Under the pieces are notes generated by a model. The model was not told where the DNA came from. It saw only the letters and a list, made by a program, of their open reading frames with translations, and did no database searches. From positions 1-48,437 of the forward strand of contig REEK01000088.1 of assembly GCA_007695115.1 (NCBI GenBank): 48,437 bases of DNA, given 5' to 3'. Shown here in pieces: positions 1 through 48,437 of this stretch; position 1 is the stretch's first letter, and every line of letters begins with the position of its first letter. The stretch is from Sphaerobacteraceae bacterium (GTDB taxonomy: Bacteria > Chloroflexota > Chloroflexia > Thermomicrobiales > Thermomicrobiaceae). The translations under genes and the position numbers were made by a program.

Positions 1-228
1 AAAGGTGATTTCGAGCCGGGTGGCAGGGCATCGTTGCACTTGAAGGACCTGGGCATCGCGCTCGATACCGCCAAATCATTGAACGTTTCACTACCGGTCG
101 CATCCATTCTTCGAGAGAAGTATCTGGAGGTCGAAGCGAGGAACCTGGGAGATAAGGATCACTCGGTCCTGTTGAAACTGGTGGAGGATTCAGCGAACCA
201 CTCCATCAGCAAACGTGAGCAGGCATAG
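1..228 (+). CDS. 3-hydroxyisobutyrate dehydrogenase-family reductase, C-terminal fragment (5' end outside window)
   Basis: The open frame enters from the window edge with no start and gives 75 residues. They match the C-terminal helical domain of the complete paralogue just downstream: this copy has LHLKDLGIALDTAK where the downstream one has LHRKDLGIALATGK, and both end with a DHS-hLK-VE-AAN-like stretch. It is therefore the tail of an NAD(P)-dependent beta-hydroxyacid dehydrogenase (6-phosphogluconate dehydrogenase superfamily). These enzymes interconvert short hydroxyacids and semialdehydes such as tartronate semialdehyde and glycerate. The truncation comes from the window boundary, not from a mutation. 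Substrate is unknown because the NAD-binding and catalytic parts are missing. Confidence 0.85.
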   Translation, partial: KGDFEPGGRASLHLKDLGIALDTAKSLNVSLPVASILREKYLEVEARNLGDKDHSVLLKLVEDSANHSISKREQA

Positions 229-290
229 CAACAAATCGATCGTAATGACTCAACGGTGAGTCATTGGTATCACGAAGGGAAGACACCGAT

Positions 291-1193
291 ATGGCAGAGA
301 AGATCGGATTCGTCGGACTCGGCATCATGGGCAAACCAATGGTGCGCAATCTCGTGGCGGCCGGATGGGAAGTCGTGGTTCACAATCGCAGCCGAGGCGC
401 AGTCGACGAACTGGCTGGCGAGTCAGACCTTGTAACCGCAGCAAACAGCCCACTGGAAGTCGCTCAGCAGACCAGCATGGTGGTGACGATGCTCCCGGAT
501 TCTCCGGACGTCGAAGCCGTGGTCTTTGGTGAAAACGGATTGCTGGAAGGTATGGGTAACGGCGATCTGCTCGTCGATATGAGCACCATCGCACCGGCAA
601 CGTCGATCGCCGTCAACAAGGCGCTGATGGAGCGTGGAGCCAGCGCGCTCGATGCACCGGTCAGCGGTGGCGACAAAGGCGCAATCGCCGGAACGCTCAG
701 CATCATGGTCGGTGGAACCGAGAAGGACTTCCAGCGCGCTCACCCGATGTTCGAAGTCGTTGGCTCAACGATCGTCCATTGTGGCGAGGTTGGAGCCGGA
801 CAGATCGTCAAGTGCTGCAACCAGGTCGTCGTTGCGGTCGCCTACGAGGCAGTCAGCGAGGCGCTGGTACTCGGCTCAAAGGCTGGCGTTGATCCCGAGA
901 AGATCATCCAGGTGCTGAACGGTGGCCTGGCCGCTACCCGCGTCCTCGAGATGCGAGGGCCGACGATGATCGAGCACAACTTCGCCCCTGGCTTCCGGAT
1001 CAATCTCCACCGCAAGGATCTTGGAATCGCGCTGGCTACCGGCAAGGAGAACAACGTTCCTCTGCCGGTTACAGCAGTCGTCACCGAAATGTACGAGAGC
1101 CTCGTCGCACATGGTGATGGAGATCTCGATCATTCGGCCATGCTGAAGTACGTCGAGCGAGCCGCAAATCACGAAGTCAGCAAGAAATCCTGA
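291..1193 (+). CDS. NAD(P)-dependent 2-hydroxy-3-oxopropionate reductase / 3-hydroxyisobutyrate dehydrogenase-like protein
   Basis: This 300-residue protein has the full beta-hydroxyacid dehydrogenase layout. The Rossmann motif GLGIMG lies at residues 9-14, the substrate signature APVSGG at 122-127, and the catalytic lysine in GQIVKCCNQ at about residue 174, followed by the all-helical dimer domain. The closest familiar pattern is tartronate-semialdehyde reductase (GarR/GlxR), which reduces 2-hydroxy-3-oxopropionate to glycerate in hexarate and glyoxylate metabolism. 3-hydroxyisobutyrate dehydrogenase cannot be excluded. I chose ATG 291 because MAEKIGFVGLG fits the family N-terminus and an AGGGA-like ribosome site lies about ten bases upstream. 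The in-frame TTG at 264 would add nine unlikely residues. It follows a paralogue (1-228) and precedes RraA-like and aldolase genes in the same direction. Confidence 0.9.
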   Translation: MAEKIGFVGLGIMGKPMVRNLVAAGWEVVVHNRSRGAVDELAGESDLVTAANSPLEVAQQTSMVVTMLPDSPDVEAVVFGENGLLEGMGNGDLLVDMSTIAPATSIAVNKALMERGASALDAPVSGGDKGAIAGTLSIMVGGTEKDFQRAHPMFEVVGSTIVHCGEVGAGQIVKCCNQVVVAVAYEAVSEALVLGSKAGVDPEKIIQVLNGGLAATRVLEMRGPTMIEHNFAPGFRINLHRKDLGIALATGKENNVPLPVTAVVTEMYESLVAHGDGDLDHSAMLKYVERAANHEVSKKS

Positions 1194-1205
1194 TCGAGAC
1201 TTCGC

Positions 1206-1232
1206 CGGCGGGCACACGAGCTGTGCCCGCCG
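1206..1232. other. 11-bp perfect GC hairpin between reductase and RraA-like gene
   Basis: The arms CGGCGGGCACA and TGTGCCCGCCG flank a five-base loop, just after the reductase stop and before the next ribosome site. No T-run follows on either strand. It could be an intrinsic-like terminator, an attenuator or an mRNA-stabilising end. Confidence 0.6.
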
Positions 1233-1265
1233 ATGCACTTCTCACCGCACACAAAGGCAGAGACA

Positions 1266-1967
1266 ATGACAAAACATGTCGAACTGACGAGTGAAGACTT
1301 CGAAGCCCTTCGCCGAATCGACAGCCCGACGATCGCCAACGCAATCGAACCGTTCGGCGTAAGGCCCTACACCGAGGGCTTCATGGGCATGGACATCAAG
1401 TGCATGTTCCCGGAATTGGGAGTTACCGTCGGCTATGCCGTCACAGCAATGGTCGATAGCCAGACGGAAGGGCCCGAACCGGACAAGCGTGTCCTCTGGA
1501 ACGTCATCAAAGCGATCGACGCCTCGCCAAAGCCGGCGGTTCTGGTTTTTCAGGACGCCAGCCCGCGACACTCCCACTCCTGCCACTTCGGCGATGGCCT
1601 GGCCTCACTGGCGCAACGCGTTGGTGCCATCGGTCTGATTACCAATGGTGGAATCCGTGACCTGACCGGAGTGCGAGCCCTCGGATTCCAGTTCTTCGCG
1701 CCGGGAGTCACCGTATCTCATGGAAACTATCGCTACGTCTCAGCGGGAGAGCCGGTCGAAGTATCCGGCGTTCGAATCGAGCCGGGAAACCTGATCCATG
1801 CTGACGAAAACGGCGTTGTGCTGATTCCAGACGAGATCGCCAGAGATGTCATCCGCAAAGCACAGGAGATCCACCAGGCAGAGGCAGCGCTGATCGGCTA
1901 CTACCGTGGCGCAGATTTCACGCTGGAAGGTGTCGCAGAACGACTCGGAGTCAATCCGGACGACTAG
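1266..1967 (+). CDS. RraA-family aldolase/decarboxylase-like protein
   Basis: This 233-residue protein shows the RraA / HMG-CHA aldolase fold pattern: a swivelling-domain core, the ITNGGIRD segment that corresponds to the family DGxxRD metal and substrate loop, then LGFQFFAPGVT and a C-terminal region with GNLIHADENGVVLIP. Family members include 4-hydroxy-4-methyl-2-oxoglutarate aldolases with oxaloacetate decarboxylase activity, and RNase E inhibitors in proteobacteria. Beside catabolic genes an aldolase or decarboxylase role on a 2-oxo acid is more likely than RNase regulation. The Asp of DGxxRD is Asn here (TNGGIRD), but the Arg-Asp pair is kept. ATG 1266 was chosen over ATG 1233 because 1233 lies at the foot of a hairpin and an AAAGG site precedes 1266. 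Confidence 0.8.
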   Translation: MTKHVELTSEDFEALRRIDSPTIANAIEPFGVRPYTEGFMGMDIKCMFPELGVTVGYAVTAMVDSQTEGPEPDKRVLWNVIKAIDASPKPAVLVFQDASPRHSHSCHFGDGLASLAQRVGAIGLITNGGIRDLTGVRALGFQFFAPGVTVSHGNYRYVSAGEPVEVSGVRIEPGNLIHADENGVVLIPDEIARDVIRKAQEIHQAEAALIGYYRGADFTLEGVAERLGVNPDD

Positions 1968-1996
1968 ATCATCACATTTCGAGATAAGGAACGTAC

Positions 1997-2752
1997 ATGC
2001 GAGAGAATCACGCCAAGACCAGGATGAAGCAGGGAAAACCATCCTTCGGCTACGCGATCGGCCTCGGCTCGCCTGTGGCAGCGGAAGCGATCGCCAACTG
2101 CGGGATCGACTGGATCCTGCTCGATACCCAGCACGGCACCTGGGGTCAGGATTCCACGAACATGGCCTTGATGGCCATGCGCAATTCATCGGCAATCCCG
2201 ATGGCGCGTGTCGCCCGGAACGACTACACATTGATCGGTCGTCTGCTCGACGAAGGCACCATGGGCATCGTGGTCCCGATGGTCGATACCGTGGAGGACG
2301 CCAAACGCGCCGTTGAGGCGTGCCGATTGCCACCGATCGGGAAGCGTTCATGGGGCTGGGGCGGAGCGGTTCAGTATGGAGAAGACTATCCGGACTGGAT
2401 CGACGAGCAGATCTTCGTGGCGGTCCAGATCGAGAGCATCACGGCCGTCGAGAACGCCGAAGCGATCATGGCAGTCGAAGGCGTTGACGGCTGCTGGGCC
2501 GGCCCCGCCGATATGGCTCTCTCGATGGGGATCGATCCACGAAACGCTCCGAACGACGATCGCCATGCAAAGGCGCTCGAGCAGGTCGTTCAGGCGTGCA
2601 AGAACACCGGAAAAGCTGCCGGGCTGGCTTGCGGGGGACCTGATGAAGCTCGCATGCGCGCCGATCAGGGCTTCCAGTTCCTGACGGCCGGAAGCGATAT
2701 GGGATTTATGATGTCCGGCGCCGCTGAGGGACTCAAGACGCTGGGATCCTGA
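1997..2752 (+). CDS. HpcH/HpaI-family class II 2-oxo-acid aldolase
   Basis: This 251-residue protein is a metal-dependent TIM-barrel aldolase related to HpaI, GarL (2-dehydro-3-deoxyglucarate aldolase) and YfaU (RhmA). Visible family residues are the catalytic His of LLDTQHG (His46), Arg in ARVARND (71-74), the metal-binding Glu of VQIES (Glu146) and Asp of GPADMALSMG (Asp172). Such enzymes cleave 2-keto-3-deoxy sugar acids or 4-hydroxy-2-oxo acids to pyruvate plus an aldehyde. If the aldehyde is tartronate semialdehyde or glyceraldehyde, the reductase upstream would be the next enzyme. An ATAAGGA ribosome site precedes ATG 1997. It is the last plus-strand gene of the block. The substrate is inferred from family and context only. 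Confidence 0.88.
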   Translation: MRENHAKTRMKQGKPSFGYAIGLGSPVAAEAIANCGIDWILLDTQHGTWGQDSTNMALMAMRNSSAIPMARVARNDYTLIGRLLDEGTMGIVVPMVDTVEDAKRAVEACRLPPIGKRSWGWGGAVQYGEDYPDWIDEQIFVAVQIESITAVENAEAIMAVEGVDGCWAGPADMALSMGIDPRNAPNDDRHAKALEQVVQACKNTGKAAGLACGGPDEARMRADQGFQFLTAGSDMGFMMSGAAEGLKTLGS

Positions 2753-2791
2753 AAGCCGGACCAGACCAGATCAATCTAAAGGCATAGAAGA

Positions 2792-2819
2792 ACGGAGCAA
2801 TCCCGCGGGATTGCTCCGT
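2792..2819. terminator. 28-bp perfect palindrome between convergent genes (candidate bidirectional terminator)
   Basis: The two 14-base arms (ACGGAGCAATCCCG and its complement) are contiguous. The palindrome sits between the plus-strand aldolase stop at 2752 and the minus-strand dehydrogenase stop at 2865. The symmetric position suits termination from both sides, but no T-run follows in either direction. Confidence 0.65.
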
Positions 2820-2864
2820 CACTCGTTCAGTGTTGTTGGTCCGACGTTCGGCCCGGGCAGACGA

Positions 2865-3815
2865 CTAGAATCCTGCCCGCTTGTCGATCGCATTGACCAG
2901 TTCCTCACCTGCCAGGTACTTGTTCAGGTTCGTGCGGAGGAACTCGGTGACTTCACGGAACGTCTGCTCGGACGTGCCGCAGCAGTGCGGAGTAATGATC
3001 AGGTTGGGAGCCTCCCAGAGCGGATCATCCGACGGCAACGGCTCGACCGCCGTCACGTCTACCGCTGCACCAGCCAGTTTGCCGCTCTTCAGCGCCGCTG
3101 CCAGTGCCTCTTCGTTGATAATGCCGCCACGCGAGATGCCGATCAGATAGGAAGAATCCTTCATCTGGTTGATCTCGGCTGCGTTGATCATGTCCTTCGT
3201 CTGCGGAGTGAACGGAACGGTTACCACCACCACATCAGATTCCTGTAGAAGCTGTGGCATCTTGTCCAGTCCGTCGCATCGCTCAACGTAGTTGGGGTTG
3301 TCCAGCTTGCGTGCATCGACCGCGATGACCTTCATCTGCATGGCACTGGCAACGCGAGCAATAGCGCTACCGATGTTGCCGAGCCCGATGACTCCCATCG
3401 TCCGGCCGGAGAGACCGATCGGCTTGAATTCCAGCGGCTGGGCCCATCGCTTTTCGCCTTGCGCCCGGGCCAGATGCGGGAATCCGCGAGTCAGCGAAAT
3501 CAGCATGCCAATGGTGTGCTCGGAGATCGTATCGGCGTGTCCACCAGTGGTATTGGTGACCACGACGTCGCTCTCGATCAGCTCGGGAACACGCAGCACC
3601 CAGTCGACTCCAGCGCTGTGCGAATGGACCCACTTCAGGTTCTTGGCGACCTTCATGTGCTCACTGTTGACGTGGCCGTAGACGACCTCTGCATCGACGA
3701 TATGCTCGTTCATCGCTTCAGGAGTCTTGCCATCCACCCACTCGATATTCGGAAAACTCTTCTTGACGTCTTCGAGACCTTCAGGGTCCCATCCGTTTGC
3801 GACCACGAGCTTCAT
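2865..3815 (-). CDS. D-isomer-specific 2-hydroxyacid dehydrogenase (NAD-dependent)
   Basis: This 316-residue protein belongs to the glyoxylate/hydroxypyruvate reductase, D-lactate and phosphoglycerate dehydrogenase family. The NAD-binding motif GLGNIG is at residues 144-149. The catalytic Arg lies in ISRGGIINEE (Arg229), Glu in AVEPLP (Glu258) and the acid-base His in ITPHCCG (His277), so the Arg-Glu-His set is complete. The N-terminal half is degenerate, as in many SerA-like enzymes of catabolic clusters. Likely role: reduction of a 2-oxo acid or oxidation of a D-2-hydroxyacid, for example hydroxypyruvate to glycerate. It is the distal gene of the minus-strand group, 58 bases after the enolase-superfamily gene, with a GGGAG site before ATG 3815. 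Exact substrate is not visible. Confidence 0.88.
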   Translation of the reverse strand: MKLVVANGWDPEGLEDVKKSFPNIEWVDGKTPEAMNEHIVDAEVVYGHVNSEHMKVAKNLKWVHSHSAGVDWVLRVPELIESDVVVTNTTGGHADTISEHTIGMLISLTRGFPHLARAQGEKRWAQPLEFKPIGLSGRTMGVIGLGNIGSAIARVASAMQMKVIAVDARKLDNPNYVERCDGLDKMPQLLQESDVVVVTVPFTPQTKDMINAAEINQMKDSSYLIGISRGGIINEEALAAALKSGKLAGAAVDVTAVEPLPSDDPLWEAPNLIITPHCCGTSEQTFREVTEFLRTNLNKYLAGEELVNAIDKRAGF

Positions 3816-3873
3816 TGCTCACTGGCTCCCTTCAATATTTGACACTTCTTGTTCACTTCCAGTCCTGGGCACA

Positions 3874-5088
3874 TTACACCGTCGATGTGCGGATAGCAAC
3901 ATCCTCACGCTGCAGGAACTCCGGCGACAGCGCCATTCCGAGGCCTGGCCCCTCTGGTGGCCGCACCCGACCATCGGCAACGATGGGCAGGTTGGTGGTC
4001 ACATCCTGATACCAGCCCTCGTAGTAGGCCCGCACGCCTTCCTGAATCATCGCGTTCGGGGTCGCCAGACAGAGATGCGTTCCTGCGGTGTAAACGACCG
4101 GCCCGGTGCAGTCGTGCGGGGCAACCGGGCGATGATACGCCTCGGCCATCGCGGCAATCTTGCGCGATTCCGACAATCCACCGACCCATCCCGGATCGAG
4201 CATCACGATTCTGGCGGCCCCGTGCTCCAGCAATTGTCGGAACGAGAACCGGGTTGCCAGCGTCTCGGACGCGGTGACCGGAACCGAGGTGTGCCGCGCC
4301 AGTTCGGCCAGCGCTTCCGGATTGTCCATCGTGATCGGATCCTCGATCCACATCGGCCGGATCTCTTCCAGCGCTTCGACGATCCGGATGGCCGATTGCA
4401 GATTCCAGCGAGAGTGCATCTCGACCGCAATCTCCATGTTCATGCCAACCGCGTCACGAATCTGGCGGAACGGCTTCAGCCCCTCTTCGATCTCCCATGG
4501 GGTGATGTGTTGCCCGTCAGTCTCGTCCGCAAACTGATCGAACGGCCAGATCTTCATTGCCGTGATGTTCTGATCGAGCAGCTCCTGCGCCAGCTGGCCA
4601 GCCTGATCGTTGTTCAACCACTTCTTCAGGTCTTCATAGGGTCCTTCATGCTCGCCAACTCCCCAGCTCTCGTCGAAGCTGACGCCAACGTGCTTGCCGC
4701 GGTAGACGTTGTAGCCATAACCGGCACAGGTGTTGTAGATCCGGATGTCGGGCCGTACCGGGCCACCCATCGCCATATAGAGCGGCAGATCGACACTCTG
4801 GGCGAAGATGTCCCACAGCGCGATATCGACTGCCGACATACCGCGTGTCTCGGCCCCCATCGATCGGTTGATCGTCTTCGCACTGAGGGCACGGTAGTGT
4901 GCTTCTATCGCCCTTGGATCCTTTCCGAGCAGGTACGGCGCAACCGTCTCGTGGATATAGGTCGCCACCGTCTCCGGGCCGGTCTGTGTCTCGCCCAGGC
5001 CAACCAGTCCGCTGTCAGTGTGCAACTGCAACCAGAACAGATTGGGGTACCGGCTGGAAACGACCGTTTCTATGCGAGTAATCTGCAT
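3874..5088 (-). CDS. Enolase-superfamily (mandelate racemase/galactonate dehydratase-like) sugar-acid dehydratase
   Basis: This 404-residue protein has the enolase-superfamily capping domain followed by a barrel with the metal ligands in order: Glu223 in VEMHSRW, Glu249 in WIEDP and Glu275 in TASET. His225, two residues after the first ligand, and His325 in APHDCTGP match the two histidines used by D-galactonate dehydratase (DgoD). Lys179 lies in MKIWPFD. The C-terminal part, with GGLSESRKIAAMAEAY and GPGLGMAL, also resembles DgoD. The expected reaction is beta-elimination of water from an acid sugar to a 2-keto-3-deoxy acid, which the neighbouring HpcH/HpaI enzymes could cleave. The exact sugar acid cannot be assigned. 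GGAGA precedes ATG 5088. Confidence 0.88.
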   Translation of the reverse strand: MQITRIETVVSSRYPNLFWLQLHTDSGLVGLGETQTGPETVATYIHETVAPYLLGKDPRAIEAHYRALSAKTINRSMGAETRGMSAVDIALWDIFAQSVDLPLYMAMGGPVRPDIRIYNTCAGYGYNVYRGKHVGVSFDESWGVGEHEGPYEDLKKWLNNDQAGQLAQELLDQNITAMKIWPFDQFADETDGQHITPWEIEEGLKPFRQIRDAVGMNMEIAVEMHSRWNLQSAIRIVEALEEIRPMWIEDPITMDNPEALAELARHTSVPVTASETLATRFSFRQLLEHGAARIVMLDPGWVGGLSESRKIAAMAEAYHRPVAPHDCTGPVVYTAGTHLCLATPNAMIQEGVRAYYEGWYQDVTTNLPIVADGRVRPPEGPGLGMALSPEFLQREDVAIRTSTV

Positions 5089-5106
5089 GCAATCTCCACT
5101 TCTGGC

Positions 5107-5139
5107 GTGAACCGGCTAAGGGCAAAGGCGCCGGCTCAC
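5107..5139 (-). other. 10-bp hairpin between divergent aldolase and dehydratase genes
   Basis: Arms at 5107-5116 and 5130-5139 pair along ten positions on the minus-strand RNA (one G-U). There is no T-run. It lies in the 83-base gap between two co-directional genes and may modulate read-through or act as an mRNA processing or stability element. Confidence 0.5.
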
Positions 5140-5171
5140 GGTCCGGCGCATCAGGTAATCGAGTGAGGTAC

Positions 5172-6029
5172 TTAGTTCCGGCTGGACTGAAGCTCGCGGC
5201 CCTTCGTCAAGACATCAGCCGAACGAGGCAACGGCGGCATCAGGTAAGTAAAGCCGTCAGCGATGCGCTGCTCGATGTTGTCCATGTTCACCTGCGGCGA
5301 GCCGTAGTGCACGCCCCGTGACCGACAGATCTCAGCCGCTTTCTGAACCGCTTCACGCAACTCGGGAGTGTCCTCACCCTTGTGGCCCAGGGACACCGAG
5401 AGATCGCTCTCGCTGATCAGAATGAGCCCCGGATTGGGAACTGCATCGAGGATCGACTCGAGGTTGTTCACTGACTCGATCGTCTCGCACTGCAGCAACG
5501 GCAGAATCTCGCCCTGCGGATCGAGTGGCCAGACGTCGGCCTTCTCGAAATACTCGGACTGACTGAGCCCCCAGTAGCGCACGGCGTTATTCGGGGCATG
5601 ACCCCGCTGGCCCACTGGACCTGGATCGCTGGCGTCACCCGGATGCGGGTAGCGGCATGCCTGAACTGCGGCAACCGCATCCTCAGGGGTGTTGATCATC
5701 GGGAACACGATCCCCATAACGCCGATATCGAGCACTTGCTTCACGATCCATTGGTTGCGCTCTCGCCCGTTGACCGGAATGCGCACAAACGGGGCGACCG
5801 CAGGTGCCGGGGAGCCGGAATCAAGGATCTGTTTTCGATCCAGCATGAACTGCATCGACAGGCGGAGATCGTGCAGGCTGAAGGAGTTGTGCTCCATCTC
5901 GAACACCACAGCGTCATAGCCCGAAGACGATGCCCACACGGCATCGGGGATCGAACCGGCCGGGAGAAACGGACCGAACGCCAGTTCGCCGCTCTCGAGC
6001 CGCTGGATTACTTTGTTCATTCGTGCCAT
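5172..6029 (-). CDS. Divergent HpcH/HpaI-family aldolase-like protein
   Basis: This 285-residue protein has the HpcH/HpaI barrel but altered active-site motifs. The usual D-x-E-H-G is FEMEHN (His47 kept, Gly lost), and the metal loop G-P-x-D-L-S reads ISESDLS (Asp kept, Gly-Pro lost). The metal Glu region LQCETIES is present. There is also an insertion with HPGDASDPGPVGQRGHAP between strands. It may cleave an unusual substrate or be a lyase relative. ATG 6029 was chosen because the protein then begins MARMNKVIQRLESGE, as the family does; upstream in-frame ATGs reach 6149 without a family match. It is the promoter-proximal gene of the minus-strand set, with a sigma70-like promoter at 6269-6297. 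Confidence 0.82.
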   Translation of the reverse strand: MARMNKVIQRLESGELAFGPFLPAGSIPDAVWASSSGYDAVVFEMEHNSFSLHDLRLSMQFMLDRKQILDSGSPAPAVAPFVRIPVNGRERNQWIVKQVLDIGVMGIVFPMINTPEDAVAAVQACRYPHPGDASDPGPVGQRGHAPNNAVRYWGLSQSEYFEKADVWPLDPQGEILPLLQCETIESVNNLESILDAVPNPGLILISESDLSVSLGHKGEDTPELREAVQKAAEICRSRGVHYGSPQVNMDNIEQRIADGFTYLMPPLPRSADVLTKGRELQSSRN

Positions 6030-6268
6030 TGAACTTCTGTTCCTTTCCCGGTCAGCATTTACTGCCGCCAACCAGATGTGGTTACTTGCCCACCAATACC
6101 GCGAATAGAGAAATCCTCTACTCGGCACTCGTAAATCTATCTCTGGCACCGGATCCGGCTTCCAGCCTGGATAGGGACCTTCCCCGTGTCCAGGAAGCGG
6201 GCTATCTCTGACAAATCTCTCGCCAGAATGCCGAATCTGCTGTCATTTCACAGATACTCTGCGCGATC

Positions 6269-6297
6269 AAAGTAGCAGCAAGTGGTGGGCGTGTCAA
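6269..6297 (-). promoter_or_regulatory. Sigma70-like promoter for the minus-strand catabolic genes
   Basis: On the minus strand a perfect TTGACA (6292-6297) is followed by a 17-base spacer and TACTTT (6269-6274), a weak -10. It points toward the divergent aldolase gene starting at 6029. Confidence 0.5.
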
Positions 6298-6344
6298 TGA
6301 TTTTTCCGGCACGACGTCATTGTCTCCAGGCAGGTTGAGGGGTA

Positions 6345-6373
6345 TTGACAGGCGCCCCAGATCCAACGATAAT
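6345..6373 (+). promoter_or_regulatory. Sigma70-like promoter for the first solute-binding protein
   Basis: A perfect TTGACA (6345-6350), a 17-base spacer and GATAAT (6368-6373, five of six matches) predict a start near 6380 and a leader of about 330 bases before ATG 6714. Confidence 0.65.
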
Positions 6374-6713
6374 CAGATATATACCGTTTTCCAAAAATCA
6401 ATCCTTGCACGAGGCGATCCGGTAGCGTAATCAATTACCCGCAATATTGCGCATCATACTCTCCGGCACCTGACTATCGCAGTGCAAGCCGCACAGGCGG
6501 AGTCCGCAGACACACCGTGCAGGCGACGCATGTCGCTGCAGTCGGGCCAGTACCGGCGCGGAAAGGAGTACATCAGGCCATCGAAACGCCGACTATCAGG
6601 ATGTTCCAGGTGTTCGGATCTGGAGAGACAGGGATCAATTCTCGGGGCAGTTGAGGAAAGACCGGACACCTCCGCGAGATCAACTTATCGAATTCAGCGT
6701 TAGGAACCAGAGA

Positions 6714-8945
6714 ATGACAATCGATGAAGTTCCTCGTTCAGTGCGGCTACTCGCCTCAGAGTCGAACGCAAGACTTACCCGTCGTGATGTACTGAAGCGA
6801 GGCGCTGCGCTCGGGCTTGCAGCCCCGGCAGTCTCGGCGCTACTTGCCGCCTGCGAGGGAGTCGGCGACGACGACGAAGAAGTCGCCGCAGAAGAAATCG
6901 ACGATGACGTCGAGGAAGATCTCGACGAGGCCGATGACACCGAAGAAGACGAAGAAGACGAAGAACCGTCCGATGATGATTCCGACCCGATGGATGTGGC
7001 TCCAGAAGACGTCGAGATTGGCTTGCACCTGATCGGAGAACTCGAAGGGCCTGAGGTCGTCGATGAGATGCCGGACTCATTCAGCGAGGCGCCGGAACTG
7101 GCTGAACTCGTCGAGGCAGGTGAACTTCCGCCGGTCGAGGAGCGCATTGGCTCCCAGCCGATGGTGATTCGTCCAGTCCATGAGATTGGTCAGTATGGAG
7201 GCACCTGGCGACGCGCGAAGCTTGGTCCCGGAGACACCCCACAGGGCAACCGGATCATAACCAGCAGCGGCAGGGTACTGTTCTGGGATTACACCGCCAC
7301 AGAAATGACTCCGTGCCTGGCTCGAGACTGGGAAATGTCAGATGATGGCCGCGAGTTCACGTTTCATCTTCGTGAAGGAATGCGCTGGTCAGACGGAGAG
7401 CCATTTACGTCGGCTGACTTCATGTTCTGGTTCGAGCACATTTACGGAAACGAAGAGTTCACTCCGGTCAAGAACCCGTCCACAGCCATCAACGGTGAAC
7501 AGGGGTACATGGAGACCGATGGAGACTACATAGTCCGCTGGGTCTTCCCGGAGCCATATCCAATGTTCGACTCCATGCTGGCCAGTTCATCGCCCATCGG
7601 CGGGCCGCTGCCCGCAATTTTCGCTCCGGCTCACTATCTCGAACAGTTCCACCCGGAATTCATCGGCGCTGATGAAGCCGATCAGATCGCGCAGGACGCA
7701 GAGTACGACAACTGGACGACCTACTTCGAATTCCTCAATAACTGGGCCCTGAATCCTGATCGTCCAGTCATCTTTGCATGGAAGACCGTCAACCCGATGA
7801 ACGAGCCGAACTGGATCATGGAGCGCAACCCGTACTTCTGGGCAGTCGACACCGAAGGCAATCAGCTTCCGTACATCGACTCCATCGTCATGCGCAACGC
7901 GGAAGATATTGAAGTCATAACGCTGCGAGCAATGGCGGGTGAGATCGACTTCCAGCAACGACACATCGATCTCGGCGCACTCCCGGTACTCCTGGAGAAC
8001 CAGGAAGGTGGCGATTACTCGATTCACCTCGATCCAGCACTGTGGGGCGCAGACGCCATGGTGATGTGCAACATGTCCTGGCGTGGCGAAGAAGAAGGAG
8101 ACGATGAGATCGTCGATCTCATCAACGAACCTGACTTCCGTCGTGCACTTTCACTGGGCATTGACCGAGATCAACTCAATGAAGCGCTCTGGCTTGGGCT
8201 GGGCACCCCCGGATCCTGTATCCCATCTCCAGAAAGTCCACAAAACCCGGGAGAAGACGAGTGGCGAACCCGATGGTCCACGCTCGATCCCGATCAGGCG
8301 AATGAGCTACTCGATGATCTGGGCCTGACCGAACGCGATGACGAGGGATACCGACTCCGCCGCGACAATGGCGAGCGATTGCGAATTCGCCTCTCGGCTT
8401 CCGGCGCCCGGCTGAACTGGCCAGCCGTCTGCGAGATGATCGTCTTTCAGCTTGCTGAAAACATCGGTATTCAGATCGATTTCCAGGAGCTCGAGGATAG
8501 CCTCTGGTGGGAGCGCAATCAGGCCAACGAGCTCCAGTTGTCGATGTGGTTCAACGACGGCTCCGAGAACATGGATATCTCGCCGAACATGATGCTGCCG
8601 GTCGCGCACGTCTGGTCCGGAGTAGGTCCGCAACATGCCACCTGGGCCATGACGGATGGAGAAAGCGGTATCGAACCGCCTGAGGGTATGAAGCGCGCAC
8701 AGGATATCTGGTTCTCTGCCGCTGGAATGGAGCTCGACGAGCGCAACGAAGCGATGCAGGAGATCTGGAAAATCATCGTTGACGAACAATGGGCAATTGG
8801 CACTGTGGGGCTATCGCCGATCGCAATTGGCGTGCGAATTGTCAACAACAACGTCGGCAACAACCCTTCCCGGCATATCAACGGGAAGCAAGTCGAGACA
8901 CCAAGCGTCTCGCACCCGGCGACCCTCTTCTTTCATCAGAACTAG
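6714..8945 (+). CDS. Family-5 ABC transporter solute-binding protein, Tat-lipoprotein, paralogue 1
   Basis: This 743-residue exported protein starts with a twin-arginine signal (LTRRDVLKRG, Arg23-Arg24), a hydrophobic stretch and a lipobox ending in LLAAC (Cys47). It should be a Tat-translocated lipoprotein on the outer face of the membrane. About sixty residues of mostly Asp/Glu follow before the binding domain, which opens with HEIGQYGGTWRR and has the SBP_bac_5 pattern (WxFxLREGMRWSDGEPFTSADF). Family members bind peptides, nickel, oligosaccharides or other solutes. Here it serves the DppBCDF-like genes downstream. ATG 6714, preceded by AGGA, is preferred over 6651. It is the most divergent of three tandem copies: for example it lacks the GGGHATRGR segment of copies 2 and 3. 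Confidence 0.9.
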   Translation: MTIDEVPRSVRLLASESNARLTRRDVLKRGAALGLAAPAVSALLAACEGVGDDDEEVAAEEIDDDVEEDLDEADDTEEDEEDEEPSDDDSDPMDVAPEDVEIGLHLIGELEGPEVVDEMPDSFSEAPELAELVEAGELPPVEERIGSQPMVIRPVHEIGQYGGTWRRAKLGPGDTPQGNRIITSSGRVLFWDYTATEMTPCLARDWEMSDDGREFTFHLREGMRWSDGEPFTSADFMFWFEHIYGNEEFTPVKNPSTAINGEQGYMETDGDYIVRWVFPEPYPMFDSMLASSSPIGGPLPAIFAPAHYLEQFHPEFIGADEADQIAQDAEYDNWTTYFEFLNNWALNPDRPVIFAWKTVNPMNEPNWIMERNPYFWAVDTEGNQLPYIDSIVMRNAEDIEVITLRAMAGEIDFQQRHIDLGALPVLLENQEGGDYSIHLDPALWGADAMVMCNMSWRGEEEGDDEIVDLINEPDFRRALSLGIDRDQLNEALWLGLGTPGSCIPSPESPQNPGEDEWRTRWSTLDPDQANELLDDLGLTERDDEGYRLRRDNGERLRIRLSASGARLNWPAVCEMIVFQLAENIGIQIDFQELEDSLWWERNQANELQLSMWFNDGSENMDISPNMMLPVAHVWSGVGPQHATWAMTDGESGIEPPEGMKRAQDIWFSAAGMELDERNEAMQEIWKIIVDEQWAIGTVGLSPIAIGVRIVNNNVGNNPSRHINGKQVETPSVSHPATLFFHQN

Positions 8946-8957
8946 GTGACGCCGGCA

Positions 8958-8991
8958 GAGTGGACGTGGCGGAGAACCCCCACGTCCACTC
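8958..8991. terminator. 12-bp perfect hairpin after solute-binding protein 1
   Basis: The arms GAGTGGACGTGG (8958-8969) and CCACGTCCACTC (8980-8991) flank a ten-base loop, thirteen bases past the stop. No T-run follows. It is probably the 3' end or a stabilising structure of the mRNA. Confidence 0.6.
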
Positions 8992-9199
8992 GTTCCATTA
9001 CAGTCTCGCAACCTAACAGCGCGCGCGACGTATCGTTCACGCAATATTTCTTGCTCATCTCTGCCGCACTGGGATACTCATCCGCTCCATAGAACTGAAA
9101 CTGCTGGAATGCGAAGAACACCTGCGCATCACACGTAATAGCTTGCCAATCCGAATCGCGAACGGTGCAGGTTTCTGCATGAATTGTCCCTGAAAGGGC

Positions 9200-9228
9200 T
9201 TGACAGAATCTCGGCAGCATATGATAGT
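9200..9228 (+). promoter_or_regulatory. Sigma70-like promoter for solute-binding protein 2
   Basis: A perfect TTGACA (9200-9205), a 17-base spacer and GATAGT (9223-9228, four of six). It lies upstream of the second binding-protein gene, giving that gene its own transcription start. Confidence 0.55.
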
Positions 9229-9372
9229 GTGCTAGATACAGTCGAGCCAAAATCAATATCGATAGCGCAATTGGAAATGCGCAACAACTGAAACTAAAAC
9301 GTACGCAGTTTACACATCTTACAACAAATCTTGCATATTTGCCTACTAACGCGCTTCGTATACATGTCTGAC

Positions 9373-9386
9373 GCACAACGTTGTGC
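9373..9386. promoter_or_regulatory. 14-bp perfect palindrome, candidate operator
   Basis: GCACAACGTTGTGC is fully self-complementary and lies in the leader of solute-binding protein 2. Size and symmetry fit a dimeric regulator site. No cognate regulator gene is seen in the window. Confidence 0.35.
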
Positions 9387-9397
9387 AGAAAGAAATC

Positions 9398-9411
9398 GAT
9401 CAAGGTTGATC
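9398..9411. promoter_or_regulatory. Second inverted repeat, candidate operator
   Basis: GATCAA-GG-TTGATC lies eleven bases after the GCACAAC palindrome, so the two symmetrical elements form a tight pair in the same leader. Confidence 0.3.
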
Positions 9412-9719
9412 TGGTCCTGGAGCCGCAATCACCCGCAAGCGCACATGATGATCGAGCCCTCGATTCGACGGTTCGGCTTTGTCATGCAAAGCAGTCTCAC
9501 CGCATTGCGTGCTGACACGATCAACCTGCACAGAACATAGCGGTTGAGGAGCCCGGGGCAACATCGAGAGGAGATTACCAGAGGAGGAGCTGATTCATTT
9601 CTGACTGTCGTTCGTAACGGATCCCGGCACCGGTCTGGAAAACGTGGCACTTCTGGAGAAACCGGTCTCAGGTTCTGATGCGAATCCTATTTGCCAGTTT
9701 CATGTTAGGGAATCACGAG

Positions 9720-11942
9720 ATGGGGATCAAAGATCTATCGGACATCACGCAGGTTATCGGTTCAGTAACCACCGCAAAGCTGACACGCCGGGACGTGATC
9801 AAGCGCGGGGCGGCGCTCGGACTGGCCGTACCAACTGTCTCTGCTTTGCTGGCAGCCTGCGAAGGAGTTGATGAGGCCGACGACGATGAAGTTGCAGCCG
9901 AAGAAACAGACGATACAGACGATGATGAAGAAGTTGACGAGCCGGATACTGACGATGCCGAAGATGCTGATGATGACCCGATGGACGTCGACGAAGACGA
10001 CGTCGAAATTGGATCCGATCTGATCGGCGAACTCGAAGGCCCGGTGCTGGTCGACGAAATGCCTGACTCCTTCAACGAAGCGCCAGATCTTGCCGAAATG
10101 GTCGAAGCAGGCGATCTGCCACCAGTTGAAGAACGCATCGGCAGCCACCCGGCCGTATTCCAGCCGGTTCATGAGATCGGTGAATATGGCGGAACCTGGC
10201 GTCGAGCCTTCACAGGCCCTGGCGACAACGAAAACGGCAACCGGATCATGTCCAGTGACAAACCGCTGTTCTGGGACTACACCGGTAGCGAGATTCAGCC
10301 ATCGCTGGCCAGAGACTGGGAAGTCACTGATGAAGGTCGCGTAACAACGCTCTACCTGCGGGAAGGCATGCACTGGTCAGACGGCCACCCGTTTACCTCC
10401 GCGGACTTCATGTGGTGGTTCGAGCACATGTACGAGAACGATGAGCTCACCCCAGTCAAGAACCCGGAAACCGCTATCAACGGCCAGCAGGGCACCATGG
10501 AAGCGGACGGTGACTACACCATCCACTTCATCTTCCCGGAGCCGTATCCTATGTTCCCGGACGTCCTGGCCGGATCAACCATGATCGGCGGCGGCCACGC
10601 TACTCGCGGTCGAACGCTCATGGGTGCCTATGCACCGGGACACTACCTGGAGCAGTTCCACCCGGAATTCATCGGTGACGATGAAGCCGAGCAGATGGCT
10701 CAGGACGCTGAGTACGACAACTGGGTCACCTACTTCCAGTTCCTCAATGACTGGAGCCTGAACCCGGATCTCCCGGTTGTGATGCCGTGGAAGACCGTCA
10801 ACCCGATCAACGAGCCTAACTGGGTTCTCGAGCGCAACCCGTACTACTGGGCCGTCGATACCGATGGCAACCAGCTTCCGTATATCGACACGATCATCAT
10901 GCGGAACGCTGAAGACCTCGAAGTCATCACGCTCCGAGCGATCGCTGGCGAGATCGACAAGCAGGGTCGTCACATGGACATCTCTGCACTGCCGGTCTTC
11001 CTCCAGAACCAGGAAGATGGCGACTACACCGTCCGGCTCGACCGTGGGCTGTACGGCAGTGACGCCAACATCAACATCAACATGTCTTACCGTGGTGATG
11101 ATGAAATCGCGGATCTGTTCAACACCAAGGACTTCCGGCATGCGCTGGCGCTCGCTGTCGAGCGAGACCAGCTCAATGAAGCACTCTGGCTCGGGCTGGG
11201 AACTCCTGGTTCTCCGGTTCCAGCCGATCACCTGCCACAGAACCCCGGTCCGGAATGGCGTGAAAAGTGGTCGGTCTTCGATGCGGATCAGGCAAACGAG
11301 TTGCTGGATGGCATCGGACTGGAGGAGCGCGACAACGAAGGCTACCGACTGCGGCGGGATAACGGAGAGCGTCTCCGTATCCAGATGGTAGCTGTCGGCG
11401 GTGCGTTCATCGACTGGCCGGCCGTTGGCGAGATGATCGCCTTCCAGGTCGGCGAGAACATCGGTGTTCAGCTCGACCTGCAGGAGCAGGAACGAAGTCT
11501 GTGGGATGAGCGTGTGACGGCCAACGAACACCAGATCTCAATCTGGATGAACGACGGCAGCGAGCATCTGTTCATCTATCCGCATCATGCTCTTCCAACC
11601 ACAACGCTGAACCCGCAAATGGGTCCCCACCATGCTCTGTGGTGGCAGACAGACGGCGCCGAAGGCGTCGAGCCGCCCGAAGAGATGAAGCGGGCGCAGG
11701 ATCTGTTCAGCTCGGCATTCTCAATTGAGGACGAGGCCGAACGAGATGCGATCGGCCAGGAGATCTGGGAAATCCTCGTCGAGGAGCAGTACAGCATCGG
11801 TACAGTTGGTCTCTCGCCAGCCGCAATGGGTGTTCGCATTGTGAAGAATCACATGGGCAACATTCCGGAGCAGCAGGCAAACGGACAGCACGTGCGCACG
11901 CCATGCACGTCACAACCACCGACGTTCTTTATTCGAAGCTAG
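9720..11942 (+). CDS. Family-5 ABC transporter solute-binding protein, Tat-lipoprotein, paralogue 2
   Basis: This 740-residue protein has the same architecture as its neighbours. A Tat motif LTRRDVIKRG (Arg23-Arg24) and lipobox LLAAC (Cys47) are followed by an Asp/Glu-rich linker of about fifty residues, then an SBP_bac_5 domain starting at HEIGEYGGTWRR. It is very close to paralogue 3, sharing GNRIMSSDKPLFWDYTGSE, and differs more from paralogue 1. It should be tethered to the outer membrane leaflet and hand solute to the permeases at 14437-16667. ATG 9720 is preferred over ATG 9678 because TTAGGGA lies eight bases upstream and the N-terminus then matches paralogue 1 in length. It has its own promoter and is followed by a hairpin, so it may be expressed independently. 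Confidence 0.9.
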   Translation: MGIKDLSDITQVIGSVTTAKLTRRDVIKRGAALGLAVPTVSALLAACEGVDEADDDEVAAEETDDTDDDEEVDEPDTDDAEDADDDPMDVDEDDVEIGSDLIGELEGPVLVDEMPDSFNEAPDLAEMVEAGDLPPVEERIGSHPAVFQPVHEIGEYGGTWRRAFTGPGDNENGNRIMSSDKPLFWDYTGSEIQPSLARDWEVTDEGRVTTLYLREGMHWSDGHPFTSADFMWWFEHMYENDELTPVKNPETAINGQQGTMEADGDYTIHFIFPEPYPMFPDVLAGSTMIGGGHATRGRTLMGAYAPGHYLEQFHPEFIGDDEAEQMAQDAEYDNWVTYFQFLNDWSLNPDLPVVMPWKTVNPINEPNWVLERNPYYWAVDTDGNQLPYIDTIIMRNAEDLEVITLRAIAGEIDKQGRHMDISALPVFLQNQEDGDYTVRLDRGLYGSDANININMSYRGDDEIADLFNTKDFRHALALAVERDQLNEALWLGLGTPGSPVPADHLPQNPGPEWREKWSVFDADQANELLDGIGLEERDNEGYRLRRDNGERLRIQMVAVGGAFIDWPAVGEMIAFQVGENIGVQLDLQEQERSLWDERVTANEHQISIWMNDGSEHLFIYPHHALPTTTLNPQMGPHHALWWQTDGAEGVEPPEEMKRAQDLFSSAFSIEDEAERDAIGQEIWEILVEEQYSIGTVGLSPAAMGVRIVKNHMGNIPEQQANGQHVRTPCTSQPPTFFIRS

Positions 11943-11957
11943 TGTCACGCACCGGCT

Positions 11958-11991
11958 CGATACAGGGCAACCAACTGGCTGCTCTGTATCG
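11958..11991. terminator. 15-bp imperfect hairpin after solute-binding protein 2
   Basis: Arms 11958-11972 and 11977-11991 pair at fourteen of fifteen positions, counting one G-U, around a four-base loop. No T-run follows. Confidence 0.55.
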
Positions 11992-12144
11992 GGTCATCTG
12001 GCAGCGACTGGAGAAGAGAGGAGGAGCACCGGCCGGGTCATAGTCGATCATTGGTCCTAGACGCAGCAGCAGACCTTGTGGAATCTGCACGCCGCGATGT
12101 AGCTAAATTGACATAATTTACTGCCATCAGAAAGAGTAGTTGCT

Positions 12145-14364
12145 GTGGCCGACATACAACTTCCGCAAATAACCCGGTCGAATCGTTTGACCCGACGAGA
12201 TGTGCTCAAGCGTGGTGCTGCACTGGGCCTCGCAATCCCGACGGTCTCAGCGCTGCTCGCGGCGTGCGAGGGGCCTGAAGACGCAGACGATGAAGACGTC
12301 GCCGCTGAAGAACCCGATACTGACGACGAGGTGGAAGAAGTCGAAGAAGTCGAAGAACCTGATGACGATGCCGACGAGGTCGAAGCCGATGATGATCCCA
12401 TGGACGTTGATGTCGAGGACGTCGACATTGGCTCTGATCTGATCGGCGAACTCGAAGGACCAGAAGTTGTCGACGAGATGCCGGACTCTTTCAATGAGTC
12501 ACCCGAGCTCGCAGAGATGGTCGAAGCCGGCGAACTTCCCCCTGTCGAAGAGCGCATTGGCTCACAGCCAATGGTAGTCAGACCCGTGCACGAAATAGGT
12601 GAGTACGGAGGTACCTGGCGCCGAGCCTTCACCGGCCCGGGAGACCATGAAAACGGCAACCGGATCATGTCCAGCGATAAGCCACTCTTCTGGGATTACA
12701 CCGGAAGTGAGGTCAAGCCATCACTAGCCCGTGAGTGGGAAGTGTCAGACGAAGGTCGAGTGACGACCCTTCATCTCCGTGAAGGCATGCACTGGTCAGA
12801 CGGCGAGCCGTTCACCTCGGCAGACTTCATGTGGTGGTTCGATCACATCTACGAAAACTCGGATCTGACCGCGACCAAGAATCCTGAGACCGCCATTAAT
12901 GGCCAGCAGGGTTACATCGAAGCAGATGGTGACTACACTGTCCGCTTTGTGTTCCCGGAGCCGTACCCGATGTTTGTGGACGTCCTTGCAGGTTCCACAC
13001 AAATCGGTGGTGGCCACGCGACCAGAGGCCGCGCAATGATGGGTGCGTATGCTCCCGGTCATTACCTCGAACAGTTTCACCCGGACTTTGTCGGAGAAGA
13101 CGAGGCACAGCAAATCGCTGAAGACGCTGGTTTCGACAACTGGGTGACCTACTTCGAGTTTCTCAATGACTGGTCGCTCAACGTTGATCTGCCAACCGTA
13201 ACCCCCTGGAAGACTGTCAGCCCGATCAACGAGCCCAACTGGGTACTCGAGCGTAATCCGTACTACTGGGCCGTCGACACCGAGGGCAATCAACTGCCGT
13301 ACATCGACACGATCATCATGCGGAACGCTGAAGACCTCGAAGTCGTCACGCTGCGAGCGATCGCCGGTGAGATCGACAAACAGGGTCGGCATATGGAACT
13401 GCCGGCACTTCCAGTGTTTCTCGAGAACCAGGAGGCCGGTGACTACACAGTTCGACTCGACCGCGGCCTCTATGGCGGTGATGCGAATTTCAGCTTCAAC
13501 ATGTCCTACCGCGGGGACGAAGGCCTTGCAGACCTGATGAACAATCGGGATTTCCGGCGCGCGATCTCACTGGGGATCCAGAGAGATCAGCTTAATGAGG
13601 CGCTATGGCTGGGGCTGGGGACACCCGGTTCACCGGTTCCAGCGGATCACATGCCGCAGAACCCCGGACCGGAGTGGCGAGACCGTTGGTCCACCTTTGA
13701 TCCCGATCAGGCGAACGAACTGCTGGACGGAATTGGCCTCGACGAACGTGATGCTGAGGGTTACCGACTTCGACCAGACAACGGAGAACGACTTCGGATC
13801 AGAGTAGCGGCAGTCGGAGGAGCCTTTATTGACTGGCCAGCGGTAAGCGAAATGGTTGCCTTCCAGGTCGGAGAAAATGTCGGCGTTCAACTCGACCTTC
13901 AGGAACTCGAACGCAGCCTTTTCTGGGAGCGAGTCGCTGGCAACGAACTGGAAATCGCTGTCTGGATGAACGACGGCTCCGAGCACCTGTTCATCTATCC
14001 GCAACACGCACTACCAGCAACGTTTATCAATGCTCCGATGGGGTCAGCTCACGCAATCTGGTGGCAGACTGACGGCGCCGAGGGTGTCGAGCCTCCGGAC
14101 GAAATGAAGCGTGCTCAAGATCTCTTCGCGTCTGCATTCGGAGTTGAATCAGATGAAGAACGCGATGAGATTGCCAAGGAGATCTGGGAGCTTCTCGTCG
14201 AAGAACAGTGGAGTGTCGGAACGGTCGGTCTGTCACCGGCCGCAATGGGACTCCGCATCGTAGGCAACCATATGGGCAACATCCCATCCCAGCAGGCAAA
14301 CGGTCAGCACGTTCGAACACCGTGTTCGTCGCACCCGCCGACGTTCTTCATTCGCAGCTCGTAG
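12145..14364 (+). CDS. Family-5 ABC transporter solute-binding protein, Tat-lipoprotein, paralogue 3
   Basis: This 739-residue protein has a Tat motif (Arg17-Arg18 of LTRRDVLKRG), lipobox cysteine Cys41 and an Asp/Glu/Val-rich linker. The SBP_bac_5 domain follows and is nearly collinear with paralogue 2. Long identical blocks such as NEPNWVLERNPYYWAVDT suggest a fairly recent duplication or gene conversion. It begins with GTG and only a weak AAAGAG ribosome site. A TTGACA at 12108 has no matching -10, so I could not assign a promoter; it may depend on read-through. It is the copy next to the permeases, separated by a strong hairpin at 14376-14409. The ligand is unknown. Catabolic neighbours suggest sugar acids or glycosides as readily as peptides. 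Confidence 0.9.
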   Translation: MADIQLPQITRSNRLTRRDVLKRGAALGLAIPTVSALLAACEGPEDADDEDVAAEEPDTDDEVEEVEEVEEPDDDADEVEADDDPMDVDVEDVDIGSDLIGELEGPEVVDEMPDSFNESPELAEMVEAGELPPVEERIGSQPMVVRPVHEIGEYGGTWRRAFTGPGDHENGNRIMSSDKPLFWDYTGSEVKPSLAREWEVSDEGRVTTLHLREGMHWSDGEPFTSADFMWWFDHIYENSDLTATKNPETAINGQQGYIEADGDYTVRFVFPEPYPMFVDVLAGSTQIGGGHATRGRAMMGAYAPGHYLEQFHPDFVGEDEAQQIAEDAGFDNWVTYFEFLNDWSLNVDLPTVTPWKTVSPINEPNWVLERNPYYWAVDTEGNQLPYIDTIIMRNAEDLEVVTLRAIAGEIDKQGRHMELPALPVFLENQEAGDYTVRLDRGLYGGDANFSFNMSYRGDEGLADLMNNRDFRRAISLGIQRDQLNEALWLGLGTPGSPVPADHMPQNPGPEWRDRWSTFDPDQANELLDGIGLDERDAEGYRLRPDNGERLRIRVAAVGGAFIDWPAVSEMVAFQVGENVGVQLDLQELERSLFWERVAGNELEIAVWMNDGSEHLFIYPQHALPATFINAPMGSAHAIWWQTDGAEGVEPPDEMKRAQDLFASAFGVESDEERDEIAKEIWELLVEEQWSVGTVGLSPAAMGLRIVGNHMGNIPSQQANGQHVRTPCSSHPPTFFIRSS

Positions 14365-14375
14365 GTGGGGTAGTT

Positions 14376-14409
14376 TCGCTCTGCCGGAATAGTCATTCCG
14401 GCAGAGCGA
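14376..14409. other. 15-bp perfect hairpin between binding protein 3 and permeases
   Basis: The arms TCGCTCTGCCGGAAT and its complement flank a four-base loop. No T-run follows and the next ribosome site begins 13 bases later. Its position recalls the intercistronic structures that keep binding-protein mRNA more abundant than permease mRNA in other import operons. That role is inference. Confidence 0.65.
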
Positions 14410-14436
14410 TGGTTTCAAAATGGAGGGGAGAAACGG

Positions 14437-15423
14437 GTGCTCGGATACATTATCCGACGAGCCTTATTCTCGCTCGTAACGATATTCCTGGTGTCAATCC
14501 TGTCGTTCGCGATTATCCAGTTGCCTCCGGGCGACTACGTCGATTCATACATCGCTCAGCTACAGGCATCAGGCACACCCGTGTCCACGTCGGAAGCCGA
14601 AAACCTTCGGGCGCGGTACGGACTCGATGAGCCATTCGCGGTCCAGTACGGACTCTGGATGAGGCAGGTGCTCAGGGGCAATCTCGGCACCTCGATGCAA
14701 TGGCAAAGACCAGTGAGGGAAGTCATCGGTGATCGACTGGCGCTCACGATGGTGGTGTCGGTGGCTGCCCTGGTATTTACCTGGATGATCGCCCTGCCAA
14801 TCGGCATCTTCTCAGCTGTTCGACAATATTCGGTCGCTGACTACATCGCAACCACGATCGGTTTCATGGGATTGGCGGTGCCGAACTTCCTGTTCGCACT
14901 TGTGGTGATGTATATAGGGTGGTCTGTATTTGGCCTCAATGTCGGCGGCTTATTCTCCGCAGAGTATGAGTTGCAGGGCTGGAGCTTCGGGAAATTCCTG
15001 AACCTGCTCAGTCACCTGCCGGTGCCAGCTATCGTTCTCGGAACAGCGGCAACTGCACAGGGAATCCGCGTGCTGCGGAACAACTTGCTGGACGAACTGC
15101 GGAAACCATATGTCGTCACCGCACGGGCCAAGGGCCTGTCCGAAACACGACTGATTCTGAAGTACCCGGTTCGCGTGGCGCTCAACCCGCTGGCAAGCAC
15201 GATCGGCTACATGCTCCCGTTTATCGTGTCGGGCAGCGTTATCGTGTCGATCGTCCTCAGTTTGCCCACAGTTGGTCCGGTACTTCTGACGTCACTCCAG
15301 TCTCAGGACATGTTCCTCGCTGGCGCAATCGTGCTGTTGCTCGGGGTCATGACGATCATCGGAACGTTCCTCTCTGACATGCTGCTCCTCTTGATCGACC
15401 CACGAATCCGGATGGAAGACTAA
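14437..15423 (+). CDS. ABC transporter permease, DppB/OppB type
   Basis: This 328-residue integral membrane protein opens with the DppB signature (MLGYIIRRALFSLVTIFLV, first membrane helix), a large external loop, then five more helices. The EAA-type cytoplasmic loop that contacts the ATPase is near LRKPYVVTARAKGLSE. It is one half of the transmembrane channel of a peptide-type importer. The start is GTG 14437 with a strong GGAGGGG site. Its TAA stop overlaps the ATG of the next permease by one base (TAATG), which indicates translational coupling. Length is typical. Confidence 0.93.
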   Translation: MLGYIIRRALFSLVTIFLVSILSFAIIQLPPGDYVDSYIAQLQASGTPVSTSEAENLRARYGLDEPFAVQYGLWMRQVLRGNLGTSMQWQRPVREVIGDRLALTMVVSVAALVFTWMIALPIGIFSAVRQYSVADYIATTIGFMGLAVPNFLFALVVMYIGWSVFGLNVGGLFSAEYELQGWSFGKFLNLLSHLPVPAIVLGTAATAQGIRVLRNNLLDELRKPYVVTARAKGLSETRLILKYPVRVALNPLASTIGYMLPFIVSGSVIVSIVLSLPTVGPVLLTSLQSQDMFLAGAIVLLLGVMTIIGTFLSDMLLLLIDPRIRMED

Positions 15424-16667
15424 TGGCTGATCAGGAATATAAGCCGTCGCATTCACCAGACCCGACTGAACCGGCAGACCCAGACGCTGCCCGCCCCCCG
15501 GCAACCCCGGGGACGGGTGCCGACCGCACAAGCGACGCTGTGGAAACCGTCTACGATGCGTCGACCGGGGCCGCCGCTGAGGATCGGGTTGCCGTTGCCA
15601 GCCAGTTCCAGCTCATGTGGTGGCGTTTTCGCCGTCACCGTCTGGCAATGTTCGGCGGAATCGTCATTCTGCTGTTCTATTCCGTGGTCGTATTCGCTGA
15701 CTTTCTGGCGTATGCCAGCCCACAGGCATCAGAGGCTGAGCGCTCGCTGATGCCACCGCAGCGCGTGTATCTTTTCGACGATGGAAGCTTCAGTCCGCAC
15801 GTTTTCGGGCTGGATAGTCGAAGAAACCCGCAGACGTTCCAGCGTGAGTATTTTGCGAATCCCGATGACAAGATCGAGTTGAGCTTCTTCGCGGAGGGCT
15901 TCGAATACAACCTGTTCGGATTCATCCCGACGAACCGGCATTTGATCGGCACCAAAGATCGGGAAATCGGTGAATCAGTTTTCCTTCTGGGCACCGATGT
16001 GCAGGGGCGCGATATGTGGTCTCGCCTCATGTACGCGACCCGTATTTCGCTGACGATCGGCCTGGTGGCGGTGATCGTATCGATCGCACTCGGCGTAGTG
16101 ATGGGTGGGCTCTCGGGCTTCTATGGTGGCTGGGTAGACATGGTCGTCCAGCGCATGATGGAACTGCTCTACTCGATTCCCACTATTCCTCTGTGGATGG
16201 GACTCGCGGCGGCAGTGCCCGACCACTGGAGTATTCTGAGGATCTACTTCGCCATCACGGTGATCATTGCGTTGATCGGCTGGACAGAGCTTGCCCGCGT
16301 CGTCCGTGGACGATTGCTGGCACTACGTGAAGAAGATTTCGTGATGGCCGCCAATCTCGCCGGGGCGAGCCAGTTCCGGGTGATCTTCGTGCATCTCGTT
16401 CCACTGGTACTGAGCCACATCATCGCTGCGGTCTCGCTGGCATTGCCGGCCATGATCGTCGCCGAAACATCGCTCAGCTTCCTTGGACTCGGGTTGAGAC
16501 CGCCGGCGGTAAGCTGGGGTGTCTTATTGCAGGGAGCCCAGAACATTCAGGCAGTTGCGCTTACTCCATGGCTGCTCTTGCCGGCAATACCGGTGATCGT
16601 AGTGATCCTGGCGTTCAGCTTCCTGGGTGACGGACTTCGCGACGCTGCCGATCCATACGGCATGTAG
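15423..16667 (+). CDS. ABC transporter permease, DppC/OppC type, with long N-terminal extension and external insertion
   Basis: At 414 residues this is about a hundred longer than a usual DppC. The first sixty or so residues are hydrophilic, Pro/Asp/Ala-rich and probably disordered in the cytoplasm. The first membrane helix follows (near FGGIVILLFYSVVVFADF). An external segment of roughly ninety residues comes next (ERSLMPPQRVYLFDDGSF through HLIGTKDREIGES) before the canonical GTDVQGRDMWSR motif and five helices. The EAA loop is at ARVVRGRLLALREEDFVMAA. Together with the upstream DppB-type protein it forms the channel. The external insertion, near the docking face, might contact the unusual binding proteins. 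Overlap with the upstream stop shows operon membership. Confidence 0.92.
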   Translation: MADQEYKPSHSPDPTEPADPDAARPPATPGTGADRTSDAVETVYDASTGAAAEDRVAVASQFQLMWWRFRRHRLAMFGGIVILLFYSVVVFADFLAYASPQASEAERSLMPPQRVYLFDDGSFSPHVFGLDSRRNPQTFQREYFANPDDKIELSFFAEGFEYNLFGFIPTNRHLIGTKDREIGESVFLLGTDVQGRDMWSRLMYATRISLTIGLVAVIVSIALGVVMGGLSGFYGGWVDMVVQRMMELLYSIPTIPLWMGLAAAVPDHWSILRIYFAITVIIALIGWTELARVVRGRLLALREEDFVMAANLAGASQFRVIFVHLVPLVLSHIIAAVSLALPAMIVAETSLSFLGLGLRPPAVSWGVLLQGAQNIQAVALTPWLLLPAIPVIVVILAFSFLGDGLRDAADPYGM

Positions 16668-16682
16668 AGGGGACCAGAGTAT

Positions 16683-17759
16683 ATGTCGACCGAAGAAGCG
16701 CCATTGCTATCCGTCAAAGACCTCCAGACTCACTTCTTTACCGATGAAGGTCTGGTGCGCGCGGTAGATGGCGTCACCTTTGACATACACCGGGGCAAGA
16801 CACTGGGTGTCGTCGGTGAAAGCGGATGCGGTAAGAGCGTTACGGCTCGATCGCTCATGCGGATCATCGATCGCCCCGGAAAAATCGTGGGCGGCAGCAT
16901 TATGCTGCGTAAACCCCGCAATGATGGATCCAACCAGATCGATGAGATCGAAATCGGCGAACTGACCGACGATGGACGGGAGATTCGGAGCATTCGTGGG
17001 GAGTCGATCGGGCTGGTGTTTCAGGAGCCGATGACCTCGTTCAGTCCGGTCCACACGATCGGAAACCAGATCATTGAGGCCATCCAGCTGCACCGTCCGC
17101 TCGATGATCGAGCAGCACGGAATCGGGCAACCGAGCTCCTGACAATGGTCGGTGTGTCGCGTCCGGAAGAACGGCTCGACGAACTCCCCTTCCAGATGAG
17201 CGGTGGCCTCCGCCAGCGAGCGATGATCGCAATGGCGCTCGCTTGTGAGCCAGACCTGCTCATTGCCGACGAACCGACCACGGCGCTCGATGTCACCACG
17301 CAATCTCAGATTCTCGAGCTTCTCCAGGATCTTCAGGAAGAAAACGGCATGGCGGTCATGCTCATCACTCACAATCTCGGGGTCATCGCAGAGATGGCGG
17401 ACGACGTAGTGGTGATGTACCTGGGCCAGGTTGCGGAGAAGGGCACAGTCGACGAGATCTTCTACGCGCCCAAGCATCCGTATACCAAAGCGCTCCTCCA
17501 GTCGATTCCGAATATCTACCAGCCATCGCGGGTCGAGTTGCCCACGATCTCTGGCTCGATTCCTCATCCGTATAACCGACCTGCCGGGTGCCCGTTTCAT
17601 CCTCGATGCCCGGAATTCATGCCGGGCACCTGTGATGTCCACGTACCGGAAACCCTGGTCAGTCCTACCGGACAACATGTGCGCTGCTTCCTCTACACCG
17701 AGGGGGCCGTTCGCATCGACCGGGAAGAAGCAACCGCCGGAAAGGACGCCAGTCAGTGA
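16683..17759 (+). CDS. ABC transporter ATPase, DppD/OppD type
   Basis: This 358-residue ATPase has Walker A GESGCGKS, the signature region [12 protein letters not shown], Walker [15 protein letters not shown] and the switch His in LITHN. The C-terminal peptide-transporter domain carries CPFHPRCP, where cysteines of this family often bind an iron-sulfur cluster. An insertion between Walker A and the Q-loop ([20 protein letters not shown]) is as expected for DppD-type subunits. It powers the importer with the next gene. Its TGA stop overlaps the following GTG by four bases (GTGA). Confidence 0.94.
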
Positions 17760-18850
17760 GCGCAAATCAGCAGATAACAACTCCGCCCGGTGACACACGG
17801 GTGATCGGGGATACCATCCTGGAGGTGAACAGCCTCAAGAAGTTCTTCCCGATCAAGAAGGGCTTCCTCCGGCGTGAAGTCGGACAGGTCCGCGCGGTTG
17901 ACGATGTCACGTTCCGGGTTCGAAGCGGAGAAACGCTCTCCCTCGTCGGAGAAAGTGGCTGCGGAAAGACCACTACGTCTCGCTGTATTCTCCGGGCAAT
18001 GAAGCCATCATCCGGCGAGATGCTCTTCCACCAGAAGGATGGCCGGGTTATCGATCTGGCGAAAGCGAACCGTAGCCAGTTGCGACCGGTTCGTCGCGAG
18101 ATGCAGATGATCTTTCAGGATCCGTTCTCGTCGCTGAATCCCCGAATGACCCTGCTCGACATTATCGGAGAGCCGCTACTGGTCAACGGGATCGGCAACC
18201 GGAGAGAGCGAGAAGACCGGGCAGCCGAGCTGCTGAAACTTGTCGGGCTGCGACCGGAGTTTCTCAGCCGGTTCCCGCATGCCTTCAGTGGTGGCCAGCG
18301 GCAACGCGTCGGAATCGCCAGAGCACTGGCGCTTAACCCACGGCTGATCGTAGCCGATGAGCCCGTCTCGGCACTGGACGTCTCGGTTCAGGCACAGATT
18401 CTGAACCTGTTGATGCGCCTGCAGAATGAGTTCGGACTCACCTATCTCTTCGTTGCCCACGATCTCAGCGTGGTGAAGCACATCAGTGATCGCGTGGCGG
18501 TGATGTACGTTGGTCAACTCGTGGAGTTCGCCGAAACTGATGCACTCTTTCACCATCCGAAACACCCGTATACATCCTCACTGATGGCGGCGATTCCAGC
18601 TCCTGACCCGCGGAAACGGGGCATTCGGGCACGGCTGAAAGGCGAGGTCGCAAACCCCGCCGCCCCACCAAGTGGTTGCTACTTTCATCCACGGTGTCCA
18701 CACGCCAAAGACATCTGCAAACAGGAGTCTCCCATTTTCGAAGAGGTCGAACCCGGGCACTTCGTTCGATGCCATCGGGCCCGAGAGCTGAAACTGACCG
18801 GAGTGCCGGAGCTCGACAATTCCGGCGCCGTTTCAGCGTCCGACAGCTGA
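17756..18850 (+). CDS. ABC transporter ATPase, DppF/OppF type
   Basis: This 364-residue ATPase has Walker [10 protein letters not shown], signature [15 protein letters not shown], Walker [15 protein letters not shown] and switch His in FVAHD. A C-terminal domain carries [14 protein letters not shown]. The protein pairs with the DppD-type ATPase to form the heterodimeric motor. The GTG start overlaps the preceding stop. It ends the importer operon, with a long hairpin about thirty bases after the stop. The C-terminal thirty residues are variable. Confidence 0.94.
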
Positions 18851-18879
18851 TTGCGTTCCAATTTTGGAGCCACGCGCGT

Positions 18880-18922
18880 ATCAATCCGCCCGGCAGCCAT
18901 TGCAGTTGCCGGGCGGATTGGT
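18880..18922. terminator. GC-rich hairpin at the end of the importer operon
   Basis: Fourteen perfect pairs (18882-18895 with 18907-18920), extended by a U-G and an A-U pair, flank an eleven-base loop. No T-run follows. Its position after the last operon gene supports a terminator or mRNA 3'-end role. Confidence 0.65.
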
Positions 18923-18980
18923 ATGCTGACCGCGACAACCACGGATACTTACTCGGCAACATCAGAACACGGGGTAACCC

Positions 18981-20405
18981 ATGGAGAAACCAGACGTTTC
19001 GGTCCTGCGGCAATTGACGGAATCAGCCGCCAGGAAAGCTCAGTCAATCGGCGCAGAAGTGCTGGCGAGCCATGCACAGGATATAGACCCAATTGATCCA
19101 GTCGAACTCTTCGTTGCGGCAGTATCGGTCACATCAGACCGATGGTACTGGCGCTGTCCGGATTCCGGACGATCGATTGTCAGCCTCGGAATCCTTACCG
19201 GGACCACACCGCCGCGCAACGTTCGGTTTCAGGAGTCAAGTCGCAACTTCACCCAGACGGCCGGCTCGGCAACTGTTCAGGACGATACGGGAACAGACCA
19301 GTATGGCCCGATTCTGCACGCTGGCTTCTCGTTCGATCCGCGTTACACCCAGGACAGGCTGGTCTGGCAAGGATTTCCGTCCACGTACCTGCTGACTCCA
19401 CGCATGACCGTAGTCTGTGACGGAGACCGTTGTGTGCTGATTCAGAACATACTGGCGAGTGCTGCTGTGCAGCCGGACGCTCTGATCACGGCGGCTGAAG
19501 AGTTCAACTCGTCACTGGTGGACGCTATGCAGTCACTGAGCGAGCACAACCTCATCATCGATGAGGTCGAGCCAGACGACACGAACGCATCCGAGTTGCG
19601 GTCATTCGTCAGAGCCGTCACCCGTGCAGAATCGGCCGTGCAACGTGGTGAATTCGATGTCCTGAACATCGCTCGACGACGCAAGCTGACCACGGGCGGT
19701 CTCTACCGGATTCGACGGGCGCTCTCTTATCTGGCTCAAGGCTACCCCGAGGATGTACTGGTAGCGGTTGGTCGTCATGGTTCGACGTTTATCGGTCGAA
19801 GCAGCGGCTATCTGATACAGCAGGACAACCAGCAGATCGTCGCGGAGACGCGAAAAGGGCTGACTCGTCGCGGTGATGACCCCGATCTGGACAGTGCGCT
19901 TGCCGAGCAACTCCTCAACACACCCGACCAGGTCGAACACCATGAACTCTGCGTCGATCATCTGTATGAGGCGATGGACTCGACGCTGGCCAATGTGGAG
20001 GCTTCTGACGAGCCGGAACTCCGAAGCACCCGGCACGTTCATCATCTCTATTCAAACGTACAGGGAGAGCTGGAAGAGCGCCAGACCGTCTTCGATCTGC
20101 TCGGCGCGCTCCACCCGATCGTCGAATCCAGCGGTATGCCAGTCGACGAAGCCTTCGAGTTCATTCACGACCGCGAACAGGTCGATCGTGGGTGGTTCTC
20201 GGCGCCGATGGGGTGGATGGATCTCAATGGGAACAGTCAGATTATCGCTACGGAAAGCGCGGCGGTGGTTCGCGCCCCGGTGATGCAGCAACAGCGGGCT
20301 TACATCTTCTCGATCGGCACCGTTTTCTCGGGATCAGACCCTGAAGATCTCATCGCGATGACGGACCAGGAGATCAACGAGTACCGAATAGCGCTGTCGC
20401 AGTAG
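18981..20405 (+). CDS. MenF-type isochorismate synthase homologue lacking key catalytic residues (probable pseudoenzyme)
   Basis: This 474-residue protein aligns over its whole length with MenF/EntC-type isochorismate synthases. It has the N-terminal DRWYWRCPDSG and GPILHAGFSFDP blocks, then the chorismate-binding part with ALHPIVESSGMP, DREQVDRGWFSAPMGW and SGSDP. The active site is degraded. The general-base Lys (EntC K147) aligns with Val227. The general-acid Glu of GASPE (E197) aligns with Gly276 in GRSSG. The substrate Arg of VTIRCA (R347) aligns with Glu425, and the second magnesium Glu (E376) is replaced near Leu457-Met460. Only the Glu of the E-H motif (Glu319; EntC E241) remains. Normal isochorismate synthesis is unlikely. 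EntC numbering is from memory. The gene is intact and lies alone between importer and photolyase. Confidence 0.8.
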   Translation: MEKPDVSVLRQLTESAARKAQSIGAEVLASHAQDIDPIDPVELFVAAVSVTSDRWYWRCPDSGRSIVSLGILTGTTPPRNVRFQESSRNFTQTAGSATVQDDTGTDQYGPILHAGFSFDPRYTQDRLVWQGFPSTYLLTPRMTVVCDGDRCVLIQNILASAAVQPDALITAAEEFNSSLVDAMQSLSEHNLIIDEVEPDDTNASELRSFVRAVTRAESAVQRGEFDVLNIARRRKLTTGGLYRIRRALSYLAQGYPEDVLVAVGRHGSTFIGRSSGYLIQQDNQQIVAETRKGLTRRGDDPDLDSALAEQLLNTPDQVEHHELCVDHLYEAMDSTLANVEASDEPELRSTRHVHHLYSNVQGELEERQTVFDLLGALHPIVESSGMPVDEAFEFIHDREQVDRGWFSAPMGWMDLNGNSQIIATESAAVVRAPVMQQQRAYIFSIGTVFSGSDPEDLIAMTDQEINEYRIALSQ

Positions 20406-20617
20406 CAGAGATTTGGCTGTATTTTCGCTGTCTAAGTCGGGAATTCTATTCAAAAATGTGTTACCTACCTGTTATTTGGTTGGCAGTGGCACCCGTTTTG
20501 CGTTAGCATTATCAACGGTAGCGACTGGGCACCCCCGAACTCCTGCCCCTTCCCACACTTGCCCAGTTCGCTATCGCCCTCCCGGGTCTTGATTCGCCAC
20601 GAGACAGGACGCTTCCA

Positions 20618-22033
20618 ATGGCAACTCGCACCGCAATCTGGTGGATCCGCCGTGATCAGCGGCTGGTCGATAACGCGGCGCTCCATGCCGCGATGAGTAA
20701 CGCTGATCAGATCGTCCCGCTCTTCATTCTGGACGATCAACTCCTCTCTTCGCGCTACTCAAGTGACAAGCGAACCGCATTCATGTTCGCTGGGCTTCGA
20801 TCGCTCGACGAGGACTTGCGCGCGATCGGCGGATCGCTGATCGTCCGACGCGGCAATCCGATCGAGGTGCTGCGGCAGGTCATTCAGGAGACGTCGGCTG
20901 CCGGGATCTTTGCCGAGCACGATTTCTCACCCTACGCCACTCGCCGGGACAGCAACGTCGTCAACCAACTCCCGCTCACGCTCCTCAGTCAGCCATCAGT
21001 AGCTCACCCAGACGATGTCTTGAAGAAAGACGGATCACCCTATACGGTCTATACCCCCTACTCAAAAGCGTGGAAGGCGAGCAATCCCGATGCGCCCCAC
21101 CTGGAACCGGCACCAGAGCGGATAACCGTACCGGAGATCGAATCACACTCCTTGCCCGAGACACCCAAACTACCGGAGTCGGTTCCCTTCGAGGCCGGAT
21201 ACGCCGCCGCACACCACCGGTTGAAGCAGTTCACCGAGGGCAATGACGCGCCGGTCTTCACCTATGAAGAGCAACGCAATCGAATCGATCTCGACGCCAC
21301 GTCCAGAATGTCACCGTATCTGCGCTTCGGGATGATCTCGCCGCGCGAGGCTATCGCGGCGGCAATGCGCGCGCTCGACAACGCACCATCCAGGGATGCT
21401 CGTCACAGCGCCGAGACCTGGCTCAACGAACTGATCTGGCGAGAATTCTACGTCGCCATCCTCCACCACTTCCCCTACGTTCGCACGATTGAATTTCAGG
21501 ATCAGTATCGTGGGATGCACTGGATCAACGATACGGAAGATCGCTCCGCATGGGAGAACGCCGAGACCGGCTATCCGATCGTCGATGCCTGTATTCGGCA
21601 GCTACACAGTGAAGGCTGGATGCACAATCGCGGGCGAATGATTACGGCGTCGTTCCTTGTCAAACACCTGCTGGTCGACTGGCGAGCTGGTGAAGAGCAT
21701 TTCATGCAACATCTTCTGGACGGAGATCCCGCATCGAACAACGGAGGCTGGCAGTGGACGGCGGGCACCGGAACCGATGCTGCCCCGTACTTCCGTGTCT
21801 TCAATCCCATACTGCAGAGCCGGCGGCACGATCCGTCCGCTACCTTCATCCGCAAGTGGATTCCGGAACTGACCAACGTACCTGACCGTTTCATCCATGA
21901 ACCATGGACGATGTCACAGAGCGACCAGCAGGAATCCGGTTGCGCTATCGGTGCGGACTACCCGGAACCGATCGTCGAGCACACGTTTGCTCGCCAGCGC
22001 GCGCTGGCAGCCTACAAACAATCAGACGGCTGA
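20618..22033 (+). CDS. phr: Deoxyribodipyrimidine photolyase (class I, cryptochrome/photolyase family)
   Basis: This 471-residue protein has the antenna-binding Rossmann domain (IWWIRRDQRLVDNAAL) and the C-terminal FAD domain. Class I signatures are LNELIWREFYVAILHHFP, WMHNRGRMITASFLVKHL and GGWQWTAGTGTDAAPYFRV, the last containing the asparagine/FAD region and one of the electron-transfer tryptophans. It repairs UV-induced cyclobutane dimers with blue light. ATG 20618 fits the family N-terminus. The gap before it (20406-20617) has no clear promoter. Its last 22 bases overlap the 3' end of the convergent channel gene. Repair versus cryptochrome signalling cannot be decided from sequence alone, but the bacterial type is usually a repair enzyme. 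Confidence 0.93.
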   Translation: MATRTAIWWIRRDQRLVDNAALHAAMSNADQIVPLFILDDQLLSSRYSSDKRTAFMFAGLRSLDEDLRAIGGSLIVRRGNPIEVLRQVIQETSAAGIFAEHDFSPYATRRDSNVVNQLPLTLLSQPSVAHPDDVLKKDGSPYTVYTPYSKAWKASNPDAPHLEPAPERITVPEIESHSLPETPKLPESVPFEAGYAAAHHRLKQFTEGNDAPVFTYEEQRNRIDLDATSRMSPYLRFGMISPREAIAAAMRALDNAPSRDARHSAETWLNELIWREFYVAILHHFPYVRTIEFQDQYRGMHWINDTEDRSAWENAETGYPIVDACIRQLHSEGWMHNRGRMITASFLVKHLLVDWRAGEEHFMQHLLDGDPASNNGGWQWTAGTGTDAAPYFRVFNPILQSRRHDPSATFIRKWIPELTNVPDRFIHEPWTMSQSDQQESGCAIGADYPEPIVEHTFARQRALAAYKQSDG

Positions 22034-22737
22034 TCTCGGGCGGTCCGAGCTCGCCAGCGGATCACAAATTTCTCGGCCGGCAGCAGCAGGATCCACAGGA
22101 GGATCGTCCAGTTCACCAGCACCAGGGCAAGTGGGATAGAGATCAGGAATCCAATTACCAGGGTCGTGCCGCGCAGCATCTCCGTCCGATACTGATAAGG
22201 CGACCACTGCTCCTTGAGGAGACCGGCACGATAGATGTGTCGGTGAATCCAGAGATCGACGAGATTCAACAGCGCCAGCACTGATGCATACACCATGTAG
22301 ACAACTGCTTCGAAAGGATAATCCCCCTGAAGACGTTGAACGAAGGGGATCATCGCAACCAGGCTCAGGTAGCCGAAATTCACCCACATGAGCCGCCCAT
22401 CGATCTTCTGCACCCCGGCGAAGATCTCGTAATGCGAAAACCAGAACAGTGCGATAATCCCGACGCTCACGAGGAACGCAACCAGCATCGGTGTGACGTT
22501 CAGCAACTCGGAGTAGAGATCACTGGTGTCCAGCCCTGGTGGAATTTCCAGCGACAGAACCAGCAACGTCAGTGCAATGGCGAAGACGCCATCACTCAGA
22601 TTCAGTATTCGACTGAACTCCACCGGATTCTGGGTACGGTCGTAGTATCGACTCTCGTTTCCATCCGGATGATCCGAACTCCCGGCACGTCGCTGCCGGG
22701 TTCGACGATGTCCACGATCGTAGCCCTGACGCGCCAT
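22012..22737 (-). CDS. TMEM175-family (DUF1211) potassium channel-like membrane protein
   Basis: This 241-residue protein has a basic N-terminal tail of about 40 residues. The first helix then carries the family motif LSDGVFAIALTLLVLSLEIP, equivalent to the conserved RxxxFSDGVFAIAITLL of TMEM175 channels. Five further hydrophobic segments follow, giving the six-helix repeat of bacterial TMEM175. Bacterial members are tetrameric K+ leak channels. The gene converges on the photolyase and the coding ends overlap by 22 bases. An AGGAG lies almost against ATG 22737, so the start may be misplaced by a few codons, although no better in-frame start is visible. Confidence 0.85.
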   Translation of the reverse strand: MARQGYDRGHRRTRQRRAGSSDHPDGNESRYYDRTQNPVEFSRILNLSDGVFAIALTLLVLSLEIPPGLDTSDLYSELLNVTPMLVAFLVSVGIIALFWFSHYEIFAGVQKIDGRLMWVNFGYLSLVAMIPFVQRLQGDYPFEAVVYMVYASVLALLNLVDLWIHRHIYRAGLLKEQWSPYQYRTEMLRGTTLVIGFLISIPLALVLVNWTILLWILLLPAEKFVIRWRARTARDQPSDCL

Positions 22738-22758
22738 TCTCCTGATTCCCCCACTGGA

Positions 22759-23994
22759 TTAGCACGAATGCGGTCTATCGACGAACGGTAGCAGATTGAG
22801 CGGAGATGTGAAGACGCCGCGATCATCCATTGTCCAGTGCATGGCGAAGATGTGCCGGTAGAGCCGGGTTGCGTCACGAGCCTGCGACCAGATGCCGACA
22901 TCCTGGTCCGGACGCACATGATGAAAGTGATCGAGCACGGTCAACCGGACATCGGCGTCGACCTCTTCGGCCCGATTAGCTAGTGACACGGACTCGCTAT
23001 AGGGCAGAACGTGATCATTACGATCGTGGAGCAGCAGTATCGACGTGGTGAGTTGATCGATACCGCCGGCCGGCGATATCGCGTCGAGGAACTCCGACTG
23101 CACTGGCGACAACTCGTCGAGCAACTCGTCGACACGATCGGGGTCCCGGTTAGTCAAGACGCTGGCGAGTGCGTGCCCTTCGGGAGTCAAATCACTCGGA
23201 ATCTCGGTGTCATCCTCGCCAAAGAGATCCCAGAGGGCCAATCGGTCTTCCGAAGGCAGCAACGGCACGAGACTATTGCGGGTGGCCCGGAATGTCGTTG
23301 CAGACGGCTCCCACTCATGCCATTCGCCATCGACTTCGTAGGCACGCAGCGACATTTGCGCCAGCACCTGAGATGCATCAAAGAAGCCGCCCAGCGAATG
23401 AACCATTCGCACGCTGTCCTGGATTTCGGGTTGCTGAGCCGCATTCACCACCACAGCCCCTCCAACGCTGATGCCGAACATCCCCACCCGTTCGGGATTG
23501 ACGTTTGACTGCTGCTGGAGGGAGGTAAATGCCGACACCGCGATGTCATGTTCTTCCGCACTGAGTCGATAGTCGATCATTGGTTCAGACATTGGGATAA
23601 GCACTGAGTACCCGTTTCGGGAGAACGCACGACCAAGCCGATCGAGATGAGCATCACCGTACTCAGGACCCAGTCCGATGTACAAGACAATGCCTCCCCC
23701 GCAACCCGTATCTCCCGGTCGATACAGAAGCGCTGACTTGTACGCATCCTCGTGCCGGAACTGGACGAACGTCCGTGTTGGCTCGTCAGTCACCCAGCGA
23801 CCAGGATAGGCAGGAGCGTCAGGGAAGATCTCGTTGAGGAAAACGGCGCTACTCAGCGCGACCCGCAAATGCGTGCTACTGAGCGCCAGCAATGCGATCA
23901 GCACAAACCCCACAGCATAGCGTGGCCATCGTCGATGAACCAGCCCGTCCTGGTGAGTGCTCTCACTCAGTTGATGTTCCTGCTCAGCGTTCAC
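22759..23994 (-). CDS. Membrane-anchored alpha/beta hydrolase
   Basis: This 411-residue protein has a single N-terminal hydrophobic helix (about residues 26-45, after a charged lead) and a predicted extracytoplasmic alpha/beta-hydrolase domain. The nucleophile elbow GISVGG is visible, a likely acid is the Asp in LLLHDRNDHVLPYSES, and a likely base His lies in LDHFHHVRP. The helical lid region between them is long. Substrate class (ester, lactone or peptide) is unknown. The start is GTG 23994, with GGGAAGAG upstream. It lies 21 bases before the channel gene in the same direction, so the two may be co-transcribed. Confidence 0.78.
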   Translation of the reverse strand: MNAEQEHQLSESTHQDGLVHRRWPRYAVGFVLIALLALSSTHLRVALSSAVFLNEIFPDAPAYPGRWVTDEPTRTFVQFRHEDAYKSALLYRPGDTGCGGGIVLYIGLGPEYGDAHLDRLGRAFSRNGYSVLIPMSEPMIDYRLSAEEHDIAVSAFTSLQQQSNVNPERVGMFGISVGGAVVVNAAQQPEIQDSVRMVHSLGGFFDASQVLAQMSLRAYEVDGEWHEWEPSATTFRATRNSLVPLLPSEDRLALWDLFGEDDTEIPSDLTPEGHALASVLTNRDPDRVDELLDELSPVQSEFLDAISPAGGIDQLTTSILLLHDRNDHVLPYSESVSLANRAEEVDADVRLTVLDHFHHVRPDQDVGIWSQARDATRLYRHIFAMHWTMDDRGVFTSPLNLLPFVDRPHSC

Positions 23995-24093
23995 CCGTTT
24001 TCGACTCTTCCCTGTTTAACAACTGCCTCAGATCAGCCATCAAAGATACGTAAGGCAGCAAGATTAGTAAGGTTTACTGTGCGAACGAATGAG

Positions 24094-24103
24094 TGTACGT
24101 ACA
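24094..24103. promoter_or_regulatory. TGTACGTACA palindrome upstream of ATC-hydrolase-like gene
   Basis: This ten-base perfect palindrome lies about 125 bases before ATG 24230. The identical sequence occurs inside the bactofilin promoter at 32059-32068. It is a possible shared operator. Chance occurrence is not excluded. Confidence 0.25.
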
Positions 24104-24229
24104 TATCTATCGCTCAACATCAATCATTCTGGTTTCGCTGTTCCCATAGAGAATCCTGAAGCTCACACCGCTCATGGTATGGTGCAATTAGCGGATAATC
24201 TACGCAACCAGAGACTGGGAGAATACATC

Positions 24230-24784
24230 ATGGAGAACGACGATCAGCGAGACCACAGCGATGCAGCCCGTCTGAACCAGATCGGTGTGATCAACCGGAG
24301 AGAGATCGAAGCCCGGATCCTGGAGCCGATCCTCGAAGCGATGGTACAGGAGTTCGGCGATCGGGCAAGGGTAGAAGGTGTCGCTGCTGACACGATCATT
24401 GAACTGGCTCGGAAACAGGGCAATGAGCTGGCCGACGAACTCGGCGGGCGCTCACTCCACCACTTCCGGGATTCGATGAAGTACTGGATTCAGGATAACG
24501 CGCTGGAGATCGAGGTGTTGGAGCTCAACGACGAGCAGTTCGATTACAATGTCACACGCTGTCGCTACGCCGAGATGTATCGCGCGCTCGGCATGCAGGA
24601 CAAGGGAGCACTGCTCTCCTGCAACCGGGATTTCTCGCTCATCGAAGGGTTCGCCCCGGACGTCGAACTCACCAGAACCCAGACCATCATGCAGGGTGCC
24701 TCGTTCTGCGACTTCCGCTATCGGAAGAAGCCGGCCCAGCCCACCGAACACGACACCAGCGTGACAGCGGAGCGGGAAGACTAG
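24230..24784 (+). CDS. L-2-amino-thiazoline-4-carboxylate hydrolase-like protein
   Basis: This 184-residue protein matches the ATC hydrolase family (PF14196). The hallmark C-terminal part contains VTRCRYAEMYRALG, LLSCNRDFSLIEGFAPD and RTQTIMQGASFCDFRY, with conserved Cys residues in TRCRYAEMY, LSCNRD and SFCDFRY. Characterised members open the thiazoline ring of ATC on the way to L-cysteine. Many homologues occur where that chemistry is unproven. ATG 24230 was chosen because it follows GGGAGAATAC; longer in-frame starts give a non-conserved extension. It is convergent with the dipeptidase gene, 22 bases apart, with a small hairpin (CCACC-TC-GGTGG) between. Confidence 0.8.
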   Translation: MENDDQRDHSDAARLNQIGVINRREIEARILEPILEAMVQEFGDRARVEGVAADTIIELARKQGNELADELGGRSLHHFRDSMKYWIQDNALEIEVLELNDEQFDYNVTRCRYAEMYRALGMQDKGALLSCNRDFSLIEGFAPDVELTRTQTIMQGASFCDFRYRKKPAQPTEHDTSVTAERED

Positions 24785-24806
24785 CTTCCCGCCCACCTCG
24801 GTGGAT

Positions 24807-26171
24807 CTACGTTACGTCAACTTCGGCCATGCGCTGAAAGAGGACCGCACTCGCCACGATGCCATCCCGGAAGGCGCGCAACGTCATGTTCTCGTTCGGC
24901 GCGTGATTGTCCTCATCATAGTTGGCATAGGTGGTCCAGATCGCCGGCAAGCCGAGATCATCGGTGAACACGTAGTTCGGCGCCGTTGCGCCCAGCAGGG
25001 GCATTACCACCGGAGCCACCCCGTAGGCTTCTTCCATGGCCGACACTGCAGCCCGGGAAACCGGAAGCTCCGGAGATGTCTTCGAGGGGGGTTGTCCAGC
25101 CAGTTTCGTGATCTCTGCATCAGGGATGTACATCCGCACGTGCTGCTCGATCGCTTCCAGCACCTGATCCGGCTGCTGGCCCGGCACCAGGCGACTCTCC
25201 AGTCGAACGACGGCCTCAGACGGAATCACTGATTTCTTTCCCGCCCCGGTGTAACCGGAGTTGATACCGGCAATGGTGAATGTCGGCTGGAACATGATCT
25301 TCTCGTAGTAGGACATGTCTGCAGGCCCATCGAACTCGGTAATGCCGAGGTGGGCCTTGGTTCCCGCTTCATCGAACGGGATCTCTTCCAGAAGCTTGAG
25401 CTCGAACTCTGTCGGCGGTGTCACCCCATCATAGAAGCCTTCGATGGCTGCCCGCCCATCCGGCGTCCGCATCGTCGAGAGCAATTCCACCAGCTTCCAG
25501 GCGCCGTTCGGGATCGGGCCACCCCAGTTGCCCGAGTGAAGGTCGCGATTGGCTCCCCGAACCTTGACTTCAGCGGCCAGCATTCCACGGACACCAAAGA
25601 ACACCACTGGTCGCCCGGATGGGTGCATCGGGCCGTCGGCTGCGAAGAAAGCGTCGGCACTGAGCAGATCTCGATTGGTATTGACGAACGCCCGGAGGTT
25701 CTTCGAGCCGTTCTCCTCTTCGCCCTCGATCAGAAATTTGAGCTTGATCGGAGGAGCAGCCCCCAGCTCACTGAGAAGCTTGTAGGCGAGAATACTCCCG
25801 AGAAACTGGCCCTTGTTGTCGCCAACGCCACGAGCGTAGATGCGCTCGTTTCGAATGGTCGGCTCGAACGGCTCGGAATCCCACTCTTCCAGCGGTTCCG
25901 GTGGCTGTACGTCGTAGTGCCCGTAGACCAGCAAGGTGAATTCAGCATCATCCGGCCCCACTTCGCCATAGGCGACCGGAGAGCCATCCGTCGTCAGAAT
26001 CCGGGCATCGATGCCGGCATCACGCAGCGTCTGCGTCACCAGCTCGGCGCACTCATCAACCCCGATACCCTGAGCACTGATCGATGGTTGCCGGAGCAGT
26101 CCGAACAGCGTTTCCAGATAGTCGTCAAACCGGGAGTCAACCTCGGCTCGCAGCGTCTCGGCGTGAATCAC
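24807..26171 (-). CDS. M20-family metallo-dipeptidase
   Basis: This 454-residue zinc peptidase has the M20 motifs in order: LLVYGHYDVQPPEPLEEW (zinc His), RGVGDNKGQFLG (bridging Asp), FLIEGEEENGS (catalytic Glu then zinc Glu), FAADGPMHP (zinc Asp) and NYDEDNHAPNENM (last zinc His). The dimerisation domain sits in the middle. It is closest to cytosolic non-specific dipeptidases, cleaving short peptides. GTG 26171 (VIHAETLRAEV) is preferred over 26234 because GAGGAG lies eight bases upstream and the family N-terminus starts there. Even so the gene overlaps the 3' end of the upstream membrane-protein gene by 35 bases, suggesting coupling. Peptides brought in by the importer could be its substrate, though it is not linked to that operon. 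Confidence 0.9.
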   Translation of the reverse strand: MIHAETLRAEVDSRFDDYLETLFGLLRQPSISAQGIGVDECAELVTQTLRDAGIDARILTTDGSPVAYGEVGPDDAEFTLLVYGHYDVQPPEPLEEWDSEPFEPTIRNERIYARGVGDNKGQFLGSILAYKLLSELGAAPPIKLKFLIEGEEENGSKNLRAFVNTNRDLLSADAFFAADGPMHPSGRPVVFFGVRGMLAAEVKVRGANRDLHSGNWGGPIPNGAWKLVELLSTMRTPDGRAAIEGFYDGVTPPTEFELKLLEEIPFDEAGTKAHLGITEFDGPADMSYYEKIMFQPTFTIAGINSGYTGAGKKSVIPSEAVVRLESRLVPGQQPDQVLEAIEQHVRMYIPDAEITKLAGQPPSKTSPELPVSRAAVSAMEEAYGVAPVVMPLLGATAPNYVFTDDLGLPAIWTTYANYDEDNHAPNENMTLRAFRDGIVASAVLFQRMAEVDVT

Positions 26172-27030
26172 GTCTACTTCTCCTCGCACGATGGTCAGCT
26201 TCTCGCCTGGAGGCGGTCGATTCTGACCCTCCAAAACTCAAATTATCGAACGTCGGGTTCGGTGTCACGAACAGTGCGGCAAGCCCGATAACGATCATCA
26301 TCCCGGAAAACAGCTGGACCATTCCCTCTCGATCGAAGAGGTTCCCCAGCCCGGGATCGAACAAGAGCATTCCCGCCACGAGGGTAGCTCCGTAGAAAAC
26401 GAGTGGAACATAGCGCTGAACCTGCTCATCGACGAAGAAGCCGAGCGCAACCGCAGCTGCGCCGATCAGATAGCTGGCGGTCAGCATCGCCAGTACCGTC
26501 TGACTCCGATAATCGTGCAGGATGAACGTCAGCATCAGAATGATCAGTAACCCGGGCAACATAACCGCTGGCAGCAGTGCCCGATCATCAACGAATAGTG
26601 TGGTGGTGAGCCAGATGAGCAGGGCCACTGCTATCAATAGCCCTCCGGTAGTCTGCAACAGCGAGGATTGCTCGGCTGGCAACAGTTCGCCCGGCTCCGC
26701 AGCAACGAACCCGTTTAGCACCGCGACAGGCACTACGATGAGTAGTGTCACCAGATCAACGACCACCTGACGCCGCAGCTTCTGGGTCTGATCTCTGTCA
26801 GATTGAATGAGCATCGCAACGAGGCCAGCTACCAGAAACAGTGCAACGAACGACATCTGAGCCCGGAGCTGATCCAGCACCACGGCAGAGAGCAGCACGA
26901 TCACGATTGCGGCACGCAACGCGACCATCAGCCAGATCTCCGGCAAGGCGCGTCTCGGGGCCTCGATGACTGGACGCCTTCGTCGCGGAGCGTCGGTTCC
27001 GGTTGATTTCGGTGGTTCCCAGAATTCCAA
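26137..27030 (-). CDS. Unknown polytopic membrane protein
   Basis: I do not recognise a family. The 297 residues contain about eight hydrophobic segments, starting near residue 33 and ending near residue 261. A proline- and arginine-rich N-terminal tail (PPKSTGTDAPRRRRP) and a strongly basic C-terminal tail (RREADHRARRSRRDSRRD) are probably both cytoplasmic. No enzymatic motif is visible. The start is TTG at 27030-27028 with a rather distant AGGAG. It overlaps the dipeptidase gene and is divergent from nadD, 123 bases apart. Confidence 0.7.
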   Translation of the reverse strand: MEFWEPPKSTGTDAPRRRRPVIEAPRRALPEIWLMVALRAAIVIVLLSAVVLDQLRAQMSFVALFLVAGLVAMLIQSDRDQTQKLRRQVVVDLVTLLIVVPVAVLNGFVAAEPGELLPAEQSSLLQTTGGLLIAVALLIWLTTTLFVDDRALLPAVMLPGLLIILMLTFILHDYRSQTVLAMLTASYLIGAAAVALGFFVDEQVQRYVPLVFYGATLVAGMLLFDPGLGNLFDREGMVQLFSGMMIVIGLAALFVTPNPTFDNLSFGGSESTASRREADHRARRSRRDSRRDAASRG

Positions 27031-27153
27031 TGCTTGTGTTGCTCCTGCCGTCAGCTCGGTCCTGATTCGGTCACTCGGGCGTTGATTCCTGTTATCCTAC
27101 TCCGAATTGCGGGCTTCATCCTGCCCGGCCAGCATCGGAATCTGGAGCAGAGT

Positions 27154-27783
27154 ATGCGTCATGGACAACGCATCGGGGTATTCGGAGGCACCTTCGACCC
27201 GATTCATCACGGGCACCTCATCATCGCTGATGAACTGCGGTACCGGCTCGATCTCGATTGCGTGCTCTTTCTCCCAGCTGGCCGACCGCCGCACAAGACC
27301 GATCAGGATATCACCGCTGATGAGCACCGACTCGCCATGCTCAGAATGGCTATCGATGGTGATGACTATTTCGATATCTCGATGATCGATATGGAGAACG
27401 AGGGGTTGTCATACACCGCCGAGAGTATGCGAGAGCATCAACGACGCTTCCCCGACGCAACGCTGACCTTTCTGATGGGTCAGGATTCATATCGGGATCT
27501 TCCCTACTGGCACAAGCCGGGAGAGCTCGTTCAGCACGTTCGACTGGGTGTTGCCCTGCGCCCGGGTGTGGTCGTCGATTCCGATTACATCGAGCATCGA
27601 ATTCCCGAGGTACGTGGACGGGTCGATCTCATTGATGTCCCGCTGATCCAGATCGCCTCCAGCGATATCCGTCGCCGGGTTCGGCAAGATGAACCACTCC
27701 GCTATCACGTTCCGGTTGCGGTTGAATCGTATATCCGGACGCACAATCTCTACCGATCCATGGTTCAGGACGATCGCTTTTGA
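27154..27783 (+). CDS. nadD: Nicotinate-nucleotide adenylyltransferase
   Basis: This 209-residue nucleotidyltransferase transfers AMP from ATP to nicotinate mononucleotide, making deamido-NAD in NAD synthesis. It has GGTFDPIHHGH near the N-terminus (ATP phosphate histidines), PAGRPPHK, LMGQDSYRDLPYW and the ASSDIRRRV motif near the C-terminus (the ISSTxIR-type loop). ATG 27154 was selected since MRHGQRIGVFGGTFDP fits the family and GGAG lies eight bases upstream. A longer frame from 27034 has no support. Its stop codon lies inside the -35 box of the secD promoter. Confidence 0.95.
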   Translation: MRHGQRIGVFGGTFDPIHHGHLIIADELRYRLDLDCVLFLPAGRPPHKTDQDITADEHRLAMLRMAIDGDDYFDISMIDMENEGLSYTAESMREHQRRFPDATLTFLMGQDSYRDLPYWHKPGELVQHVRLGVALRPGVVVDSDYIEHRIPEVRGRVDLIDVPLIQIASSDIRRRVRQDEPLRYHVPVAVESYIRTHNLYRSMVQDDRF

Positions 27784-27809
27784 CAGTGTCCTGACCCGAC
27801 CTTATAATT
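27780..27809 (+). promoter_or_regulatory. Consensus sigma70-like promoter for secD-secF
   Basis: TTGACA (27780-27785), an 18-base spacer and TATAAT (27804-27809) are both perfect hexamers. The -35 overlaps the nadD stop codon. The leader before TTG 27901 would be about 85 bases. Confidence 0.75.
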
Positions 27810-27900
27810 CGGTCCGCCCGCCAGCAGGTGGGTATGTTTATCATGCGCGGCGATTTTGTAGCTGAGCCGCGTACGCAGGTTCGCGAGGAGCGCTCCACTT

Positions 27901-29316
27901 TTGCGAAACCGTCCAGGCATCACACTATCAATCATCGTAGCAATCACGCTCATCGCTGGCTGGCTAAACCTTCCCAGTGACGTTGCAGACCCATTCGGGA
28001 TAAAAGAAAACGTCTACTATCACCAGGGACTCGATCTTCAGGGTGGCTTGCAGGTCGTGATGGAAGCCCGTCCTCCCGAAGGGCAGGACGTCACCGACGA
28101 GATGCTGTCCGGCACCCGGGACACGGTTGAACGTCGAGTTAGCGGTCTTGGAGTGAGCGAACCGCTGATCCAGACGCGAGGTGACGATCAGATCATCGTC
28201 GAGCTACCCGGTGTCGGGGATCCTGAGGCTGCGGTCCAGGTTATCGCCCAGACGGCACTCCTCGAGATCATCGATCCCCAGGGGGAATATCTTCCCGAGG
28301 GCTCGATCGTCAATACGACCGCCGGAATGGCTGAAGATCACATCATCGAAGCGGAACTCGACGAGGATCCCTCGGCAACCCTGCCCGAATCCGAAGAACC
28401 GGTTTACGAGACGATCATCACCGGTGCCGACCTGACCGATGCCTACCCTCAGCAGGATGACATCGGCCGGCTGGTTGTCGGATTCGAGCTCGATTCGGAC
28501 GCTGCTCAGACGTTCCACGCCTTCACCAGTGCCAACCTGCAGCAGCCGATGTCCGTTGTCCTCGATAAACGAGTCATTTCCACTGCCACTATCCAGGGAG
28601 CGATCAGCAACCGCGGGCAGATCTCCGGACCTGCGCGAGATGAAGTTCACAACCTGGTGGCGCAGCTTCAGGCCGGTTCGCTGGCAGTGCCGCTGGAAGT
28701 CGTTCAGAGCCGGACCGTCGGCCCCACGTTGGGACAGGAGTCGATCGACGCCAGTCTCCAGGCCGGAGCCGTCGGACTGGCACTCGTAGTGTTGTTCATG
28801 ATTCTGTACTACCGACTGCCTGGCGTGCTAGCGGTGCTCGCGCTGGCCGTCTACGGTCTCATCATTCTCGCCATGTTCCGGACCATCCCGGTCGTGTTGA
28901 CGCTGGCCGGACTCGCTGGCGTGATTCTCTCGATCGGTATGGCAGTCGACGCTAATATTCTGATCTTTTCCCGATTACGGGAGGAGTTACGACTCGGTAA
29001 TAGTCTGACGAAGTCAATCGAAGAAGGCTTCAACCGGGCGTGGCCGTCTATTCGTGACTCGAATATCGCCACCATGATCACCTGCATCATCCTCTACTGG
29101 TTCGGCGAATACGTCGGTGCCAGCATCATTCAGGGGTTCGCACTGACGCTATTCATCGGTGTGGCGGTAAGCATGTTTTCGGCGATCACCGTCACCCGCT
29201 CATTCCTGCGAATGGCGCTGACATCTCCAAAGCTGCGAACCGAATGGTGGCTGGGTATGGAAGTACCGCCCGAGACCAACGATCAACAGCGACAGGCCGC
29301 TACGGGTGACGACTAA
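27901..29316 (+). CDS. secD: Protein translocase subunit SecD
   Basis: This 471-residue RND-family membrane protein assists SecYEG by using the proton gradient to pull exported chains outward. It has an N-terminal helix (GITLSIIVAITLIAGWL), the D1 motif QGLDLQGGLQVVMEA, a periplasmic P1 domain with SGLGVSEPLIQTRGDDQI, and five C-terminal helices with GMAVDANILIFSRLREE, the conserved Asp/Arg region. The start is TTG 27901 after GAGGAG. The P1 domain is shorter than in E. coli, usual for separate SecD/SecF of Gram-positive or Chloroflexota type. secF follows after 59 bases. Confidence 0.95.
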   Translation: MRNRPGITLSIIVAITLIAGWLNLPSDVADPFGIKENVYYHQGLDLQGGLQVVMEARPPEGQDVTDEMLSGTRDTVERRVSGLGVSEPLIQTRGDDQIIVELPGVGDPEAAVQVIAQTALLEIIDPQGEYLPEGSIVNTTAGMAEDHIIEAELDEDPSATLPESEEPVYETIITGADLTDAYPQQDDIGRLVVGFELDSDAAQTFHAFTSANLQQPMSVVLDKRVISTATIQGAISNRGQISGPARDEVHNLVAQLQAGSLAVPLEVVQSRTVGPTLGQESIDASLQAGAVGLALVVLFMILYYRLPGVLAVLALAVYGLIILAMFRTIPVVLTLAGLAGVILSIGMAVDANILIFSRLREELRLGNSLTKSIEEGFNRAWPSIRDSNIATMITCIILYWFGEYVGASIIQGFALTLFIGVAVSMFSAITVTRSFLRMALTSPKLRTEWWLGMEVPPETNDQQRQAATGDD

Positions 29317-29375
29317 TGCCGTCATCGCACATCGCCTCGTGTCACATCGAATCCATGTTGGAGCAACCGTAACCA

Positions 29376-30353
29376 ATGCTTGATCTCGTCGGAAAACGCT
29401 ATTTCTGGTTCCTGCTGTCGCTGGCCATCATTCTGCCGGGCCTCGGCTCGCTGGCAATAAACGGTTTGCAACTCGGGATCGATTTCACCGGTGGAACCCT
29501 CTGGGAGATCGAAGTAGAACCCGGCACGAGCTCGATTGCCATTCAGAACGTGATCGAGGAACAGGGATACACCGGTACCCGGGTGCAGGAATCAGACGAC
29601 AACCAGATGCTGATCCGCATGGATGAGATTCAGCAGGGTTCGCCGGAGAAGGCAGAGATCGATGCTGCATTGCAGGCGGAGATCGGCAGTTACACCGAGT
29701 TGCAGCTGCAATCCGTTGGGCCAACGCTCGGCACCGAGATACGCAATCGTGCCGGAATCGCCATCCTGCTGGCATCGATCGGTGTGCTGCTCTATATCGC
29801 CTATGCGTTCCGCAAGACGCAGAACTCATTCCTGTACGGTTCGTGCGCAATCATCGCGATGTTGCATGACATTGCGCTAGTCGTCGGGATCTTCTCGATT
29901 CTCGGCTGGATCGCACAGGTCGAAGTCGACGCGCTCTTTGTGACCGCTATCCTGACCCTGATCGGTTTCTCCGTACATGACACCATTGTGGTGTTCGACC
30001 GGGTGCGTGAGAACCTCAGATTACGGGCCGGTGACCGGTATGAGGATATCGTGAACTACTCGATTGTTCAGACGATCCCGCGGTCGATCAACACAACGCT
30101 CACCACGCTGTTCACGTTGCTGGCCCTCTACTTGTTCGGCGGAGCGACGATTCAGTACTTCATTCTGGCCCTGATCATCGGTATCGTGGCTGGAACCTAC
30201 TCGTCGATCTTCAACGCGGCCCAGATTCTCGTTGTCTGGGAGAACCGAGAGATCCACGACTTCTTCAATCGCCTGCTCGGTCGCCCGCAGACTCATGAGC
30301 AGCCAGATGAGCCGGACGACGATTATGACGAACTGGAAGTGCCTGCTCGATAA
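29376..30353 (+). CDS. secF: Protein translocase subunit SecF
   Basis: This 325-residue partner of SecD has the first helix (FWFLLSLAIILPGLGSLAI), the motif LGIDFTGGTLWEIE, a small periplasmic domain and five helices, including GFSVHDTIVVFDRVRENLR (conserved D and R). The last twenty-odd residues are acidic (DEPDDDYDELEV) and cytoplasmic. Co-transcribed with secD, and an oxidoreductase gene follows 18 bases after its stop. Confidence 0.95.
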   Translation: MLDLVGKRYFWFLLSLAIILPGLGSLAINGLQLGIDFTGGTLWEIEVEPGTSSIAIQNVIEEQGYTGTRVQESDDNQMLIRMDEIQQGSPEKAEIDAALQAEIGSYTELQLQSVGPTLGTEIRNRAGIAILLASIGVLLYIAYAFRKTQNSFLYGSCAIIAMLHDIALVVGIFSILGWIAQVEVDALFVTAILTLIGFSVHDTIVVFDRVRENLRLRAGDRYEDIVNYSIVQTIPRSINTTLTTLFTLLALYLFGGATIQYFILALIIGIVAGTYSSIFNAAQILVVWENREIHDFFNRLLGRPQTHEQPDEPDDDYDELEVPAR

Positions 30354-30371
30354 CGAGAGGGACCGGTCGCA

Positions 30372-31718
30372 GTGACTGAACGTCGGACGATCGGCGTCAT
30401 CGGTGGCGGAATCGCTGGTCTTGCGGCAGCCTATCGACTGGCCCGCCAGGGCCAGCGTGTCATCCTCTGGGAACGAAACTCGTATCTTGGCGGGCAGGCC
30501 GCGGCGTTTCCGGTAGCGGGCAGTGAACTGGAATACTTTTACCATCACCTGTTCATGAACGATCATGACATCCGTGAGCTCATGGAAGAGCTCGGGATCG
30601 GGGACGATCTGATCTGGCTGAATTCCAGCGTCGGCTTCTTCGCCGATGGAAAGATCTACCCACTTCAGGGGGCGCTCGATTTGCTCCGACTGGACTTCAT
30701 CCCGCTTCACGACCGGATCCGGATCGGACTCGTCACCCTTTACCTGCAGAAACGGACCAACTGGCGAGAATTCGAGCAGATCACCGCCGCAGACTGGCTA
30801 CGCCGGGCTGTCGGCGAGCGAGCGTTCGATCGCGTCTTCGGAGCGCAACTCCGCGCAAAGTTCGGGAAGCGATACGATCAGGTCGCAATGGTCTGGTTCT
30901 GGAATAAGCTCCACCTGCGCACGCAATCCCGCACATCCCCACTCCAGAAAGAACAACTCGGCTACATCCGCGGCAGCTGGAATACGCTGATCAACCGGTT
31001 GGGCGAGGCGATCGGAGAAAACGGGGGTGAGGTACAGGTCGGTGTCGGCACTGAATCGATCGAGCAGAATGAAGACGGAACATGGCAGGTCAGCACCACC
31101 GATAGCCAGACCGTAACCTGCGATGCGCTCGTCGCGACCGTCCCATCTCCGCTGCTGTTGCGTCTCGTGCCGAATCTTCCGGAGTGGTATCAGGAGAAGC
31201 TCACCGGGGCCGTCTATCAGGGGGCTGTGGCAATGATTCTCCAGATGTCACGTAAGCTCTCAGACATCTACTGGCTGAACATCGGCGATCCGTCGATCCC
31301 GTTTACCGGCGTCATCGAACACACGAACTTCATCGGACCCGAGCACTACCAGGGCAACCATTTCCTCTACATCAGCAAGTACCTGGACCAGGATCATCCC
31401 TATCTGACGATGTCCGAGGATGATCTGTTCGACGAGTACGTGCCATACCTGCAAAAGATCAATCCGGACTTCTCTCCAGACTGGGTGAGCCAGCGCTGGG
31501 TATTTCGAGAACGCGCCGCGCAACCGATCATTACCCAGAACTACTCCGAACGGGTGCCGGAACACCGTACTCCGTTGCATGGGCTCTATCTGGCGAATTC
31601 GGCCCAGATCTACCCGGAAGATCGCGGAACGAACTACTCGATTCGCCTTGGGAACCGTGTCGCCAGGATCGTTCAGAACGACATCGACCATGGGATGATC
31701 GGTCCCCAGAAAGTCTGA
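30372..31718 (+). CDS. FAD-dependent amine-oxidase-like oxidoreductase
   Basis: This 448-residue protein opens with the dinucleotide-binding motif GGGIAGLAAAYRLARQGQRV followed by the GG motif YLGGQAAAF, typical of the protoporphyrinogen oxidase, phytoene desaturase and amine oxidase superfamily. A second conserved FAD-contact region lies near the C-terminus (LYLANSAQIYPEDRGTNYSI). The central substrate domain does not resemble HemG or CrtI closely enough to name a substrate; homologues are often found in polysaccharide clusters. It starts with GTG 30372 after GAGAGGG, 18 bases behind secF, so it probably shares that transcript. The functional tie to secretion is not apparent. Confidence 0.82.
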   Translation: MTERRTIGVIGGGIAGLAAAYRLARQGQRVILWERNSYLGGQAAAFPVAGSELEYFYHHLFMNDHDIRELMEELGIGDDLIWLNSSVGFFADGKIYPLQGALDLLRLDFIPLHDRIRIGLVTLYLQKRTNWREFEQITAADWLRRAVGERAFDRVFGAQLRAKFGKRYDQVAMVWFWNKLHLRTQSRTSPLQKEQLGYIRGSWNTLINRLGEAIGENGGEVQVGVGTESIEQNEDGTWQVSTTDSQTVTCDALVATVPSPLLLRLVPNLPEWYQEKLTGAVYQGAVAMILQMSRKLSDIYWLNIGDPSIPFTGVIEHTNFIGPEHYQGNHFLYISKYLDQDHPYLTMSEDDLFDEYVPYLQKINPDFSPDWVSQRWVFRERAAQPIITQNYSERVPEHRTPLHGLYLANSAQIYPEDRGTNYSIRLGNRVARIVQNDIDHGMIGPQKV

Positions 31719-31724
31719 TTCGGA

Positions 31725-31753
31725 CTGAGAATGCAGCATTCCTGTGCTATACT
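31725..31753 (+). promoter_or_regulatory. Extended -10 promoter for tRNA-Arg
   Basis: TATACT (31748-31753) is preceded by TGC, giving an extended -10, with a weak CTGAGA 17 bases upstream. The mature tRNA begins at 31765, about one turn of helix downstream. The block CTGTGCTATACT recurs in the rpsB promoter. A small GAATG-CAG-CATTC repeat overlaps the spacer. Confidence 0.6.
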
Positions 31754-31764
31754 CCGGGTATCGA

Positions 31765-31837
31765 GCGCCCGTAGCTCAGAGGATAGAGCGCTTGCCTCCG
31801 GAGCAAGAAGTCGCAGGTTCGAATCCTGCCGGGCGTA
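31765..31837 (+). tRNA. tRNA-Arg (anticodon CCG)
   Basis: A full cloverleaf is visible. The acceptor GCGCCCG pairs with CGGGCGT (one G-U at 1-72). The D stem is GCTC/GAGC, the anticodon stem CTTGC/GCAAG with loop CTCCGGA (anticodon CCG), and the T arm GCAGG-TTCGAAT-CCTGC, with discriminator A. CCA is not encoded directly after the discriminator. A T-run terminator follows. Confidence 0.96.
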
Positions 31838-31857
31838 CTCCACAGAGACTGTTAGAA

Positions 31858-31882
31858 GTCTGGCGTTCTGCGCCAGGCTTTT
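31858..31882 (+). terminator. Intrinsic terminator of tRNA-Arg
   Basis: The stem GTCTGGCG/CGCCAGGC (one G-U) with a five-base loop is followed at once by TTTT, twenty bases after the tRNA. Confidence 0.8.
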
Positions 31883-32396
31883 GTCTACCCGCAAGCTGGC
31901 GCGGCCTGGTGCATGCTACGGCTTCCAACCAGTCGACCAGAGAGCGGCGACACTCCGCAAATCGAAACGTACGGTCGAAGAGTGTCATTGATTGATACAG
32001 ATGACACCTGTTGAAGACGTCATCAGCCGCCTTCCCGGGCATTCTGACTGGACAGCGATGTACGTACACTCTATACTGTATTGTAGCGGGTTCTCGATGA
32101 ACACCGCGACAGGGGCATGGTCACGCGCATGAAGTACAGTGCTACCGTTTGGTAGCAGACATAGTACAATCGCGCCGTGCGCTGGATGTTGGCAGTGAAT
32201 GTGCAAGTGAGTCGAGTCGCCCTTCGATACGAGGCGGCAGATCCTGCAGGGCTGGTTAACCCCGGCTGGCACTGTCGATGGCGAACAGGCAAACAAAACA
32301 CGTTGCCGTTAGCGCGCAAGGTATTTGCGATCATGAAGCAACCCCGCCCGATACCAGCGCGCTCGGCATTGAACCAGGCGGACAGGAGGTCCAGCG
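31883..32396. other. Intergenic region before the bactofilin genes
   Basis: These 514 bases hold a strong promoter at 32049-32077 and an inverted repeat GCTACC-GTTT-GGTAGC (32141-32156) in the roughly 310-base leader. No protein gene is convincing: short frames on both strands lack ribosome sites and family resemblance. The first 165 bases show nothing I can name. Confidence 0.5.
32049..32077 (+). promoter_or_regulatory. Sigma70-like promoter with internal palindrome, bactofilin operon
   Basis: TGGACA (32049-32054), a 17-base spacer and TATACT (32072-32077). The spacer contains the perfect palindrome TGTACGTACA (32059-32068), placed where a repressor would block polymerase. Confidence 0.6.
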
Positions 32397-33113
32397 ATGA
32401 TATTCAGACGCGAAAATCGCGGTGAATCATTCCAGCGGCAGATCAGTAATCTGCGGCAGAAGCCTCAGAGTGAAGGCCAGCCGGAAGATGATGATCAGCA
32501 GTACGACTATGAGCCCTATGACTCCTACGAGCAGGAGTCCGATGAGCCGAGTGACACGAACCGGTTCGCAACTGACCAGGGAACACCTGCCGAAGGTATT
32601 TCGTTTCCGCCATCTCGCTCCGAGACACAGGAAGTGGCCCCGCAGGATACCGAGATAGCTCCGCCGCCGCCTCCACCATCGCATCCATCACAGGGCTATC
32701 AGGAGACTCGCCAGTGGCAGGCACCCGCACCGGCGCAGACATCACCGCCAGCTGGTGACGCATCGACGAGTGTGATTTCCAAGAATGCACACTGGAATGG
32801 GACGCTCCGGAGCGAAGGATCGATTCAGGTCCACGGAAAAGCCGACGGTGAGCTTCACTCTGACACCGATCTGTACGTGGCTGAAGGTGCGGAAGTGGAT
32901 GCATCGCTTCACGCAGACAGCGTTGTGGTAGCCGGGCTGGTTCGAGGAAAGATCGAAGCCAGAACACGGCTCGAAGTAATGCCACAGGGCGAGGTGACCG
33001 GCGACGTTCGATCACCAAAGCTGATCGTGCATGAAGGTGCAACGATCAGCGGACAGCTCAAGATGGAAGATGTTGGGCGAAGCTCCGGTGGAGGCACCGG
33101 TTCGACGCTCTGA
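32397..33113 (+). CDS. Bactofilin family cytoskeletal protein 1
   Basis: This 238-residue protein has a long disordered N-terminal tail of about 125 residues. It is rich in Gln, Asp, Glu and Tyr, then a PPPPPPSHPSQG proline run. A compact bactofilin domain follows (about 128-225), recognisable by repeated beta-helix turns such as GSIQVHGKADGELHSDTDLYV and VVVAGLVRGKIEARTRLEV. Bactofilins polymerise without nucleotide into membrane-associated filaments that position cell-wall or appendage proteins. An ideal AGGAGGT lies just upstream of ATG 32397. A second bactofilin follows 68 bases later. The long tail is unusual and may bind membrane or partners. Confidence 0.9.
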   Translation: MIFRRENRGESFQRQISNLRQKPQSEGQPEDDDQQYDYEPYDSYEQESDEPSDTNRFATDQGTPAEGISFPPSRSETQEVAPQDTEIAPPPPPPSHPSQGYQETRQWQAPAPAQTSPPAGDASTSVISKNAHWNGTLRSEGSIQVHGKADGELHSDTDLYVAEGAEVDASLHADSVVVAGLVRGKIEARTRLEVMPQGEVTGDVRSPKLIVHEGATISGQLKMEDVGRSSGGGTGSTL

Positions 33114-33181
33114 TCAGCACGACGTAGTACCGAGGAACGTTCGAAGGACGGTGGCGGCCAGTCCGTCGCGGGAGGAGCACC

Positions 33182-33706
33182 ATGACAATGTCCTACCAGC
33201 CATCGGCACCGGGAACTGAAACCCCCGGGAGTCAGGCCGCGGCGAATGAGCCGCTAAGTCTCATTGACCGCAATTCGTCGATCGAGGGCACATTCACCAC
33301 AACACGGGATGTTCGTGTAGAGGGAATGGTGCGCGGCAAAATCGTCTGTCAGGGATTGCTCTATGTGGCCGAGAGTGCCGATATCGACGCCACGGTCGAA
33401 GCAGCAAGCGTCACCGTAGCCGGGAAACTCACCGGCGACGTTACCTGCCGTGGTCGATTGCAGATCACGGGAACCGGTCGCGTTTCGGCAACGGTGAGCA
33501 CCGAAGCGCTCGTGATCGACGAAGGCGCCTTCTATGAAGGTGATCTCAACATGAAGTCCTCGTCGGCAACTGTGTCCGGCGGGAGTAGCGTGCTCGGCGG
33601 CTCGTCAGATGACGAGTCTCCATCGGTCTTGCGACGCCTGGCTGGCTCGGACGATAGCGAGAGCGGAGCCTCGACTGATCCGCCACGCGATCCGTCATCG
33701 AACTGA
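33182..33706 (+). CDS. Bactofilin family cytoskeletal protein 2
   Basis: This 174-residue protein has a short N-terminal tail and the beta-helix core at about residues 25-125 (SSIEGTFTTTRDVRVEGMVRG, VTVAGKLTGDVTCRGRLQI). A Ser/Asp/Gly-rich disordered C-terminal tail follows, the reverse tail arrangement to bactofilin 1. The two may co-polymerise. GGGAGGAG precedes ATG 33182. The following 175 bases before the SH3b gene contain no convincing gene. Confidence 0.88.
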   Translation: MTMSYQPSAPGTETPGSQAAANEPLSLIDRNSSIEGTFTTTRDVRVEGMVRGKIVCQGLLYVAESADIDATVEAASVTVAGKLTGDVTCRGRLQITGTGRVSATVSTEALVIDEGAFYEGDLNMKSSSATVSGGSSVLGGSSDDESPSVLRRLAGSDDSESGASTDPPRDPSSN

Positions 33707-33881
33707 TCGACGACCTGGCGGCAGACCTGGCAACCGAGATTGCTGCGGTCCCGGACTTGCGAGCGTACGTACTATGAGGCTCAGCGTAGTGACGCTCGAG
33801 TCGATGATTTGACCAAGCAGGTGGGCAGTGCGGGGCGCTCGATGAGCAGAAAACAAGAGTACTGGTGGGAATGCGTTCACG

Positions 33882-34886
33882 ATGACAAGCCGAACGTGCA
33901 GCACATGCAAGCACTATGAGCCGGCACCGATCTGGCGTAAAGGATGGTGTCGTAACCCACTTCTGTACTCTCCCCAGCAAAGTCATCTCGTCGGTGAGGA
34001 TGATCTCGACTGTGACCGCGGGATGGGCAATTACTGGGAACCAATCGACCAACCAGGCGCCAGAGGCATGGCGCCGGGAAGTCGCGGAGATATTCGCACA
34101 ACCGGTGGCCAGCCACCAGATGAATCCGGCGAGATTGCTCCCATTCATCTGCAAGCACAACGACCACCCAACGAGCAACAGGAACGGCGAGGAGGCGACG
34201 TGAGTCAATATGGAGGACCGGGCCGGCCAACTGGCTCCGATGACTACGGAAATAGTGGATCCGGGTATGGCGGGGGTGACGACGACCGCTATACGCAACC
34301 GTTCGGTGATCCGGGCGGTCACGATCCAAACGATGGCGAACGCACCCCATTCGGATATCAGCCAGAAGAGCGATACTGGACCGACTATCTCCGCATTGCC
34401 GCGCCGGTTGTCGGTGTGATTCTGATGCTCGGGCTAGTCTGGTTCTGGGCTGCAAACATGCTGTCGGATGATAACGACGACGAGGTAGCCGATGATGTCG
34501 ACACCGCTGGTCCGGTGATCCCGTCATCAACACCATCACCAACCGATGATGCGGCGACGGAAAATGGCGCGGACGACGCACCGATTACCGTGATGACTCC
34601 TCCACCGGGCGAAAACGGTGAAGATGACGAGAACGGCGAAGGCGAACCCGCACCAACCGAGATCGGGCCAGGAGCCACGGTTATCGTGGTCGGTACTGGA
34701 GAAGCCGGGCTCAACGTACGCGAGTCGGCCAGCACCGGAGCTGAAGTTGTCGGAAGTATTCCCGATGGAACCGCAATAACCGTGACTGGCGAATCGCAGC
34801 AGGCGGATGGTTTCACGTGGTGGCCGATCGAGGGTGAAGGAATCAGTGGGTTCGTGGCCGCAGATTTCGTGGAACTCAGCCAGTAG
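33882..34886 (+). CDS. Membrane protein with N-terminal four-Cys cluster and C-terminal SH3b domain
   Basis: This 334-residue protein has no named function. The N-terminus has CSTCKHY with further cysteines in WCRNPL and DLDCDRG (Cys6, 9, 23, 44), a probable zinc or iron-sulfur knuckle. A Gly/Asp/Pro/Gln-rich linker follows, then one membrane helix near 171-193 (IAAPVVGVILMLGLVWFWA). An Asp/Glu/Thr/Pro-rich external spacer and a bacterial SH3 domain (about 262-334: LNVRESASTGAEVVGSIPDGT to GFVAADFVEL) complete it. SH3b domains commonly bind peptidoglycan or extracellular peptides. Placed after two bactofilins, it might link a cytoplasmic scaffold to the wall. That is inference. Confidence 0.82.
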   Translation: MTSRTCSTCKHYEPAPIWRKGWCRNPLLYSPQQSHLVGEDDLDCDRGMGNYWEPIDQPGARGMAPGSRGDIRTTGGQPPDESGEIAPIHLQAQRPPNEQQERRGGDVSQYGGPGRPTGSDDYGNSGSGYGGGDDDRYTQPFGDPGGHDPNDGERTPFGYQPEERYWTDYLRIAAPVVGVILMLGLVWFWAANMLSDDNDDEVADDVDTAGPVIPSSTPSPTDDAATENGADDAPITVMTPPPGENGEDDENGEGEPAPTEIGPGATVIVVGTGEAGLNVRESASTGAEVVGSIPDGTAITVTGESQQADGFTWWPIEGEGISGFVAADFVELSQ

Positions 34887-34904
34887 GCTCGGTCATTCAC
34901 GCTA

Positions 34905-34934
34905 TTGAGGCGCCGTTTTTCGCTGTGCTATACT
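34905..34934 (+). promoter_or_regulatory. Extended -10 promoter of the rpsB operon
   Basis: TTGAGG (34905-34910), an 18-base spacer and TATACT (34929-34934) with the TGC extension. CTGTGCTATACT is shared with the tRNA-Arg promoter. Confidence 0.65.
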
Positions 34935-34941
34935 GACGGTC

Positions 34942-35046
34942 GGCGATGAGTATCGCCAAATAAACACGTGCCCGGACTGAGGTCGGTGTGCTGCCTGAAC
35001 GGCAGTCCGATACCAGGTTGAACGGCACGGACGATCAACACAATCC
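34942..35046 (+). promoter_or_regulatory. Structured rpsB leader, candidate S2 autoregulatory region
   Basis: The roughly 120-base leader has a 5' hairpin (GGCGAT-GAGT-ATCGCC, 34942-34957) and a bipartite stem (TCGG/CCGA enclosing CTGCC-TGAA-CGGCAG, 34983-35010) before the AGGAGG site. rpsB leaders in other bacteria bind S2 for feedback. Here the claim rests on structure and position only. Confidence 0.4.
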
Positions 35047-35060
35047 AGGAGGTATCACGC

Positions 35061-35975
35061 GTGGTTGCTACTGCAGAACGCGAATCGACCGAAGTGACTA
35101 TGAAAGCGCTCCTCGAAGCGGGCGTTCACTTTGGTCACCAGACAAAGCGCTGGAACCCGAAGATGCGACCGTTCATTTTCACGGAGCGCCACGGGATCCA
35201 CATCATCGACCTTCAGCAGACTGTTGTTATGCTGCAGGAAGCCTGCAACTTCGTCAGCAAGATCGCTGCTGAAGGCGGCAAAGTGATCTTCGTTGGAACC
35301 AAGAAGCAGGCGCAGGATACGGTTCGTACCGAATCGGCACGAGCCGGTCAGTTCTTCGTTGATCGCCGATGGCTCGGCGGTACCCTGACCAACTTCGTGA
35401 CTATTCGTTCCCGTCTCCGCTACCTGGCCGATCTGGAAGAGCAATTCGCCACCGGACGGATTTTCGCCCTGCCCAAGCAGGAGCAGATCCTTAAGGAGCG
35501 TGAGCTTACCCGTCTTCGCCTGTCTCTTGGTGGGCTGAAAGACCTGAACCAGCTGCCAGCAGCGATCTTCGTGGTAGATCCCAAGCGGGAGCACATCGCG
35601 ATCGCTGAGGCACACCGGCTCGGCATTCCAGTCATCGCTATGGTCGATACGAATTGCGACCCTGACCAGATCGATTATGTCATCCCGGCAAACGATGACG
35701 CGATTCGATCAGTTCGAATTGTTGCTGGCCGGATTGTTGATGCAATCATCGAGGGACGAACACTTGTCGAGAGCCGAATGGCTGACGACGCTCCAGCCGC
35801 TGCACAGGCAGCCGCACCGGCTGCACAGGCACAGGCACCAGCACCGGCGGCACCCGCTGAGGTTCCAGCTCAGGAAGCAGCAGAGGCACCAGCCAGTGCT
35901 GATGAGGCGTCCGAGTCCGAGGAGCCGGCAGCGAGTAGCGAGTCATCGTCGAACGGCACTCAGCAGCAATCCTGA
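35061..35975 (+). CDS. rpsB: 30S ribosomal protein S2 with long C-terminal tail
   Basis: The first 240 or so residues are a standard S2: [22 protein letters not shown], the [10 protein letters not shown] motif, and [21 protein letters not shown] with [23 protein letters not shown]2 sits on the back of the 30S subunit with S1 and S8. The remaining tail of about fifty residues is Ala/Pro/Gln then Glu/Ser-rich and likely disordered, making 304 residues in all, longer than usual. The start is GTG 35061, directly after AGGAGG. It heads a seven-gene run reaching dxr. Confidence 0.97.
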
Positions 35976-35996
35976 TCATCTATTGAGCGGAACTGG

Positions 35997-36022
35997 GAAG
36001 CCGGCTGATCTGAGCCGGCTTC
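35997..36022. other. 10-bp perfect hairpin between rpsB and tsf
   Basis: GAAGCCGGCT and its complement flank a six-base loop, 22 bases after the rpsB stop and before the tsf ribosome site. No T-run. It could attenuate or process the rpsB-tsf transcript. Confidence 0.6.
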
Positions 36023-36066
36023 GCCATGTCCTGATTCGTCCGTCAATCAACCAGAGAGGAAACAAC

Positions 36067-36630
36067 GTGCAGATCTCAGCAGCTATGGTTAAAGAGTTGC
36101 GTGAAAAAACCGGCGCCGGAATTATGGATGCCAAACGCGCACTCGAAGAGGTCGAAGGCAACATGGAGAAGGCCGCCCAGGTCATTGCTCAGCAGGGACT
36201 GGCCCGAGCTGAAAAGAAGACTGACCGGCAGGCATCTCAGGGACTGGTCGAGCCATACATTCACGGTGGCGGCCGCATCGGTGCAATGGTGGAGATCAAC
36301 TGCGAGACTGACTTTGTCGCCCGAACTCCTGACTTTCAGGGACTGGCGCACGATATCGCGATGCAGATTGCCGCTCTGAACCCGCAGTACGTCAGCGAGG
36401 ACGAGATCCCGTCCGATGTTCTGGATGCCAAGACTGAAGAGCTCGGCAGCAAAGAAGTTGCCGTCAAGCAGTTGGCACTGCTCTCGCAGGACTTCATCAA
36501 AGACAGTGGCAAGACGATCGAAGAAGTCATCAAGGACGGCATTGCCAAACTCGGCGAGAACATCGTCGTTCGACGCTTCAGCCGCTTCGAACTCGGCGAA
36601 ACCACCGAAGTCGTCGCCGACGAATCCTGA
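36067..36630 (+). CDS. tsf: Translation elongation factor Ts (short type)
   Basis: This 187-residue guanine-nucleotide exchange factor for EF-Tu has the N-terminal UBA-like domain (VKELREKTGAGIMDAKRALEE) and the TDFVAR motif at NCETDFVARTPDF. The C-terminal domain is a single short repeat, as in Thermus-type EF-Ts rather than the longer E. coli protein. GTG 36067 after AGAGGA is the start. The reading frame is open far upstream into rpsB, but that part has no homology. Confidence 0.96.
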   Translation: MQISAAMVKELREKTGAGIMDAKRALEEVEGNMEKAAQVIAQQGLARAEKKTDRQASQGLVEPYIHGGGRIGAMVEINCETDFVARTPDFQGLAHDIAMQIAALNPQYVSEDEIPSDVLDAKTEELGSKEVAVKQLALLSQDFIKDSGKTIEEVIKDGIAKLGENIVVRRFSRFELGETTEVVADES

Positions 36631-37536
<906 letters not shown>

Positions 37537-37605
37537 CGCGAATCTGATCGCTACGTGGTAGAGTAAACGCGCCGTAACAGCGACCAGGTCGAGCGGGAGA
37601 TACCA

Positions 37606-38163
37606 ATGCTGAATGATGTCAAATCTGATGCCGAAAGCCGAATGAAAAAAGCCATTGAGGCCCTGCAGCGCGAATTGTCCAGCGTCCGTACCGGTCGGGC
37701 TTCACCGGCACTCGTCGAGCGGGTAGAGGTTGACTATTATGGAGCGATGACTCCACTCAACCAGCTTGCCGGCATTAGCGTCCCTGAGGCTCGATTGCTG
37801 GTGATTCAGCCCTGGGACAAAGGCTCTCTGCAGGCAATCGAAAAGGCGATCCGCACCGCGGATCTCGGGGTAAACCCGACCAACGATGGCGATGTCATTC
37901 GGATCTCGATTCCTGCCCTGACCGAAGAGCGCCGGAAAGAGATGGTCAAGGTCGTCAAGAGCAAGGTCGAAGATACCCGTGTCGCCATCCGGAATATCCG
38001 TCGTGACGCTATTTCCCAGGTCAAAGAACTGGCCCAGGAGAAGATGATCGGCGAAGACGAGGAACGACGAGGCGAACAGGATATTCAGGACCTCACCGAT
38101 AAGTATGTTGCCCGGGCAGATGCCGTCGGTAAGGAGAAAGAGGACGACGTCCTGGAAGTCTGA
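37606..38163 (+). CDS. frr: Ribosome recycling factor
   Basis: This 185-residue protein has the tRNA-mimicking two-domain shape. It splits post-termination ribosomes together with EF-G. It shows ELSSVRTGRASPALVERV, VDYYGAMTPLNQLAGISVPE, IRTADLGVNPTNDGDVIRI and TEERRKEMVKVVK. The length is standard. GGGAG precedes ATG 37606. uppS follows after 24 bases. Confidence 0.97.
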   Translation: MLNDVKSDAESRMKKAIEALQRELSSVRTGRASPALVERVEVDYYGAMTPLNQLAGISVPEARLLVIQPWDKGSLQAIEKAIRTADLGVNPTNDGDVIRISIPALTEERRKEMVKVVKSKVEDTRVAIRNIRRDAISQVKELAQEKMIGEDEERRGEQDIQDLTDKYVARADAVGKEKEDDVLEV

Positions 38164-38187
38164 TTCACTTCCAGTCGCGGCCTGAGC

Positions 38188-38952
38188 ATGACATCTCCGC
38201 AATCGGAATCCACCATCAATACTCGGGAGGCACTGCGGCCGGTCCCCCAGCATGTTGCCATGATCATGGATGGCAACGGCCGCTGGGCGACGAGTCGCGG
38301 CTTGCCACGCCTCTCGGGTCACGAAGCCGGCACCGAGAACATCCGACGGATTACCACTGCAGCCGGTGAACTCGGTGTCCGATACCTCACGCTCTGGGCG
38401 TTTTCCACCGAAAACTGGCGCCGCCCACGAGATGAGGTCGACGGCATCCTGCAAATCCTCAGTCACGCTATTGATTTCGAGACTGAAGCGCTCCATGAAC
38501 GCGGGGCTCAGCTCCGACACATCGGCAGCCTTGACGGGCTTTCCCCGGAACTGCAGGACTCTATTCGCGGAGCGATCGATCTCACCCGGAACAACGACGC
38601 CATCGTCCTGACCCTGGCGTTCAACTACGGTGGTCGCGCCGAACTCATGCAGGCAATCAAACGAATCGTTGATGATGGTATTCCGTCTGACCAGATTACC
38701 GAAGATCTGATCTCGCAGTATCTCTATACCGAAGACATCCCGGACCCCGACCTGGTGATTCGAACATCGGGCGAGTTCCGTACCTCGAACTTTCTGATCT
38801 GGCAGGCAGCCTACGCCGAATGGCATTTCACCCCGGTACTGTGGCCAGATTTCGGACCTGATCATCTGCGGCAGGCAATCGAAGACTATCAACACCGTGA
38901 GCGGCGCTTTGGCGGTATCGGACACCGGTTACACAACACCGACTCCGAATAG
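38188..38952 (+). CDS. uppS: Isoprenyl transferase (undecaprenyl diphosphate synthase)
   Basis: This 254-residue cis-prenyltransferase elongates farnesyl diphosphate to the lipid carrier of wall synthesis. Signatures: MIMDGNGRWATSRGLPR (catalytic Asp), LTLWAFSTENWRRP, LAFNYGGRAEL and PDLVIRTSGEFRTSNFLIWQ. The canonical EQRLSNF-type segment reads GEFRTSNF. No strong ribosome site precedes ATG 38188, so translation may be coupled to frr. cdsA starts 17 bases downstream. Confidence 0.95.
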   Translation: MTSPQSESTINTREALRPVPQHVAMIMDGNGRWATSRGLPRLSGHEAGTENIRRITTAAGELGVRYLTLWAFSTENWRRPRDEVDGILQILSHAIDFETEALHERGAQLRHIGSLDGLSPELQDSIRGAIDLTRNNDAIVLTLAFNYGGRAELMQAIKRIVDDGIPSDQITEDLISQYLYTEDIPDPDLVIRTSGEFRTSNFLIWQAAYAEWHFTPVLWPDFGPDHLRQAIEDYQHRERRFGGIGHRLHNTDSE

Positions 38953-38969
38953 ACTCGGGAGCCGACTGG

Positions 38970-39842
38970 ATGCTTGGTCAACGAGTCCTCAGTGCGATAG
39001 TCATCGTCGCCGTCGCGATCGTTCCGGCTGTGCTGGGGCACCCCATTCTGACAATCGCCCTCATCGTCCTCGCAGGCCTGGGAATCAACGAGTTCGCCCG
39101 CGCTGTCTTCCCAGCTGGAGTTCAACTACTCACCATCCCGGTTTTGATCGTGAGTGCCTTGCTTATCACCGCAAGTGGCTTCAGTGACTCACTGGCGCTG
39201 CTACTCGGCATCACCGTTCTCGGCTCGATCTTTCTCTTCATCACAGCAATCGGACGAGGTGTCATCGAGGGAGCGACCCGCAACTGGTCCTTCTCGGTTG
39301 GATCCATGCTGTATATCGGCCTGCCGCTGGCGCACATGACGCTGATCCGGGGGCACGGTGACGATGACGTCAGTAGCTGGATTCAGTCAGTCAACAACCT
39401 GTCAGTCGGGTCTCCGCCAGCCGCAGGACTGGCCTGGCTCGTCCTGATCGTGGCGATCACCTGGATGACCGATAGCGCGGCCTACCTTGGCGGACGCGCA
39501 TTTGGCCGAACCAAGCTTGCACCCACACTGAGTCCCGGCAAAACCATCGAAGGGGCACTCTCCGGGGCTATCGTCGGCGGGCTCACCGCAGTGGGAGCCG
39601 CCGCACTCCTTGGATTACCGATTCCCCTGTATGCAGCTGCCGTCACAGGCTTACTGATCAGCTCTCTGGGCCAGGCGGGAGACCTCGCGGAGTCACTCAT
39701 CAAACGTGATCTCGGCATCAAGGACATGGGAAACCTGATCCCGGGACATGGTGGTATCCTCGACCGTATCGACGCATTGCTCTTTACACTCCCCGCCGGG
39801 TTCTATCTCATGCTGTTGACGACGGAGATTGGATGGCCATGA
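38970..39842 (+). CDS. cdsA: Phosphatidate cytidylyltransferase
   Basis: This 290-residue multi-helix membrane enzyme makes CDP-diacylglycerol, the precursor of phospholipids. It has LSPGKTIEGALSGAIVGG and the full CDS signature SLIKRDLGIKDMGNLIPGHG with GILDRID. Hydrophobic helices cover most of the N-terminal half. GGGAG lies before ATG 38970. Its end overlaps the dxr start by ten bases. Confidence 0.94.
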   Translation: MLGQRVLSAIVIVAVAIVPAVLGHPILTIALIVLAGLGINEFARAVFPAGVQLLTIPVLIVSALLITASGFSDSLALLLGITVLGSIFLFITAIGRGVIEGATRNWSFSVGSMLYIGLPLAHMTLIRGHGDDDVSSWIQSVNNLSVGSPPAAGLAWLVLIVAITWMTDSAAYLGGRAFGRTKLAPTLSPGKTIEGALSGAIVGGLTAVGAAALLGLPIPLYAAAVTGLLISSLGQAGDLAESLIKRDLGIKDMGNLIPGHGGILDRIDALLFTLPAGFYLMLLTTEIGWP

Positions 39843-40987
39843 CAACCAGACTCGCTATTCTTGGTTCGACTGGATCGATTGGGCAACAGACCCTCGACGT
39901 CGTCCGTCAACTTCCGGAACGATTCTCAGTTGTCGCGCTGGCCGCAGGCTCGAATCTGGACCTGCTCGGTGACCAGGTGCAGGAGTTTCGACCCTCGCTC
40001 ATCTCCACGATTTCTGCTGACCAGTCGCACAACTTCCCGGACTGTGAATGCATGAACGGCGATAGTGGCCTGTCGGCAGTCGCAACACACCCGGACGCCG
40101 ACATGGTGGTCGTTGCCACCACCGGACACAGTGCAATCGTGCCCACCATTCAAGCGCTTCGAGAGGGCAAAGAGGTTGCGCTCGCCAATAAAGAAGTCAT
40201 CGTCTGTGCTGGCGAAATCATCATGCGCGAGGCGGTTGAAGCGGGGATTGCGATCCGGCCGATCGATAGCGAGCATAGCGCGATCTGGCAATGCCTGCTC
40301 GCCCGCGGAACAACCGATGATGTCGCAAAGATCACGCTGACTGCTTCAGGTGGCGCACTTCGGGACATCCCGCTCGATCAACTCCCCGATGTCACCGTTG
40401 ACCAGGCGCTGGCACACCCGAACTGGGTAATGGGTGCCAAAGTGACGATCGATTCGGCAACGCTGATGAACAAGGGACTGGAAGTTATCGAGGCGCGCTG
40501 GCTCTTCGATACCGAATTCGACAACCTGGACGTTGTGATTCACCCGCAAAGCCTGATTCACTCTATGGTCACGTTCACCGACGGCTCAACGATGGCTCAG
40601 CTCGGCATCCCCGATATGCGGGTCCCGATTCAATACGCCCTCACGGCTCCGGAGCGTATCGCTGCGCCAGACCGCCACCTCGATCTCACGGCGATGGGGA
40701 CGCTCGAATTTCGACCGCCAGATCTTGAGCGGTTCCCGGCACTGAAACTCGCAAACCAGGCTGGACGGGCCGGACTGACCTACCCAACGGTGCTGAGTGC
40801 TGTCGATGAGATCGCCGTAGATCAATTTCTGGCCGGAAACATCCGGTTCGGCGATATCACCGATCTTGTCGATCGAACTCTTCAAGCTCATATACCGTCA
40901 GGCACTCAAGTAACGCTAGAGGCTATTCAGGAAGCTGATCGGTGGGCCCGGGAGTTCGCCGATCAACTGATCGCGACCGCGAACTGA
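39833..40987 (+). CDS. dxr: 1-deoxy-D-xylulose 5-phosphate reductoisomerase
   Basis: This 384-residue NADPH enzyme makes MEP in the non-mevalonate isoprenoid pathway, which feeds the uppS product. Motifs: LGSTGSIGQQTLDVV (NADPH), ALANKEVIVCAG, PIDSEHSAIWQCL (metal Asp/Glu), TASGGALRD, NWVMGAKVTIDSATLMNKGLE and IHPQSLIHSMV. ATG 39833 overlaps cdsA by ten bases, with GGAG upstream. A second ATG is six bases later. It is the last gene of the run and converges on comF with a two-base gap. Confidence 0.96.
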   Translation: MAMTTRLAILGSTGSIGQQTLDVVRQLPERFSVVALAAGSNLDLLGDQVQEFRPSLISTISADQSHNFPDCECMNGDSGLSAVATHPDADMVVVATTGHSAIVPTIQALREGKEVALANKEVIVCAGEIIMREAVEAGIAIRPIDSEHSAIWQCLLARGTTDDVAKITLTASGGALRDIPLDQLPDVTVDQALAHPNWVMGAKVTIDSATLMNKGLEVIEARWLFDTEFDNLDVVIHPQSLIHSMVTFTDGSTMAQLGIPDMRVPIQYALTAPERIAAPDRHLDLTAMGTLEFRPPDLERFPALKLANQAGRAGLTYPTVLSAVDEIAVDQFLAGNIRFGDITDLVDRTLQAHIPSGTQVTLEAIQEADRWAREFADQLIATAN

Positions 40988-40989
40988 GG

Positions 40990-41745
40990 CTATCGATCTC
41001 GCGCCAGCGTCAGTCCGTAAATCCGCGATACGCCGGCACCCTGCAATTCCGCCGCCGCTGAACCGAGCGTCGCGCCCGTGGTCAAGACATCATCCACCAG
41101 CAGAACGCGAGATCCACCAAGCGTCTCCAGATGCCGATCATCCACGACGAACGCATTCTCGACGTTCTCCCGTCGCTGGTCTGCCCGGAGACGCACTTGC
41201 GGCTGTGTATCTCGAGCACGAACCAGCGCCGAAACCACCGGAATATCGAGACATGGCGCAATCGCATCGGCGAGAATCGCTGCCTGGTTGAACCCGCGAA
41301 TCCGAATTCGGCGAGGGTGCAGTGGCACCGGGACAACCATATCTATACTCCCGGAGGGTACCAGGCTTGCCGACTCTATGCGCTGAAACAGGCGTTCACC
41401 CAGATCGTAACCACGTCGGTACTCACCATGGTATTTGAACCGCTGCACCGCTCGCTGGATCGGCCCGTCATAGATGAATCCCGCGCGAACACGGTTCAGG
41501 CGTGGAGGAAAGAGCTGTTGACAGCGATGGCACGATCTTCCGGAAGCTCCCCGGCCACCGCAGCGTCGACAACCATCAACGACATCTGCCCGCAGATGCG
41601 CCTGGCACGATGGACAGAACCACTCGCCGACTCGGCCGCAACCAGCACAGGTACGTGGCAATATAGCTTCAACCGCAGCAGAGTAGAGTGATGACAAGAT
41701 CTTGCGAATCGCAGAGTCGCCACTGCGGCTGGAGGAAGACGTCAT
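40990..41745 (-). CDS. ComF-family phosphoribosyltransferase-like protein
   Basis: This 251-residue protein has an N-terminal zinc ribbon (CAGCGRVGEWFCPSC and CRRCGGRG...CHRC). A type I phosphoribosyltransferase domain follows, with PVPLHPRRIRIRGFNQ and the PRPP loop VLLVDDVLTTGATL. ComF homologues support DNA uptake in naturally competent species. It follows the DUF192 gene after a nine-base gap, at the end of the Tad operon. Tad pili take part in competence in some bacteria, so the link is suggestive. Confidence 0.9.
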   Translation of the reverse strand: MTSSSSRSGDSAIRKILSSLYSAAVEAILPRTCAGCGRVGEWFCPSCQAHLRADVVDGCRRCGGRGASGRSCHRCQQLFPPRLNRVRAGFIYDGPIQRAVQRFKYHGEYRRGYDLGERLFQRIESASLVPSGSIDMVVPVPLHPRRIRIRGFNQAAILADAIAPCLDIPVVSALVRARDTQPQVRLRADQRRENVENAFVVDDRHLETLGGSRVLLVDDVLTTGATLGSAAAELQGAGVSRIYGLTLARDR

Positions 41746-41754
41746 GGTCGCCGC

Positions 41755-42108
41755 TCATCGTTCCAGTTCGATGATGTCGCCGGCCTGGGTACCAGTTGCG
41801 GATATCGTACCCGGGGGGAGTTCGATTACCCACTTCGCGCCGGTGAAGATCGGACCGATCCGCCACGGCTTCATCTTCGAGTCAGCCCGGACTACGCGGC
41901 TTTCCCGATCCATATAGAGGACATCCAGCGGGAAACGCATCCAGAAGGTGTGGATCGAACTGCACGGGTCGATAATCAGCCCGGCACCCTCATCAAGCCC
42001 GGACACGAACATCAAACCGCGACCACGCTGACAGAACGACGATGCAATCTCGACTGAATCTCCGATGAGCCGGTCACGCGTTCTGTTTTTCACCGTAACG
42101 GCAGGCAT
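41755..42108 (-). CDS. DUF192 family protein
   Basis: This 117-residue protein has DUF192 hallmarks: SFCQRGRGLMFVSGLDEGAG, HTFWMRFPLDVLYMD and WVIELPPGT. Family members are small beta-barrel proteins, often exported and of unknown function. Here no signal peptide is present. I chose ATG 42108 because AGGAG is then five bases away; the GTG at 42114 would sit right against it. It lies 24 bases after tadC. Confidence 0.88.
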   Translation of the reverse strand: MPAVTVKNRTRDRLIGDSVEIASSFCQRGRGLMFVSGLDEGAGLIIDPCSSIHTFWMRFPLDVLYMDRESRVVRADSKMKPWRIGPIFTGAKWVIELPPGTISATGTQAGDIIELER

Positions 42109-42132
42109 AGGCACTCCTGAATCGGTGCGTGA

Positions 42133-43056
42133 CTAGAACGCGTCGAGGATTCGCGGAATCGCCGGCCCCAGTAGCACGATATACAGCGCAGGGAAGATCA
42201 GGAACACCATCGGAAACAGCATCTTGACCGGAGCCTTGTGCGCCTGCTCCTCCGCCCGTTGCCGTCGCCGCAGACGCATCTGCTTTGATTGCACCCGGAG
42301 CACCTGAGAGATACTGACACCAAGCTGGTCAGCCTGAATCATCGATGAGACAAAAACGTTGAGATCATCCACGTTCACACGTTGAGACAGCTCACGCATC
42401 GCCTCGCGCCGTGATTTACCCATGCGAATCTCGGATAGCATACGCCCGAATTCCCGGGTGAGTTCGTTGTCCCACTTCTCGATAACGCGAGCCAGTGCAG
42501 GATCAAAACCGAGTCCAGACTCCACACTGATCGTCAGCAAGTCGATCGCATCAGGCAACGATTGCTGAACTGACTTCCGCCGGGCCGAAATCCGGCTCTT
42601 CAGCCAGTACCCAGGCAGCATATAGCCCAGCAACAACATGAAGGCCGACAGTCCTAACCCGAGCAGCAGATCTGCACCACCGAGCAGGAACATGAGGAGA
42701 ACTACGCCACTCAAGCTGAGGGCAGTTGCCACCCGAATCCCCAGATACTCCGCCGGTCCGATTCCTGACGGGGATCCTGCCTCCACAAGTTGTTGTCGTA
42801 GCCCCTCCATCGCCGAACGAGGCGTGAAGCGGCGTCCCAGACGGGAAAGCCGCCGGAGGACCGGAAACACAACACGGTCCTGGAACGGTTGCTCCAGCTC
42901 GAGCTCCGTGAGCGAGCTGACTTCCCGATGTCCATACTGAGTAAGGCGTTCTTCGATCACGATATCCTGATTGGCCCGGCGGTAGCCCACCACCACCAGA
43001 CCAAGTGAGATGATGATCATCAGGATGATTGCAATTGCGATGACTTCACCGCCCAT
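42133..43056 (-). CDS. tadC: Tad/Flp pilus inner-membrane protein TadC
   Basis: This 307-residue GspF-like protein has an N-terminal membrane helix, a pair of central helices (LGIRVATALSLSGVVLLMFLL region), the T2SSF domain (LPDAIDLLTISVESGLGFDPAL, MRELSQRVNVDDLNVFVSSM, SKQMRLRRRQRAEEQAHKAP) and a C-terminal helix ending in LGPAIPRILDAF. With TadB it forms the assembly platform driven by the TadA ATPase. The gene follows tadB by 23 bases. Confidence 0.9.
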   Translation of the reverse strand: MGGEVIAIAIILMIIISLGLVVVGYRRANQDIVIEERLTQYGHREVSSLTELELEQPFQDRVVFPVLRRLSRLGRRFTPRSAMEGLRQQLVEAGSPSGIGPAEYLGIRVATALSLSGVVLLMFLLGGADLLLGLGLSAFMLLLGYMLPGYWLKSRISARRKSVQQSLPDAIDLLTISVESGLGFDPALARVIEKWDNELTREFGRMLSEIRMGKSRREAMRELSQRVNVDDLNVFVSSMIQADQLGVSISQVLRVQSKQMRLRRRQRAEEQAHKAPVKMLFPMVFLIFPALYIVLLGPAIPRILDAF

Positions 43057-43079
43057 AATCGGCCATCCATCTCACCTGA

Positions 43080-44063
43080 CTAGACTTCGATCTCAACGAT
43101 CTTCTGCATAACGATGAAACCGGTCACCATGAAACCAATACCCGCAATCGGCAGGCAGATCCACGGCCACACAAACAGCGCCGACATGTACTCTGGATTC
43201 ATCACGAACAACAACGCCGCTACACCGATCGGCAGTGCCGTAATAATGTAGCCAGAGATACGTCCCTGCGAGGTCAGAACGGCAATCTCACCCTTGATCC
43301 GGACTCGCTCGCGGATGGTTTCACCCATGACATCCAGAATCTGCGCCAGGTTTCCACCCACTTCGTGCTGAATGTTGATTGCGGTCACCAGAAGATCCAG
43401 GTCTTCGCTGGGAACTCGGTCCAACATATGTTGCATTGCGTTCTGGGAGCTGATGCCCAGTCCCATTTCCCGCACCACCCGGCGAAACTCGATGCACATA
43501 GGCTCCGGCGTCTCCCGGGAAGCCAGCTCCATGCACTGAAGAAGTGAATAGCCGGCCCGCAGTGAGTTCGCCATCAACCCGATGGTGTCGCCGAGCTGGT
43601 CGTTGAATTGCTTTGCACGCTTTTTCGCAACACTGGAAACCCACCAGTGCGGCCCCATCCAGCCGATGACGCCGAGTCCCAGACCTACCAGGAGTCCAAT
43701 CAGCGGCTCGGTGAATCCCCGGCCAAGCACGAACCCGAGGACTCCGACACCGGTGGTCGTGCCGAGCCTCAACAGCATGAACTCACCGACGGTCATTTTG
43801 ATATCTGCCCGGGCCAACATGGTAGCCATGCTCTTGCCGACATCGCGGTTCTGGACTGCCTTGCCCACCCGGCCTGCGATCGCGCTCTCTTCACGATCTC
43901 GTTCATCTGACTCCTGCTGCGCCGCGGAGTGATGCGTGCCGAAGCGTTCCAATCGCTCTTCGACGTCAGCCGAAGCCATCCCTTCACGCTGAGACAGGAT
44001 GCCGACAATGAGCAAGGCCACTGCGATCACAATCAAGAGAATTGTCAGCGTAAACATGTCCAT
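43080..44063 (-). CDS. tadB: Tad/Flp pilus inner-membrane protein TadB
   Basis: This 327-residue GspF-like platform protein has an N-terminal helix (FTLTILLIVIAVALLIVGIL) and a charged cytoplasmic segment. Two middle helices and the T2SSF domain follow (QLGDTIGLMANSLRAGYSLLQ, PEPMCIEFRRVVREMGLG, VGGNLAQILDVMGETIRERV), then two C-terminal helices. GGAG precedes ATG 44063. It partners TadC. Confidence 0.9.
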   Translation of the reverse strand: MDMFTLTILLIVIAVALLIVGILSQREGMASADVEERLERFGTHHSAAQQESDERDREESAIAGRVGKAVQNRDVGKSMATMLARADIKMTVGEFMLLRLGTTTGVGVLGFVLGRGFTEPLIGLLVGLGLGVIGWMGPHWWVSSVAKKRAKQFNDQLGDTIGLMANSLRAGYSLLQCMELASRETPEPMCIEFRRVVREMGLGISSQNAMQHMLDRVPSEDLDLLVTAINIQHEVGGNLAQILDVMGETIRERVRIKGEIAVLTSQGRISGYIITALPIGVAALLFVMNPEYMSALFVWPWICLPIAGIGFMVTGFIVMQKIVEIEV

Positions 44064-44114
44064 CGGGAGACTCCGGAGAATTACCAGCTAGCGGCTGGTA
44101 CACCACAAACAGCG

Positions 44115-45653
44115 TTAGAACATTCGCTCGTAGGACGTACCGAAAATGTTCGGTGGCAGATAGATACTGTGGCTCTCGAATCGCTCGATAAACTTCGGGC
44201 GAATACCGGTCGGTTTGATGGAGCCTATGATCTTTCCGTTTTCCTGGCCGGTCTGTTCGAACGTAAAGACATCCTGCAGCACGATTACGTCACCCTCCAT
44301 GCCCTGGACCTCAGTAATGTAGGTCACCCGGCGGGAGCCATCCTTCATACGCGACTGATGGAGGATCAGATCAACGGCAGAGGCGATCTGCTCACGAATA
44401 GCCCGGATCGGCAGATCATACCCGGCCATCAGACACATCGTCTCCAGACGGGACAACGTATCACGAGGTCCGTTAGAGTGAACGGTGGTCAGCGAGCCAT
44501 CGTGACCCGTGTTCATCGCCTGGAGCATGTCCAGCGTCTCACCTGAACGGCACTCACCGACCACCACCCGGTCTGGCCGCATACGCAGCGAGTTCACCAC
44601 CAGATCCTGAATCGATACCTCGCCTTTCCCCTCGATATTCGCTGGACGCGACTCCAGGGTAACCACGTGGTCCTGACGCAGCTGGAGCTCGGCGGCGTTC
44701 TCCATGGTGACGATGCGCTCATCATCCGGAATGAACGATGACAGCACGTTGAGCATCGTGGTCTTACCGGAACCCGTACCTCCGGATACGATGATGTTCA
44801 AACGACCTTCCACACAAGCCTTCAGGAACGTCACGATCTCTGGCGTCAACGTGCCGAATCGCACCAGATCGTCAGATGTCAACGGATCTTTGGAGAACTT
44901 CCGGATCGTCAGCGTTGGGCCAACCAGGCTGATCGGCGGGATCACCGCATTGATACGGGAGCCATCCGGCAGGCGCGCGTCGACCATCGGTGAACTCTCA
45001 TCGATACGGCGACCCAGTGGCGAAACGATCCGGTCGATAACGCGCATCACGTGATCGTCATCCTGAAACGTGACGTCGGTTCGCTCGAGGCGTCCAGCCC
45101 GCTCAACGTATGTCTGGCGTGGTCCATTCACCATTACCTCAGAAACGGAGTCATCTTTCAGGAGCGGCTCGATCGGTCCGTACCCCAGGATCTCTGCGGA
45201 GATCGACTCGAACAGGCGCATCCGCTCGACGCGTGTCAGAACGATGTGCTCGGCTTCCAGCACAGACGCAAACGTCTCTTCCACCGTCCGGCGAACTTCT
45301 TCCTGATTGCCGAGATCCATACGCGGATCGAGCTCGGAAATCAGTCGGTTCTGGATCCGGCTCTTGAGATCGTTGAAGTTATCGCTCTTCTGCTGTTGCT
45401 GCTGTTGCGCCGTACCAGGTTGCTGCTGAGTTCCGATGTTCGGGCGGCGCAATGCGCCCAGTTCACCCGAGCCGCCTGATTGCGGATCGCGCTGCTCTGT
45501 CTGTGATGATTGCTGTCCGGTACCGCCAGCAGGTTTCCCCTGACCACCGCCACCAGTTCCGGGCTTTTGTGTGCCCTGTTGCTGCTGATTTGGTGACTTC
45601 TGCGAGTTGCCGGTGAGATCCTGTGTCGTACCAAGACGTTTCAAAAGTGACAT
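44115..45653 (-). CDS. tadA: Tad/Flp pilus assembly ATPase TadA (CpaF), with Gln/Gly-rich N-terminal tail
   Basis: This 512-residue secretion ATPase has a GspE-type core from about residue 95 onward: LGYGPIEPLLKDDSVSEVMV, Walker A SGGTGSGKTT (291-299), the Asp box near ENAAELQLRQDHVVTLE, Walker B RPDRVVVGECRSGETLDML and the His box GHDGSLTTVHSN. It hydrolyses ATP to drive pilin polymerisation. The first ninety or so residues are low-complexity Gln/Gly/Pro (including QQQQQQ), unusual for CpaF and possibly a flexible tether. The gene lies 107 bases after the receiver-TadZ gene. Confidence 0.94.
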   Translation of the reverse strand: MSLLKRLGTTQDLTGNSQKSPNQQQQGTQKPGTGGGGQGKPAGGTGQQSSQTEQRDPQSGGSGELGALRRPNIGTQQQPGTAQQQQQQKSDNFNDLKSRIQNRLISELDPRMDLGNQEEVRRTVEETFASVLEAEHIVLTRVERMRLFESISAEILGYGPIEPLLKDDSVSEVMVNGPRQTYVERAGRLERTDVTFQDDDHVMRVIDRIVSPLGRRIDESSPMVDARLPDGSRINAVIPPISLVGPTLTIRKFSKDPLTSDDLVRFGTLTPEIVTFLKACVEGRLNIIVSGGTGSGKTTMLNVLSSFIPDDERIVTMENAAELQLRQDHVVTLESRPANIEGKGEVSIQDLVVNSLRMRPDRVVVGECRSGETLDMLQAMNTGHDGSLTTVHSNGPRDTLSRLETMCLMAGYDLPIRAIREQIASAVDLILHQSRMKDGSRRVTYITEVQGMEGDVIVLQDVFTFEQTGQENGKIIGSIKPTGIRPKFIERFESHSIYLPPNIFGTSYERMF

Positions 45654-45760
45654 TGCCGCGTTACCTCTCGTTGGCGCTAAGCTGGCGGCGTCTAGAAGGA
45701 TGTCGAGCGAACGTACGATTTTTCCTGTGCCTCATGCCCTTGCGCTGGATGAGTGTCAGA

Positions 45761-47026
45761 TCATGACGGGCGAAATGCGGTTCGCAATCTGGACATCAAT
45801 CCCCCACGGGGCGCCTTTCCTTCAGTCGCGTTCGTCGCGTCTGCCGTCTGAACATCGATCATGCTGCTGGCGAGGCGACGTATTTCCTGAACAATCCGAT
45901 GGTCTGGGCGGCTATCTACCAGGGGAGTGCCCTCGTTGACACTGTTCAGTACCGCCTGGAAATCTTCCGCGATCTGGTATTCGATCTCGCGTCCAAGGTT
46001 CTCGGCAATGTCCCGGGTCGGAATCCCGGAGTAATTGTTCGTCCGATTCAGGACCATCCTGAGACGATCGTGTGGGTAGCCGAGCAATGTAGCAATCTCC
46101 AGGAACTGTGTCGTGTCCTTGATTGCCGTCATTTCCATTGTCAGCATGAGGAGCATCCGCTCGGATGCGTCCATCACGGTTAGCATCGTATCGTCGAATC
46201 CTGGGCGTGTATCGATAATGACATAGTCGGCCATCTGTGTAAGCACATTCAGCGCTGACCGCACATGTTCCGCGGTGACCATTTCGGCATCCTGCGGGGT
46301 TGGTGGCGAAAGCAGCACCCGAACTCCTGATGAATGGGTGAACAGAATGTCTTCCAGCAGGTCAGCATCGAGCGAATGAGCCTGGTCGACCATGTCCAGT
46401 ATCGTCTTTGAATCTCCGCTGTTCATCAGCACACCGATGTCGCCAAAGTGCATGCTGGTATCGAAGAGAATGACTTCCTTGTTCGTCATTTTCCGGAGTG
46501 CGACCGCGAGGTTGACCGCAAGAAAGCTACGACCAACCCCGCCCTTCGAACTGACCACACTGATGACCTTTGTGTCAGCTGCAGATCGCAGTTGTGTTGA
46601 TGAACCAGATTCACTCTGCTCAACAACCTGCGTTTGCACAGCGGGCCGCGCCAGACGGGAAACGTGCCGGACCGCCTCGATCAACTCATCCAGGCTGAAG
46701 GGCTTGGAGAGGAATTCCCGCGCACCGGCCAGCATCGCCCGCCGCAGCACATCTGGCTCATTCTGCACAGACATCATGATCACGGCAGTGGATGGCACCC
46801 GTGTGGTGATCGCCATCGTCGCCTGGATACCATCCATGTCTGGCATGTTGATATCCATCAGGACGACATCAGGGATCAGATCGACCGCCATATCGATGCC
46901 CTGCTGACCACGTTCGGCCTTGCCGACCACCTCGACGTCAGGCTCGAACCGAAGAAGTTTCTCGACGTTATCCCGGCTCTCGGCAACGTCATCGACGATG
47001 AGAATGCGAATCCTGGACGCAGACAC
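45761..47026 (-). CDS. tadZ: Response-regulator receiver fused to TadZ/CpaE MinD-like ATPase
   Basis: This 421-residue protein has two parts. Residues 1-125 form a complete receiver domain: acidic pair Asp12-Asp13, phospho-acceptor Asp58 in LMDINMPDMDG and Lys108 in LSKPF. Residues 153-390 form a MinD-like ATPase with a deviant P-loop, SSKGGVGRS, where the signature lysine (Lys161) is kept but the usual P-loop lysine is Arg166. TadZ/CpaE localises Tad machines to a cell site. CpaE proteins often carry a pseudo-receiver, but here the phosphorylation residues appear intact. GTG 47026 has AGGAGG upstream, and the previous cpaB stop is one base away. A longer frame to 47098 is unsupported. Confidence 0.9.
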   Translation of the reverse strand: MSASRIRILIVDDVAESRDNVEKLLRFEPDVEVVGKAERGQQGIDMAVDLIPDVVLMDINMPDMDGIQATMAITTRVPSTAVIMMSVQNEPDVLRRAMLAGAREFLSKPFSLDELIEAVRHVSRLARPAVQTQVVEQSESGSSTQLRSAADTKVISVVSSKGGVGRSFLAVNLAVALRKMTNKEVILFDTSMHFGDIGVLMNSGDSKTILDMVDQAHSLDADLLEDILFTHSSGVRVLLSPPTPQDAEMVTAEHVRSALNVLTQMADYVIIDTRPGFDDTMLTVMDASERMLLMLTMEMTAIKDTTQFLEIATLLGYPHDRLRMVLNRTNNYSGIPTRDIAENLGREIEYQIAEDFQAVLNSVNEGTPLVDSRPDHRIVQEIRRLASSMIDVQTADATNATEGKAPRGGLMSRLRTAFRPS

Positions 47027-47027
47027 C

Positions 47028-48101
47028 CTATTCCTCCTCGTCGTCGTCGTCCGCAGGCACCTCAGCCGGGCGAGGCATCGGCATGCCCCAGTCTTCAATC
47101 AAGTGCCGGAACGTTGTCCCCGGAGTTTCAACGGTCTCGCCGTCGTCCGGATTTCGCAATGCGATCTGGAACACGCCATCGTAGTCGAGAATGAACTTGA
47201 GAAGTTCGGCCTCGGCGGGCTCGAGCTCGACGATCAGCAGATCTGCGCTGGGCAATCGGTCCCCGTCGAGATCCTCAGGCGACGATGAATCAGTAGCTGT
47301 TTCCTCATCGTCATTCTCATCGGCAGGTGGAGCGTCCTCAGCCGCTACGATGCGTCCCTCGTCATCGATCGCAATGTCACCGGCTACAACCCGCAGAACC
47401 CGAATGTTCTGCAGAATCAACTTCGTCACTGGTTCAGTACCGTCCATCGTCGTGACCGTAACCAGTGAACCGGGAGCAAACGGCAATGGCAGCTCTTCCA
47501 TATCCTCCGGGAACCCAGGGATCTGCAACTCTGGAGCATCGGGCTGCTCTTCGCCTTCTTCACCCTCTTCACCCTCCTCCGGCGCGGGAGCAGGCTGTTC
47601 CTGTTGCAGATCACCGATCATCTCACGCAATGCAGCGTAGAAATCTTCGAGTTCAAATGACTGTGAGTAGATCAGGTCAATGTGATCCTCAGCGCGGATC
47701 ATTCCACCCAGAGCGTTGATCCGGTCGATCGGCACCGCGACCGCACGCATACCGTCATCTACGATGTGAGACAGCCCCGGCGTGATCAGGTTCGCCATCA
47801 GCACACGCTGGCCACTGACAATGTCCCCCGACGCTGCCAGGCCGAGCACCTGTCCTGAAGTCTGGGCAGTTCCCGGGGAAACCGTCCCCTCTTCCACTTC
47901 AACAACCGTAATGTCATCCTCAGTAATCACATGATTTACTGGGATATCCTGATCAGCTTCGATCACCTCGACCATTCGAACGGCCGGTTCTTCAACTTCC
48001 ACATCATCGTCAGTATCCCGGAAAGCAAATATCGCCAGCACCGCCGCCGCGAGCGCGAGAATGACCCCCAACAGAATAAATATGCGACCGCCCTTGCGCA
48101 T
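47028..48101 (-). CDS. cpaB: Flp pilus assembly protein CpaB (RcpC)
   Basis: This 357-residue protein has an N-terminal membrane anchor (about residues 6-27), then a SAF domain (VRMVEVIEADQDIPVNHVI to VSGQRVLMANLI) and the CpaB-type domain with AVAVPIDRINALGGMIRAEDHIDLIYS. Two acidic low-complexity stretches are present: EEGEEGEEGEEQ in the middle and DDDDEEE at the very end. CpaB is a periplasmic/cell-wall component of Tad systems. ATG 48101 follows AAAGGGA; the longer frame to 48152 adds a non-conserved stretch. It is the first Tad gene in this window. Confidence 0.88.
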   Translation of the reverse strand: MRKGGRIFILLGVILALAAAVLAIFAFRDTDDDVEVEEPAVRMVEVIEADQDIPVNHVITEDDITVVEVEEGTVSPGTAQTSGQVLGLAASGDIVSGQRVLMANLITPGLSHIVDDGMRAVAVPIDRINALGGMIRAEDHIDLIYSQSFELEDFYAALREMIGDLQQEQPAPAPEEGEEGEEGEEQPDAPELQIPGFPEDMEELPLPFAPGSLVTVTTMDGTEPVTKLILQNIRVLRVVAGDIAIDDEGRIVAAEDAPPADENDDEETATDSSSPEDLDGDRLPSADLLIVELEPAEAELLKFILDYDGVFQIALRNPDDGETVETPGTTFRHLIEDWGMPMPRPAEVPADDDDEEE

Positions 48102-48232
48102 CAGGTTCCCTTTCTCGCCACTCCACGGCTTACACGCCTGAGCAGATGACACCTGACTCGATACGAAAACAATAGTTTTCGGGTCTCGCCTGTCTCTGCC
48201 TGCAAGCTAAGTGTAGAAACAACCGATCAAAT

Positions 48233-48252
48233 CAACCATAGTACGTTGGTTG
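48233..48252. promoter_or_regulatory. Inverted repeat upstream of the Tad operon
   Basis: CAACCA-TAGTACGT-TGGTTG lies about 130 bases before the cpaB start. A weak minus-strand promoter candidate (TGGTTG-17-TACACT) overlaps it. It is a candidate operator. Confidence 0.3.
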
Positions 48253-48268
48253 GGGTTGCGTAGGGCAT

Positions 48269-48303
48269 GTGGGTCCCCGGCACTCACGAAAGGCAGGACC
48301 CAC
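48269..48303. other. 8-bp hairpin between tRNA and Tad operon
   Basis: GTGGGTCC and GGACCCAC flank a nineteen-base loop. No T-run. It lies downstream of the tRNA terminator and may insulate the Tad promoter. Confidence 0.35.
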
Positions 48304-48343
48304 CCCTGCGTTCGCGTATACACCATTCGATGAAGCCAGGTTA

Positions 48344-48377
48344 AACAAAAAGATCCTTCTCAAATTGAGAAGGATCT
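48344..48377 (-). terminator. Intrinsic terminator of the initiator tRNA
   Basis: On the minus strand AGATCCTTCTC pairs with GAGAAGGATCT around AATTT and is followed by a T-run (TTTTG after the stem-end T), just after the tRNA 3' end. Confidence 0.85.
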
Positions 48378-48382
48378 GGATC

Positions 48383-48437
48383 TGGTAGCGGGGGCAGGAT
48401 TCGAACCTGCGACCTTCGGGTTATGAGCCCGACGAGC
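48383..48437 (-). tRNA. Initiator tRNA-Met (CAU), 5' part outside window
   Basis: Read on the minus strand, the visible 3' two-thirds has the anticodon arm TCGGG-CTCATAA-CCCGA. The three consecutive G-C pairs next to the loop mark initiator tRNA. The T arm is GCAGG-TTCGAAT-CCTGC, and the acceptor 3' strand CCCCGCT is followed by A and an encoded CCA. The window edge removes the 5' acceptor and most of the D arm. Confidence 0.93.

Follow-up and report, generated by a model that had tools for sequence, protein, structure and literature searches.

The window analysed here is a stretch of 48,437 nucleotides that forms one contig (C142) of a Thermomicrobiaceae genome of 3.68 Mb, 98.5% complete. 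On its forward strand lies an uninterrupted ORF with native codon usage, encoding a full-length homolog of the isochorismate synthase (ICS) MenF, so that the gene is intact, as the original prediction had held. It is preceded by an oppBCDF-type transporter operon and followed by a photolyase gene. The features of the locus are:

18981..20405, + strand: intact gene for a 474-residue MenF/ICS paralogue, assigned as catalytically dead on the basis of the ORF, family matches, alignment and dN/dS.
18981..19595, + strand: domain of the MenF type at the N-terminus (residues 1-205); the two species that carry it give a dN/dS of 0.154.
19602..20348, + strand: C-terminal Chorismate_bind domain (residues 208-456) by Pfam; dN/dS of the C-terminal part (206-474), 0.061.
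18851..18980, + strand: intergenic leader of 130 bp between oppF and the paralogue, 98.5% identical between the two species.
18876..18926, + strand: hairpin of 22 bp within this leader, with a fold z of -5.45 and no T tract.

The leader is better conserved between the two species than the variant gene (92.7%) or oppF (92.5%). Its hairpin is very stable, unique in the genome and conserved in the congener, and is probably the end of the opp transcript or an attenuator, which may in turn set expression of the paralogue. No credible Rfam match was found at the locus. Other strong hairpins stand right after stop codons at 2792-2819, 8958-8991 and 14376-14409, possibly as the way in which transcripts end in this genome, or as mRNA stabilisers. 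Elsewhere in the window, three tandem genes for oligopeptide-type substrate-binding proteins with very acidic N-terminal linkers (6651-14364) precede one opp permease/ATPase set, and a TMEM175-type potassium channel gene (22012-22737, - strand) and an ATC-hydrolase-family gene (24089-24784, + strand) lie close to the locus.

The variant matched the Pfam Chorismate_bind model above cut-off (6e-40) and a home-made ICS profile at 1.4e-90. Against the NCBIfam ICS model PRK07054, it aligned over residues 6-472 (8.9e-66), but its score of 223 of 475 bits was far under the cut-off; that against TIGR00543 (ICS) was likewise below the curated cut-off (148 of 225 bits), and the pabB model gave 56 of 328 bits.

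Catalysis by ICS involves a general base Lys, a general acid Glu and a Mg ion with two essential Glu residues (PMC11444293). The variant was aligned with MAFFT to 37 MenF/EntC/TrpE/PabB proteins, including E. coli EntC, MenF, TrpE and PabB, and a profile HMM was used as a second method, which gave high posterior values at the general-base and general-acid sites. The roles of EntC residues other than the base, the acid and the Mg-ligand pair are presumed here. The positions of interest, all on the + strand, are:

19659..19661: Val227, where the general base would be (EntC K147, MenF K190), by MAFFT and profile HMM.
19806..19808: Gly276, where the general acid would be (EntC E197, MenF E240), by MAFFT and profile HMM.
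19854..19856: Lys292, where EntC has Ala (A213), by alignment; Lys is also found here in E. coli PabB.
19938..19940: Mg-ligand Glu (EntC E241) replaced by His320, by MAFFT and profile HMM.
20043..20045: His355, a retained family-invariant His (EntC H276), by alignment.
20253..20267: five-residue insertion E-S-A-A-V (425-429), containing Glu425, ahead of the substrate Arg, by profile HMM alignment.
20271..20273: Arg431, which fits the substrate carboxylate Arg (EntC R347) best, by MAFFT and profile HMM with moderate alignment confidence.
20358..20360: second Mg-ligand Glu (EntC E376) replaced by Met460, by MAFFT.
20370..20372: Glu464 in place of an invariant Lys (EntC K380), by MAFFT.

Both methods placed Val227 and Gly276 where the general base and general acid had been predicted to be lost. 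The prediction that one Mg-ligand Glu is missing was right as to the loss and too low as to the number, both being gone. The substrate Arg, said to be replaced by Glu425, is probably retained as Arg431: both methods aligned EntC R347 to Arg431 and Glu425 fell inside the insertion, so that its assignment to the substrate-Arg position is unsupported. The posterior value for Arg431 in the profile HMM is moderate, and one pairwise phmmer alignment set Ser426 at this site. MAFFT further showed replacement of E373 by L457 and of K237 by D316 (EntC numbering first), the A-G-x-G-I loop reads S-I-G-T-V, and LHPTPAVGG has become LHPIVESSG, while the motifs LHP, RGW and GSDP, expected to persist at the level of the fold, are all present.

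Equivalents of E197, E241, E373, E376 and K380 are present in 37/37 comparison proteins, in which the base position holds Lys, or Gln in TrpE/PabB. By our own count, 20 columns are identical in all 37 proteins; the variant keeps ten of these (EntC G214, H276, L277, G306, P308, E320, R324, G332, R347 and S368), mostly structural positions plus the pocket His and Arg, and loses the other ten (P196, E197, K237, E241, A360, G361, G363, E373, E376 and K380). The variant retains 28 of the 59 positions that are invariant among ICS proteins and has replaced the other 31, indicating that the loss is broad and extends beyond the catalytic residues. E. coli MenF is more diverged from the MenF of this genome than the variant is (27% against 33% identity), yet has none of the variant's residue losses, so overall divergence alone is insufficient to explain them. 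A structure prediction from a three-sequence alignment reached a pLDDT of only 32 and was not used; the reading of the pocket therefore rests on sequence.

Outside the genome of the window, the sole orthologue was found in a congener (G002; Thermomicrobiaceae bacterium isolate CSSed162cmB_603, contig SLFF01000030.1), with 95% identity; the isolate name hints at a soda-lake origin. Searches of the order (61 genomes), the class (158 genomes) and the phylum (400 genomes, evenly sampled) detected no further orthologue, a scan of GTDB contigs returned nothing beyond this congener, and scans of viral contigs for the variant or ICS proteins gave no usable full-length ICS sequences. The variant was also not found in the congeners G001, G003 and G004, a result made uncertain by contig edges and completeness: the orthologous oppF of G003 reaches a contig edge, the photolyase match of G001 lies at one, and G004 is only 70% complete. 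The predicted clade of homologs with the same substitutions thus exists, limited to two sampled genomes of one genus. In both, oppF lies upstream of the variant, and DNA identity is 93.3% over 3133 bp; the G002 contig stops before the downstream gene, a 91% relative of which is on another contig.

The two variant genes differ at 104 bases, 78 at third codon positions and 18 and 8 at positions 1 and 2, respectively, and both reading frames are free of frameshifts and stops. Nei-Gojobori counting gave a dN/dS of 0.094 (dS 0.26), lower in the C-terminal than in the N-terminal part (values above), and canonical MenF of the same two genomes gave 0.076. None of the 22 amino-acid differences between the orthologues falls at the base, acid, Mg or K380 positions; the replacements at 227, 276, 320, 460 and 464 are identical in the congener, and residue 316 (EntC K237) is Asp in one orthologue and Glu in the other. 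Because the congener shares the replacements, sequencing or assembly error is ruled out, and a dN/dS this low over 104 base differences is not drift in a dead gene. The variant is under purifying selection in its present form and is not a decaying pseudogene.

In phylogenetic trees, the variant pair grouped with the MenF of the genus with support of 100/99. The second tree placed the pair beside, not inside, the MenF crown of the genus, on a branch of 2.37 changes per site, where the sister MenF stem measures 0.33. Given long-branch effects, it is uncertain whether the pair truly joins within this crown or next to it. Grouping with the genus's MenF on so long a branch indicates duplication, a burst of change and then constraint.

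The genome encodes three proteins with a Chorismate_bind domain, namely TrpE, MenF and the variant. The gene trpG adjoins trpE, and no separate PabB was found in the genome. The second, canonical menF that the original prediction had suggested seeking is on another contig (C162), and its product has every catalytic residue. It belongs to a complete men operon (L057 2574-11633) with the order TetR-menF-menD-menH-menB-menA-menC-menE, in which MenD was confirmed by a family model and the gene names other than menF and menD come from reading the translations. Its first gene, for the TetR-family regulator, overlaps the menF start. Given this complete operon and its canonical MenF, the variant, which adjoins the transporter operon and photolyase gene on a different contig, is not required for isochorismate, and the possibility that it fills the gap of a missing menF is ruled out. 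A futalosine route is unsupported, the mqnA-type match being below cut-off.

Several explanations other than a maintained non-catalytic protein were weighed. That the variant is an active ICS with its catalytic residues supplied from other positions would agree with its closest family models and full-length alignment, but in neither alignment method did a Lys, a Glu or a Mg ligand fall where one is expected, and these residues are kept in every ICS compared; we regard this as highly improbable. The variant is almost certainly not an ICS. It is just as improbable that it is a pseudogene in decay that happens to be undisrupted: the loss of catalytic residues and the very restricted distribution would fit, but the low dN/dS, the absence of frameshifts and stops in either species and the conserved leader rule it out from the divergence of the two species onward.

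The main rival is a neofunctionalised enzyme that would act on another carboxylated substrate, in a different reaction that needs no Mg. It draws on the charged residues gained in the pocket (Arg273, Arg291, Lys292, His320, Glu382 and Glu464), on the probable retention of the carboxylate Arg and the conserved His, and on a history in which a burst of change gave way to strong constraint, most of all in the C-terminal part; Lys292 also sits where PabB has a Lys. No catalytic set is recognisable in the variant, though, and no neighbouring pathway suggests a substrate, and we consider a new enzyme unlikely. PabB (aminodeoxychorismate synthase component 1) combines the Lys at its PIKGT position with an acid Glu and Mg ligands, of which the variant has only the Lys, so that a PabB-like activity via Lys292 is ruled out. 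A further rival, in line with the chorismate-binding protein of the original prediction, is a chorismate or isochorismate sensor or sink that would bind the metabolite without converting it. Retention of Arg431 and His355 and the tighter constraint on the C-terminal part are consistent with this, but both Mg ligands and the GxGI and TPAVGG loops are gone, and Mg acts in the catalytic site of the family; in plant ICS1, it coordinates two essential glutamates and gate closure (PMC11444293). With both Mg ligands lost, classical Mg-dependent chorismate binding is unlikely, though the probable substrate Arg and His355 remain, and we think this proposal quite unlikely to hold.

The reading we favour, with a probability of roughly 0.55, is that the variant is a pseudoenzyme derived from menF, a non-catalytic paralogue that works as a folded part, either as a protein partner or as a ligand-responsive regulator. 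That the protein is maintained but probably non-catalytic, as originally predicted, is borne out by the purifying selection, by the replacement of the catalytic set and by the presence of a canonical copy in the same genome. In this scenario, menF would have been duplicated in one Thermomicrobiaceae lineage, a burst of change would have stripped the general base, the general acid, both Mg ligands and the loops that cradle chorismate, and the changed copy would then have been fixed as a non-catalytic paralogue. Lacking base, acid and metal site, it should not isomerise chorismate by the known mechanism, and the maintained constraint points to some other function. By analogy with prozymes, it may pair with the true MenF or with another enzyme of the men pathway or of chorismate metabolism and set its activity or stability. 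Alternatively, it may sense a carboxylate ligand via Arg431 together with the basic residues gained (Arg291, Lys292 and His320) and relay the signal to a partner. A partner or ligand-responsive regulatory role is favoured because dead paralogues that regulate their active relatives are documented (PMC5201418, PMC3663545) and the activity of MenF and MenD forms a point of control over DHNA in Lactococcus (PMC12421875). Two points weigh against this reading: the gene lies beside the opp transporter and photolyase genes, apart from the contig of the men operon, and the variant is known from just two genomes. Tentatively, and with less confidence, we suggest that the variant could represent a new class of the chorismate-binding MST superfamily, a lineage-specific non-catalytic MenF paralogue that would regulate menaquinone or chorismate metabolism through protein contact or Mg-independent ligand sensing.

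Among open-access papers, we found no precedent for a maintained, catalytically dead ICS. The MST enzymes (MenF, EntC, TrpE, PabB and salicylate synthases) are a textbook case in which few residues set the reaction outcome on one fold. The variant offers a natural experiment on the capacity of this fold without its chemistry, and is a possible new control point of menaquinone (vitamin-K2) synthesis.

Compared to known systems, the variant resembles MenF/ICS proteins (TIGR00543, PRK07054; E. coli MenF and EntC) in its full-length architecture, its Chorismate_bind domain, its best family match and its clustering with the genus's own MenF; unlike them, it carries replacements at the general base, at the general acid, at both Mg ligands and in the active-site loops, and scores under the ICS cut-offs. 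PHYLLO of plants contains a truncated MenF module, a non-catalytic MenF relic that has lost the chorismate-binding domain by truncation, whereas the variant is of full length with replacements. In the trypanosome AdoMetDC prozyme (PMC5201418) and the dead deoxyhypusine synthase paralogue (PMC3663545), an enzyme was likewise duplicated, one copy was stripped of catalysis and both were retained; these are unrelated eukaryotic enzymes for which interaction with the partner is proven, whereas for the variant it is proposed.
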